A stretch of 64,000 nt of DNA, taken from positions 19,922,458 to 19,986,457 of the forward strand of contig CM055094.1 of assembly GCA_029204225.1 (NCBI GenBank), in the 5' to 3' direction. The position numbers and the translations under genes are program-made. Of this stretch, positions 1 to 64,000 are shown piece after piece. Each line of letters starts with the position of its first letter. The stretch's first letter is position 1. The notes below the pieces were generated by a model that was not told the DNA's origin, did no database searches, and saw only the letters and a program-made list of their open reading frames with translations. This DNA is from Diphasiastrum complanatum. Its lineage: Eukaryota > Streptophyta > Lycopodiopsida > Lycopodiales > Lycopodiaceae.

Positions 1-1282
<1,282 letters not shown>

Positions 1283-1855
1283 CCCTTTTCATCAAGATTA
1301 AGAGAAAATCCATAGGCAAAGGTGTTGCATTCAAGAAGAACCAAGTCAAAGCTCGAGCAAGCCAAAGAAGGATAAGTCGAAGATCAAATGCTACTTTTGT
1401 GGCAAGATGAGGCACTATGCCTCGGAGGGCTTCAAGAAGAAGCAAACTCAAAGTCAAGAAAACCTTGGTCAAGAGGAAGAGGAGAGCTCTCATGAAGATT
1501 TCGTCATGATGTCAAGTTTCTCATCTTCAAGCATAAGAGGTGAAGACCCTTGGTGGATAGATAGTGGGGCTAGCTCCCACATGACAAGTAAGAGGGAGTA
1601 TTTTTCAACCTTATCTACCTTTTATCACGTAAATTTTTACAGCAAATAATTATGGTTATAAGATAGAAGGAATAGGATCCATACCTTTATGCTTGGGATC
1701 TTCAAGGAAGATCAAGATTGATGGAGTGCTTTACATTTTCAGTATCACTAAGAACTTGCTTAATGTAGGGCAATTGCTTGAAAATGGTTTGATTGTGGAG
1801 TGCACCACAAATATATGTAACATCAAGAAGGATGGCAAGATCATTGCTAAGGGGG
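1283..1855 (+). pseudogene. Ty1/Copia gag end and protease fragment
   Basis: The translation shows a basic gag tail, a nucleocapsid zinc knuckle (CYFCGKMRHYASEG, in which the last Cys of CX2CX4HX4C is changed to Gly), then the Copia protease signature WWIDSGASSHMT whose Asp-Ser-Gly is the catalytic triplet. Reading continues as IKIDGVLYIFSITKNLLNVGQLLENG, the normal C-terminal half of Copia protease. Frames are shifted between knuckle and protease and again near 1640, so it is dead. The copy at 33.24 kb keeps the last Cys (YASEC) and lies in the same chimeric context. Confidence 0.85.
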
Positions 1856-2060
1856 TGATGATCTCCACACAACTCGGCCTCACTCTTCAAAAGGTGATCG
1901 GTCATCTTCTTTAGGAAGAAATGCGAAGAAAGACCAACGGCCTGTCCATCAAAGACAAATCCATGGCCCTGTACGCCAAGAAGAAAGACTATTCCAAGGG
2001 CCAGAATCAAGTGCAACAGCAACAGCAGAAGCCTCACACTCAAGGTGAGAATAGTGGATC
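1856..2060 (+). pseudogene. Second Copia gag fragment fused behind protease
   Basis: After the protease the sequence reads as a Gag C-terminal region (TLQKVIGHLL, stop, EEMRRKTNGLSIKDKS) with a Gln-rich end. In Copia elements Gag lies before protease, so this is a recombinant joint and not a normal polyprotein. The same joint occurs at about 33.82 kb, and the fragment occurs alone at 53.23 kb. One internal stop is present at 1912-1914. Confidence 0.6.
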
Positions 2061-3480
2061 GCTGGTTCTGAGGGAGTCTCCCAAGCTTTTATCTGCTAGT
2101 ATCAACTGGTCTTGAACTCGAGGTCAGTGGCTCAACTGCTACAAAGTGACGTCTATCAGAAGATAGCCTAATAACGTGGAGGTTTGCTTGTTCTTGATAT
2201 AGTCATGGAGGCAGTTGGAAGCAAACTGGGCCCAGTCATAAAGGTTCTGATCGTGTAGTTTAGAATCATCCATCATGTGGAATAAATTCATGGGGATACG
2301 CGTGATCTTGGCCTATAGCCCTATGTATATTTCGTTAGATAGGCGCACGGAGCAGCTAAGGGCTTATCATTTATGACCTCGATAAGGTAACCATTTTCTT
2401 TTTCCCATTTGTCCACTGAGGGGTCTATGTATTTGAAGTATGCTGTGGATTCAATCTTTTTTAGGGTCCTGTTGACTGTGTTTGGTGCCCTAGGGAAGCC
2501 AAATGTATTGAGGTTAGCTCCAGAAATAGGGATAATATAAACAAAATTTTGGTTAGGAGACAACATGAACTGGAAAATCTGTGGGTGTGGTTATAAGCAA
2601 TATGCAATCGAAATGGGCTCTGATAGCCACTGATCAAAAGAGGAAGTTGGAACTCTATGTGGCTCAGGAACTAGTGTGCCTCCTGGTACCAGGTGTTCAT
2701 CTCGTAGATATAGAGGCTTTCCATAGTGATGTCAATTCTGTCTAGAGTTGGGTCATCAGAACTGGAAAATGTTGTGGTAGACATGTTCTGGACTCGGCTG
2801 AGGACTCTGTTGAAGGTTCGGCTCTGGTAACAGACAAGTGGAGTCTCGGCTCGGTCGACTGTGGAGGGGTTCGAATCGATCAACTTTTGATGGACTCGTC
2901 TCGGTCAACTTTGTATGGAGGGTATGGATGCTCAGCTCGGTCCATAGTGAATGCAGAGTATGGGGGCTCGGCTCTATGAGCAGTGTAAGTAGAGTATTGC
3001 TCGGCAGTGTATGGAGACTAGAAATTTGTGAAAAAAATTGGAGCAATGTCGTTCTGATAGGATGTGGAAACGATGATGTTTCTTCGTAGTAACGTACTAG
3101 TAGCGAGCTTTCAACCCAGATCAGTGTTGAATGTGCAGTTTTGAAAAGCTTCAGGAGCACTACCCCTTAGCATTTGGCTCGTGTTAGATGTGACGATTTT
3201 TGTGTAATGTAGAAAATCTCGGCAGCTTAGGGTTTTTGAAAATGGATGATGATGGCGCTCTGGATCCGTGGTGGATGTATGTAGATGGTCTCCAAGGATG
3301 CGAAGGAGTAATGAAGCACTGTCGTAGCGAATGATAGATCGCCACTAAAAGATGGAAAATCGATCCTTTGAAGTTATAGCTTTTCAAGGCTTCTGAACTT
3401 CATTTCCATGCCTGAAGAAGGAAGTGCCAGCATCAAATCTTCTCCCATCAGAGTTTGTTTTCATTTCCTAAAAAGCATGC
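2061..3480 (-). pseudogene. Y module copy 1 (hypothetical multi-exon gene remnant)
   Basis: On the minus strand the sequence carries, in order, a leader-like part (KGSIFHLLVAIYHSLRQC), the 36-bp minisatellite (about 1.5 units here), a SSSDDPTLDRIDITMESL segment, and the best conserved exon-like frame starting FVYIIPISGANLNTFGFP and running to about 2321. It continues with frameshifts toward NLYDWAQFASNCLHDYIKNK. I do not recognise the family. Frames change at points where AG or CAG could be splice acceptors, but stops and indels show decay. It forms one arm of an inverted repeat with 9.83-11.19 kb. Confidence 0.6.
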
Positions 3481-4778
3481 ATGGCAGCATGGCAGTAAAG
3501 CGTGATATTGTGATTTTTTGTAATGTTCCCATGTATGTGAGGATTTTTGTTGTTTAATTATATCGATGTTGATTGAAACTATGATAGCTTTGTGGTTGTC
3601 ATTGGTAATATTAAAAGTTTTTTTTCACCTTATCTTGGGGCAAGTTCACAAATAGCAAGGTAACAAATTGGGACTCGGCAAGAACTCACTCCAAATGACT
3701 TTTTGAGCTTCAGTAACTTATTTTCATGAATTTATCATTGTGTCTAACTTGCCATATACCAGTTTTATAAGTATTTGCTTGATCCTTTACTCTTAAATGC
3801 ACCATAATGCTACTCCCTTACTGGCCATAACTTCTTCACCGTAGCCCGGAATTGGGTCATGTTGGGTGTCATTGAAAAAGCTCTCATCGAGGGCTTTCTA
3901 ATGGCACCGTAATCGTCTCTATCCGAGTTGTCGTTCAAAAGTTACACTATTTTTTTGCTAAGTTGCATACTATACTACAGATAAAATGGCTTATTTACGG
4001 GCTGCCCTGACACAAAATTACAATTCTTTTAAAAAGAAAAGAAAATCAATTTGAAGGAGCTACGTTACGTAGATTTCAAATTTGAGTGTTTTGATTGGAC
4101 CATGTGGAAGAAATTTTGAGAAAAAAAATAAAAGGTATGTTTTTGAAAAGCCCCTTCTGTGCTCAAATTTTCTGTAATGGTTGATAAGTTGGATTCACAT
4201 TTACATCATGAAGCAAACAATCTTGTAAGTTTTGTGTTCAAGTGGATCGGAAGCTCGCTCCAATGGATGTTGAGATTAATATATCATGCTATCTCTAGCC
4301 TAACAACCACACACTACATGTTTGGATCCAGAAAATATTCACGCAAACACACATCAATATTAATCTACTTTCACCTTTTATTTTGTCACATCTCTTTGTG
4401 CTTATGCGACATGAAAAGCTCCCTTCAAACAAACCTGTGAATGTGCCTTTCCTGTTGCCTTAATTTCTCATGCACTACCTTTGTCTTGGGCAACTAAAAT
4501 GTGATACAAATGTGACCTTTTCTCATGCTTATCTTTCTCCTATTCTTGGACAAGTAAAATTTGATTGTTGTAAGGGGGGGGGGTGTATAGTATAGATGGC
4601 TATGAGTGTGAAAGGGGCATGGATTATTCTTGACTTTGAAATGAATGGAGGGCGGGCTTATTCAAGTCACCTAGAGAATGGTCACAAGTTCTCCTTTAAG
4701 GATGGGATGCTCTATACATATGACTACAATGCCTCAACGTCTAACCCGAAATAGTACAAATAGAATGCAATGCATGGA

Positions 4779-4780
<2 letters not shown>
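3481..4780 (+). other. K module 5' flank, no supported gene
   Basis: About 1.3 kb of AT-rich sequence is shared with 54.83-56.2 kb and, inverted, with 7.97-9.69 kb. It includes a G run at about 4577-4585. Compared with the 9.18-9.69 kb copy it lacks about 500 bp near 3530. A 93-codon frame at 4159-4440 is not kept in the other copies, so I do not call it a gene. Confidence 0.6.

Positions 4781-4829
<49 letters not shown>
4781..4829. repeat. (CT)n microsatellite before K1
   Basis: About 49 bp of CT directly precedes the K1 start region. The K3 equivalent at 56.2 kb is about 159 bp and the K2 equivalent is under 20 bp, so the tract is highly length-variable. Confidence 0.95.
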
Positions 4830-4831
<2 letters not shown>

Positions 4832-4838
4832 ATAATCG

Positions 4839-5425
4839 ATGTTCTCTGTCCTTCTGATTTCGCCTCTTATTTTCATCATTTACAGGAGGCTGAAGAGTCT
4901 CAAAAAAGGATTGTTGATCCAACATCGGCTTAGGAAGATGGAGCAGGACCTAGAAATGAACATAGTATCGGCGGCTGAGAAAATCCGTTTGGCCAAAATA
5001 TCAGAAATTACGAAATCTATATGCGGAAGAGATTTGGAGGCACATGATATCAGTAATTCGATTCTGGTAGGACGCAAAGACGCGGACAAGTCAGCTCCAA
5101 CAATGGCATCTAATTTGATCGGGAGCTCATCTCAGCCAGAATTAATGGCGTCTACCGATTGGAGAGCTCCAGTCCTCAAAGATACGCACGTGAATGAAAG
5201 GCTTGAGCAAGCACCAAAGCAAGTCCAGAATGATCCTTCTTTCGATCCAAGATTTCGTAGAAAATGAGCATCGAGATCGGAAGACAACATACCAGCATAT
5301 CCTTGCAACTTTGCGATAATAGATTGCTCGTTCTCTTCTCAGAAGGAATGTCATACATCAATCAATAATTTCTGGGAACTGAGTTCCGATTCTCGCGATC
5401 CTACAATCCAGCTACAACACAAGTT
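4839..5425 (+). pseudogene. K1: membrane-anchored protein of unknown function, truncated
   Basis: The frame opens with MFSVLLISPLIFIIYRR, a short hydrophobic stretch followed by positive charges, consistent with a signal anchor. A charged helix-like part (KMEQDLEMNIVSAAEKIRL) and the first domain start (GRKDADKS, SSQPELMAST) follow. It stops at 5265-5267 with TGA where the K3 copy has CGA. The same TGA is present in K2. Homology continues to about 5425, where K1 is joined to the inverted 3' tail of K2, so most of the protein is absent. The pyrimidine tract and TTTACAG at about 4878-4884 could also be a splice acceptor. Family not recognised. Confidence 0.6.
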
Positions 5426-6448
5426 CTCTTCTCAGAAGGAATGTCATACTTAATATAACTTCTCAAAGCATCTAGTATGAGCTACAAACAACACTTGGTA
5501 AGTCTTAAGACTTGGAGAGTAAAGAGTTATGCATTTGTCAAATACTTTTACACCTAGCATTTGGCAAGTTAGACGCAATGGTAGTAATTATAAGAATGAG
5601 TTAGACAAGCTTGTGAAGCCATCTAGAGGTGATTTGTTGTTTAGTTGCCTAGCTACATATCAAGCTACCCCAAGTGACCAAACAATTCACTGTTATTTTG
5701 AGTGACAACCATGAAGCTATCATGATTTGAAATGACATCGGTATATTAAGCTACTCCCAAGTTGACCCTTTCCCAGGAAGCCTCTCTCTTGAAACTATAG
5801 CAAAAAGCTCTTATTCAAAGGAACAATCAAGGCTCGAGTACTTACCATACGAGATGAAGACCAACAAGTAGGGCAAGGAAAGAAGATGCACGGTTTACTT
5901 TGCTATGTGCTTGGAGGTATGCTGAGCATGCTTGGAATATGAAGAACATGTGTTTTCCAAAAATATTAGTAGTCTCACAAAAAGGCTTGGAGTAACATTA
6001 GAATTTGGAAGTGCTGCGCCTACTTTGGATGGATGATCACTAACAAACAATTTCTGTCTAGTCCTTTTGCCGTGATATGTTCCCTCTTGTCTATATGATA
6101 TTTTCATTGTGTGTCTAAATATTTTTTGAACAGAATATGTGTAACCTAATTATTGTTGATTTTGATTTAATGAGCATTCAATGTTCATTTAATACATTAA
6201 ATCAAATATCAACGATGAGAACATATATATATACACAACGGGAAGAAGGTATATCTAGATCATAGATTATGAACTAAAGTGGACATTTCAAAAGCAGTGG
6301 AGAGATAGATTAGCAGTTGAGTGCCATATACATTGGCCCTAGATGACTATAATGGTCAATCTTAAAAGCTCCAATCAACAAATGTTGATGTTTTTAATGT
6401 ACTCAATTCAAAAAATTGCGCCTAAAGAATTTTCTTCATAACATTTGT
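5426..6448 (-). other. K2 3' flank
   Basis: This is the reverse complement of the sequence after the K3 coding region (57.93-58.86 kb). It includes the tail end matching GATGCTTTGAGAAGTTATAT, which recurs at 14.5 and 59.0 kb and may mark the 3' end of the duplicated K unit. I see no gene in it. Confidence 0.65.
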
Positions 6449-7933
6449 TCAGGAATAGTGGGCATCATGCTTATGATATTGCTCGCGCAGCCACTTGGAG
6501 CAGGTTCGAGTCAGCATTTGTCTTCGACCAGCAAATGCTTTTGATCTCTGGGTGTAAGCCATAGCAGCATTGATGATAAAGCCTGAAGTGCACATTTCTT
6601 CGAAGATTTGTATGGAGTCTGCAGGAAAGTATTGTGGATCCTGCTCAAACCTTCGGCCCATGACAGTCATCAGAAACTGGCAGAACTTGTGTTGTAACAT
6701 GATTGTAGGATCGTCAGAATTGGAAGTTAATTTGCAAAAATTCTTGATGGATGTATGACATTCCTTCTGAGAAGAGAACGAACCATCTATTATCGCAAAG
6801 TTGCAAGGATATGCTGATATGTTGTCTTCCGATCTCCATGCTAGCGCTCGTCTTCTACGAACACTTGGGTCAAAAGAAGGATCATTCTGAATTTGCTTTG
6901 GTGATTGATCAAGCATTTCATAGACGTACGTATCTTTGAGGAATGGAGCTCTCCAACCGGTCGACGCAATTAAATCTGGCTGAGAAGAGCTCCCGATCGA
7001 ATTAGATGTCGTCGTTGGAATTGACTTGTCCCCGTCTTTTCGTCCTATCAGAGTCGACTTACTGGCATGCTTATGATTTTGCTCACGTAGCCAGTTGAAG
7101 CAGTTTCGAGTCAGTATTTGTCTTCGACCAGTAAATGCTTTTGATCTTTGAGTGTACATGTAACCCTCATCAGCATTGATGATAAAACCTGAAGTGCACA
7201 TCTCTTCGAAGATATGTATGGAGTCTGCAGGAAAGTATTGAATCCATAAATAGATCCTGGTATCCTCCATGTGAAGAACCGCTTTGTTGGGATTGATGGA
7301 AAATTGTGGATCTTGCTCAAACCTTTGGCCCATGACAGTCATCAGAAACTGGCAGAACTTGTGTTGTAGCTTTATTGTAGGATCGCGAGAATCGGAACTC
7401 AGTTCCCAGAAATTATTGATTGATGTATGACATTCCTTCTGAGAAGAGAACGAGCCATCTATTATCGCAAAGTTGCAAGGATATGCTGATATGTTGTCTT
7501 CCGATCTCCATGCTCATCTTCTACGAAATCTTGGGTCGAAAGAAGGATCATTCTGGACTTTCTTTGGTGCTTGCTCAAGCCTTTCATTCACGTGCGTATC
7601 TTTGAGGACTGGAGCTCTCCAACCGGTAGATGCCATTAATTCTGGCTGAGGAGAACTCTTGATCAAATTAGATGCCGTCGTTGGAACTGACTTGTCCGCG
7701 TCTTTGCGTCCTACCAGAATCGAATTACTGATATTATGTGCCTCCAAATCTCTTCGGCATATAGATTTCGTAGTTTCTGATATTTTGGCCAAACGGATTT
7801 TCTGAGCCGCCGATACTATGTTCATTTCTAGGTCTTGCTCCATCTTCCTAGGCCGATGTTGGATCAAAAATCCTTTTCTGAGACTCTTCAAAATGACGAA
7901 AATAAGAGGCGAAATCAGAAGGACAGAGAACAT
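6449..7933 (-). pseudogene. K2: membrane segment plus duplicated domain, one nonsense codon
   Basis: Reading from 7933, the frame gives the same membrane start as K1, the first domain up to RRR, then a TGA at 7514-7516. The same frame continues open through two tandem copies of a domain. Marker words are CQFLMTVMGQRFEQDPQ, FEEMCTSGFIINA and QILTRNCFNWLREQ. The second domain lacks 22 codons after FEQDPQ relative to K3, an in-frame deletion. A single CGA to TGA change is the main lesion, of the kind expected from methyl-CpG decay. I cannot name the family; the Cys-Phe-rich domain shows no catalytic motif I know. Confidence 0.65.
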
Positions 7934-9690
7934 CGATAATGCAGAGAGAGAGAGAGAGATATTCCATGCATTGCATTCTATTTGTACTATTTCTAGTTAG
8001 ACGTTGAGGCATTGTAGTCATATGTATAGAGCATCCCATCCTTAAAGGAGAACTTGTGACCATTCTCTAGGTGACTTGAATAAGCCCGCCCCTTTCACAC
8101 TCATAGCCATCTATACTATACACCCCCCCCTTACAACAATCAAATTTTACTTGTCCAAGAATAAGAGAAAGATAAGCATGAGAAAAGGTCACAATTGTAT
8201 CACATTTTAGTTTCCCAAGACAAAGGTAGTGCATGAGAAATTAAGGCAACAGGAAAGGCACATTCACAGGTTTGTTTGAAGGGAGCTTTTCATGTTGCAT
8301 AAGCATGAAGAGATGTGACGAAATAAAAGGTGAAAGTAGATTAATATTGATGTGTGATGTCCCTTTGTGTGAATATTTTCTGGATCCAAACATCTAGTGT
8401 GTGGCTGTTAGGCTAGAAATAGCATGATATATTAATCTCAACATCCATTCGAGCGAGCTTCCGATCCACTTGAACACAAAACTTACAAGACTATTTGCTT
8501 TATGATGTAAATGTGAATCCAACTTATCAACCATTACAAAAAATTTGAGCACAAAAGGGGCCTTTCAAAAACATACCTTTTATTTTTTTTCTCAAAAGTT
8601 TCTTCCACATGGTCCAATCAAAACACTCAAATTTGAAATCTACGTAACGTAGCTCCTTCAAATTGATATTCTTTTCTTTTTAAAAGAATTGTAATTTTGT
8701 GTCAGGGCAGCCCGTAAATAAGCCATTTTATTTGTAGTATAGTATGCAACTTAGCAAAAAAACAGTGTAACTTTTGAACGGCAACTCGGATAGAGACGAT
8801 TACGGTGCCATTAGAAAGCCCTCGACGAGAGCTTTTTCAACGACACCCAACATGACCCAATTCCGGGCTACGGTGAAGAAGTTATGGCCAGTAAGGGAGT
8901 AGCATTATGGTGCATTTAAGAGTAAAGGATCAAGCAAATACTTATAAAACTGGTATATGGCAAGTTAGACACAATGATAAATTCATGAGAACAAGTTAGT
9001 GAAGCTCAAAAAGTCATTTGGAGTGAGTTCTTGCCGAGTCCCAATTTGTTACCTTGCTATTTGTGAACTTGCCCCAAGATAAGGTGAAAAAAACCTTTTA
9101 ATATTACGAATGACAACCACGAAGCTACCATAGTTTCAATCGACATCTATATAATTAAACAACAAAAATCATCACATACATGCAAACAAGATGGCAAACA
9201 CTCATCAATTTTTCTGTGCATGATTCGAGCCGGATTGTCTTCATGCCCAAATTCCTAGAAATTGGAGATACCGGAACAACAAATTTACATTTTTCTAGAA
9301 CCTATTGCATCATTATCTGATTGTGCTCTCTTTCTCTTACCTTAAATGGTGCAAAAAAGCTACTAGAATATTGAACCAATAATATCACAAGCTACATTCA
9401 AATGTGCTAAGATAACACGAAAGTGTAGCACAATTTGCTTATAATAGGCTACGTGCAAATGATCATAATCATGGTGAGCTGTGAACTCGATCTTTGCCAT
9501 TATAAATTAGCCTACACTTGGTATAAATAGCATCATTTCCACCAAAAAGAAACTTTCAGAGGAAGTTGATTTGTACAGAAACTAGAACTTCAACCTCATA
9601 AAACTCTTTAAGAATCTAGGTCCTTAATTTTCTCATTTGGTGTAGCTATGTATGTAAGCTAATGTTGCAGAACATTACAAAACTTCACAA
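7934..9690 (-). other. K2 5' flank
   Basis: Reverse-complement partner of 3.49-4.83 kb, with about 500 bp (9.18-9.69 kb) that K1 and K3 lack. That extra segment is also present at 38.52-39.02 kb and in part at 44.69, 50.2 kb. It contains a C run near 8121-8131. No supported coding sequence. Confidence 0.6.
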
Positions 9691-11540
9691 TATCACGCTT
9701 TACTGTCATGTTGCCATGCATGCTTTTTAGGAAATGAAAACATCAATTGATGGCGTGATCGTGAGATAATGGCTAAAAGAACATCGTAATAGAAGTCGAT
9801 CTTCTTCAAGCATGGAAATGGAATTCAGAAGCTTTGAAAAGCTATAGCTTCAAAGGATCGATTTTCCATCTTTTAGTGGTGATCTATCATTCGCTACGAC
9901 CGTGCTTGATTACTCCTTCGCATCCTTGGACACCATATACATACATCCACCATGGATCCAGAGTGCCATCATCATCCATTTTCAAAAACCCTAAGCTGCC
10001 GAGACTTGCTACATTACACAAAAATCGTCACATCTAGCACGAGAATGCTGAGGGGTAGTGCTACTGGAGCTTCTCAAAACCACACATTCAACACCGATTT
10101 GGTTTGAAATCTCTCTACTAGTACGTTATCACGAAGAAACATCATTATTTCAACATCCTATCAGAGCGACATTGCTCCAAATTTTTCCACAAATTTCTAT
10201 TCTCCATACACTGCCGAGCAATACTCTACATACACTGCTCATAGAGCCACGCCCCCATAGTCTACAATCACCGTGGACCAAGCTGAGCATACATACTCTA
10301 CATTTGCTGTGGAACGAGCTGAGCGTCCATACTCTACATACAAAGTTGACTGAGCCGAGTCCATCAAAAGTCGACCGATCCAAAGCCCTCCACAGTCGAT
10401 CAAGCCGAGACTCCACTTGTCTGTTACCAGAGCCGAACCTTCAACAGAGTCATCAGCCGAGTCCAAAACATGTCTACTACAACATCTTCCAGTTCTGATG
10501 ACCCAATCCAAGACATAATTGACATCACCATGGAAAGCCTCGATATCTCTGAGATGAACACTTGGTACCAGGAGGCACACTAGTTCCTGAGCCACATAGA
10601 GTTCCAACTTCCTCTTTTCAGTGGCTATCAAAGCCCATTTCTATTGCATATTGCTTATAACCACACCGACAGATTTTCCAGTTCATGTTACCTCCTAACC
10701 AAAATTTTGTTTATATTATCCCTATTTCTGGAGCTGACCTCAATACATTTGGCTTCCCTAGGGGACCAAACACAGTCAACAGGACCCTCAAAAAGATTGA
10801 ATCCACATCATACTTCAAATACATAGACCCCTCAGTGGACAAATGAAAAAAAAAAGATGGTTACCATATCGAGGTGATAAATGATAAGCCCTTAGCTGCT
10901 CCATGCACCTATCTAACGAAATATACACAGCACTATAGGTCCAAGATCATGCGTATCCCCATGAAACTATTCCACATGATGGTTGATTCTAGACTACACG
11001 ATCAGAACCTTTATGACTGGGCCCAGTTTGCTTCCAACTGCCTCCATGACTATATCAAGAACAAGCAAACCTCCAGTTATTGGGCTATCTTCTGATAGAT
11101 GTCATTGTAGCAGTTGAGCCACCGACCTCGAGTTCGAGACCACTTGACACTAGCAGATAAAAGCTTGGGAGACTCCCTCAGAACCAGCCAAGAATATCAA
11201 CTCTACTTCCAGGTCTATTGCAACTGATTCCACGCAAGTGGCTTCTCAAAAGAGAAAGAGTTCCTTCTCTCCACAAGGGCCAGCTGCAAAGCACCAAACG
11301 GTCGGCCTAGTGAAGCTTACATCGAGAAAGACACCCATGTCCTCTATGTCACAAATGAAGGATCATTCTGCTGAAGAGTCTTTTGCTCAACATGAAGACA
11401 CCATCACACTGGTCCAACCACCACCAACACAACAATCCAGGCAAAGGACCAAGATACGAGCGAAGCGTCATGCTTCATCAGAAGAAAAAGACTCAGATGA
11501 TATGGAGCTTGACCTCACTAGTAACATATGTAGTTAACTA
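9691..11540 (+). pseudogene. Y module copy 2
   Basis: The plus-strand order is: leader part (KGSIFHLLVVIYHSLRPC), minisatellite with about three 36-bp units at 10.2-10.35 kb, the DDPIQDIIDITMESL segment, the VYII-type part with the frame at 10874-11095 (MINDKPLAAPCTYLTKYTQ), then LADKSLGD-like sequence in a shifted frame. At 11238-11537 another frame is open for 99 codons and ends in an acidic tail. Because the frame used here differs from that of Y3 and Y4, I treat it as decayed. Confidence 0.6.
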
Positions 11541-12190
11541 GAAGCTGGATAGCCGCAACGCGTGGGGTCCATACTTCAAGATTCTATTTTCTACCATTAA
11601 CTAACATAACTTCTCATGTAAATGCAAATTGTATTGCACATCAAAGTTTTCTTTCCATCTACTCAAAGCGTTCACATCAAAGAAAAACAGTCTTATCGAT
11701 CTGAAAATCATGGCAAGAAACTTTGAATATTTTGGATCACAATGAGTGCCAACGTGAATCTTGAAATTCAGAAAATACGGAGTGTGTTGGATCAAATGGA
11801 GCGGCAAGGTTATTTCAAACTTTTGCAATTCAGAAATTTGCAATTTCAACACACATCTATTGAAAAAATATTTTGCTTATTTTGCTCATAACTGCAAAGC
11901 TTTGATTTTGCATATAAAGCAAGAAACTTGGAGTGTGATGGATCAAAAAGAGCGCCAAGGTCATTTCAAACTTTTCCAATCAATTTTGTTTTATAATGAA
12001 AACGAGTTTTAATAGCTTACAAGATATATAACAAGTTGGTTTTCTACTAGATCAATCTATCGATTATTAAGATGTCTAAATATCATCTCCATATTGATCT
12101 TCCCACAAAATATGCTCCACTGTCGAGAAAAAATCTGAAAGGATCCACCTTACCAGCTCACCAAAGAACGAAAGACAAGAAACAAGTTTC
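11541..12190 (+). pseudogene. Y module copy 2, downstream part
   Basis: It contains three diverged repeats of a motif resembling LDQMERQGYFKLLQF, spaced by about 60 and 150 bp, in more than one frame. A start of the frame MSKYHLHIDLPT follows at 12072. Homology to Y3 and Y4 ends after AAAGACAAGAAAC at about 12185, where the next segment begins. Confidence 0.55.
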
Positions 12191-12196
12191 AAACAG

Positions 12197-12387
12197 GTTT
12201 TAAAGAAGATCATGAAATTCTATTTTGGATTTTTAGTAAAACAGAATATCCAGAGATAATTAAGAATCATATGAGCGACACACCACTCAATGTTCCTAGA
12301 ATAGGTGATCTTAAGGTGGAATGGCATTTGGTTCACAGATCAAGAGCTACAAGGAGTGAAAATCCAAAACTTAGCGAAATGTTTTAA
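12197..12387 (+). pseudogene. Terminal-exon-like frame (FKEDHEILFWIF)
   Basis: After a possible acceptor TTTCAAACAG an open frame of about 63 codons runs to TAA. It includes GFKEDHEILFWIFSKTEYPE, then VPRIGDLKVEWHLVHRSRAT. There is no ATG at its start, so it resembles a last exon. The inverted copy at 35935-36127 has the acceptor AG changed to TG. Family not recognised. Confidence 0.4.
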
Positions 12388-12489
12388 CTGATCAAACAAT
12401 ATTTATATAGCTAGAACCAATAAAACCCAAGCCGTACACTCGTCGATCCAACAACGGATCAGATCTATGGCGCGTAATACAATCGTCCA

Positions 12490-12880
12490 CGCGTGTGAGA
12501 CCACACGTGCTACAATACACGCCAATCTGCCATTCGGCCACGTGCCCACACGTGCGAGCTAACACGTGCCAGAACACACGTCACCAAACCATTCGACCAC
12601 ATGGCCACATGTGCAAGTTTCACACATGCGGATATAGAAGTGTGGTCCCACACGTCAGGTACTGATTGGGCCACGTGACCACACGTGCGAGCCGATACGT
12701 GCAAGAACACATGTCGCTGATCCATTCGCCCACGTGTCCCCCCGTGGGATCTCACACGTGTTGATCCAGACGTGCAGTTTCACACATGCGTATACAAATG
12801 TGTGGTTCCACATGTCAGCTACTGACTGGGCCACGTGTCGCTGGGATTGACACGTGCCAACTTTTTTCTCCTATATAAGT
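12490..12880 (+). promoter_or_regulatory. P module: CACGTG cluster with TATATAA box
   Basis: I count ten CACGTG cores between about 12508 and 12856, where a random sequence of this length would have about 0.1. They are followed at 12872-12878 by TATATAA in a CTATATAAGT context. CACGTG is the core of G-box/ABRE sites bound by plant bZIP and bHLH factors. The layout suggests transcription rightward from about 12905, but no intact gene follows here: the A array begins within 60 bp. The array has a loose internal repeat of about 60 bp. Confidence 0.6.
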
Positions 12881-12900
12881 CCATTCCCAAAGATTGTACA

Positions 12901-13385
12901 ATGGCTGGTGATTCCAGGGATTTCAGAAAGGTCAACATACGACGAGTTGAGGCTACAACTACAACCACTAAGTCCTACCATAGGCTTGTGTGGTTTACCA
13001 CATGGCCTACCATAGACTTGTGTAGCAGGCCACATAGGCCTGCGATTGACCAAGGCTGTGATAGGTGCCCACGTGTCAAGTCACGTATGACTGCCATGTG
13101 GCAAATCATGCAGGCTTGGGACTAGTCACGTGGCAAGCCACGTAGGCCCATCATAGGCTGGCAAGCCAACCAGGCTCTGCCTACGTGGTCTGCTATTTGC
13201 GAAGCCTATCGCACACTACCGCATGGCAAGCCACGTAGGTCTACCACATGGCAAATCATGCAGGCTTGAGGGTTGCCATGTGGCAAGCCATGTAGGCCTA
13301 CCATAACCTTGTATGTCAAGTCAACTGGGCCCTGTGCCACGTAGGCTTGAGTGGACCTAGAGATCTATATATATATATAGGTGGG
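12901..13385 (+). repeat. Palindrome-rich A array, copy 2
   Basis: After 60 bp of non-repeat sequence opening ATGGCTGGTGATTCCAGG, the same A words appear, ending with the CTATATATATATATAG palindrome near 13365-13380. A frame from 12901 to 13125 (75 codons) has a diverged counterpart at 35255-35437 (minus), but most of it is A-array translation, so I do not call it a gene. Confidence 0.8.
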
Positions 13386-13520
13386 CTCAAATCTCTTGCC
13401 ATAAAAACCAGCCAAGAAGATAAACTTTTTCAAACCCTAAATGTGCCCTAAAAGACACAAAAAACAGCAAGTATCAAATCTAAAAAATCAGCACCAAAAT
13501 GTGGCAAAACCACACATTAG

Positions 13521-14331
13521 ATGGATGCAGAAGTCGCCCTCCTACAAGCCTTGTGTGCTGAAAATTTCAGCCTGAAATTGCACTACAAACTCAAAAAACC
13601 AGCAAGCAAAGAATTAGGTTACCCCCAAAAAAGCAATATTCCTTTGAACGGGATTGACGATTTGAAAACTATTATGACTAAAATGATTTGTTCGGCATTT
13701 AAAATTGCCAAAATCAAATTTCTCAAATTCAAACGAATATCTGGAACCAATGATTTTAGATGGGTTTCGAAAAATACAGGTTCATATGAATGGAGTACTA
13801 TAGACCGCAAGAATACCTTATGCATTTGGAATTCCTACTTGATAGACAATTGCATTATCAGACTTGGGGATCATACTTGGCAACAGGTCGGGGGAATACC
13901 AATGGGTTTTTCATATTCACCAATGTCTTGTAATTGGTACCTTTCTTTTTTTAAAATGCAGTTTATTAAGAGGCTTGCAAGATTAGGGGAAATTAAATTT
14001 ATAAACGACTTCAAATATTCATTCAGGTACATTGACGATATATGCTTTATCAATAATCATACGGTTGGACGTTTCCTAGACAAGACTCAACCAAGAACAC
14101 CTGACAATCCTTTTTGGATCTATCCCCTGGAATACCTTGAGATAGACAGAAACGACAACACATGTAATTTGGTGAACTTTCTGAATATTACAATTACCTT
14201 TAACCCAATTACCGGTTGTACACATCTGTACAAATATGATAAAACGGGAGTCCATTCTTTTCGCTTTTTGCAATATATACACCTTGCCTCATATAGACCC
14301 GTGTTTAACTCATATAATAGATCTGTGATAA
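13521..14331 (+). pseudogene. Reverse transcriptase fragment, Penelope-like type
   Basis: A 278-codon frame carries the RT motif QQVGGIPMGFSYSPM (residues 121-135, motif B type) and RYIDD (residues 169-173, catalytic motif C), followed by a VNFLNITITF strand and a thumb-like KYDKTGVHSF region. The GIPMG plus RYIDD combination and the absence of any LTR context fit Penelope-like elements rather than LTR or LINE RTs. Motif A with its catalytic Asp is not obvious. No GIY-YIG endonuclease is visible, and the end is replaced at about 14332 by the K 3' tail. It is therefore a fragment. The only such sequence in the window. Confidence 0.6.
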
Positions 14332-14587
14332 CTTGGGGTAGCTTGATATGTATCTAGGCAACTAATAAAACAACAACACACCTCTGGATGGCTTCACAAG
14401 CTTCTCTAACTCATTCTTATGATACTATCATTATGTCTAACTTTCCAAATACTAGATGCAAGAGTATTTGACAGATTCCTAATTCTTTACTCTCCAAGTG
14501 TTGTTTGTAGCTCATCGTAGATGCTTTGAGAATAATGTTACTAGTTATATTAATTGGGGGAGGGGGGGGGGGGGGGGGGAGGGGAGA
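14332..14587 (+). repeat. K module 3' tail with poly-G run
   Basis: This matches 58.64-58.88 kb and, inverted, 5.43-5.68 kb. It ends in a G-rich run at 14556-14584 (5 G, A, 18 G, A, 4 G). The next 200 bp to 14785 contains T and A runs and nothing I can assign. Confidence 0.75.
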
Positions 14588-14785
14588 TTTTGGGTTTTTT
14601 GCTCTTGAATAGGGATTTTGGAAGTTCCTTTATTGCATTCAGGTTTGCCATTACTTTTTTCCTATTTATTTTTTTGGGTTAAGGCAATTGAAAGCCTTAA
14701 AAAAAAAAACAATTTTTGTTGAGTACTTTGTAGACCTAGCAACCGTATCCTTTTAGAGGTGTATGCTATTTCTCTCCATTTGAAA

Positions 14786-15317
14786 AAGGCTTCTAATAAT
14801 CACTTAAGGGTCACTTGATTGGAAATTGGCACAGTGGCAATTCATAGTATGGATTGTCAGCCGATTACCAAAAGGAGTGCAAATGGAATGTCCACCATAT
14901 TGGAACATGCTATCCGAGTAGCTAAAGCCTACGATAGCACCGTGATTGCCTCATGGAAGAGCATGCACGGCCAATCAGCCCAAAAGCCTAAGAATGAAAA
15001 GCCAAAAAATAATAAGATAAAAAATCTATTTTTTGATGAACTAGAAGCTACTGCTTGCCAACAAACTTGGGCATCATGCCAAACAGAGATCCGAGAGGGA
15101 AAATAAATCATCAAGTTTCATGGCGATGGATTTACCGACAAGTAAATTGAAAGTCGATTTGTTAAATGGTTGTGAATTGAAAGTTGATTTGTTAAATGGT
15201 TGTGAATATACTTGTAACTTCAGTACTCTTTCTTTCAAGTCTAATCAATGGTTTCAAGTTAAATGCAATATTCTAGGGAAAGACATAAGTATAATGTTTG
15301 ATTTTGGTGGTACTCAC
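14786..15317 (+). pseudogene. Ty3-type gag end/protease start (G1), interrupted by LTR
   Basis: Frames include VAIHSMDCQPITKRSANGM and KAYDSTVIASWKSMHGQSAQ, then LKVDLLNGCEYTCNFSTLSF and the protease-like ISIMFDFGGTH. A 30-bp segment (LKVDLLNGCE) is tandemly duplicated here but not at 25.43 kb. FDFGGTH sits where Ty3 proteases have D-S/T-G-A/S-T-H, so the central residue is changed. The sequence stops at CTCAC, the target site of the Copia LTR that begins at 15318. Confidence 0.6.
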
Positions 15318-15967
15318 TGTGAAAGATTTCAGATCCTTAAGATCCAATCTACTTGAATGATCTTTGGTTAGAAAGAGAATTACACTATCAATTTCACCAA
15401 TGTAGAAAAATCAGCATCTACACACAATTTGAGATGCAAACACTAATAGAGCTTGATCAAACTTGAATGAAATGATTATGTACTGTTGCTGTCCGTACAA
15501 AACCAGCAAGCTACTGTATTTCACACGTGTGGATCCAAAAATAACAAATATAGATCATTCTACACATAGAATTGCAAGCAATCACCAAGATAGTGCACCA
15601 ATGGATAGTAGAACCCAAGAGAACCATGTATAAGCATGAAATGAGATAGAGAAGAGATAAGATGACTCTCTCCACGAGTTACATCCTTTTATAACAGGTT
15701 CAAACCCTATTTGGCCAGTTGGCTTTCCCACCAAAATGCTAACCCTACCAATTTTGGGTCTAGATTCAACATACCCAACTTATTCAAATTGAATCTACTC
15801 AAACTCGCATTCTATCTTTCCCACACTTTCAAAAAGTGTTTATTCAAATGAAACTTAGACTAATGAACTTTTAAAAGTCAACCTCTAAGTCTAAAAGAAG
15901 TTTTGGCCTCAATATGTCAAATATGGAAATATTACAAAATGTGATGAAACTAGTTGAATCTTTCACA
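15318..15967 (-). mobile_element. Copia 3' LTR, 650 bp
   Basis: It begins TGTGAAAGAT and ends ATCTTTCACA, giving perfect short terminal inverted repeats. It is the same length as, and by eye about 97-98% identical to, the LTR at 23070-23719 in opposite orientation. Directly inside it lies a purine tract (GAAGAGGGAG on the minus strand) of the type used for plus-strand priming, so this is the 3' LTR of a minus-strand element. Flank CTCAC at 15313-15317 is the reverse complement of GTGAG before the other LTR. Confidence 0.9.
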
Positions 15968-16546
15968 CTCCCTCTTCAACTAGTTTTAGCATAGACTTTG
16001 ATAATACTCCAAGTGAAGTCCTATGCTTCATGAACAAGTATTTTCCCAATGCTTTGGTGAAGATATCAGCTACACATTCCCTTGAAGACACATGTTGAAG
16101 CTCCACCTCCTTTGCAATGACTCGCTCCCTCACAAAATGATATTGTATCTCAATATGCTTGCTCCTAGCATGAAAGATAGGATTGGATGCCATTCTTTGG
16201 GCTGATTGATTGTCACAAAAGATGATTGGGCTCTCTGAAAAATCCAGCAAGTGAAGATCCTTGATCATCCTTTTGATCCATACCATCTCCTTTGAGCAAT
16301 GTGTAAGAGCTTTGTACTCGGCCTCACTAGATGACAATGAGATAGTGGCTTGTTTCTTTGACATCCATGATATAGCTCCATCACCTATGAAAATACAATA
16401 AGCACTAATGGATTTCAATCCATTACATCTCCAGCATAGTCCGAATCTGAAAATCCAAAAAGATTAGGTGATGATCCCTCATACAATATGCCAAAATCTT
16501 GAGTTCCAATGATGTACCTCAAAACTCGCTTTCCTAGTTTACAATG
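15963..16546 (-). pseudogene. Copia RNase H domain
   Basis: The minus-strand frame reads KRVLRYIIGTQDFGILYEGS, then SLSSSEAEYKAL (catalytic Glu), FCDNQSA (catalytic Asp), ARSKHIEIQYHFVRE and ADIFTKAL, ending at TGA exactly at the 3' LTR. This is the intact C-terminal end of a Copia polyprotein. Reverse transcriptase should precede it in the same frame, but upstream is the unrelated segment of the next feature, in a different frame with a TAG at the joint. Without RT the element cannot be autonomous. Confidence 0.9.
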
Positions 16547-18270
16547 CTCCTAGCATAGTTTTTGCCAATAGAACTTTGATCCATCATAAGAATGATCTTC
16601 TTCCTAAGAATAGATCTCCTTTCAATGATCATGTAATGCTCAAAATAGAAACAACCATAATTGATATAGAGAATAGTGTCCACTTGGGATGCTTCACTAT
16701 TTCTTACATCAATTTTACATGTAAAAATGTGACTAGAACATGAAGAATCAAATAGAATGTAAATTAAATGATTCCACCATGCTTCCAACTCTGAACTCTC
16801 TGGAAAAATACAGCAAACAAACAATAAATGTGAGTGATCAACTTTTGCTTGCATGTCTCCTCCTTCTGTGTCCTTTGTTGCCTTGTATCCACCATGATAC
16901 TCCATGAATGAGCCTCCATCTTCATCTTGCCACAAGAAACCATCAAACCTTGGAAATCCATGAGTAGGTGAGTACATTAATGATGCAAATCCAGCACCAC
17001 ATGACTCCATAAACCAAGTAGTTTGCACTACTCCATCTTCAAGATCTACTTGACACAAGAAAATGACCATGAATTCACCAAAAATTGACAATCTCCAAGT
17101 ATTGGCACCAAGTAGCTCAACACTTGAGAACTTAGCCATGGATGAGTGACATAATGAACCTCCAATAGCTTCATTTCCATCAGCAAAATCAGCCAAGAAT
17201 GCTAGTACAAATCCAACATCAAAACAATGCTCACCAATGTAGCTAGTTTTACCATATCTTGACAATTTGCACACATCCACATGAAATTGCTCAAACATGA
17301 GATAGAACAAGTAAAGTAAACTTGAAAAACACTTCCTTGCTGCTCCTTTAACCTTACTTGAGTCTTCAATATGCTGCAAAAACAGATCCATAACACCTTT
17401 GCCAATTACCTCTCCTTTGATGCTCTTGACTAGCTCCAAATTGCCAACTTCCCTTTTGACTAGTTGAAGCGCTTTGAGATCAACCTCTTGATCTTCAACT
17501 TGACCATCAAAGTCATTGAGCAAAATTTGTATTCCAGATCCATTACTTGATTTTACAGCAAGATAACATCCATCCACTTGCATAGCTCCATGTACACAAG
17601 AAGATCCTCCAAAAGATGTTCCACTCTTCATAAGAGATCGATACTCAAGATCCATTGGTTGGATCCACTCCTCTTCTTTCCTTGCTTGATCTACACTTGT
17701 AGGATCATCCAAAGAGGTTAGGAAAGCAACATAATTTCTAGAAACTACTTGCTTACCCTTTTGATCATATGTGAGCCTTGAAGGTACTTGTCTTTCTCTT
17801 GATGTTCTCCTTGGCTTTTGACTTGATGAAGGTCCATCATCACCACCATCTAAAGTAGGATCCTTCTCATCAACATCAAGAATGTTAGATCCATCTACTT
17901 TACCATAAATCATGCTTGAAGACACCTTTGGAATGTTTCCCTCATAAAAAATGACATCTCTACCGACAATCACTTTGTTAGTAGAAGGAATGTAAACCTT
18001 GTAGGCTTTACTCACCTCACTATATCCAACAAAAATACCTCTTCTTGAAGATGGATCCTCCTTGGTTCTATCACCAAGAGTAATGTTGACATAGCATGTG
18101 CATCCTAAGGTTCTTCGAAAGCTGACACTCGGCCTCCTCTTGAATAGCATCTCAAAAGGTGTCCTTCCATCCAAAATAGCACTCGACCACCTATGATGTT
18201 CTTTGAACCGATTATCTGAATCAGAAATAAATGTAGATTCTTTATTTTTTAGATACTCTAAAGCATACAT
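16534..18270 (-). CDS. Copia integrase end fused to unknown 355-residue segment
   Basis: The 578-codon frame has two parts. Residues 24-218 are Copia: the end of integrase (RTPFEMLFKRRPSVSFRRTLG, RRGIFVGYSEVSKAYKVY, VIVGRDVIFYE), a charged linker, and the opening of the RT region (ARKEEEWIQPMDLEYRSLMK). From about residue 219 to the stop (about 17616-16534) no RT motif is present. Instead there is an open sequence with normal composition, a Trp/Phe/Cys-rich C-terminal half and words such as VQTTWFMESCGAGF and GFPRFDGFLWQDEDGG. I do not recognise it. A frame this long with no stop in about 355 codons is unlikely by chance, so captured host coding sequence is the leading idea. Non-coding filler is the alternative. 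The 5' end of the frame joins the Y module near 18.3 kb. Confidence 0.6.
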   Translation of the reverse strand: MYALEYLKNKESTFISDSDNRFKEHHRWSSAILDGRTPFEMLFKRRPSVSFRRTLGCTCYVNITLGDRTKEDPSSRRGIFVGYSEVSKAYKVYIPSTNKVIVGRDVIFYEGNIPKVSSSMIYGKVDGSNILDVDEKDPTLDGGDDGPSSSQKPRRTSRERQVPSRLTYDQKGKQVVSRNYVAFLTSLDDPTSVDQARKEEEWIQPMDLEYRSLMKSGTSFGGSSCVHGAMQVDGCYLAVKSSNGSGIQILLNDFDGQVEDQEVDLKALQLVKREVGNLELVKSIKGEVIGKGVMDLFLQHIEDSSKVKGAARKCFSSLLYLFYLMFEQFHVDVCKLSRYGKTSYIGEHCFDVGFVLAFLADFADGNEAIGGSLCHSSMAKFSSVELLGANTWRLSIFGEFMVIFLCQVDLEDGVVQTTWFMESCGAGFASLMYSPTHGFPRFDGFLWQDEDGGSFMEYHGGYKATKDTEGGDMQAKVDHSHLLFVCCIFPESSELEAWWNHLIYILFDSSCSSHIFTCKIDVRNSEASQVDTILYINYGCFYFEHYMIIERRSILRKKIILMMDQSSIGKNYARSIVN

Positions 18271-18383
18271 GGAGGAACTGCCTACTAAGATTTTCGTTAC
18301 ATTAGAGGAGTTCTAAATCCAAAAAAGACCCTTTGTAAAGATATTTTTTATATTTTTCAAATGGAAAAAAATAGCATGCTCCT

Positions 18384-19330
18384 TTTATCAATTTTCGGTC
18401 AATGATCTTGCCGACTTCGCCCATAAGGGCCTCTGCAATCTTGGGCTCGATTCGAGAATATCGTTGATTTCCAAGTAGACTCGTCGTTGACTTGGCTATA
18501 AGTACTGCACTCAAAGACTTTCCAATCATGTCCTTGTCTTTCGAATTTTCATTGGTGACTAAAGCTGCTCTGCAAAATAAAAATAAGATTTAGAAAAAAA
18601 CAATTCACAACCATTGATGTGCTAGATGAAACAAAACACATGAATAGTTTAAAACATAATCCTACTTGAAAGCATATATTCTTTTTTTCCGTTGACCCCC
18701 ACTTGTTGAGAGCTCTCAGTCCTTTTTAAAATAACCCTTTTTCACTTATTGTTCAGTATTGTCTTCCGTAATGTGTTTACTTCTACATTTATTTGACAAT
18801 ATGAGGTACACAATGTTTGTACAATTAGTTTCATATTGTCAGTTTCTTGGTTGAGGTTTAATATAATATCTTGCAAACGAGAATTATCTATCTTCAAGAT
18901 TTCATTTTCTTCTTTTGTTTGCAAAAAAAAGTTTCTTTTTCTCGGTAGTCAGTAAGCAAACCATTCAACATATTTTCCAAACAGTGGATTTTTTTCATTG
19001 AATAACTAATGCCATAACTTTTCAATCTTTCACAATAACCCAATAGACTATTGTGTCCTTCACACAAAAACAGTATGAGTTGTGTGACCGATCTAAAATT
19101 TGGAAGTTGCATTGAGCTTGGATCGATTGGATACAAACATCCATCAACCCATAGATGCCAATGTTTCCTGTCTTTCGTCCTTTGGTGATATGGTAAGGTG
19201 GATCCTTTCAGATTTTTTCTCGACAGTGGACCATATTCTGTGGGAAGATCAATATGGAGATGATATTTAGACATCTTAATAATCGATAGATTAATCTAGT
19301 AGAAAACCCACTTATTATATATCTTGTAAG
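18384..19330 (-). pseudogene. Y module copy 3, downstream exons
   Basis: From right to left the minus strand gives MSKYHLHIDLPTEYGPLSRK continuing to a frame rich in LWVDGCLYPIDPSS and SLLGYCERLKSYGISYSMKK, then a coiled-coil-like part (EENEILKIDNSRLQDIILNL). After a gap with an intron-like AT-rich stretch comes DMIGKSLSAVLIAKSTTSLL. The same order is kept in Y4. One frameshift lies in the poly-A run near 18925. It ends near 18384, where Copia-side sequence begins. No family recognised; coiled coil suggests a structural or regulatory protein. Confidence 0.55.
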
Positions 19331-19800
19331 CTATTAAAGCTCGTCTTAATTATAAAAAAAATAATTGTAAAAGTTTGAAATGACCTTGGCGCTCTTTTTG
19401 ATCCATCACACTCCATGTTTCTTGCTTTATATGCAAAATCAAAGCTTTGCAGTTATGAGCAAAATAAGCAAAATATTTTTTCAATAGATGTGTGTTGAAA
19501 CTGCAAAGCTTTGAATTGCAAAAGTTTGAGATAACCTTGCCGCTCCATTTGATCCAACACACTCCATATTTTATGAATTTCAAAAATTTAGATTCACATT
19601 GGCGCTCATTGTGATCCAAAATATTCAAAGTTTCTTGCCATGATTTGCAGATCGATAAGACTGTTTTTCTATGATGTGAATGCTTTAGTAGATGGAAAGA
19701 AAACTTTGATGTGCAATACGATTTGCATTTACATGAGAAGTCATGTTAGTTAATGGTAGAAAATAGAATCTTGAAGTATGGACCCCATGCGTTATGGCTA
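19331..19800 (-). repeat. Y module copy 3, triple-motif spacer
   Basis: Contains three diverged copies of a motif (LDHNERQ, LDQMERQ type, MDQKERQGHFKLLQ) as in 11.7-11.98 and 29.0-29.27 kb. The outer two share one frame, the middle one is shifted, so the DNA repeat is clearer than any protein. Confidence 0.5.
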
Positions 19801-21250
19801 CCCAACTTCTAGTTATCTACATACGTTACTAGTGAGGTCAAGTCATCGGAGTTGTGCGGGCAGACCAAAAACTCGGTCGGAGTTTTAAAATTCGATGATT
19901 TTCTCTCTCTTACATGGCATTTCTTAGATAGCCCTTTTTGGCCATGGAACTCCTCGAATGTAAACTCCATATCATTTGAGTCTATTTCATCTGATGAAGC
20001 ATGATGCTTCGCTTGTATCGATCCTTCGTCTGTGACATAGAGTACATGGGTGTCTTTCTCGATGTAAGCTTCACTAGGTCGACCGTTTGGTGCTTTGCAG
20101 TTGGCCCTTGTGGAGAGAAAGAACTCTTTCTCTTTTGAGAAGCCGCTTGCGTGGGATCTGTTGCAATAGGCCTGGAAGTAGAGTTGGTATTCTTGGCCGG
20201 TTCTGAGGGAGTCTCCCAAGCTTTTATCTGCTAGCATCAAGTGGTCTCAAAATCGAGGTCAGTGGCTCAACTGTTGCAAAGTGACATCTATCATAAGATA
20301 GCCCAATAACTGGAGGTTTGCTTATTCTTGATATAGTCATGGAGGCAGTTGGAAGCAAACTGGGCCCAGTCATAAAGGTCCTAATCATGTAGTTTAGAAT
20401 CAGCCATCATGTGGAATAGTTTCATGGGGATACGCGTGATCTTGGACCTATAGCCCTATGTATATTTCGTTAGATAGGCGCAGGGAGCAGCTAAGGGCTT
20501 ATCATTTATGACCTCGATAAGGTAACCATCTTTTTTTTCCCATTTGTCCACTGAGGGGTCTATGAATTTGAAGTATGTTGTGGATTCAATCTTTTTGAGG
20601 GTCCTACTGACTGTGTTTGGTCCCCTAGGGAAGCCAGATGTATTGAGGTCAGCTTCAGAAATAGGGATAATATAAACAAAATTTTGGTGAGGAGGTAACA
20701 TGAACTGAAAAATCTGTCGGTGTGGTTATAAGCAATATGCAATCGAAACGGGCTCTGCTAGCCACTGATCAAAAGAGGAAGTTGAAACTCTATGTGGCTC
20801 AGGAACTAGTGTGCCTCCTGGTACCAAGTGTTCATCTCAGAGATATCGAGACTTTCCATGGTCATGTCAATTCTATCTTGAGTTGGGTCATCAGAACTGG
20901 AAGATGTTGTGACAGACAGGTTCTGGACTGGGGTGATGACTCTGTTGAAGGTTCGGCTCCGGTAACAGACAAGTGGAGTCTCGGCTCGGTCGACTGTGGA
21001 GGGCTTCGGATCGGTCGTCTTTGGATGGACTCGGCTCAATCAACTTTGTATGCAGAGTATGGACGCTCAGCTCAGTCCACAGTGAATGCAGAGTATGGAC
21101 GCTCGACTCGGTCCACAGTGATTGCAGAGCATGGAGGCTAGGCTCTCTGAGCAGTGTATGTAGAGTATTGCTCGGCAGTGTATGGATACTAGAAATTTGT
21201 GGAAAACTTTGGAGCAATGTTGCTCTGATAGGATGTGAAAACGATAATTA
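19801..21250 (-). pseudogene. Y module copy 3, upstream exons and minisatellite
   Basis: Frames on the minus strand are: minisatellite at 21.02-21.15 kb; SSSDDPTQDRIDMTMESLDI; FVYIIPISEADLNTSGFPRG to PLAAPCAYLTKYT (20456-20701); and ADKSLGDSLRTGQEYQLYFQ to HNSDDLTSLVTYVDN (19809-20240, 143 codons), the best preserved version with an acidic middle (SSDEIDSNDMEFTFEEF). The plus strand is also open for 139 codons over the minisatellite (20722-21141), with a 12-residue repeat AEYGRSAQSTVN. Which strand was coding is not settled; the minus strand is favoured by synteny of the several exons. Confidence 0.6.
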
Positions 21251-22613
21251 TTACATGATGATTCAACTGATCTTGTAGGAATGATTTGAAGAGGCATATT
21301 TATGTGCATATGATTCCTTTTGGTTCAGGTTAGGTCATAATTTAAAAAATATTTTTCTTGATACAAGAATTGTAAATTAAAACACTTTTAAAATTTTTAA
21401 AAAAAAATTAAAAGCTTTTGTTTTAATAAGCAAAAAGTTTTTTTTTAGTTATTCTAATGGTTGTGTCCAATGATTTTATTTTGAATAGTATTATCATTTC
21501 ATACAAGCTAATGTGCAATTATTAATAAAAATCTATTAACAAAATTTTAGTAGCTTGATTAATTTTCTTGCAAAATACAACATTTTTTTTAGCATTACAA
21601 TATCTTTATTTGAAGCATTTTAAATATGGGTATTTTTTTTATAAAACTAAAAAAAAATGGGTCTCCATGTCATTTCCTTTTTTTGGGATCATCGTGTTTC
21701 ATGATGAACAATCTTAGTAAATTCTTCCCTAGTGCATCCTTCCAAAATTAGATGAATGGCTTTTTTCTTTGGCTACATAAGCTCGCCAGAGATGTTGTCA
21801 AGTCACACATAGTTTTCTCTATTTACGTCAGCACATGATAGATTTGCTGCAAACCCTTCTGGTAAACTCCTTGCCAACTTAGGAGATGCTGAAAACATCA
21901 AAGAGATTGAACGCGTCCTCAAAAGACCACGTCTTTTCACTGTCCAAGATAAATTCTTCCAAAACTCAAATGAAAGGCCTGGTTTTATCAACCTAAACAA
22001 CCCTAGTTCGGTGGTTTCTGGACAAAATATGGGAAAAAGAAAGAAGTATACATGATATAAAGGAAAGGAAGGACAAGTCAGTGGTGCAAAAAAAGACTTA
22101 CTGGATAAAAGACTGAACTTTTACAGGTATTAACTAGCTCGCAGGATGACGAGGATCTGCATAGAAGAACTCTCACTAGGAATACGGTGGATCGACTACA
22201 GCTCAGCACGCGCAAGGACAAGGCAAAGATATTTTTACATTTACGCTACTGTAATAGAATGTTTGAGACCATTCATGTGAGACACTTTTACACTCGTATT
22301 TTATTACAATCTTTGGCCTTATATACACAAGTCCTTCCATAATATTGTGTTTGCTTGGTCATACTTACCTAACATCAAAAGTGAATGGTACTTTCTGTTT
22401 GATGTTTTCTGCAATTTTGAAATTGAAAATCTATCTTTATGTTCTTGCTCTTTTCTAAAACATTTCAAAGATTTCATTTCAGAAAAATTTGATTATGTTC
22501 TAACAACGGACTGCAATATAATTAGAAGTATGTACCTCATAAAATCTTAGCTATTTAGGAAAAACATCATTGAACTCTTGTTTTAAATCTTGCATTAAAA
22601 GTTGTTCTTGATG
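21251..22613. repeat. B module: AT-rich block with two short conserved ORFs
   Basis: 21.34-21.66 kb is very AT-rich. On the minus strand 21803-22000 encodes GLSFEFWKNLSWTVKRRGLL (65 residues, six copies in the window). On the plus strand 22347-22550 encodes FAWSYLPNIKSEWYFLFDVF (67 residues, six copies). Neither is recognised. In arm 2 of the inverted repeat the same block is at 26.1-27.33 kb. Confidence 0.6.
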
Positions 22614-23069
22614 CTAATTTTTGGTGTTAAAGCATGTTAACACATTCACATCACAATGCATACGAGATTTCAAAACAAGATGAAAAAGCTCATACTTAGA
22701 ATTATGTAGTTTTTCCATAACTTTCGCCGAGGAAACCATCGGTGATGGGAGTACATTAGTCTCCCCATAAATAGAGACTATCTGGTCAAACTTATCTTTA
22801 AATACAATAGTATGGTTTTTAAAATCTATTTTCAACGAATCTGATTTATCAAAAAACCAGTCATATCCTAGGATTACATAAGTTCTATCAAGATTCATAA
22901 CATGGATGTCGAGCCGCTCAACATGATCTTGCATCCCTCCAAATTAGGGACTTTCACATCCCAAACTTCTGTGTCTGACCCTGAGGCTAGAGGACCACAT
23001 AATGTTGATCACTGGCCATGGTGGGCACCCGAAGCTTCTATACAAGCCGCACATTCAAAAAGTTGTGAG
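22614..23069 (-). pseudogene. Ty3-type protease remnant (G3)
   Basis: Minus-strand frame MQDHVERLDIHVMNLDRTYV, ILGYDWFFDKSDSLKIDF. The ILGYDWF stretch corresponds to the ILGMDWL block near the end of Ty3/gypsy-type aspartic proteases. It stops at CACCAAAAA near 22617. The right end, TTGTGAG at 23063-23069, is the Copia insertion site. Confidence 0.65.
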
Positions 23070-23719
23070 TGTGAAAGATTCAACTAGTTTCATCACATTT
23101 TGCAATATTTCCATATTTGGCATATTGAGGCCAAAACTTGTTTTAGACTTAGAGGTTGACTTTTCAAAGTTCATTAGTCTAAGTTTCATTTAAATAAACA
23201 CTTTTGGAAAGTGTGGGAAAGATAGAATGCGAGTTTGAGTAGATTCAATTTGAATAAGTTGGGTACGTTGAATCTAGACCCAAAATTGGTAGGGTTAGCA
23301 TTTTGGTGGGAAAGCCAAGTGGCCAAATAGGGTTTGGATCTGCTATAAAAGGATGTAACTCGTGGAGAGAGTCATTTTCTCTCTTCTCTATCTCATTTCA
23401 TGCTTATACATGGTTCTCTTGGGTTCTACTATCCATTGGTGCACTATCTTGGTGATTGCTTGCACTTCTATGTGTAGAATGATCTATATTTGCTATTTTT
23501 GGATCCACACGTGTGAAATATAGTAGCTTGCTGGTTTTGTACGGACAGCAACAGTACATAATCATTTCATTCAAGTTTGATCAAGTTCTATTAGTGTTTG
23601 CATCTCAAATTGTGTGTAGATGCTGATTTTTCTACATTGGTGAAATTGATAGTGTATTTCTCTTTCTAACCAAAGATCATTCAAGTAGATTGGATCTTAA
23701 GGATCTGAAATCTTTCACA
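23070..23719 (+). mobile_element. Copia 5' LTR, 650 bp
   Basis: Starts TGTGAAAGATTCAACTAG, ends GAAATCTTTCACA, and is directly followed by a primer-binding site. Preceded by GTGAG (23065-23069). Within the LTR, CTATAAAAGG at 23343-23352 is a good TATA box, with a start expected about 30 bp downstream. An ACACGTGTG palindrome lies near 23508. Confidence 0.93.
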
Positions 23720-23731
23720 TGGTATCAGAGC
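23720..23731 (+). other. Primer-binding site, tRNA-Met type
   Basis: TGGTATCAGAGC immediately follows the LTR. This is the standard plant Copia minus-strand primer site, complementary to the 3' end of initiator tRNA-Met. The 590 bp from here to the gag ATG is a leader with no long frame. Confidence 0.92.
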
Positions 23732-24318
23732 TTGTGTTTCAGGTTATGAAAGAGGAAATCAGATCTATCAATGATTTGGTGAAGATATCAAGTCTAGAGC
23801 ATGCTAGAGAGGATTCTACACCAAAATCGGATTTTTTGCTTCTGTAGATTGGATCTTTTGTAGATCAAAACACTAAATAGGTCAATATACTTGTTCAATT
23901 CATATTTTTGAATTCACATACTGGATTTGTCCGATTTTTGGATCATTGGTTCAGCCAAAGTGGTGGCTTATAGATTGCATATCAAATTTTCAACATTTGC
24001 ATGTAGATTTGGAATAGTCAATTTTTGGTGATTTTGTCAAAACCCTAATTTTGATTGGATCTCTAGATAGTGAGGTTGCTGGACTTCATTTGAGTGTGTT
24101 TCAATCTTAGAAAGTGGCAAAAGTCATTAGATTAAGGATAGATCATAGGTTGATCAAGATTCCATGATTCTATGTGTTGATTTGCTTGGATAAGTGCTAG
24201 AAGAGAATTTGAGAGAGAGTTTCAAATCTTGGTGATTTCTTTTGAAAGCATTTGTTGTTGTTCAAGGAGTGCTTTGTGCATTGAAGCAGGTTGAAGGAGA
24301 AGATCAGGTCATTGCTAC

Positions 24319-25107
24319 ATGGCAACCTCAATTGGAGTCATGTTGGAAGCCAATGATAGGCTTACCTCAAGTAACTATTCATTATGGAAAGTGAGGATGG
24401 AGTCACTTCTTGAGATGAATGATGTTTTGGATATTGTTGTAGGTTTGGAGGAGAGACCAGCAACACAACAAGATCAATTGAGGTATGACAAGAGGGCCAA
24501 GAAGGCTCTACACATGATAAAGATGAATGTTACCAATGAACTTCTCAAAGAAGTTGGTAAGTGCACATCATCTTTGGAAGCTTGGAATTCATTGAAGAAG
24601 ATTTATGAATCCAAGTCTACTTCTAGAGTGTTGACTCTAAGAAGGCAAATCTTTTCTTGTTTGCAAAAGAATGAAGAAAGTCCAAGTACTTTTGTTTTGA
24701 GAATGAAAGCATTGAATGATGAGTTAGCTTGCATAGATGAAAGCATTAAGGAAGGAGAACTTATTCAAGTGATTCTTAATAGCTTGTTGGATGCTCATGC
24801 TAACATTGTTCAAAGTATTGCTAGTCAAAAGACTTTGCCAAGTTTGATGAATCTTCGAGAGATCTTGATCAATGAGGAATATAGGCTTCAAGCAAGAGGT
24901 GGATCTACATCGACACTTCAAGAGGATGCTATGTTCACAAAGGGCAAAACCAAAATCAAGTGGTCTAAAGGGCAACATCAAGTGGATGCTTCTTCAAGTA
25001 GCAAAAAGAAGGATAGATCGAAGCTCAAGTGCTTCTATTGTGGCATCAAAGGACACTTTGCAAGTGAGTGCTACAGGACTTCTAATAATCACTTAAGGGT
25101 CACTTGA
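24319..25107 (+). CDS. Copia Gag (UBN2 type with zinc knuckle)
   Basis: A 262-residue intact frame forming the capsid and nucleocapsid part of a Copia polyprotein. The N-terminus (LTSSNYSLWKVRMESLLEMN) and the SKSTSRVLTLRRQIF region are typical of plant Copia Gag. Residues 238-251, CFYCGIKGHFASEC, form a complete CX2CX4HX4C knuckle for RNA binding. After residue 251 the frame runs into sequence shared with 14.79 kb (CTTCTAATAATC) and stops. Protease, integrase and RT do not follow; the element is cut here and its 3' half is probably 15.3-18.3 kb. The start fits the family and lies 587 bp after the primer site. Confidence 0.9.
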   Translation: MATSIGVMLEANDRLTSSNYSLWKVRMESLLEMNDVLDIVVGLEERPATQQDQLRYDKRAKKALHMIKMNVTNELLKEVGKCTSSLEAWNSLKKIYESKSTSRVLTLRRQIFSCLQKNEESPSTFVLRMKALNDELACIDESIKEGELIQVILNSLLDAHANIVQSIASQKTLPSLMNLREILINEEYRLQARGGSTSTLQEDAMFTKGKTKIKWSKGQHQVDASSSSKKKDRSKLKCFYCGIKGHFASECYRTSNNHLRVT

Positions 25108-26090
25108 TTGGAAATTGGCACAGTGGCAATTCATAGTATGGATTGTCAGCCGATTACCAAAAGGAGTGCAAAGGGAATGTCCTCCATATTGAAAGATGCT
25201 ATCCGAGTAGCTAAAGCCTACGATAGCACCGTGATTGCCTCACGGAAGAGTATGCACAACCAATCAGCCCAAAAGCCTAAGAATGAAAAGCCAAAAAATT
25301 ATAAGATAAAAAATCTAATTTTTGATGAACTAGAAGCTACTGCTTGCCAACAAACTTGGGCATCATGCCAAACAGAGATCTGAGAGGGAAAATAAATTTT
25401 CAAGTTTCATGGCGATGGATTTACCGACAAGTAAATTGAAAGTCGATTTGTTAAATGGTTGTGAATATACTTGTAACTTCAGTACACTTTCTTTCAAGTC
25501 TAATCAATGGTTTCAAGATAAAGGCAATATTCTAGGGAAAGACATAAGTATAATGTTTGAATTTGGAGGTACTCACAACTTTTTGAATGTGCGGCTTGTA
25601 TAGAAGCTTCGAGTGCCCACCATGGCCAGTGATCAACATTATGTGGTCCTCTAGCCTCAGGGTCAGACACAGAAGTTTGGGATGTGAAAGTCCCTAATTT
25701 GGAGGTTCGGATGCAAGATCATGTTGAGCGGCTCGACTTCCATGTTATGAATCTTGATAGAACTTATGTAATCCTAGGATATGACCGGTTTTTTGATAAA
25801 TCAGATTCGTTGAAAATAGATTTTAAAAACCATACTATTGTATTTAAAGATAAGTTTGACCAGATAGTCTCTATTTATGGGGAGACTAATGTACTCCCAT
25901 CACTGATGGTTTCCTCGGCGGAAGTTATGGAAAAACTACATAATTCTAAGTATGAGCTTTTTCATCTTGTTTTGAAATCTCGTATGCATTGTGATGTGAA
26001 TGTGTTAACATGCTTTAACACCAAAAATTAGCATCAAGAACAACTTTTAATGCAAGATTTAAAACAAGAGTTCAATGATGTTTTTCCTAA
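25085..26090 (+). pseudogene. Ty3-type gag end/protease (G2), uninterrupted
   Basis: Same content as G1, but continuing through the Copia target: SIMFEFGGTHNFLNVRLV, stop, frameshift, then MQDHVERLDFHVMNLDRTYV and ILGYDRFFDKSDSLKIDF, to a linker QDLKQEFNDVFPK that resembles the protease-RT linker of Ty3 elements. The active-site Asp of the usual D-S/T-G is Glu here, and several stops are present. This is the empty-site version of the Copia insertion (see finding). Confidence 0.7.
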
Positions 26091-27335
26091 ATAGCTAAGA
26101 TTTTATGAGATACATACTTCTAATTATATTGCAGTCCGTTGTTAGAACATAATCAAATTTTTTTTAAATGAAATCTTTGAAATGTTTTAGAAAAGAGCAA
26201 GAACATAAAGATAGATTTTCAATTTCAAAATTGCAGAAAACATCAAACGGAAAGTACCATTAACTTTTGATGTTAGGTAAGTATGACCAAGCAAACACAA
26301 TATTATGGAAGGACTTGTGTATATAAGGCCAAAGATTGTAATAAAATACGAGTGTAAAAGTGTCTCGCATGAATGGTCTCAAACATTCTATTACAGTAGC
26401 GTAAATGTAAAAATATCTTTGCCTTGTCCTTGCGCGTGCTTAGCTGTAGTCGATCCACCATATTCCTAGTGAGAGTTCTTCTATGCAGATCCTCGTCATC
26501 CTGCGAGCTAGTTAATACCTGTAAAAGTTCAGTCTTTTAGCCAGTAAGTCTTCTTTTGCACCACTGACTTGTCCTTCCTTTCCTTTATATCATGTATACT
26601 TCTTTCTTTTTCCCATATTTTGTCCAGAAACCACCAAACTAGGGTTGTTTAGGTTAAAAAAACCAGGCCTTTCATTTAAGTTTTGGAAGAATTTACCTTG
26701 GACAGTGAAAAAACATGGTCTTTTGAGGAGGCGTTCAATCTCTCTGATGTTTTTAGCATCTCCTAAGTTGGCAAGGAGTTTAGTAGAAGGGTTTGCAGCA
26801 AATCAATCATGTGCTGGCATAAAAGGAGAAAACTATGTGTGACTTGACAACATCTCTGGCGAGCTTGTGTAGCCAAAGAAAAAAGCGATTCATCTAATTT
26901 TGGAAGGATGCACCAGGGAAGAATTTACTAAGATTGTTCATCATGAAACACGATGATCCCAAAAAAAAGAAATGACATGGAGAACCATTTTTTTTTAGTT
27001 TTATTAAAAAAATACCCATATTTAAAATGCTTCAATTAAAGATATTGTAATACTAAAAAAAATGTTGTATTTTGCAAGAAAATTAATCAAGCTACTAAAA
27101 TTTTGTTAATAGATTTTTATTTATAATTGCACATTAGCTTATATGAAATGATAATACTATTCAAAATAAAATCATTGTACACAACCATTAGAATAACTAA
27201 AAAAAAACTTTCTGCTTATTAAAACAAAAGTTTTTAATTTTTTAAAAAAAAATTTAAAAGTGTTTTAAATTACAATTCTTGTATCAAGAAAAATATTTTT
27301 TAAATTATGACCTAACCTGAACCAAAAGGAATCAT
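26091..27335. repeat. B module, inverted copy
   Basis: Mirror of 21.25-22.6 kb: the FAWSYLP frame is on the minus strand, the GLSFKFWKNLPW frame on the plus strand (26645-26842), and the AT-rich part is at 26.95-27.32 kb. Confidence 0.6.
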
Positions 27336-28840
27336 ATGCACATAAATATGCCTCTTCAAATCATTCCTACAAGATCAGTTGAATCATCATGTAATAATCA
27401 TTGTTTCCACATCCTATCAGAGCAACATTGCTCCAAAGTTTTCCACAAATTTCTAGTCTCCAGACACTGCCGAGCAATACTCTACATACACTGCTCAGAG
27501 AGCCTAGCCTCCATGCTCTGGAATCACTGTGGACCGAGTCGAGCGTCCATACTCTGCATTGACTATGGACTGAACTGAGCGTCCATACTCTGCATACAAA
27601 GTTGACTGAGCCGAGTCCATCCAAAGACGACCGATCCGAAACCCTCCACAGTCGACCGAGCCGAGACTGCACTTGTCTGTTACCAGAGCCGAACCTTCAA
27701 CAGAGTCATCAGCCGAGTCCAGAACCTGTCTGCCACAACATCTTCCAGTTCTGATGACCCAACTCAAGACAGAATTTACATCACCATGGAAAGCCTCGAT
27801 ATCTCTGAGATGAACACTTGGTACCAGGAGGCACACTAGTTCCTGAGCCACATAGAGTTCCAACTTTCTCTTTTGATCAGTGGCTAGCAGAGCCCGTTTC
27901 GATTGCATATTGCTTATAACCACACCGACAGATTTTCCAGTTCATGTTACCTCCTAACCAAAATTTTGTTTATATTATCCCTATTTCTAGAGCTGACCTC
28001 AATACATTTGGCTTCCCTAGGGGACCAAACACAGTCAATAGGAGCGTCAAAAAGATTGAATCCACAACATACTTCAAATACATAGACCCCTCAGTAGACA
28101 AATGGAAAAAATAAGATGGTTACCTTATCGAGGTGATAAATGATAAGCCCTTGGCTGCTCTGTGCGCCTATCTAACGAAATAGACATAGGGCTATAGGTC
28201 CAAGATCACGCGTATCCCCATGAAACTATTCCACATGATGGCTGATTCTAAACTACACGATCAGAACCTTTATGATTGGGCCCAGTTTGCTTCCAACTAC
28301 CTCCATGAGTATATCAAGAACAAGCAAACCTCCAGTTATTGGGCTATCTTCTGATAGATGTCACTTTGCAACAGTTGAGCCACTGACCTCGATTTTGAGA
28401 CCACTTGATGCTAGCAGATAAAAGCTTGGGAGACTTCCTCAGAACCGGCCAAGAATACCAACTCTACTTCCAGGCCTATTGCAACAGATTCCACGCAAGC
28501 GGCTTCTCAAAAGAGAAAGAGTTCCTTCTCTCCACAAGGACCAACTACAAAGCACCAAACGGTCGACCTAGTGAAGCTTACATCGAGAAAGACACCCATG
28601 TACTCTATGTCACAGACGAAGGATCGATACAAGCGAAGCGTCATGCTTCATCAGATGAAATAGACTCGAATGATATGGAGTTTACATTCGAGGAGTTCCA
28701 TGGCCCAAAAGGGCTGTCTAAGAAATGCCATGTAAGAGAGAGAAAATCGTCTAATTTTAAAACTCCGACCGAGTTTTTGGTCTGCCTGCACAACTCCGAT
28801 GACTTGACCTCACTAGTAACGTATGTAGTTAACTAGAAGT
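27336..28840 (+). pseudogene. Y module copy 4, upstream exons and minisatellite
   Basis: Mirror of Y3. It holds the minisatellite (27.5-27.62 kb), DDPTQDRIYITMESLDISEM, the VYII exon (with a TAA after DKWKK at about 28110) and the 143-codon frame 28405-28836 (ADKSLGDFLRTGQEYQLYFQ to VVN). Stops not shared with Y3 show independent decay. Opposite-strand frame 27504-27923 is also open for 139 codons. Confidence 0.6.
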
Positions 28841-30360
28841 TGGGTAGCCGTAACGCGTGGGGTCCATACTTCAAGATTCTATTTTCTACCATTAACTAAT
28901 ATGACTTCTCATGTAAATGCAAATCGTATTGCACATCAAAGTTTTCTTTCCATCTACTAAAGCGTTCACATCAAAGAAAAACACTCTTATCGATCTGCAA
29001 ATCATGGCAAGAAACTTTGAATATTTTGGATCACAATGAGCGCCAACGTGAATCTAAATTTTTGAAATTCAGAAAATATGGAGTGTGTTGGATCAAATGG
29101 AACAGCAAGGTTATCTCGAACTTTTGCAATTCAAAAATTTGCAGTTTCAACACACATCTATTGAAAAAATATTTTGCTTATTTTGCTCAAGCTTTGATTT
29201 TGGATATAAAGCAAGAAACATGGAGTGTGATGGATCAAAAAGAGCGCCAAGGTTATTTCAAACTTTTACAATTATTATTTTTCTATAATTAAGACAAGCT
29301 TTAATAGCTTAGAAGATATATAATAAGTGGGTTTTCTACTAGATTAATCTATCGATTATTAAGATGTCTAAATAGCATCTCCATATTGATCTTCCCACAG
29401 AATATGCTCCACTGTCGAGAAAAAATCTGAAAGGATCCACCTTACCATCTCACCAAAGGACGAAAGACAGGAAACATTGGCATCTATGGGTTGATGGATG
29501 TTTGTATCCAATTGATCCAAGCTCAATGCAACATCCAAATTTTAGATCGGTCACACAACTCATACTGTTTTTGTGTGAAGAACACAATAGTCTATTCGGT
29601 TATTGTGAAAGATTGAAAAGTTATGGCATTAGTTATTCAATGAAAAAAATCCACTGTTTGGAAAATATGTTGAATGGTTTGCTTACTGACTACCGAGAAA
29701 AAGAAACTTTTTTTTGCAAACAAAGGAAGAAAATGAAATCTTGAAGATAGATAATTCTTGTTTGCAAGATATTATATTAAACCTCAACCAAGAAACTGAC
29801 AATATGAAACTAATTGTACAAACATTGTGTACCTCATATTGTCAAATAAATGTAGAAGTAAACACATTACGGAAGAAAATACTGAACAATAAGCGAAAAA
29901 TGGTTGTTTTAAAAAGTACTGACGAGCTCTCAACAAGTGGGGGTCAACGAAAAAAAAGAATATATGCTTTCAAGTAGGATTATGTTTTAAACTATTCATG
30001 TGTTTTGTTTCATCTAGCACATCAATGGTTGTGAATTGTTTTTTTCTAAATCTTATTTTTATTTTGCAGAGCAGCTTTAGTCACCAATGAAAATCCGAAA
30101 GACAAGGACATGATTGGAAAGTCTTTGAGTGCAGTACTTACAGCCAAGTCAACGACGAGTCTACTTGGAAATCAACGATATTCTCGAATCGAGCCCAAGA
30201 TTGCAGAGGCCCTTATGGGTGAAGTCGACAAGATCATTGACCGAAAATTGATACAAGGAGCATGTGATTATTCTGGTATTAGCAGGGATGCATATGACAC
30301 AATGTTTGAAATTATCAAAGAGGCATTTGGACAAGTACATATAAAACAATTTCCTGCCCC
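28841..30360 (+). pseudogene. Y module copy 4, downstream exons
   Basis: The triple-motif spacer (29.0-29.28 kb) is followed by SMQHPNFRSVTQLILFLCEE and a coiled-coil-like frame ending STDELSTSGGQRKKRIYAFK, GTAGGATT (possible donor) near 29975. A 90-bp intron-like stretch ends TTTTGCAG at 30069. The exon continues as AALVTNENPKDKDMIGKSLS to GQVHIKQFPAPP. This is the most complete copy of the 3' half, and the splice signals and frame agree well across the intron. Its end at 30360 abuts the histone module. Confidence 0.6.
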
Positions 30361-30497
30361 TCCCCGCCTGTCTCTGCCAATCTCTCGCGTTGTAGCGATA
30401 TCACCCTTAGAGTTCTCAGTGTCGCCATTACGCGAGATAATTTAGCTCTCTCTTCTGTTGTATCTCTGTCCTCGCATGGTGTAGATATCCGGCCTTA
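30361..30497 (+). promoter_or_regulatory. Conserved 5' flank of histone-like gene, copy C1
   Basis: About 137 bp, repeated before C2 (30926-31062) and before C4 (63307-63445, minus). It includes GTAGCGATATCACCC and a CT-rich stretch. Its conservation up to the ATG argues that the flank was copied along with the ORF. By comparison with C4 it is the lower part of a longer leader; the G-box/TATA part is absent here. Confidence 0.4.
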
Positions 30498-31010
30498 ATG
30501 GCTCGGACGAAGCAAACTGCTAGGCTTACCCATTTTGTTCAACCATCCCGTCTCCAGACATTTGAACCCATACGTCCGCAAAGACGCGGAAGACCTCGCC
30601 GTCCATGGTTGAGGGACATCAGGGCCTTGCAGAGGTACACCAAACTTGTGATCCTGAAAGCAGCCTTGTATCGGGCTATGAGGGAGGTTACACAAGATAT
30701 GACAACCCATCTGCCCTATGCAGTGAGGTGGAATATCGCTGCATTGGAGGCCCTCCATATTGCATACGAGGACTTCCAGACAAAATTGTTTGAGGATTCG
30801 ATGTTGTGTTCTATTCATGGCAAGAGGGTAACACTGATGCCCAAGGACATGCTTCTTGTCATGAGATTTCAAAACACCTATGACAGCGGTATGCCACATG
30901 GCAAATCATGCAGGCTTGAGGGTTCTCCCCGCCTGTCTTTGCCACTTTCTCGCGTTGTAGCGATATCACCCTTAGAGTTCTCAGTGTCGCCATTACGCGA
31001 TATAATTTAG
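30498..31010 (+). CDS. Divergent histone H3, CENH3-like (C1)
   Basis: The 170-residue frame opens MARTKQTAR, identical to the H3 tail through R8 with K4 kept, but K9-S10 is replaced by Leu-Thr. LRDIRALQRYTKLVI (38-52) matches the alpha-N helix and MREVTQDM (61-68) the alpha-1 end. VRWNIAALEAL (77-87) and KLFEDSMLCSIHGKRVTLMP (96-115) match alpha-2, loop 2 and alpha-3. REVT, RW, ED followed by an aromatic residue, and SMLC-IH with RVTLM are features of plant CENH3. Loop 1 is about four residues longer than in canonical H3 (CENH3 is usually longer here too). CENH3 marks centromeric nucleosomes. After about residue 128 the natural C-terminus is replaced by in-frame A-array sequence and a copy of the next 5' flank, so function is doubtful. 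It is the only one of four copies without a frameshift. A canonical H3 retro-copy is a less likely alternative. Confidence 0.7.
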   Translation: MARTKQTARLTHFVQPSRLQTFEPIRPQRRGRPRRPWLRDIRALQRYTKLVILKAALYRAMREVTQDMTTHLPYAVRWNIAALEALHIAYEDFQTKLFEDSMLCSIHGKRVTLMPKDMLLVMRFQNTYDSGMPHGKSCRLEGSPRLSLPLSRVVAISPLEFSVSPLRDII

Positions 31011-31062
31011 CTCTCTCTTATGCTGTATCTCTGTCCTCGCATGGTATAGATATCCGGCCTCA

Positions 31063-31440
31063 ATGGCTCGGACGAAGCAAACTGCTAGGCTTACCCATTT
31101 TCTTCAACCGTCCCATCCCCAGACATCTGAACCCATAAGTCCGCAAAGACACGGAAGACCTCGCCTCCATGGTTGAGGGACATCAGGGCCTTGCAGAGGT
31201 ACACCAAACTTGTGATCCTGAAAGCAGCCTTGTATCGGGCTGTGAGGGAGGTTACACAAGATATGACCACGCATCTGTCCTATGCAGTGAGGTGGAATAT
31301 CGCTGCATTGGAGGCCCTCCATATTGCATACGAGGACTTCCAGACAAAATTGTTTGAGGATTCGATGCAGTGTTCCATTCATGGCAAGAGGGTCCTACAC
31401 TGATGCCCAAGACATGCTTCTTGTCATGAGGTTTCCAAAC
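31063..31440 (+). pseudogene. CENH3-like histone pseudogene (C2)
   Basis: A tandem copy 565 bp downstream of C1, starting MARTKQTARLTHFLQPS. A one-base deletion near 31168 (CCGTCC to CCTCC) shifts the frame just before LRDIRALQ. The core then stays open to HGKRV, where further indels near 31393 disrupt it. MLCS is MQCS-type (SMQCSIH) in C2, C3 and C4, so C1 may be closer to the ancestor at this site. Confidence 0.8.
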
Positions 31441-32258
31441 ACCTATGACAGCGGTATGCCACATGGCAAATCATGCAGGCTTGAGGGTTGCCATGTGGCA
31501 AGCCATGTAGGCCTACCATAACCTTGCATGTCAAGCCAACTGGGCCCTGTGCCACGTAGGCTTGAGTGGACCTAGAGATCGATATATATATATAGGTGGG
31601 CTCAAAAGTTGCCAATTAGCAAACCACACAGGCCTACCATAGGCTTGCGTGGCAGGCCACATAGGCATGGCATGTTTCTGATGCTTCCTACGTAAGCATG
31701 TCGCACGCTACCACATAGGCTTGCCATAGGCTTGTGTGGCAAGCAAACCAGGCTCTGCCATGTACGCTTGAGTGGAGCTAGAGAGAGAGAGCTGGGGCTC
31801 CCAAGTTGCCATGTGGCAAGCCATGTAGGCATGTCATGAGATAAACCATGCAGGCTAGGGAGGCAGGCCACATAGGCATGGCATGTTTGTGATGCTTCCC
31901 AAGTAAGCATGTCGCAGGATACCACATAGCCTTGCCATAGGGTGGTGTGGCAAGCCAACCAAGCTCTGCCATGTAGGCTTGAGTGGAGCTAGAGAGAGAG
32001 AGCTGGGGCTCCCAAGTTGCCATGTGGCAAGCCATGTAGGCATGTCATGAGATAAACCATGCAGGCTAGGGACTTGCCATGTGGCAACCCATGTAGGCCT
32101 ATCATAGGCTTGCGTGGTAGGTCATATAGGCATGACTTAGGCTTGATGCTAGTATGTTCATGCTGGTATGTTGCAGTCTGCCATATAGGCTTGACATAGG
32201 CTTGTGTGGCAAGCCAACTAAGCTATACCACGTGGGTTTGCCATGTAGGCTTGAGTGG

Positions 32259-32261
<3 letters not shown>
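31441..32261 (+). repeat. Palindrome-rich A array, copy 3
   Basis: The longest plus-strand array. It contains the TA palindrome near 31580-31595 and two tandem subunits of about 210 bp marked by GAGTGGAGCTAGAGAGAGAG at 31.77 and 31.98 kb. It joins directly to the histone-like C2. Confidence 0.88.

Positions 32262-32346
<85 letters not shown>
32262..32346. repeat. (GA)n microsatellite
   Basis: About 85 bp of GA, same position relative to the A array as at 535-634. Confidence 0.97.
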
Positions 32347-32352
<6 letters not shown>

Positions 32353-33240
32353 TCTGAGTGAGGAGTCACACATGAACGACTTCCCTGTGGTATGGCCTAG
32401 CATCAACGTTGAAAAAAATATCTGATGGAGATAAGAAGGGTCCCAAGCAAATTTCAAATGAGAATCTTGCAGAGAAAGTATTGAAACCACTGCTGGTGAG
32501 GGATCCCAAAGAATCGAACTTGAGTGTACAAGCCCAACAAAAGCGCATACACCAACTCACCACACATGGGAAGATCGTTAAATTTGAATTTGAAGAAAGA
32601 TCATTGAAATGTTTGTAGATCGATGTTTAACAAAATCATATATATTATAATCCTCACACGTGTGGAATCAAGATCTACAAGAAAATCAACTTTCTACACA
32701 GAGAAAACCAAGATAGAGAAAATCACATGAGATGGACATAAGAGATGAATTCTCCACAAAGAAAGAAACTTTGATGATTATTTCTCCACTTAGGTACAAC
32801 TATTTATAGCTTCCATAATGTCATTTGGCCAGTTGCCCCAAACTTGACCTAATTTGGAAACTTCCAGATACTTTATCAAAAACCTAGAAAATCTAGTCTA
32901 GATTCAATGTACCAAAATTAGCCAATTAGAATGGGTCCAAACTCGACCTCATCCACTGATCTACTTGCCAGAGGTAGTTAAACCACTATTTAGGCCCTTG
33001 TTTACAAATATGAAACTAACTCGAAGTTGAGATTCATTTTGGCCTCCAAAATTGCCAAATGAAAAACCAAACTAGTTGACAATTTTTCACACCATGTCCT
33101 CTAGACATCTCCATTGATGAATACAATTTCTAAGTTTTTGAAAGCAATGTACCAAAATTTAGCCAATTAGAATGGGTCCAAACTCGACCTCATCCACTTA
33201 TCTACTTGCCAGAGGTAGTTAAACCACTATTTAGGCCCTT
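32347..33240 (-). mobile_element. Copia LTR fragment with internal duplication
   Basis: Reverse complement of the LTR at 59.8-60.78 kb, including the TGTGAAAAATTG terminus (here TTTTTCACA near 33093). An extra 140 bp after it (33094-33240) repeats GTACCAAAATT-AGCCAATTAG to GGCCCTT, part of the 241-bp tandem duplication seen in full at 59.76-60.24 kb. It ends at the same GGCCCTT/Copia gag joint as at 1282. Confidence 0.65.
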
Positions 33241-33980
33241 TTCATAAAGATTAAGAGAAAATCCAAAGGCAAAGGTGTTGCATTCAAGAAAAACCAAGTC
33301 AAAGCTCGAGCAAGCTAAAGAAGGATAAGTCGAAGATCAAATGCTACTTTTGTGGCAAGACGGGGCATTATGCCTCAGAGTGCTTCAAGAAGAAGCAAAC
33401 TCAAAGTCAAGCAAACCTTGGTCAAGAGGAAGAGGAGAGCTCTCATGAAGATTTCGTCATGATGTCAAGTTTCTCATCTTCAAGCATAAGAGGTGAAGAC
33501 CCTTGGTGGATAGATAGTGGGGCTACCTCCCACATGACAAGTAAGAGGGAGTATTTTTCAACCTTATCTACCTATGAAGGACCTATCACGTAAATTTTTA
33601 CAGCAAATAATTATGCTTATAAGATAGAAGGAATAGGATCCATACCTTTATGCTTGGGATTTTCAAGAAAGATCAAGATTGATGGAGTGCTTTACATTTT
33701 CAGTATCACTAAGAACTTGCTTAGTGTAGGGCAATTGCTTGACAATGGTTTGATTGTGGAGTTCCCTACAAATACATGTAACATCAAGAAGGATGGCAAG
33801 ATCATTGCTAAAGGGGTGACGATCTCAACAAAGCTCGGCCTCACTCTTCAAAAGGTGATCGGTCAACTTCTTCAGGAAGAAATGAGAAGAAAGACCAACG
33901 GCCTGTCCATCAAAGACAAATCCATGGCCCTGTACACCAAAAAGAAAGACTATTCCAAGGGCAAGAATCAAGTGCAGTAG
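33241..33980 (+). pseudogene. Chimeric Copia protease plus gag fragment, second copy
   Basis: Same order as 1283-2060: gag tail, complete zinc knuckle (CYFCGKTGHYASEC), protease WWIDSGATSHMT, then KIDGVLYIFSITKNLLSVGQ running in frame into the second Gag fragment (TLQKVIGQLLQEEMRRKTNG) to a TAG after NQVQ. Here the second half is open for 108 codons (33654-33980). The shared joints show that 1-2.1 and 31.4-34.05 kb are copies of one rearranged unit. Confidence 0.75.
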
Positions 33981-34009
33981 CAACAGCAGAAGCCTCACAC
34001 TCAAGGTGA

Positions 34010-35055
34010 GAATAGTGGATCGCTGGTTCTGAGGGAGTCTCCCAAGCTTTTATCTGCTAGTATCAACTGGTCTCGAACACGAGGTCGGTGGCTCAACTGC
34101 TGCAAAGTGACGTCTATCATAAGATAGCCTAATAACGTGGAGGTTTGCTTGTTCTTGATATAGCAAACTAGGCCCAGTCATAAAGGTTCTCATTGTGTAG
34201 TCTAGAATCAGCCATCATGTGGAATAGTTTCATGCGGATACGGGTGATCTTGGACCTATAGCGCTGTGTATATTTCGTTAGATAGGCACATGGAGCAGCT
34301 AAGGGCTTGTCATTTATGACCTCAATATGGTAACCATCTTTTTTTTCCATTTGTCCGCTGAGGGGTCTATGTATTTGAAATATGCTGTGGATTCAATTTT
34401 TTTGAGGGTCCTACTAACTGTGTTTGGTCCCCTAGGGAAGCCAAATGTATTGAGGTCAGCTCCAGAAATAGGGATAATATAGACAAAATTTTGGTTAGGA
34501 GGTAACATGAACTGGAAAATCTGTCGGTGGGGTTATAAGCAATATGCAATCGAAATGGGCTCTGATAGCCACTGATCAAAAGAGGAAGTTGGAACTCAAT
34601 GTGGCTCAGGAACTAGTGTGCCTCCTCGTACCAAGTGTTCATCTCATAGATATAGAGGCTTTCCATGGTGATGTCAATTCTGTCTAGAGTTGGGTCATCA
34701 GAACTGGAAGATGTTGTGGCAGACATGTTCTGGACTCGGCTGAGGACTCTGTTGAAGGTTCGGCTCTGGTAACAGACAAGTGGAGTCTCGACTAGGTCAA
34801 CTGTGGAGGGCTTCGGATTGGACGACTTTTGATGGACTCGGCTCAGTCAACTTTGTATGCAGAGTATGGACGCTCAGTTCATTCCACAGCGAATGCAGAG
34901 TATGTACGCTCAGCTCGGTCCACGGTGATTGTAGAGTATGGGGGCGCGGCTCTATGAGCAGTGTAGGTAGAGTATTGCTCGGTAGTGTATGGAGAATAGA
35001 AATTTGTGGAAGAATTTGGAGCAATGTCGCTCTGATAGGATGTGGAAACGATAAT
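34010..35055 (-). pseudogene. Y module copy 5
   Basis: VYII exon (34314-34508), DDPT segment and minisatellite with about three units at 34.86-34.94 kb. A deletion removes about 30 bp at 34160. The upstream end joins the A array at about 35055 (GATAATGG/CTTGCC). Confidence 0.6.
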
Positions 35056-35400
35056 GGCTTGCCACATGGCAACCCTCAAGCCTGCATGATTTCCCATGTG
35101 GTAGACCTACGTGGCTTTCCATGTGGAAGTGTGCGATAGGCTTCGCAAATAGCAGACCACGTAGGCAGAGCCTGGTTGGCTTGCCAGCCTATGATGGGCC
35201 TATGTGGCTTGCCATGTGGCTAGCCCCAAGCCTGCATGATTTACCACATGGCAGTCATTCGTGACTTGACACGTTATGACAGCCTTGGTCAATCGCAGGC
35301 CTATGTGTCCTACTACACAAGTCTATGGTAGGCCATGTGGTAAACCACACAAGCCTATGGTAGGAATATGCGGTTGTAGTTGTAGCCTCAACTCGTCGTA
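35056..35400 (-). repeat. Palindrome-rich A array, copy 4
   Basis: Reverse-complement counterpart of 12.95-13.28 kb, lying on the transcribed side of the P module at 35.46-35.88 kb. Confidence 0.8.
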
Positions 35401-35458
35401 TGTTGCCCTTTCTAAAATCCCTGGAATCACCGGCCATTGTACAATCCCCGGGAATGGA

Positions 35459-35880
35459 CTTATATAGGAGAAAAAAGTTGGCACGTGTGAATCCCAGGGA
35501 CACGTGGCCCAGTCAGTAGCTGACATGTGGAACCACACATTTGTATACGCATGTGTGAAACTACACGTCTGGATCAACACGTGTGGGATCCCACGTGGGG
35601 ACACATGGCCGAATGGATCAGCGACGTGTTCTTGCACGTATCGGCTCGCACGAGTGGTCACGTGGCCCAATTAGTACCTGACGTGTGGGACCACACTTCT
35701 GTATCCGCATGTGTGAAACTTGCACATGTGGCCATGTGGTCGAATGGTTTGGTGACATGTGTTCTGGCGTGTGTTAGCTCGCACGTGTGGGCATGTGTTC
35801 GAATGGCAGATTGACGTGTATTGTAGCACGTGTGGACGGTTGTATTACATGCCATAGATCTGATTCGTTGTTGGATCGAC
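35459..35880 (-). promoter_or_regulatory. P module, inverted copy
   Basis: Seven CACGTG cores over 35.48-35.83 kb and TATATAA (minus strand) at 35460-35466. Direction of transcription would be leftward into 35.40 kb. Three fewer sites than at 12.5 kb; several have decayed to CGCATG, CACATG or GACGTG. Confidence 0.55.
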
Positions 35881-35934
35881 GAGTGTACGACTTGGGTTTT
35901 ATTGGTTTTAGCTATATAAATGTTGTTTGATCAG

Positions 35935-36127
35935 TTAAAACATCTCGCAAAGTTTTGGATTTTCACTCCCTGTAGCTCTTGGTGTGTGAACCAAATGCCA
36001 TTCCACCTTAAAATCACCTATTCTAGGAACATTGAGTGGTGTGTCGCTCATATGATTCTTAATTATCTCTGGATATTCTGTTTTACTAAAAATCCAAAAT
36101 AGAATTTCATGATCTTCTTTAAAACCA
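35935..36127 (-). pseudogene. Terminal-exon-like frame, inverted copy
   Basis: Mirror of 12197-12387, open to TAA. The acceptor dinucleotide AG is TG here, and Y-module homology resumes just beyond 36128. Confidence 0.35.
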
Positions 36128-36790
36128 GTTTGAAACTTGTTTCCTGTCTTTCGTCCTTTGGTGAGCTGGTAAGGTGGATCCTTTCAGATTTTTTCTCGAC
36201 AATGGAGAATATTCTGTGGGAAGATCAATATGGAGATGATATTTAGACATCTTAATAATCGATAGATTAATCTAGTAGAAAACCAACTTGTTATATATCT
36301 TGTAAGCTATTAAAACTCGTCTTAGTTATAAAAAAAAATTAATTGGAAAAGTTTGAAATGACCTTGGCGCTCTTTTTGATCCATCACACTCCAAGTTTCT
36401 TGCTTTATATGCAAAATCAAAGCTTTGTAGTTACGAGCAAAATAAGCAAAATATTTTTTCAATAGATGTGTGTTGAAATTGCAAATTTCTGAATTGCAAA
36501 ACTTTGAAATAACCTTGCCGTTCCATTTGATCCAACACACTCCGTATTTTCTGAATTTCAAGATTCACGTTGGCGCTCATTGTGATCCAAAATATTGAAA
36601 GTTTCTTGCCATGATTTTCAGATCGATAAGACTGGTTTTCTTTGATGTGAACACTTTCAGTAGTTGGAAATAAAACTTTGATGTGCAATACGATTTGCAT
36701 TTACATGAGAAGTTATGTTAGTTAATGGTAGAAAATAGAATCTTGAAGTATGGACCCCACGCGTTGCGGCTATCCAACTTCTAGTTAACT
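36128..36790 (-). pseudogene. Y module copy 6, downstream part
   Basis: Contains the MSKYHLHID start region (near 36.25 kb) and the triple-motif spacer (36.33-36.62 kb), truncated at the same AGGAAAC point as Y2. Confidence 0.55.
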
Positions 36791-38400
36791 ACATACGTTA
36801 CTAGTGAGGTCAAGCTCCATATCATCTGATGAAGCATGACGATTCGCTCATATCTTAGTCCTTTGCCTGGATTGTTGTGTTGGTGGTGGTTGGACCAGTG
36901 TGGTGGTGTCTTCATGTTGAGCAAAAGATTCTTCAGCAGAATGATCCTTCGTCTGTGACATAGAGGACATGGGTGTCTTTCTCGATGTAAGCTTCACTAG
37001 GCCGACCGTTTGGTGCTTTGCAGTTGGCCCTTGTGGAGAGAAGGAACTCTTTCTCTTTTGAGAAGCCGCTTGCGTGGAATCTGTTGCAATAGGCCTGGAA
37101 GTGGAGTTGGTATTCTTGGCTGGTTCTGAGGGAGTCTCCCAAGCTTTTCTCTGCTAGCATCAAGTGGTCTCGAACTCGAAGTCGGTGGCTCAACTGCTAC
37201 AGTGACATCTATTAGAAGATCGCCCAATAACTGGAGGTTTGCTTGTTCTTGATATAGTCATGGAGGCAGTTGGAAGCAAACTGGGCCCAGTCATAAAGGT
37301 TCTGATCGTGTAGTCTAGAATCAACCATCATGTGGAATAGTTTCATGGGGATACGCATGATCTTGGACCTATAGCGCTATGTATATTTTGTTAGATAGGC
37401 GCATGGAGTAGCTAAGGGCTTATCATTTATGACCTCGATGTTGACTGTGTTTGGTCCCCTAGGGAAGCCAAATGTATTGAGGTCAGCTCCAGAAATAGGG
37501 ATAATATAAACAAAATTTTGGTTAGGAGGTAACATGAACTGGAAAATCTGTCGGTGTGGTTATAAGCAATATGCAATGGAAATGGGCTCTGATAGCCACT
37601 GAAAAGAGGAAGTTGGAACTCTATGTGGCTCAAGAACTAGTGTGCCTCCTGGTACCAAGTGTTCATCTCAGAGATATTGAGGCTTTCCATGGTGATGTCA
37701 ATTATGTCTTGAGTTGGGTCATCAGAACTGGAAGATGTTGTGGCAGACATGTTTTGGACTCGGCTGATGACTCTGTTGAAGGTTCGGCTCTGGTAACAGA
37801 CAGGTGGAGTCTCGGCTCGATCGACTATGGAGGGCTTTGGATCGGTCGACTTTTGATGGACTCGGCTCAGTCAGCTTTGTATGCAGAGTATGGACGCTCA
37901 GTTCGTTCCATAGCGAATGCAGAGTATGTACGCTCACCTCGGTCCACGGTGATTGTAGAGTATGGGGGCGCGACTCTATGAGCAGTGTATGTAGAGTATT
38001 GCTCGGTAGTGTATGGAGAAAAGAAATTTGTGGAAAAATTTGGAGCAATTTCGCTCTGATAGGATGTGGAAACGATGATGTTTCTTCGCGATAATGTACT
38101 AGTAGAGAGATTTCAACCCAAATCAGTGTTGAATGTGTGGTTTTGACAAGCTCCAGTAGCACTACCCCTCAGCATTCTCATGCTAGATGTGACGATTTTT
38201 GTGTAATGTAGCAAGTCTTGGCAGCTTAGGGTTTTTGAAAATGGATGATGATGGCACTATGGATCCGCGGTGGATGTATGTAGATGGTGTCCAAGGTTGC
38301 GAAGGAGTAATCAAGCACGGTCGTAGCGAATGATAGATTGCCACTAAAAGATGGAAAATCGATGCTTTGAAGCTATAGCTTTTCAAAGCTTCTGAATTCC
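36791..38400 (-). pseudogene. Y module copy 6, upstream part
   Basis: Includes SLGDSLRTSQEYQLHFQAYC (36933-37193), the VYII part with a deletion near 37440, DDPT, minisatellite (three units, 37.88-37.98 kb) and the leader KASIFHLLVAIYHSLRPC. The opposite strand is open for 141 codons over the minisatellite (37556-37981). Reverse-complement partner of Y2. Confidence 0.6.
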
Positions 38401-39890
38401 ATTTCCATGCTTGAAGAAGGAAGTACCAGCATCAAATCTTCTCCCATCAGAGTTTGTTTTCATTTCCTAAGAAGCATGCATGGCAGCACGGCAGTAAACC
38501 GTGATATTGTGAATTTTTGTAATGTTCTACAACATTTGCTTACATACATAGCTACACCAAATGAGAAAATTAAGGACCTAGATTCTTAAAGAGTTTTATG
38601 AGGTTGAAGTTCTAGTTTTTCTACAAATCGACTTCCTCTGAAAGTTTCTTTTTGGCGGAAATGATGCTATTATACCAAGTGTAGGCTAAGTTATAATGGC
38701 AAAGATCGAGTTCACAGCTCACCATGATTATGATCATTTGCAAGTAGCCTATTATAAGCAAATTGTGCTGCACTTTCGTGTTATTTTAGCACATTTGAAT
38801 GTAGCTTGTGATATTATTGGTTCGATATTCTAGTAGCTTTTTTGCACCATTTAAGGTAAGAGAAAGAGAGCACAATCAGATAATGATGCAATAGGTTCCA
38901 GAAAAATGTAAATCTGTTGTTCCGGTATCTCCAATTTCTAGGAATTTGGGCATGAAGACAATCCAGCTCGAATCATGCACAAAAAAATTGATGAGTGTTT
39001 GCCATCTTGTTTGCATGTATGTGATGATTTTTGTTGTTTAATTATATCGATGTCGATTGAAACTATAATAGCAATATTAAAAGTTCAACTTATATTAAAA
39101 GTTTTTTTTCAACTTATCTTGGGGCAAGTTCACAAATAGCAAGGCAACAAATTGGGACTCGGTAAGAACTCACTCCAAATGACTTTTTGAGCTTCACTAA
39201 CTTGTTCTCATGAATTTATCATTGTGTCTAACTTGCCATATACTAGTTTTATAAGTATTTGCTTGATCCTTTACTCTTAAATGCACCATAATGGTACCCC
39301 CCTTTGCATGTGCCATAGTCCTAGAGCTCTAAAATTAACAATGTATACACATGTATGGAAGTTTTCAAGACATACTGATGTTTTTGAATCCACTTGTCTT
39401 TAAGCTTAAACATGTTCTTTGTAGTTCCTGAAGAAGTCTTGAAAGTTTGAAGCTTGTGTGTTAAGCCAAGTGTTGTTGTAGTTCATTGTAGATGCTTGGA
39501 GTTGATTATTGGCCACCTCCAAGGACATAGCCTTGAAAAAATTTGTCTAGGCCCCTTCATTTTTTAACGCTTGCTTCTTGTACAATTAAATTACCTTCCA
39601 ATTTTTTCAAGCCTATTTGTGGTAAAGTATCTCACATCTCTATGGAACATATGCACAAAAGTGAATCACTTTCTGCCACGTGATGATAGTGATACATTGT
39701 GCACTAGGGAATCACATTGTTGATAAGTTGGATTCACATTTACATCATGAAGCAAATAGTCTTGTAAGTTTCGTGTTCAAGTGGATCGGAAGCTCACTCC
39801 AATGGATGTTGAGATTAATATATCATGCTATCTCTAGCCTAATAGCCACACACTAGACGTTTGGATCCAGAAAATATTCACACAAAGGGA
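38401..39890 (+). other. K module 5' flank fragments
   Basis: 38.40-39.30 kb matches the inverse of 8.93-9.80 kb. 39.30-39.72 kb shows nothing I can assign apart from T-rich sequence. 39.72-39.89 kb again matches the K flank (TTGATAAGTTGGATTCACAT). No gene supported. Confidence 0.55.
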
Positions 39891-40334
39891 CACAGGTCTA
39901 TCACGTAGGTCTGCCACGTAATTTTCAATCAATCAAAAGGAAGGTAGATCCTTATCTTTAGTACTGTAATAGTTAGTTCTTAGACTTACTGAGATCTTAG
40001 AAATTAAATTTTAGGGTCAGCCCAAAGTTTTTGACAAGTGCTCATCAAGTGAATGCAATTCTAGTCAAGATTGTGTTCAATTTTGCTTGATTTGTGATAT
40101 AGTTTGGATTGATTAATGCTTGATGATTCAACTGATCTTGTAGGAATTATTTGAAGAGGCATATTTATGTGCATATGATTCCTTTTGGTTCAGGTTAGGT
40201 GAATCCTATATCCTTGTGAAGTCGAGATCAAGGAGGAGGCAGTTCTACATCCAATTTTTATGTAAATTCAAGCTAGTTTCCATTCTTGTTAACATTAATA
40301 GATATGATTTGGCTTAAGATCGGGTAGGATCTTA
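39891..40334 (+). mobile_element. Copia leader segment
   Basis: Same sequence as 45358-45716, where it directly precedes a Copia gag start, so it is probably an element 5' leader. The sub-segment GATTCAACTGATCTTGTAGG to GGTTCAGGTTAGGT recurs at 21.26 and 27.3 kb. Confidence 0.5.
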
Positions 40335-40982
40335 TTGAGAGGTCAAGTTTTGAGCTTTATCAAGTCCCTAGGTAGTGGGATATCTAGTCTTTTAATCATT
40401 TCTATTTTGCATCTATTCAAGAAGAAGCAAACTCAAAGTCCAGCAAATGTTGGTCAAGAGGAAGAGGAGAGCTCTCATGAAGATTTTGTCATGATGCCAA
40501 GTTTCTCTTCTTCAAGCATAAGAGGTGAAGACCCTTGGTGGATAGATAGTGGGGCTAGCTCCCACATGACAAATAAGAGGGAGTATTTTTCAACCTTATC
40601 TACCTATGAAGGACCTATCAAGTCAATTTTTACAGCAAATAATTATGCTTGTAAGATAGAAGAAATAGGATCCATACCTTTATGCTTGGAATTTTCAAGG
40701 AAAATCAAGATTGATGGAGTACTGTACATTTCTAGTATCACTAAGAACTTGCTTAGTGTAGGACAATTGCTTGACAATGGTTTGATTGCGGAGTTCGCCA
40801 CAAATACATGTAACATCGAGAAGGATGGGAAGATCATTGCTAAAGGCATAAGGTTTGGAAGATTGTTCAAACTAGATGCCTATTTGAATGCTAATATTGT
40901 GATGCTAGCCAGGGAGACCAAGTTATCCAAACATATTCTACAGCACAAAAGACTTGGCCACATCAACTCAGAATCCATGTAG
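40335..40982 (+). pseudogene. Copia protease and GAG-pre-integrase fragment
   Basis: From FKKKQTQSPANVGQEEEESS the frame continues through WWIDSGASSHMTNKREYFST and the full protease, then KLDAYLNANIVMLA and HKRLGHINSESM, the start of the pre-integrase H-R-L-G-H motif. It is the only uninterrupted natural order of protease into integrase in the window. The first ~28 residues come from unrelated leader sequence. It stops at 40980-40982; integrase and RT are absent. Confidence 0.85.
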
Positions 40983-41055
40983 ATCATGTGCGAGGAGGAG
41001 CCTGCCTCAGGACTTCCAAGATCCTTAGCAAAGTTTATATGATGTTCTAACTCTC

Positions 41056-41319
41056 TACAATGACAACATTTCAGTCCAACACCTTGCAACCAACCCAATC
41101 TTCCATGCAAGACCAAAACATATCAAGATCTCTCATCATTTTGTGTCACAGGAGGTGCAATCTAAGGAGATATCTTTGGAGCATGTGGCAAGTAGTGAAT
41201 GTGTTGCTGATATCCTCACTAAACCACTTCAAAGAGCTGCATTTGTGAAGTTAAGGTCAGCCCTAGGGTTGATAGCAATTCTATGTTATCTTCAAACTAG
41301 TTGTGAGGAGGAGTGTTAA
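41056..41319 (+). pseudogene. Copia RNase H C-terminal fragment
   Basis: YNDNISVQHLATNPIFHARP, then KHIKISHHFVSQEV and ADILTKPLQRAAFVKLRSAL, ending TAA at 41317-41319. This is the DN-S catalytic region to the C-terminus. Between the pre-integrase end at 40.98 kb and here most of pol is deleted, leaving an internally deleted element. Confidence 0.88.
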
Positions 41320-41940
41320 ATTTACACAAGCTAGTTTGCATAAATTCCACTTGTAAATGACTTTGAGGCCATGATGTGGGATGTCACACGTGCCAGAAGC
41401 ATATGATACGTTATTCTAAGTCAAATTATTAACCTAGCTTTGCAATGGTACCTTTGGAATGTGTCCAAAGAGTGCATAGATAGGGTAGAGAAAAAGTAGG
41501 AGCTTAAAATAGCAATTTTTGCATTGTTTTTGGATCTCAAGGTATCGACCCTAAATAGGGTGGACCAGTGGATCTTTAGGTTGGATGTTAGGGTTAGGTT
41601 GTGATGATTACATAGAAGCCGTAATACGCTCAAATTCGAGCTCCACATGTATAAATATGTGATGGTATTTCCATCCAATTATGAGCAAAATTGAGATTTT
41701 CCTTCTTGACTAGTTTAAGTCTATGATTTGACTGATGAATGCTATTGGCTTATGATTTTTTATGATCATTGAATGAGATTGGAGCTGCAGGTATAGTATG
41801 CAGGCAACAGCAAGCCGTACATCCACATGTGTGAAGAGTTTTGGAGATAATTCATGGAGTTCAAGCCAAGATAAACTAGGAATCAATGCATTGATTAGTA
41901 ATCTAGCTTCTAGATCTTGTTTGGATTTTAAGTAGGTGCT
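41314..41940 (+). mobile_element. Probable Copia 3' LTR start
   Basis: Purine tract GAGGAGGAG directly before TGTTAAATTTACACAAGC marks a likely 3' LTR start. I cannot find the far end with confidence, so the right limit is approximate. It overlaps the RNase H stop, as is common. It contains CACACGTGCC at about 41387. Confidence 0.5.
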
Positions 41941-43660
41941 TTCTCCATCATTTCTAGTATCAAATGAGTTTATTTTGCTGTATTTTTATCAAAAAGAACC
42001 CCAACCTCCTGCTAGTGAAAAAGTGGGTGATAAAGGGGAGTTTGCTGATGTCCTAGTTCAGGATAAATGTGGTTACAGTTGTCAAGGAAATTGTGGAAGA
42101 GGTGTCAATTGACACTGCAATGGCTCCTTCAAAAAAACAAAAAAATGTAAATGATCTTGATGATTTCTGGGAGTAATAAATTCTCTTTTATTTTAGAAAA
42201 CAATTGCGTTTATATTTCTTGAAATATTGTGTATTGAAATCTTTTTGATTAATTTAATGTTTTTAAATTTGTATGTATTAAAAACATAGATTTAGCAGTT
42301 TTTTAAATATTAGCAAAACTAAAATTGCAACGAACTGTCAAGTTTTTAATATTTTATTTTTTCGTTGTGTTTTTATAAGAAGTTTTTAGAAATAATTTCA
42401 TTTGCAATCATTTAATGTTTAAATATAAGTAAAGATTTAAATACTGATTAAAATTTTGTCATAAGCAAAAAGGTTTTTTTTAGTTATTCTAATGGTTGTG
42501 TCCAGTGGTTTTATTTTGAATAGTATTATTATTTCATATAAGTTAATTCGTAATTATTAACAAAAATCTATTAACAAAATTTTAGTAGGTTGATTAATTT
42601 TCTTGCAAAATACAACATTTTTTTTAGCATTACAATATCTTTATTTGAAGCATTATAAATATGGATATTTTTTTTATAAAATTAAAAAAAAAAGACAGAA
42701 AAGAAATGGGTCTCCATGTCATTTTTTTTTTTTGGGTCATCGTGTTTCATGATGAACAATATTAGTAAATTCTTCCCTGGTGCATTCTTCCAAAATCAAA
42801 TGAATGGCTTTTGTCTTTGGCTACACAAGCTCGCCAGAGATGTTGTCAAGTCACACCTACTTTTCTCTTTTTATGCCAGCACATGATTGATTTGCTGCAA
42901 ACCCTTCTGCTAAACTCCTTGCCAACTTAGGAGATGCTGAAAACATCAGAGAGATTGAACGCCTCCTCAAAAGACCAAATTTTTTCGCTGTCCAAGATAA
43001 ATTCTTCCAAAACTCAAATGAAAGACCTGGTTCTTTCAACCTAAACAACCCTAGTTTGGTGGTTTCTGGACAAAATATGAGAAAAAGAAAGAAGTATACA
43101 TGATATAAAGGAAAGAAAGGACAAGGGAGTGGTGCAAAAGAAGACTTACCGGCTAAAAGACTAAACTTTTACAGGGATTAACTGGCTCGCAGGATGTTGA
43201 GGATCTGCATAGAAGAACTCTCACTAGGAATACGGTGGATCGACTACAACTCAGCACACACAAGGACAAGGCAAAGATATTTTTATATTTACGCTACTGT
43301 AATAGAATGTTTGAGACCATTCATGTGAGACACTTTTACACTTGTATTTTATTACAGATCTTTGGCCTTATATACACAAGTCCTTCCATGATATTGTGTT
43401 TGCTTGGTCATACTTACCTAACATCAAAAGTGAATGGTACTTTTTGTTTGATGTTTTCTGCAATTTTGAAATTGAAAATCTATCTTTATGTTCTTGCTCT
43501 TTTCTGAAACATTTCAAAGATTTCATTTTGGAAAAAATTGACTATGAGCTTAAAACAGACTTCAATATAATTAGAAGTATGTACCTCAGAAAATCTTACC
43601 TATTTAGGAAAAACATCATTGAACTCTTGTTTTAAATCTTGCATTAAAAGCTGTTCTTGA
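41941..43660. repeat. B module, tandem array copy 1
   Basis: 41.94-42.18 kb is unassigned. 42.18-42.7 kb is AT-rich. Minus 42857-43048 encodes GLSFEFWKNLSWTAKKFGLL; plus 43342-43635 encodes HDIVFAWSYLPNIKSEWYFL with a longer end (KSYLFRKNIIELLF). Its overlapping frame 43235-43507 is a shadow. Confidence 0.6.
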
Positions 43661-43662
43661 TG

Positions 43663-43890
43663 CTAATTTTTGGTGTTAAAGCATGTTAACACATTCACAT
43701 CATCATTCACATCACAATGCATACGAGATTTCAAAATAAGATGAAAAAGCTCATACTTAGAATCATGTAGTTTTTCCATAACTTCCGCCGAGCAAACCAT
43801 CGATGATGGGAGTACATTAGTCTCCCCATAAATAGAGACTATCTGGTCAAACTTATCTTTAAATAACATAGTATGGTTTTTAAAATCTAT
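43663..43890 (-). pseudogene. Ty3-type protease remnant (G4)
   Basis: Keeps only the part after ILGYDWF: FKDKFDQIVSIYGETNVLPS to NVLTCFNTKN. A 12-bp insertion (CATCATTCACAT duplicate) adds NDDV relative to G2. It is cut at AAATCTATT/TACAAGTGG, the same joint to Y as at 49.36 and 52.54 kb. Confidence 0.6.
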
Positions 43891-44545
43891 TTACAAGTGG
43901 AGTCTCGGCTCGATCGACTGTGGAGGGCTTCGGATCAGTCGACTTTTGATGGACTCGGTTCAGTCAACTTTGTATGCAGAGTATCGACGCTCAACTTGGT
44001 CCACAGTGAATGCATAGTATGGACGCTCGGCTCGGTCCATGGTGATTGCAGAGTATGGGGGCTCGGCCCTATGAGCAGTGTATGTAGAGTATTGCTCGGC
44101 AGTGTATGGAGACTAGAAATTTGTGGAAAAATTTGGAGCAATGTCGCTCTGATAGGATGTGGAAACGATGATGTTTCTTCGCGATAACGTACTAGTAGAG
44201 AGCTTTCAACCCAAATCGGTGTTGAATGTGTGGTTTTGACAAGCTCCAGTAGCACTACCCCTCAGCATTTGGCTTGTGCTAGATGTGACGATTTTTGTGT
44301 AATGTAGCATGTCTCGGCAGCTTAGGGTTTTTGAAAATGGATGATGATGGCGCTCTGGATCCACGGTGGATGTATGTAGATGTTGTCCAAGTATGCATAG
44401 ATGTGACGATTCTTGAGTAATGTAGATGTAGATGGTGTCCAAGGATGCGAAGGAGTAATAAAGCATGGTCGTAGCAAATGATAGATCGCCACTAAAAGAT
44501 GGAAAATCAATCCTTTGAAGCTATAGCTTTTCAAAGCTTCTGAAT
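43891..44545 (-). pseudogene. Y module fragment, copy 7
   Basis: Minisatellite part (three units) plus leader only; VYII and later exons are absent. A partial tandem repeat of the AGATGTGACGATT segment lies at 44.28 and 44.40 kb. Confidence 0.6.
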
Positions 44546-45357
44546 TCCATTTCCATGCTTGAAGAAGGAAGTGCCAGCATCAAATCTTCTCCCATCAGAG
44601 TTTGTTTGCATTTCCTAAAAAGCATGTATGGCAGCATGGCAGTAAAGCATGATATTGGGACTTTTTTGTAATGTTCTGCAACATTTGCTTACATACATAG
44701 CTACACCAAATGAGAAAATTAAGGACCTAGATTCTTAAAGAGTTTTATGAGGTTGAAATTCTAGTTTTTCTACAAATCAACTTCCTCTGAAAGATTCTTT
44801 TTGGTGGAAATGATGCTAGTTATACCAAGTGTAGGCTAATTTGTAATGGCAAAGATCGAGTTTGCAGCTCACCATGATTATGATCATTTGCAAGTAGCCT
44901 ATTATAAGCAAATTGTGCTGCACTTTAGTGTTATCTTAGCACATTTGAATGTAGCTTGTGATATTATTGGTTCGATATTCTAGTAGCTTTTTTGCGCCAT
45001 TTAAGGTAAGAAAAAGAGAGCACAATCTTTAACGCTTGCTTCTTGTACAACCAAATTACCTTCCAATTTTTTCAAGCCTATTTGCGGTAAAGTGTCTCAC
45101 ATCTCTATGGAAAATATGCACAAAAGTGAATCACTTTCTGCCACGTGATGATAGTGATACATTATGCACTAGGGAATCACATTGTTGATAAGTTGGATTC
45201 ACATTTACATCATGAAGCAAATAGTCTTGTAAGTTTCGTGTTCAAATGGATCGGAAGCTCACTCCAATGGATGTTGAGATTAATATATCATGCTATCTCT
45301 AGCCTAATAGCCACACACTAGATGTTTGGATCCAGAAAATATTCACACAAAGGGACA
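44546..45357 (+). other. K module 5' flank fragment
   Basis: Matches 38.40-38.88 and 39.58-39.89 kb joined without the middle part. No gene. Confidence 0.55.
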
Positions 45358-46500
45358 TAGGTCTACCATGTAGGTCTGCCACGTAGTTTTCAATCATTCA
45401 AAAGGAAGGTAGATCCTTATCTTTGGTACTATAATAGTTAGTTCTTAGACTTATTGAGATCTTAGAAATTAAATTTTAGGGTCAGCCCAAAGTTTTTGAC
45501 AAGTGCTCATCAAGTGAGTGCAATTCTAGTCAAGATTGTGTTCAATTTTGCTTGATTTGTGAGATATTTGGATTGATTATTGCATGATGATTCAACTGAT
45601 CTTGTAGGAATGATTTGAAGAGGCATATTTATGTGCATATGATTCCTTTTGGTTCAGGTTAGGTGAATCCTATATCCTTGTGAAGTCGAGATCAAGGAGG
45701 AGGCAGTCGAGATCAATGAATGCATATCTTTTGGATTTACATGATAGATTGAATGCTTCTAATTATTCAATTTGGAAGCTAAGAATTGAATCAATCCTTA
45801 TTTTACAAGATCTAATGGATATAGTGAGTGGCGAAGAGGATGAGCCTATTCACCCTCGAGAAGCTACAAAATACAAAAGGAGGTGGAAGGGGCTCTCCAT
45901 CGTATAAAATGAATGTAGCTCATGAGCTTCTTAAGGAGGTAGGTGCTTGCATCTTGGCTCAAGAATCATGGGAAACTCTTCAAAAGATATATGAATCCAA
46001 GAATACTTCAAGGTTGATATCCTTGAAGAATCAAATCCATATGTGCTGAGAGTCAAGGACTTAAACAAAGAGCTTTCTTACATAGGAGATTCTATTAAGG
46101 AAAGTGAACTTGTTCAATCAATCTTGAATGGTTTAAGTATGGATTTTGCTAAATTGGTGCAAGGCTATGCAATCATGGGCAAGTTGCCTTCACTTGAAGA
46201 TCTCCAAGGATTCCTCATGGTCGAGGAGAGTAGGAGAACTCACATCAAGTCAAGGATGCAGAAGCTCTCCCTCAATGATGGAGATGACAAGGCTTTTTTC
46301 ATCAAGGTCAAGAGAAAATACAAAGGCAAAGGTGTTGCATTCAAGAAGAACCAAGTCAAAGCTCGAGCAAGCCAAAGAAGGATAAGTCGAAGATCAAATG
46401 CTACTTTTGTGGCAAGACATGGCACTATGCCTCGGAGTGCATCAAGAAGAAGCAAACTCAATGTCAAGAAAACCTTGGTCAAGAGGAAGAGGAGAGCTCA
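45358..46500 (+). pseudogene. Copia leader and gag, frameshifted
   Basis: After the leader the gag starts near 45716 (MNAYLLDLHDRLNASNYSIW, LRIESILILQDLMDIVSGEE). A frameshift near 45885 leads to KMNVAHELLKEVGACILAQE and another near 46040 to RVKDLNKELSYIGDSIKESE. The normal zinc knuckle region is read out of frame. At 46500 gag breaks into the Y minisatellite at the shared word GAGCTC. Confidence 0.8.
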
Positions 46501-47080
46501 GTCCACGGTGATTGCAAAGTATGGGGGCTCGGCTCTTCGAGCAGTGTATGTAGAGTATTGCTCGGCAGTGTATGGAGACTAGAAATTTGTGGAAAAATTT
46601 GGAGCAATGTCGCTCTGATAGGATGTGGAGACGATGATGTTTCTTCGCGATAACGTACTAGTAGAGAGCAACCCAAATCGGTGTTGAATGTGTGGTTTTG
46701 ACAAGCTCCAGTAGCACTACCCCTCACCATTTGGCTTGTGCTAGATGTGACGATTTCTGTGTAATGTAGCATGTCTCGGCAGCTTATGATTTTTGAAAAT
46801 GGATGATGATGGCGCTCTGGATCCACGGTGGATGTATGTAGATGGTGTCCAAGGATGCGTAGATGTGACGATTCTTGTGTAATGTAGCATGTCTCAGCAG
46901 CTTAGGGTTTTTGAAAATGGAGATTGATGGCACTCTGGATCCATGGTGGATGTATGTACATGGTGTCCAAGGATGCGAAGGAGTAATAAAGCATGGTCGT
47001 AGCGAATGATAGACCGCCACTAAAAGATGGAAAATCAATCCTTTGAAGCTATAGCTTTTCAAAGCTTCTGAATTCCATAT
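46501..47080 (-). pseudogene. Y module fragment, copy 8
   Basis: About one minisatellite unit plus the leader, with the AGATGTGACGATT to GATGCG segment duplicated in tandem (46.75 and 46.86 kb). Confidence 0.6.
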
Positions 47081-47990
47081 GCCTCCATGTCATTTTTTTT
47101 TCTTGGGTCGTCGTGTTTCATGATGAACAATCTTAGTAAATTCTTCCCTGGTGCATTCTTCCAAAATCAGATGAATGGCTTTTTTCTTTGGCTACACAAG
47201 CTCGCCAGAGATGTTGTCAAGTCACACCTACTTTTCTCTTTTTACGCCAGCACATGATTGATTTGTTGTAAACCCTTCTACTAAACTCCTTGCCAACTTA
47301 GGAGATGCTGAAAATATCAGAGAGATTGAACGCCTCCTCAGAAGACCACGTTTTTCACTGTCCAAGATAAATTCTTCCAAAACTCAAATGAAAGGCCTGG
47401 TTCTTTCAATCTAAACAACCCTAGGTCGGTGGTTTCTGGACAAAATATGGGAAAAAGAAAGAAGTATACATGATATAAAGAAAAGGATGGACAAGACAGT
47501 GGTGCAAAAGAAGACTTACTGGCTAAAAGACTGAACTTTTACAAGTATTAACTAGCTCATAGGATGATGAGGAACTGCATAGAAGAATTCTGACTAGGAA
47601 TACGGTGGATCGACTACAGCTCAGCATGCGCAAGGACAAGCAGAGATATTTTTACATTCACGCTACTGTAATAGAATGTTTGAGACCATTCATGTGAGAT
47701 ACTTTTACACTCGTATTTTATTACAATCTTTGGCCTTATATACACAAGTCCTTCCATAATATTGTGTTTGCTTGGTCATACTTACCTAACATCAAAAGTG
47801 AATGGTACTTTCTGTTTGATGTTTTATGCAATTTTGAAATTGAAAATCTATCTTTATGTTCTTGCTCTTTTCTAAAACATTTCAAAGATTTCATTTCAGA
47901 AAAATTTGATTATGTTCTAACAACGGATTGCAATATAATTAGAAGTATGTACCTCAGAAAATCGTAGCTATTTAGGAAAAACATCATTGA
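47081..47990. repeat. B module, tandem array copy 2 (partial)
   Basis: Holds the GLSFEFWKNL region with a frameshift (47.23-47.42 kb, minus) and the FAWSYLP frame at 47764-47967 (plus). It ends abruptly inside a third B copy (GAACTCC/ATATAAGC). Confidence 0.55.
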
Positions 47991-49128
47991 ACTCCATATA
48001 AGCTAATTTGCAATTATTAACAAAAATCTATTAACAAAATTTTAGTAGGTTGATTAATTTTCTTGCAAAATACAACATTTCTTTTAGCATTACAATATCT
48101 TTATTTGAAGCATTTTAGATATGGATATTTTTTTTATAAAATTAAAAAAAAAAAGCGACAAAAAAAAAAATGGGTCTCCATGTCATTTCTTTTTTTTTTG
48201 GATCATCGTGTTTCATGATAAACAATCTTAGTAAATTCTTCCCTGGTGCATTCTTCCAAAATCAGATGAATGGCTTTTTTCTTTGGCTACACAAGCTCGT
48301 CAGAGATGTTGTCAAGTCACACCTACTTTTCTCTTTTTACGCCAGCACATGATTGATTTGCTGCAAACCCATCTGCGAAACTCCTTGCTGACTTAGGAGA
48401 TGCTGAAAACATTAGAGAGATTGAACGCCTCCTCAAAAGACCAAATTTTTTCGTTGTCCAAGATAAATTCTTCCAAAACTCAAATGAAAGGCTAGGTTCT
48501 TTCAACCTAAACAACCCTAGTTCGATGGTTTCTGGACAAAATATGGGAAAAAGAAAGAAGTATACATGATATAAAGGAAAGAAAGGACGAGGGAGTGGTG
48601 CAAAAGAAGACTTACCGGCTAAAAGACTAAACTTTTACAGGGATTAACTGGCTCGTAGGATGTTGAGGATCTGCATAGAAGAACTCTCACTAGGAATACG
48701 GTGGATCGACTACAGCTCAGCACGCATAAGGACAAGGCAAAGACATTTTTACATTTACGCTACTGTAATAGAATGTTTGAGACCATTCATGTGAGACACT
48801 TTTACACTTGTATTTTATTACAGATCTTTGGCCTTATATACACAAGTCCTTCCATGATATTGTGTTTGCTTGGTCATACTTACCAAACATCAAAAGTGAA
48901 TGGTACTTTTTGTTTGATGTTTTCTGCAATTTTGAAATTGAAAATCTTTCTTTATATTCTTGCTCTTTTCTGAAACATTTCAAAGATTTCATTTTGGAAA
49001 AATTCGATTATGTGCTTAAAACGGACTGCAATATAATTAGAAGTATGTACCTCATAAAATCTCACCTATTTAGGAAAAACATCATTGAACTCTTGTTTTA
49101 AATCTTGCATTAAAAGCTATTCTTGATG
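47991..49128. repeat. B module, tandem array copy 3
   Basis: AT-rich start, minus 48323-48514 (SLSFEFWKNLSWTTKKFGLL) and plus 48808-49101 (FHDIVFAWSYLPNIKSEWYF). Close to the 42.5-43.66 kb copy. Confidence 0.6.
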
Positions 49129-49358
49129 CTAATTTTTGGTGTTAAAGCATGTTAACACATTCACATCATCATTCACATCACAATGCATACGAGATTTCAA
49201 AACAAGATGAAAAAGCTCATACTTAGAATCATGTAGTTTTTCCATAACTTTCGCCGAGCAAAACATCGATGATGGGAGTACATTAGTCTCCCCATAAATA
49301 GAGACTATCTGGTCAAACTTATCTTTAAATACCATAGTGAGGTTTTTAAAATCTATTT
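49129..49358 (-). pseudogene. Ty3-type protease remnant (G5)
   Basis: Same segment and same joint as G4, with the same NDDV insertion, so it was duplicated with the array. Confidence 0.6.
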
Positions 49359-50075
49359 ACAAGTGGAGTCTCGGCTCGATCGACTGTGGAGGGCTTCGGA
49401 TCGGTCGACTTTTGATGGACTCAGCTCAGTCAACTTTGTATGCAGAGTATGGACGCTCAGCTTGGTCCACAGTGAATGCATAGTATGGACGCTCGGCTTG
49501 GTCCACGGTGATTGCAAAGTATGGGGGCTCGGCTCTATGAGCAGTGTATGCAGAGTATTGCTCGGCAGTGTATGGAGACTAGAAATTTGTGGAGAAATTT
49601 GGAGCAATGTCGTTCTGATAGGATGTGGAGACGATGACGTTTCTTCGCGATAACGTACTAGTAGAGAGCAACCCAAATCGGTGTTGAATGTGTGGTTTTG
49701 ACAAGCTCCAGTAGCACTACCCCTCAGCATTTGTTGTGCTAGATGTGACGATTTTTGTGTAATGTAGCATGTCTCGGCAACTTAGGGTTTTTGAAAATGG
49801 ATGATGATGGCGCTCTGGATCCACGGTAGATGTATGTAGATGGTGTCCAAGGATGCGTAGATGTGACGATTCTTGTGTAATGTAGCATGTCTCGGCAACT
49901 TAGGGTTTTTGAAAATGGATGATGATGGCGCTCTGGATCCATGGTGGATGTATGTAGATGGTGTCCAAGGATGCGAAGGAGTAATAAAGCATGGTCGTAG
50001 CGAATGATAGATCGCCACTAAAAGATGGAAAATCAATCCTTTGAAGCTATAGCTTTTCAAAGCTTCTGAATTCCA
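49359..50075 (-). pseudogene. Y module fragment, copy 9
   Basis: Three minisatellite units and the leader, with a 122-bp leader segment duplicated in tandem (49.74 and 49.86 kb), as in copy 8. Confidence 0.6.
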
Positions 50076-50766
50076 TTTCCATGCCTGAAGAAGGAAGTGC
50101 TAGCATCAAATCTTCTCCCATCAGAGTTTGTTTGCATTTTCTGAAAAGCATGCATGGCAGCATGGCAGTAAAGCATGATATTGGGACTTTCTTGTAATGT
50201 TCTGCAATATTTCCTTACATACATAGCTACACCAAATGAGAAAATTAAGGACCTAGATTCTTAAAGAGTTTTATGAGGTTGAAATCCTAGTTTTTCGGCA
50301 AATCAACTTCCTCTGAAAGTTTCTTTTTGGTGGAAATGAAGCTATCTATACCAAGTGTAGGCTAATTTGTAATGGCAAAGATCGAGTTTGCAGCTCACCA
50401 TGATTATGATCATTTGCAAGTAGCCTATTATAAACAAATTGTGCTGCACTTTCGTGTTATCTTAGCACATTTGAATGTAGCTTGTGATATTATTGGTTCG
50501 ATATTCTAGTAGCTTTTTTGCGCCATTTAAGGTAAGAGAAAGAGAGCAAAATCTTTAACGCTTGCTTCTTGTACAACCAAATTACCTTCCAATTTTTTCA
50601 AGTCTATTTGCGGTAAAGTGTCTCACATCTCTATGGAACATATGCACAAAAGTAAATCACTTTCTGCCACGTGATGATAGTGATACATTGTGCACTAGGG
50701 AATCACATTGTTGATAAGTTGGATTCACATTTACATCATGAAGCAAATAGTCTTGTAAGTTTCGTG
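50076..50766 (+). other. K module 5' flank fragment
   Basis: Same arrangement as 44.55-45.23 kb, cut at GTTTCGTGT. No gene. Confidence 0.55.
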
Positions 50767-52315
50767 TATTGAAATATTGTGTATTGAAATCCTTTTGATT
50801 AATTTAATGTTTTTAAATTTGTTTGTATTAAAAATATAGATTTAGCAGTTTTTTAATGATTTAAATATTAGAAAAACTAAAATTGCAACGAATTGTCAAG
50901 TTTTTTATTATTTTAATTTTTCGTGGTGTTAATATAAGAAGTTTGTAGAAATAATTTCATTTGCAATCATTTAATGTTTAAATATAAGTAAAGATTTAAA
51001 TACTGATTAAAATTTTGTCATAATTTAAAAAATATTTTTCTTGGTACAAGAATTGTAATTTAAAACACTTTTAAAATTTTAAAAAAAACATTGAAAACTT
51101 TTGTTTTAATAAGCAAAAAGGGTTTTTTTAGTTATTCTAATGGTTGTGTCCAATGATTTTATTTTGAATAGTATTATTATTTCATATAAGCTAATTTGCA
51201 ATTATTAACAAAAATCTATTAACAAAATTTTAGTAGGTTGATTAATTTTCTTGCGAAATACAACATTTCTTTTAGCATTACAATATCTTTATTTGAAGCA
51301 TTTTAAATATGGATATTTTCTTTTTTATAAAATTAAAAAAAAAAAAGCGACAAAAAAAAAATGGGTCTCCATGTCATTTTTTTTTTTTGGGTCATCGTGT
51401 TTCATGATGAACAATCTTAGTAAATTCTTCCCTAGTGCATTCTTCCAAAATTAGATGAATGGCTTTCTTCTTTGGCTACACAAGCTCGCCAGAGATGTTG
51501 TCAAGTCACACCTACTTTTCTCTTTTTACGCCAGCACATGATTGATTTGCTGCAAACCCTTCTGCTAAACTCCTTGCCGACTTAGGAGATGCTGAAAACA
51601 TGAGAGAGATTGAACGCCTCCTCAAAAGACCAAATTTTTTCGCTGTCCAAGATAAATTCTTCCAAAACTCAAATGAAAGGCCAGGTTCTTTCAACCTAAA
51701 CAACCCTAGTTCGGTGGTTTCTGGACAAAATATGGGAAAAATAAAGAAGTATATATGATATAAAGGAAAGAAAGGACAAGGGAGTGGTGCAAAAGAAGAC
51801 TTACCGGCTAAAAGACTAAACTTTTACATGGATTAACTGGCTCGCAGGATGTTGAGGATCTGCATAGAAGAACTCTCACTAGGAATACGATGGATCGACT
51901 ACAACTCAGCACGCACAAGGACAAGGCAAAGATATTTTTACATTTACGCTACTGTAATAGAATGTTTGAGACCATTCATGTAAGACACTTTTACACTTGT
52001 ATTTTATTACAATCTTTGGCCTTATATACACAAGTCCTTCCATGATATTGTGTTTGCTTGTTCATACTTACCTACATCAAAAGTGAATAGTACTTTCTGT
52101 TTGATGTTTTCTGCAATTTTGAAATTGAAAATCTATCTTTATGTTCTTGCTCTTTTCTAAAACATTTCAAAGATTTCATTTCAGAAAAATTTGATTATGT
52201 GCTAACAACGGACTGCAATATAATTAGAAGTATGTACCTCATAAAATCTTAGCTATTTAGGAAAAACATCATTGAACTCTTGTTTTAAATCTTGCATTAA
52301 AAGTTGTTCTTGATG
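50767..52315. repeat. B module, tandem array copy 4
   Basis: Longest AT-rich part (50.77-51.36 kb), then minus 51512-51703 (GLSFEFWKNLSWTAKKFGLL) and a plus-strand FAWSYLP region with a 2-base deletion near 52073. Confidence 0.6.
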
Positions 52316-52540
52316 CTAATTTTTGGTGTTAAAGCATGTTAACACATTCACATCATCATTCACATCACAATGGATACGAGATTTCAAAATAAGATGAAAA
52401 AGCTCATACTTAGAATCATGTAGTTGTTCCATAACTTCCGTCGAGCAAACCATCGATGACGAGAGTACATTAGTCTCCCCATAAATAGAGACTATCTGGT
52501 CAAACTTATCTTTAAATACCATAGTATGGTTTTTAAAATC
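52316..52540 (-). pseudogene. Ty3-type protease remnant (G6)
   Basis: Third array copy of the same fragment, with the same NDDV insertion and joint. Confidence 0.6.
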
Positions 52541-53226
52541 TATTTACAAGTGGATTCTCGACTCGATTGACTGTGGAGGGCTTCGGATCGGTTGACTTTT
52601 GATGGACTCGGCTCAGTCAACTTTGTATGCAGAGTATTGACGCTCAGCTTGGTCCACAATGAATGCATAGTATGGACGCTCGGCTCGGTCCACGGTGATT
52701 GCAGAGTATGGGGGCTCGGCTCTATGAGCAGTGTATGTAGAGTATTGCTCGGCAGTGTATGGAGACTAGAAATTTGTGGAAAAATTTGGAGCAATGTCGC
52801 TCTGATAGGATGTGGAAACGATGATGTTTCTTCGCGATAACATACTAGTAGAGACCTTTCAACCCAAATCGGTGTTGAATGTGTAATGTAGCAGATCTCG
52901 GCAGTTTAGGGTTTTTGAAAATGGATGATGATGGCGCTCTGGATCCATGGTGGATGTATGTAGATGGTGTCCAAGGATGCGAATGAGTAATGAAGCATGG
53001 TCGTAGCAAATGATAGATCACCACTAAAAGATGGAAAATCAATCCTTTGAAGCTATGGCTTTTCGAAGCTTCTGAATTCCATTTCCATGCCTGAAGAAGG
53101 AAGTGCCAGCATCAAATCTTCTCCCATCAGAGTTTGTTTGCATTTCCTAAAAAGCATGCATGGCAGTAAAGCATGATATTGTGACTTTTTGTAATGTTCT
53201 GCAACATTTGCTTACATACATAGCTA
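52541..53226 (-). pseudogene. Y module fragment, copy 10
   Basis: Three minisatellite units and a shortened leader (about 60 bp missing at 52.88 kb). After 53.09 kb a short K-flank piece runs to 53.226 kb. Confidence 0.55.
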
Positions 53227-53440
53227 CACAAGAAGGATGGCAAGATCATTGCTAAAGGGGTGATGATCTCCACACAACCCGGCCTCACTCTTCAAAAGGT
53301 GATCGGTCATCTTCTTCAGGAAGAAATGCGCAGAAAGACCAACGGCCTGTCCATCAAAAACAAATCCATGGCCCTGTACACCAAGAAGAAAGACTATTCC
53401 AAGGTCAAGAATCTGGTGTAGTAGCAACAACAGAGGCGTC
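53227..53440 (+). pseudogene. Copia gag fragment, third copy
   Basis: KKDGKIIAKGVMISTQPGLT to KKDYSKVKNLV, then two stops. Same fragment as 1.82-2.03 and 33.79-33.98 kb, again leading into a Y module. Confidence 0.65.
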
Positions 53441-54835
53441 ACACTCAAGGTCAGAATAGTGGATCGCTGGTTCCGAGGGAGTCGCTTTTATTTGCTACTA
53501 TCAACTGGTCTCAAGCTCGAGGTCGGTGGCTCAACTGCTACAAAGTGACATCTATCAGAAGATAGCGTAATAACGTGGAGGTTTGCTTGTTCTTGATATA
53601 GTCATGGAGGCAGTTGGAAGCAAACTGTTCCCAGTCATAAAGGTTCTCATTGTGTAGTCTAGAATCAGCCATCATGTGGAATAGTTTCATGGGGATACGC
53701 GTGATCTTGGACCTATAGCGCTGTGTATTTTTTGCTAGATAGGCACATGGAGCAACTAAGGGCTTATCATTTATGACCTCAATACGGTAACCATCATTTT
53801 TTTCCATTTGTCCGCTGAGGGGTCTATGTATTTGAAGTATGCTATGGATTCAATTTTTTTGAGGGTCCTACTAACTGTGTTCGGTCCCCTAGGGAAGCCA
53901 AATGTATTGAGGTCAGCTCCAGAAATAGGGATAATATAGACAAAATTTTGGTTAGGAGGTAACATGAACTGGAAAATCTGTCGGTGGGGTTATAAGCAAT
54001 ATGCAATCGAAATGGGTTCTGATAGCCACTGATCAAAAGAGGAAGTTAGAACTCTATGTGGCTCAGGAACTAGTGTGCCTCCTCGTACCAAGTGTTCATC
54101 TCATAGATATCGAGGCTTTCCATGGTGATGTCAATTCTGTATTGAGTTGGGCCATCAGAACTGGAAGATGTTGTGGCAGATAGGTTCTAGACTCGGCTGA
54201 TAACTCTGTTGAAGGTTCGGCTCTGGTAACAGACATGTGGAGTCTCGGCTCGGTCGACTATGGAGGGCTTCGGATCGGTCGTCTTCGGATGGACTCGACT
54301 CAGTCAACTTTGTATGCAGAGTATGGACACTCAGCTCGGTCCATAGTGAATGCAAAGTATGGGGGCTCGGCTCTATGAGTAGTGTATGTAGAATATTGCT
54401 CGGCAGTCTATGGAGACTAGAAATTTGTGGAAAAATTTGGAGAAATGTCGTTCTGATAGGATGTGGAAACGATGATGTTTCGTTGTAGTAACGTACTAGT
54501 AGCGAGCTTTCAACCCAAATCGGTGTTGAATGTGGGGTTTTGACAAGCTTCAAGAGCACTACCCCTCAGTATTTGGCTTGTGCTAGATGTGACGATTTTT
54601 GTGTAATGTAGTAGTTCTTGGTAGCTTAGGGTTTTTGAAAATGGATGATAATGGCGCTCCGGATCCGTGGTGGATGTATGTAGATGGTGTCCAAGGATGC
54701 GAAGGAGTAATCAAGCACTGTCATAGCAAATGATAGATTGCCACTAAAAGATGGAAAATCGATCCTTTGAAGTTATAGCTTTTCAGGGCTTCTGAATTTC
54801 ATTTCCATGCCTGAGGAAGGAAGTGCCAGCATCAA
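53441..54835 (-). pseudogene. Y module copy 11
   Basis: NLYDWEQFASNCLHDYIKNK, VYII part (53771-53965), DDPT segment, minisatellite (about 1.5 units, as in Y1) and leader. Same unit count and order as Y1 (2.06-3.48 kb) and, as there, followed by a K copy. Confidence 0.6.
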
Positions 54836-56368
<1,533 letters not shown>

Positions 56369-56373
56369 TATCG

Positions 56374-57932
56374 ATGTTCTCTGTCCTTCTGATTTCGCCT
56401 CTTATTTTCGTCATTTACAGGAGGCTGAAGAGTCTCAAAAAAGGATTGTTGATCCAACATCGGCTTAGGAAGATGGAGCAGGACCTAGAAATGAACATAG
56501 TATCGGCGGCTGAGAAAATCCGTTTGGCCAAAATATCAGAAACTACGAAATCTATATGCGGAAGAGATTTGGAGGCACATGATATCAGTAATTCGATTCT
56601 GGTAGGACGCAAAGACGCGGACAAATCAGCTACAACGACGCATCTAATTTGATCGGGAGCTCTTCTCAGCCAGGATTAATGGCGTCTACCGGTTGGAGAG
56701 CTCCAGTCCTCAAAGATACGCACGTGAATGAAAGGCTTGAGCAAGCACCAAAGAAAGTCCAGAATGATCCTTCTTTCGACCCAAGATTTCGTAGAAGACG
56801 AGCATGGAGATCGGAAGACAACATATCAGCATATCCTTGCAACTTTGCGATAATAGATGGCTCGTTCTCTTCTCAGAAGGAATGTCATACATCAATCAAT
56901 AATTTCTGGGAACTGAGTTCCGATTCTCGCGATCCCACAATCCAGCTACAACACAAGTTCTGCCAGTTTCTGATGACTGTCATGGGCCAAAGGTTTGAGC
57001 AAGATCCACAATTTTCCATCAATCCCAACAAAGCGGTCCTTCACATGGAGGATACCAGGATCTATTTACGGATTCAATATTTTCCTGCAGACTCCATACA
57101 TATCTTCGAAGAGATGTGCACTTCAGGATTTATCATCAATGCTGATGAGGGTTACATGTACACCCAGAGATCAAAAGCATTCATTGGTCGAAGACAAATA
57201 CTAACTCGAAACTGCTTCAACTGGCTACGTGAGCAAAATCATAAGCATGCCAGTAAGTCGACTCTGATAGGACGAAAAGACGGGGACAAGTCAGTTCCAA
57301 CGACGGCATCTAATTCGATCGGGAGCTCTTCTCAGCCAGATTTAATTGCGTCGACCGGTTGGAGAGCTCCATTCCTCAAAGATACGTACGTCTATGAAAT
57401 GCTTGATCAATCACCAAAGCAAATTCAGAATGATCCTTCTTTCGACCCAAGTTTTCGTAGAAGACGAGCACTAGCATGGAGATCGGAAGACAACATATCA
57501 GCATATCCTTGCAACTTTGCGATAATAGATGGCTCGTTCTCTTCTCAGAAGGAATGTCATACATCCATCAAGAATTTTTGCAAATTAACTTCCGATTCTG
57601 ACGATCCTACAATCAAGCTACAACACAAGTTCTGCCAGTTTCTGATGACTGTCATGGGCCGAAGGTTTGAGCAGGATCCACAATTTTTCATCAATCCCAA
57701 CAAACCGGCGCTTCACATGGAGGATACCAGGATCTATTTATGGATACAATACTTTCCTACAGACTCCATACAAATCTTCGAAGAGATGTGCACTTCTGGC
57801 TTTATCATCAATGATGATAAGGCTTACACCCAGAGATCAAAAGCATTTGCTGGTCGAAGACAAATGCTGACTCGAACTTGCTCCAAGTGGCTGCGCGAGC
57901 AATATCATAAGCATGATGCCCACTATTCCTGA
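56374..57932 (+). pseudogene. K3: most complete copy, two tandem domains
   Basis: The first 89 codons give the membrane anchor MFSVLLISPLIFVIYRR and a charged stalk. A one-base deletion at about 56640 (ACGACGG to ACGACG) shifts the frame. From 56649 it is open for 427 codons to TGA. That part holds two tandem copies of a domain of about 215 residues, each with SSSQP, GWRAP-LKDT, PSFDP-FRRRRA, AYPCNFAIIDGSFSSQKECH, QHKFCQFLMTVMG, EDTRIYL, FEEMCTSGFIIN and RSKAF-GRRQ-LTR. The domains differ at scattered sites. It has CGA where K1 and K2 have TGA. Each K copy is broken at a different place, so an intact source copy may exist elsewhere. Type II membrane protein topology is an inference; function unknown. 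Confidence 0.7.
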
Positions 57933-59035
57933 ACAAATGTTATGAAGAAAATCCTTTAGGCGCAATTTTTTGAATTGAGTACATTGAAAACATCAACATT
58001 TGTTGATTGGAGCTTTTAAGATTGACCATTATAGTCATCTAGGGCCAATGTATATGGCACTCAACTGCTAATCTATCTCTCCACTGCTCTTGAAATGTTC
58101 TCATCGTTGATATTTGATTTAATGTATTAAATGAACATTGAATGCTCATTAAATCAAAATCAACAATAATTAGGTTACACATATTCTGTTCAAAAAATAT
58201 TTAGACACAATAAAAATATCATATCGACAAGAGGGAACATATCACCGCAAAAGGACTAGACAGAAATTGTTTGTTAGTGATCATCCATCCAAAGTAGGTG
58301 CACCACTTCCAAATTCTAATGTTACTCCAAGCCTTTTTGTGAGACTACTAATATTTTTGGAAAACACCTGTTCTTCATATTCCAAGCATGCTCAGCATAC
58401 CTCCAAGCACATAGCAAAGTAAACCGTACATCTTCTTTCCTTGCCCTACTTGTTGGTCTTCATCTCGTATGGTAAGTACTCGACCCTTGATTGTTCCTTT
58501 GAATAAGACCTTTTTGCTATAGTTTCAAGAGAGAAGCTTCCTGGGAAAGGGTCAACTTGGGAGTAGCTTAATATATTGATGTCATTTCAAATCATGATAG
58601 CTTCATGGTTGTCACTCAAAATAATAGTAAACTGTTTGGTAACTTGGGGTAGCTTGATATGTAGCTAGGCAACTAAACAACAAATCACCTCTAGATGGCT
58701 TCACAAGCTTGTCTAACTCATTCTTATAATTACTACCATTGCGTCTAACTTGCCAAATGCTAGGTGTAAAAGTATTTGACAAATGCATAACTCTTTACTC
58801 TCCAAGTCTTAAGACTTACCAAGTGTTGTTTGTAGCTCGTACTAGATGCTTTGAGAAGTTATATTAAGAATTGGGGGGGGGGGGGGGGTTATCGCAAAGA
58901 ATCCGATCTTGCCAAATACTAGGTGTAAAAGTGTTTGACATATTCCTAACTCTTTACTCTCCAAGTGTTGTTTTTAGCTCATAGTACATGCTTTGAGAAT
59001 AATGTTACTGGTTATATTAATTTGGGGGGATTGCA
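57933..59035 (+). other. K3 3' flank with duplicated tail
   Basis: 57.93-58.86 kb is the mirror of 5.44-6.45 kb. The tail ending in GATGCTTTGAGAA and a poly-G run (58873-58888) is followed by a second, shorter tail (58.91-59.03 kb) closer to the one at 14.4 kb. No gene. Confidence 0.65.
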
Positions 59036-59760
59036 AAGAATCAAACTTGAGTGTACAAGCCCAACTCAAGTGCAGACACCAACTCACCACACATGTGAAG
59101 ATCATTAAATTTGAATTTGAAGAAAAATCAAAGTTAAAAAAAAATGAAAAACTCTTTCTCCTTAGAGGCATTGTGGTCATCATCTAGACGAGTTGTGCTT
59201 GCTTGAATCAATAGAAACAAAGAAAATAATAATAACGAGTTTTTATCCTATTAATGCACCAATAATATATAGATATAATTGAATTAAATGGGAAGATTAT
59301 AATATTTATCGCTTCATTTAAACATTGATCTACTCATTTCAATGATTTCGTTCCACTTCAAATTCCAATGATTTGTGAAGTGTGAATGAATGCAATGTAA
59401 CTTGCATATGTTTGGAACATAGCATAGATTCATTATATGCTTTTTAACTATATGTTATTTAGTTGTGTAACAAGGAATAAGCATTTTTTTTAACAAATTT
59501 TCAATTTGTTTTTGGAAACCCTAGATTACAACATACTAATATATTAACAAAAATGACTTAATTTGCATGAACAACTTTGAGTTTTGAAAATCCTAGATTA
59601 CAGCTTCATTCAATCTTCAAATTTCCAAGCTCGTTAAACTTCAATGAAATATAATTCATTCCAAAATCCATTCTCGAATCCTAGAACGATGTATTTTAAA
59701 AACTTTTGTAATGTGAAAGAGAGATCACTGAGCTAAAACATGACCCTGATTGCATTCGGA
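59036..59760 (+). other. LTR-adjacent fragment and unassigned AT-rich sequence
   Basis: 59.04-59.13 kb repeats the ESNLSVQAQ and FEFEEK part found next to the LTRs. The rest, to 59.76 kb, is AT-rich; I see nothing assignable in it. Confidence 0.5.
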
Positions 59761-60242
59761 ATTGCTTTCAAAAACTTATAAATTGTATTCATCAATGGAG
59801 ATGTCTAGAGGACATGGTGTGAAAAATTGTCAAGTAGTTTGGTTTTTTATTTGGCAATTTTGGAGGCCAAAATGAATCTCAACTTCGAGTTAGTTTCATA
59901 TTTGTTAATAAGGGCCTAAATAGTGGTTTAACTACCTCTGGCAAGTAGATAAGTGGATGAGGTAGAGTTTGGACCCATTCTAATTGGCTAAATTTTGGTA
60001 CATTGCTTTCAAAAACTTATAAATTGTATTCATCAATGGAGATGTCTAGAGGACATGGTGTGAAAAATTGTCAAGTAGTTTGGGTTTTCATTTGGCAATT
60101 TTGGAGGCCAAAATGAATCTCAACTTCGAGTTAGTTTCATATTTGTTAATAAGGGCCTCAATAGTTGTTTAACTACCTCTGGCAAGTAGATTACTGGATG
60201 AGGTCGATTTTGGACCCATTCTAATTGGCTAATTTTGGTACA
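59761..60242 (+). repeat. 241-bp tandem duplication across an LTR start
   Basis: ATTGCTTTCAAAAACTTATA to TTTTGGTAC occurs twice in direct succession (about 59760-60001 and 60002-60242). Each copy spans GGACATGG/TGTGAAAAATTG, the presumed internal/LTR boundary. Confidence 0.85.
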
Positions 60243-60560
60243 TTGCATCTAGACTAGATTTTCTAGGTATTTGATAAAGTATCTAGAAGTTTCCAAATTA
60301 GGTCAAGTTTGGGGCAAGTGGCCAAATGACATTTTGGAAGCTATAAATAGTTGTACCTAAGTGGAGAAATAATCATCAAAGTTTCTTTCTTTGTGGAGAA
60401 TTCATCTCTTATGTCCATCTCATGTGATTTTCTCTATCTTGGTTTTCTATGTGTAGAATGTTGATTTTCTTGTAGATCTTGATTCCACACGTGTGAAGAT
60501 TATAATATATATGATTTTGTTAAACATCGATCTACAAACACTTCAATGATTTTTCTTCAA
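59817..60560 (+). mobile_element. Copia-type LTR, plus orientation
   Basis: Starts TGTGAAAAATTGTCAAGTAG. It includes CTATAAATAG at about 60341 (TATA-like) and ACACGTGTG near 60489, in the same order as in the 650-bp LTR at 23.07 kb, so the two families are related. No primer site TGGTATCAGAGC is seen after it, and the right end is uncertain. Confidence 0.6.
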
Positions 60561-61760
<1,200 letters not shown>

Positions 61761-61761
61761 C

Positions 61762-61994
61762 TGTCATAGGTGTTTCGAAACCTCACGACAAGAAGCATGT
61801 CCTTGGGCATCAGTGTCACCCTCTTGCCATGAATGGAACACTGCATCGAATCCTCAAACAATTTTGTCTGGAAGTCCTCGTATGCAATATAGAGGGCCTC
61901 CAATGCAACGATATTCCACCTCACTGCATAGGGCAGATGCGTAGTCATATCTTGTGTAACCTCCCTCACAGCCCGGTACAAGGCTGCTTTCAGG
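61762..61994 (-). pseudogene. CENH3-like histone fragment (C3)
   Basis: Core from LKAALYRAVREVTQDM to KDMLLVVRFRNTY is open, but the tail and alpha-N are missing. At the joint, histone GATCCTGAAAGC meets AAGAAGGGTCC of the ISDGDKKG segment, so a 122-codon frame starts in that segment (62059) and continues in frame into the histone core. A duplicated GGGACCCTTCTTATCTCCATC lies at 61.99 and 62.02 kb. Confidence 0.75.
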
Positions 61995-62102
61995 ACCCTT
62001 CTTATCTCCATCAAATATTTTTTGGGACCCTTCTTATCTCCATCAGATATTTTTTTCAACGTTGATGCTAGGCCATACCACAGGGAAGTAGTTCATGTGT
62101 GA

Positions 62103-62105
<3 letters not shown>

Positions 62106-62168
<63 letters not shown>
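62106..62168. repeat. (CT)n microsatellite
   Basis: About 63 bp of CT at the same relative place as the 60.81 kb tract. Confidence 0.97.
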
Positions 62169-62171
<3 letters not shown>

Positions 62172-62920
62172 CCACTCAAGCCTACATGGCAAACCCACAT
62201 GGTATAGCTTAGTTGGCTTGCCACACAAGCCTATGTCAAGCCTATATGGCAGACTGCAACATACCAGCATGAACATACTAGCATCAAGCCTATGTCATGC
62301 CTATATGACCTACCACGCAAGCCTATGATAGGCCTACATGGCTTGCCACATGGCAACTTGGGAGGCCCAGCTCTCTCTCTCTAGCTCCATTCAAGCCTAC
62401 ATGGCAGAGCTTGGTTGGCTTGCCACACAAGCCTATGGTAAGCCTATGTGGTATCCTGCGACATGCTTATGTGGGAAGCATCAAAAATATGCCATGCTTA
62501 TGTGGCCTGCCATGCAAGCCTATGGTTTATCTCATGACATGCCTACATGGCTTGCCACATGGCAACTTGGGAGCCCCAACTCTCTCTCTCTAGCTCCGCT
62601 CAAGCCTACATGGCAGAGCCTGGTTTGCTTGCCACACAAGCCTATGGCAAGCATATGTGGTAGCCTGCGACATGCTTACTTAGGAAGCATCAGAAACATG
62701 CCATGCCTATGTGACCTGCCACGCAAGCCTATGGTAGGCCTGTGTGGTTTGTCAAGTGGCATCTTTTGAGCCCACCTATATATATATATAGATCTCTAGG
62801 TCCACTCAAGCCTACGTGGCACAGGGCCTAGTTGGCTTGACATACAAGGTTATGGTAGGCCTACATGGCTTGCCACATGGCAACCCTCAAGCCTGCATGA
62901 TTTGCCATGTGGCATACCGC
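62169..62920 (-). repeat. Palindrome-rich A array, copy 6
   Basis: Same structure as copy 5, with the TA palindrome near 62776-62791, joining C4 at about 62920. Confidence 0.88.
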
Positions 62921-62921
62921 T

Positions 62922-63306
62922 GTCATAGGTGTTTTGAAACCTCATGACAAGAAGCATGTCCTTGGGCATCAGTGTCACCCTCTTGCCATGAATGGAACAC
63001 TGCATCGAATCCTCAAACAATTTTGTCTGGAAGTCCTCGTATGCAATATATAGGGCCTCCAATGCAGCGATATTCCACCTCACTGCATAGGGCAGATGCG
63101 TGGTCATATCTTGTGTAACCTCCCTCACAGCCCGGTACAAGGCTACTTATAGGATCACAAGTTTGGTGTACCTCTGTAAGGCCCTGATGTCCCTCAACCA
63201 TGGACGACGAGGTCATTCGCGTCTTTGCACACGTATGGGTTCAAATGTCAGGGGACGGGATGGTTGCAAAATGGGTAAGCCTAGCAGTTTGCTTCGTCCG
63301 AGCCAT
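62922..63306 (-). pseudogene. CENH3-like histone pseudogene (C4)
   Basis: Starts MARTKQTARLTHF at 63306. A two-base deletion follows (GTTCAACC to GCAACC), giving an early stop. The core contains a TAA (ATCCTATAAG) before the open MYRAVREVTQDM to RFQNTY part. It is the only copy with its full upstream region, including the P module. Confidence 0.8.
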
Positions 63307-63624
63307 TGGGGCCGGATATCTATACCATGCGAGGACAGAGATACAACAGAAGAGAGAGCTAAATTATCTCGCGTAATGGCGACACTGAGAACTCTAAGGG
63401 TGATATCGCTACAATGCGAGAGAGTGGCAGAGACAGGCGGGGAGAGGCAGGGGCTTGCATGATGGCGATACTGGGAAAGTCAGGCTGATATCGCTACGAC
63501 ATGAGAGGGTGTAAGGAATAGGCCTGGAGACGAGGTCGCTCGCATGCTGGCGATATCACGAATGCAGGTCGTATGGAAGCAATCAAACATGACAGCAAAT
63601 TACGCGAAAACCTATACAATCCCC
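63307..63624 (-). promoter_or_regulatory. Leader of C4 with repeats of about 85 bp
   Basis: The word (A/C)TGGCGA followed by GATATCGCTAC recurs at 63376, 63462 and 63547, spacing 86 and 85 bp. The proximal 137 bp is what precedes C1 and C2. If the TATA box at 63635-63641 is used, the transcript would start near 63608 and carry a leader of about 300 nt containing several upstream ATGs. Confidence 0.45.
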
Positions 63625-63725
63625 GGGAATGGACTTATATAGGAGAAAAAAGTTGGCACGTGTGAATCCCAGCGACACGTGGCCCAGTCAATAGCTGACA
63701 TGTGGAACCACACATTTGTATACCT
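63625..63725 (-). promoter_or_regulatory. P module fragment upstream of C4
   Basis: Minus-strand TATATAA at 63635-63641 preceded by two CACGTG sites (about 63657 and 63675), matching the TATA-proximal end of the 12.5 kb cluster. It is cut at GTATAC near 63724, losing the distal sites. Confidence 0.55.
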
Positions 63726-64000
63726 TTCAGATTTTTTCTCGACAGTGGAGCATATTCTGTGGGAAGATCAATATGGAGATGATATTTAGACATCTTAAAA
63801 ATCGATAGATTAATCTAGTAGAAAATCCACTTGTTATATATCTTGTAAGCTATTAAAACTCATCTGAATTATAAAAAAAAAATAATTGAAAAAGTTGGAA
63901 ATGACCTTGGCACTCTTTTCGATCCATCACAGCTCGTTCCACAGCGAATGCAGAGTATGTACGCTCAGCTCGGTCCATGGTGATTGCAGAGTATGGGGGC
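63724..64000 (-). pseudogene. Y module fragments at window end
   Basis: 63.72-63.93 kb matches the MSKYHLHID/spacer part. 63932-64000 matches the minisatellite (plus-strand CAGAGTATG words). The two pieces are joined directly, skipping the exons between. Confidence 0.55.

Follow-up and report, generated by a model that had tools for sequence, protein, structure and literature searches.

Does a short open frame in the lycophyte Diphasiastrum complanatum, which starts like histone H3 and has a fold resembling that of CENH3, encode a protein able to compete with the CENH3 of its host, as the initial annotation suggested, or does it have another origin? The frame lies in a stretch of 64,000 nucleotides (the window; C3:19922458-19986457 of the host assembly), which was compared with the whole genome (1,744,706,496 bases in 5176 contigs). 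On the evidence of related loci the frame is almost certainly a decayed copy, shortened by an internal deletion, of the second gene carried by a high-copy DNA transposon with terminal inverted repeats (TIRs). In the dispersed copies that gene joins the histone to a domain resembling the Ulp1 proteases.

The histone frame and its surroundings

Residues 16-124 of the window frame match the Pfam core histone family (PF00125, E 3.6e-20), and solved H3 chains in the PDB match it to residue 125 (~1e-18). The features from which a CENH3-like histone had been read are all present: the frame carries REVT, RW, SMLCSIH and RVTLM, and its long loop 1 aligns with four extra residues relative to H3. The W at the H3 RF position is present in the window-type histone family alongside the +4-residue loop 1. 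The tail begins MARTKQTAR as described, with K4 kept and K9/S10 replaced by L and T. The initial annotation also held that the end of the C-terminal helix is replaced by repeat-encoded residues, which proved incorrect. The end of helix 3 is essentially complete and homology to the transposon extends to 30885-30887 (codon 129/130), so that the repeat takes the place of the linker and protease domain of the parent gene and not of the helix.

Table 1. Features of the window around the histone frame and its further copies
Feature	Position	Strand	Remarks
Second copy of the transposon left part	18468..19960	-	94.7% identical to the left part of dispersed locus L045
Transposon left end and putative transposase exons, 3' side broken by internal deletion	28685..30353	+	91-94% identical to left parts of dispersed elements, same start
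Transposon leader just 5' of the histone ATG	30353..30497	+	Matches dispersed elements from -145 to -1
Histone frame	30498-31010	+	170 aa plus stop
Histone domain of CENH3 type (transposon gene codons 1-130)	30498..30887	+	PF00125 and homology to 20/20 dispersed loci
Remainder of the frame, foreign to the parent gene (repeat of satellite type followed by the leader of the next copy)	30888..31010	+	Repeat structure and end of element homology
Second tandem copy of the 565-bp unit, frameshifted	30925..31489	+	About 95% identical; histone match split across two frames
Satellite-like repeat (211-bp unit, two tandem copies) and GA microsatellite, 3' of the histone unit	31490..32360	+	
Fourth histone-unit copy, 5'-truncated	61723..61995	-	95% identical; match from residue 52
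Third histone-unit copy, start out of frame	62882..63451	-	94.8% identical; histone match from residue 13

A 565-bp unit stands twice in tandem here, at 30360-30924 and 30925-31489, with about 95% identity between the halves; the frame belongs to one half, and 30360-30600 recurs at 30925-31165. The histone unit is present in four copies in the window, and the three others are frameshifted, have their start out of frame or are truncated (Table 1). The frame had been placed between a broken gene and a palindromic repeat. The broken gene was confirmed, and by its homology it is a putative transposase exon of the same transposon: window positions 30201-30353 match dispersed copies of the element 3.2-4.5 kb upstream of the histone ATG, after which the match jumps to -145. 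The palindromic character of the downstream repeat was upheld only weakly. At seed 12 no inverted repeat reaching 25 bases was detected in 29500-33500, and at seed 8 an imperfect palindrome of 26 bases (73%) and a single distant pair of 18 bases were seen in 31480-32260; the repeat is mainly direct and satellite-like, with a unit of 211 bases. The two copies of the transposon left part (18468..19960 and that starting at 28685) have 1.5 kb of outer flank in common, indicating that they arose by duplication of a larger piece. Further downstream, a frame at 33255-33593 (+) contains a CCHC knuckle and the sequence DSGATSHM and by eye appears to be a fragment of a copia retrotransposon.

The transposon family

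Searching the genome with the window histone gave 6494 first-look candidates, unverified one by one, and the best 150 were scored, all with E below 1e-64. Among these 150 best matches 89 lie in clusters (C3 18.5-21.8 Mb, C3 29.9-30.2 Mb and C14 49.4-49.9 Mb), the first of which includes the window, and 61 are dispersed, many of them with longer open frames. Twenty dispersed loci were chosen from the best 150 protein matches, partly for long open frames. In all 20 the histone is situated inside a larger flanking element common to them. Nine of the 20 reach the same right end, beyond which the flanks are unrelated, and five loci have a common left end with unrelated flanks; at L032 this left end is part of another, neighbouring element. 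Left and right ends are inverted repeats of each other, though imperfect ones, and begin CATTAGAGGAGTT (CATTAG...). Queried by itself, the right end returned 981 first-look candidates, and each of the 40 that were scored is at least 94% identical. A sister-looking inverted repeat start, CATTACAAAAAATTTGAGCAC..., occurs in the window at 8531 (+) and 55567 (-) and is laid out like the end of the histone element; perhaps it marks another family of the same superfamily.

The left gene of the element looks by eye like a transposase, and neither its separate pieces nor a 442-aa join of them matched a Pfam family. Its position relative to the histone is fixed. Of the 61 dispersed histone matches, 17 have a listed transposase-like match on their own strand 3.1-3.9 kb upstream; the opposite strand and a mirrored control gave none, though several of these loci are near-identical pairs, which leaves fewer independent cases. 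The right end lies 2.4-3.8 kb downstream on the same strand in 9 of the 61, and near two listed histone matches it is found ~1.9 kb away in inverted position. Transposase and right end were paired within 12 kb in 8 cases on one strand and in 1 case on opposite strands; the mirrored control gave 0. These counts come from match lists that had not been chosen for the purpose, and the 61 matches exclude the 89 of the 150 that lie in the C3 and C14 arrays. For 116 further histone matches (the 150 scored matches of an Arabidopsis CENH3 query, less 13 canonical H3 and 21 already in the window-histone list) the linkage to transposase is weak, with 1 on the same strand and 2 on the opposite one. The 150 scored transposase matches also include a group at ~75-78% identity with no listed histone match nearby.

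Two known classes of element were considered. CACTA/EnSpm elements generate a 3-bp target-site duplication. The TIRs here begin CATTAGAGGAGTT and not CACTA, and no Tnp2-type Pfam match was obtained. At L043, the sole locus with both ends clean, which may be a rearranged copy, no target-site duplication was seen. Helitrons have ends of the CTRR type, and assignment to this class was dropped because the two ends of the element are inverted repeats.

Individual copies have further structure of their own. Locus L034 contains a 1.19-kb inverted repeat (892-2076 and 2823-4013, 95% identical), and L035 has opposite-strand frames inside the element (2819-3958 and 7436-8422, both on the minus strand) with no Pfam match above chance. 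Along L035, variation shared among copies peaks at about 4500-5100, around the promoter and the start of the histone (up to 95 variants per 300 bases), and further along runs at ~35-45 shared variants per 300 bases at similar depth.

The parent gene, its descent and past selection

As read from the dispersed copies, the parent gene is 518 codons long and split by three GT-AG introns into four exons; its stop is common to 17 of the 20 loci. It encodes, in order, an H3/CENH3-like fold, a basic proline- and serine-rich linker and an Ulp1-like (Peptidase_C48) domain. The C48 family PF02902 matches two conceptual proteins weakly, at 21.2 and 20.7 bits against a cut-off of 20.7. In an alignment of the C48 part from 8 of the 20 proteins, four members match PF02902 at E up to 0.1 (best 1.7e-5) and the other four miss at E 0.1; solved structures in the PDB gave no credible sequence match to this part. 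The catalytic residues of Ulp1 are His, Asp, Gln and Cys. The motifs that by eye occupy the corresponding sites are KHW (18/20), MNSLH (18/20), QQD (most copies) and a Cys at the SCGW site (15/20); the usual acidic position appears to be Asn, in the MNSLH motif. A genome search with PF02902 (150 of 520 candidates scored) gave 3 matches, none of which by eye was near a listed histone match. In the histone tail, which is short, position 4 is Lys and position 9 is Leu in all 20 copies, and K4 is the sole lysine in the first 36 residues of the majority sequence, single copies having others.

Host H3 genes are distinct. The canonical H3 query gave 6060 candidates, and the 150 that were scored include 13 full-length H3 frames at 97-99% together with shorter exon-like matches and many H3-like frames, mostly at 44-57%; the transposon histone is 36-45% identical to H3, versus 97-99% for the full-length host frames. 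Placement within the canonical H3 copies, which would have undone the CENH3-like reading, was not observed: the 13 canonical frames stand separate and the transposon histones form a clade of their own (100/100).

That clade holds at 100/99 when a second subfamily, represented by L051, is included. The L051 histone (C13:31266429-31266623, a 195-base read taken from the longest listed frame, which is on C13 and 527 aa in length) has RW and ALHTAYED in common with the window type and is without the loop-1 insert. Used as query, it listed dozens of copies with 80-94% identity and another group at ~67-75%.

In an alignment with an Arabidopsis CENH3 sequence entered by hand, the window-type histone has the same W in RW, longer loop 1, SMLC and RVTLM. 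It differs from CENH3/CENP-A in that it is transposon-borne and fused to a C48 domain, and in a tail that starts ARTKQTAR and has one lysine in the majority sequence; the L051 subfamily resembles CENH3 in RW and departs from it in the missing loop-1 insert. In trees whose CENH3 and H3 references were likewise entered by hand, the transposon histones nest among the CENH3s without firm support, and a grouping of the CENH3s to the exclusion of the transposon rows was not rejected (AU p 0.118). The Arabidopsis CENH3 query recovered canonical H3 and transposon-type frames and no recognisable host CENH3 among the best 150 candidates, all scored. Because the nesting is weak, the AU test permits the exclusion and no host CENH3 was recognised, a CENH3-type assignment is supported by the sequence marks, whereas capture from a CENH3 gene is not established.

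Changes in two or more copies (shared) were compared with those in single copies, whose spectrum supplied the expected synonymous fraction; the copies are not independent of each other. In histone codons 1-131 the shared changes comprise 38 synonymous and 36 non-synonymous (expected fraction 0.261, p 3.3e-6), in a test that the choice of loci by protein match could bias and in which the singletons look neutral (30 versus 77). In C48 codons 200-345, a part absent from the query used to choose the 20 loci, there are 26 synonymous versus 36 non-synonymous shared changes (expected 0.238, p 0.0012) and singletons are again near neutral (55 versus 176). The linker shows no significant excess (12 synonymous versus 21, p 0.14), and neither do the array copies, in which shared and single changes do not differ significantly (p 0.10; 28 of 30 used, two identical rows being dropped). 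Such substitutions fit a two-domain protein kept under purifying selection during the spread of the family, with copies decaying once inserted. None of the 20 dispersed copies is free of stops and frameshifts across all four exons, indicating that the sampled family is old.

A possible role in chromatin

What would a transposon gain from such a gene? We suggest, at slightly better than an even chance, that the histone-C48 product acted as a chromatin-bound anti-silencing factor. The histone part would place or tether the protein in nucleosomes that cannot take H3K9 methylation, the Ulp1-like part would act there on SUMO or a similar modifier, and the element or its relatives would thereby escape silencing, as reported for the Ulp1-bearing KIU genes. 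A broader and more tentative proposal, to which we give somewhat less than an even chance, is that a whole transposon superfamily may carry its own fusion of an H3/CENH3-like histone with a SUMO-protease-like domain as a chromatin-editing weapon, with nucleosomes that keep K4 and are unmethylatable at K9, a tethered protease and escape from silencing. If this were true, a core histone would have become a high-copy selfish gene and a transposon would be making its own chromatin, with consequences for the annotation of CENH3-like sequences in plant genomes. The natural fusion of an Ulp1-like domain to a K9-unmethylatable histone suggests that the protein would act in chromatin, and in this form the question can be tested.

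Parts of this arrangement have precedents. In the accessible text of the respective reports, the KIU genes of Arabidopsis MULEs (KAONASHI/KIU) bear Ulp1 and are reported to cause methylation loss on related elements (PMC13317346), and CACTA-ULP elements are known from grapevine, their proteins being described with Tnp2 (PMC2528002). Both are, like the present element, DNA transposons with a gene holding an Ulp1-like domain. They differ in that no histone domain is mentioned in those texts (the word 'histone' is absent from the main text of PMC13317346), and in that no Pfam family matches the present transposase, CACTA-ULP proteins being described with Tnp2. By analogy, the KIU genes would be the closest precedent for the proposed anti-silencing role. 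Pack-MULEs, Pack-CACTAs and Helitrons that capture genes similarly hold host-like coding sequence inside a transposon, as far as their accessible descriptions go, but here the sequence is a coding gene of the element, bears the mark of past selection and has a second histone-bearing subfamily. In titles and the beginnings of abstracts of open-licence papers (one of the queries being an exact phrase) we found no histone inside a transposon, nor a description of a histone fold and a SUMO-protease-like domain combined in one transposon gene. For position 9 an analogy may be drawn to oncohistone-type substitutions: in the accessible text of PMC5030085, H3K9M traps Clr4, and in both cases the position cannot be methylated, although the residue here is L and not M and K9L is absent from that paper.

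The main rival to an anti-silencing role is that the histone part steers integration or segregation, entering centromeric (CENH3) chromatin and bringing the element or its transposase to centromeres. The CENH3-type marks in the fold would suit such targeting, as would the dense copies at C3:18.5-21.8 Mb among the best 150 matches. However, copies are spread over many contigs, among those 150 C3 and C14 alone have strong clusters, the C3 copies of the window are a deleted derivative, and the L051 subfamily is without the loop-1 insert. In addition lycophyte meiosis is symmetric, according to the accessible text of PMC11687628, and classical centromere drive is not expected. We regard centromere targeting as unlikely. 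Similarly unlikely, and if anything more doubtful, is that a host H3 or CENH3 sequence was caught by the transposon as a neutral passenger without function for it. Transposons often carry gene fragments (PMC2528002, accessible text) and all 20 examined copies are broken, but the synonymous excess of shared changes in the two domains and not in the linker argues against a passenger, as does a second subfamily that still matches the histone fold in dozens of listed copies at 80-94%.

Two further explanations seem very improbable. Amplification of a host CENH3-like family by duplication, or an endogenous viral gene, might account for the thousands of first-look candidates, which are unverified one by one, but would not lead one to expect common ends with unrelated flanks or the fixed spacing to a transposase-like frame; a search of viral contigs for close relatives gave 11 pattern matches and no relative. 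The initial proposal, in which the locus is a CENH3-like gene making a competitor of host CENH3, draws on an open frame and a complete fold. A special, possibly functional rival of CENH3 is nevertheless not supported, since the copy carries an internal deletion, belongs to a large family borne by transposons, lies in a repeat array with its protease domain missing, and is accompanied in the window by three other copies that are all broken.
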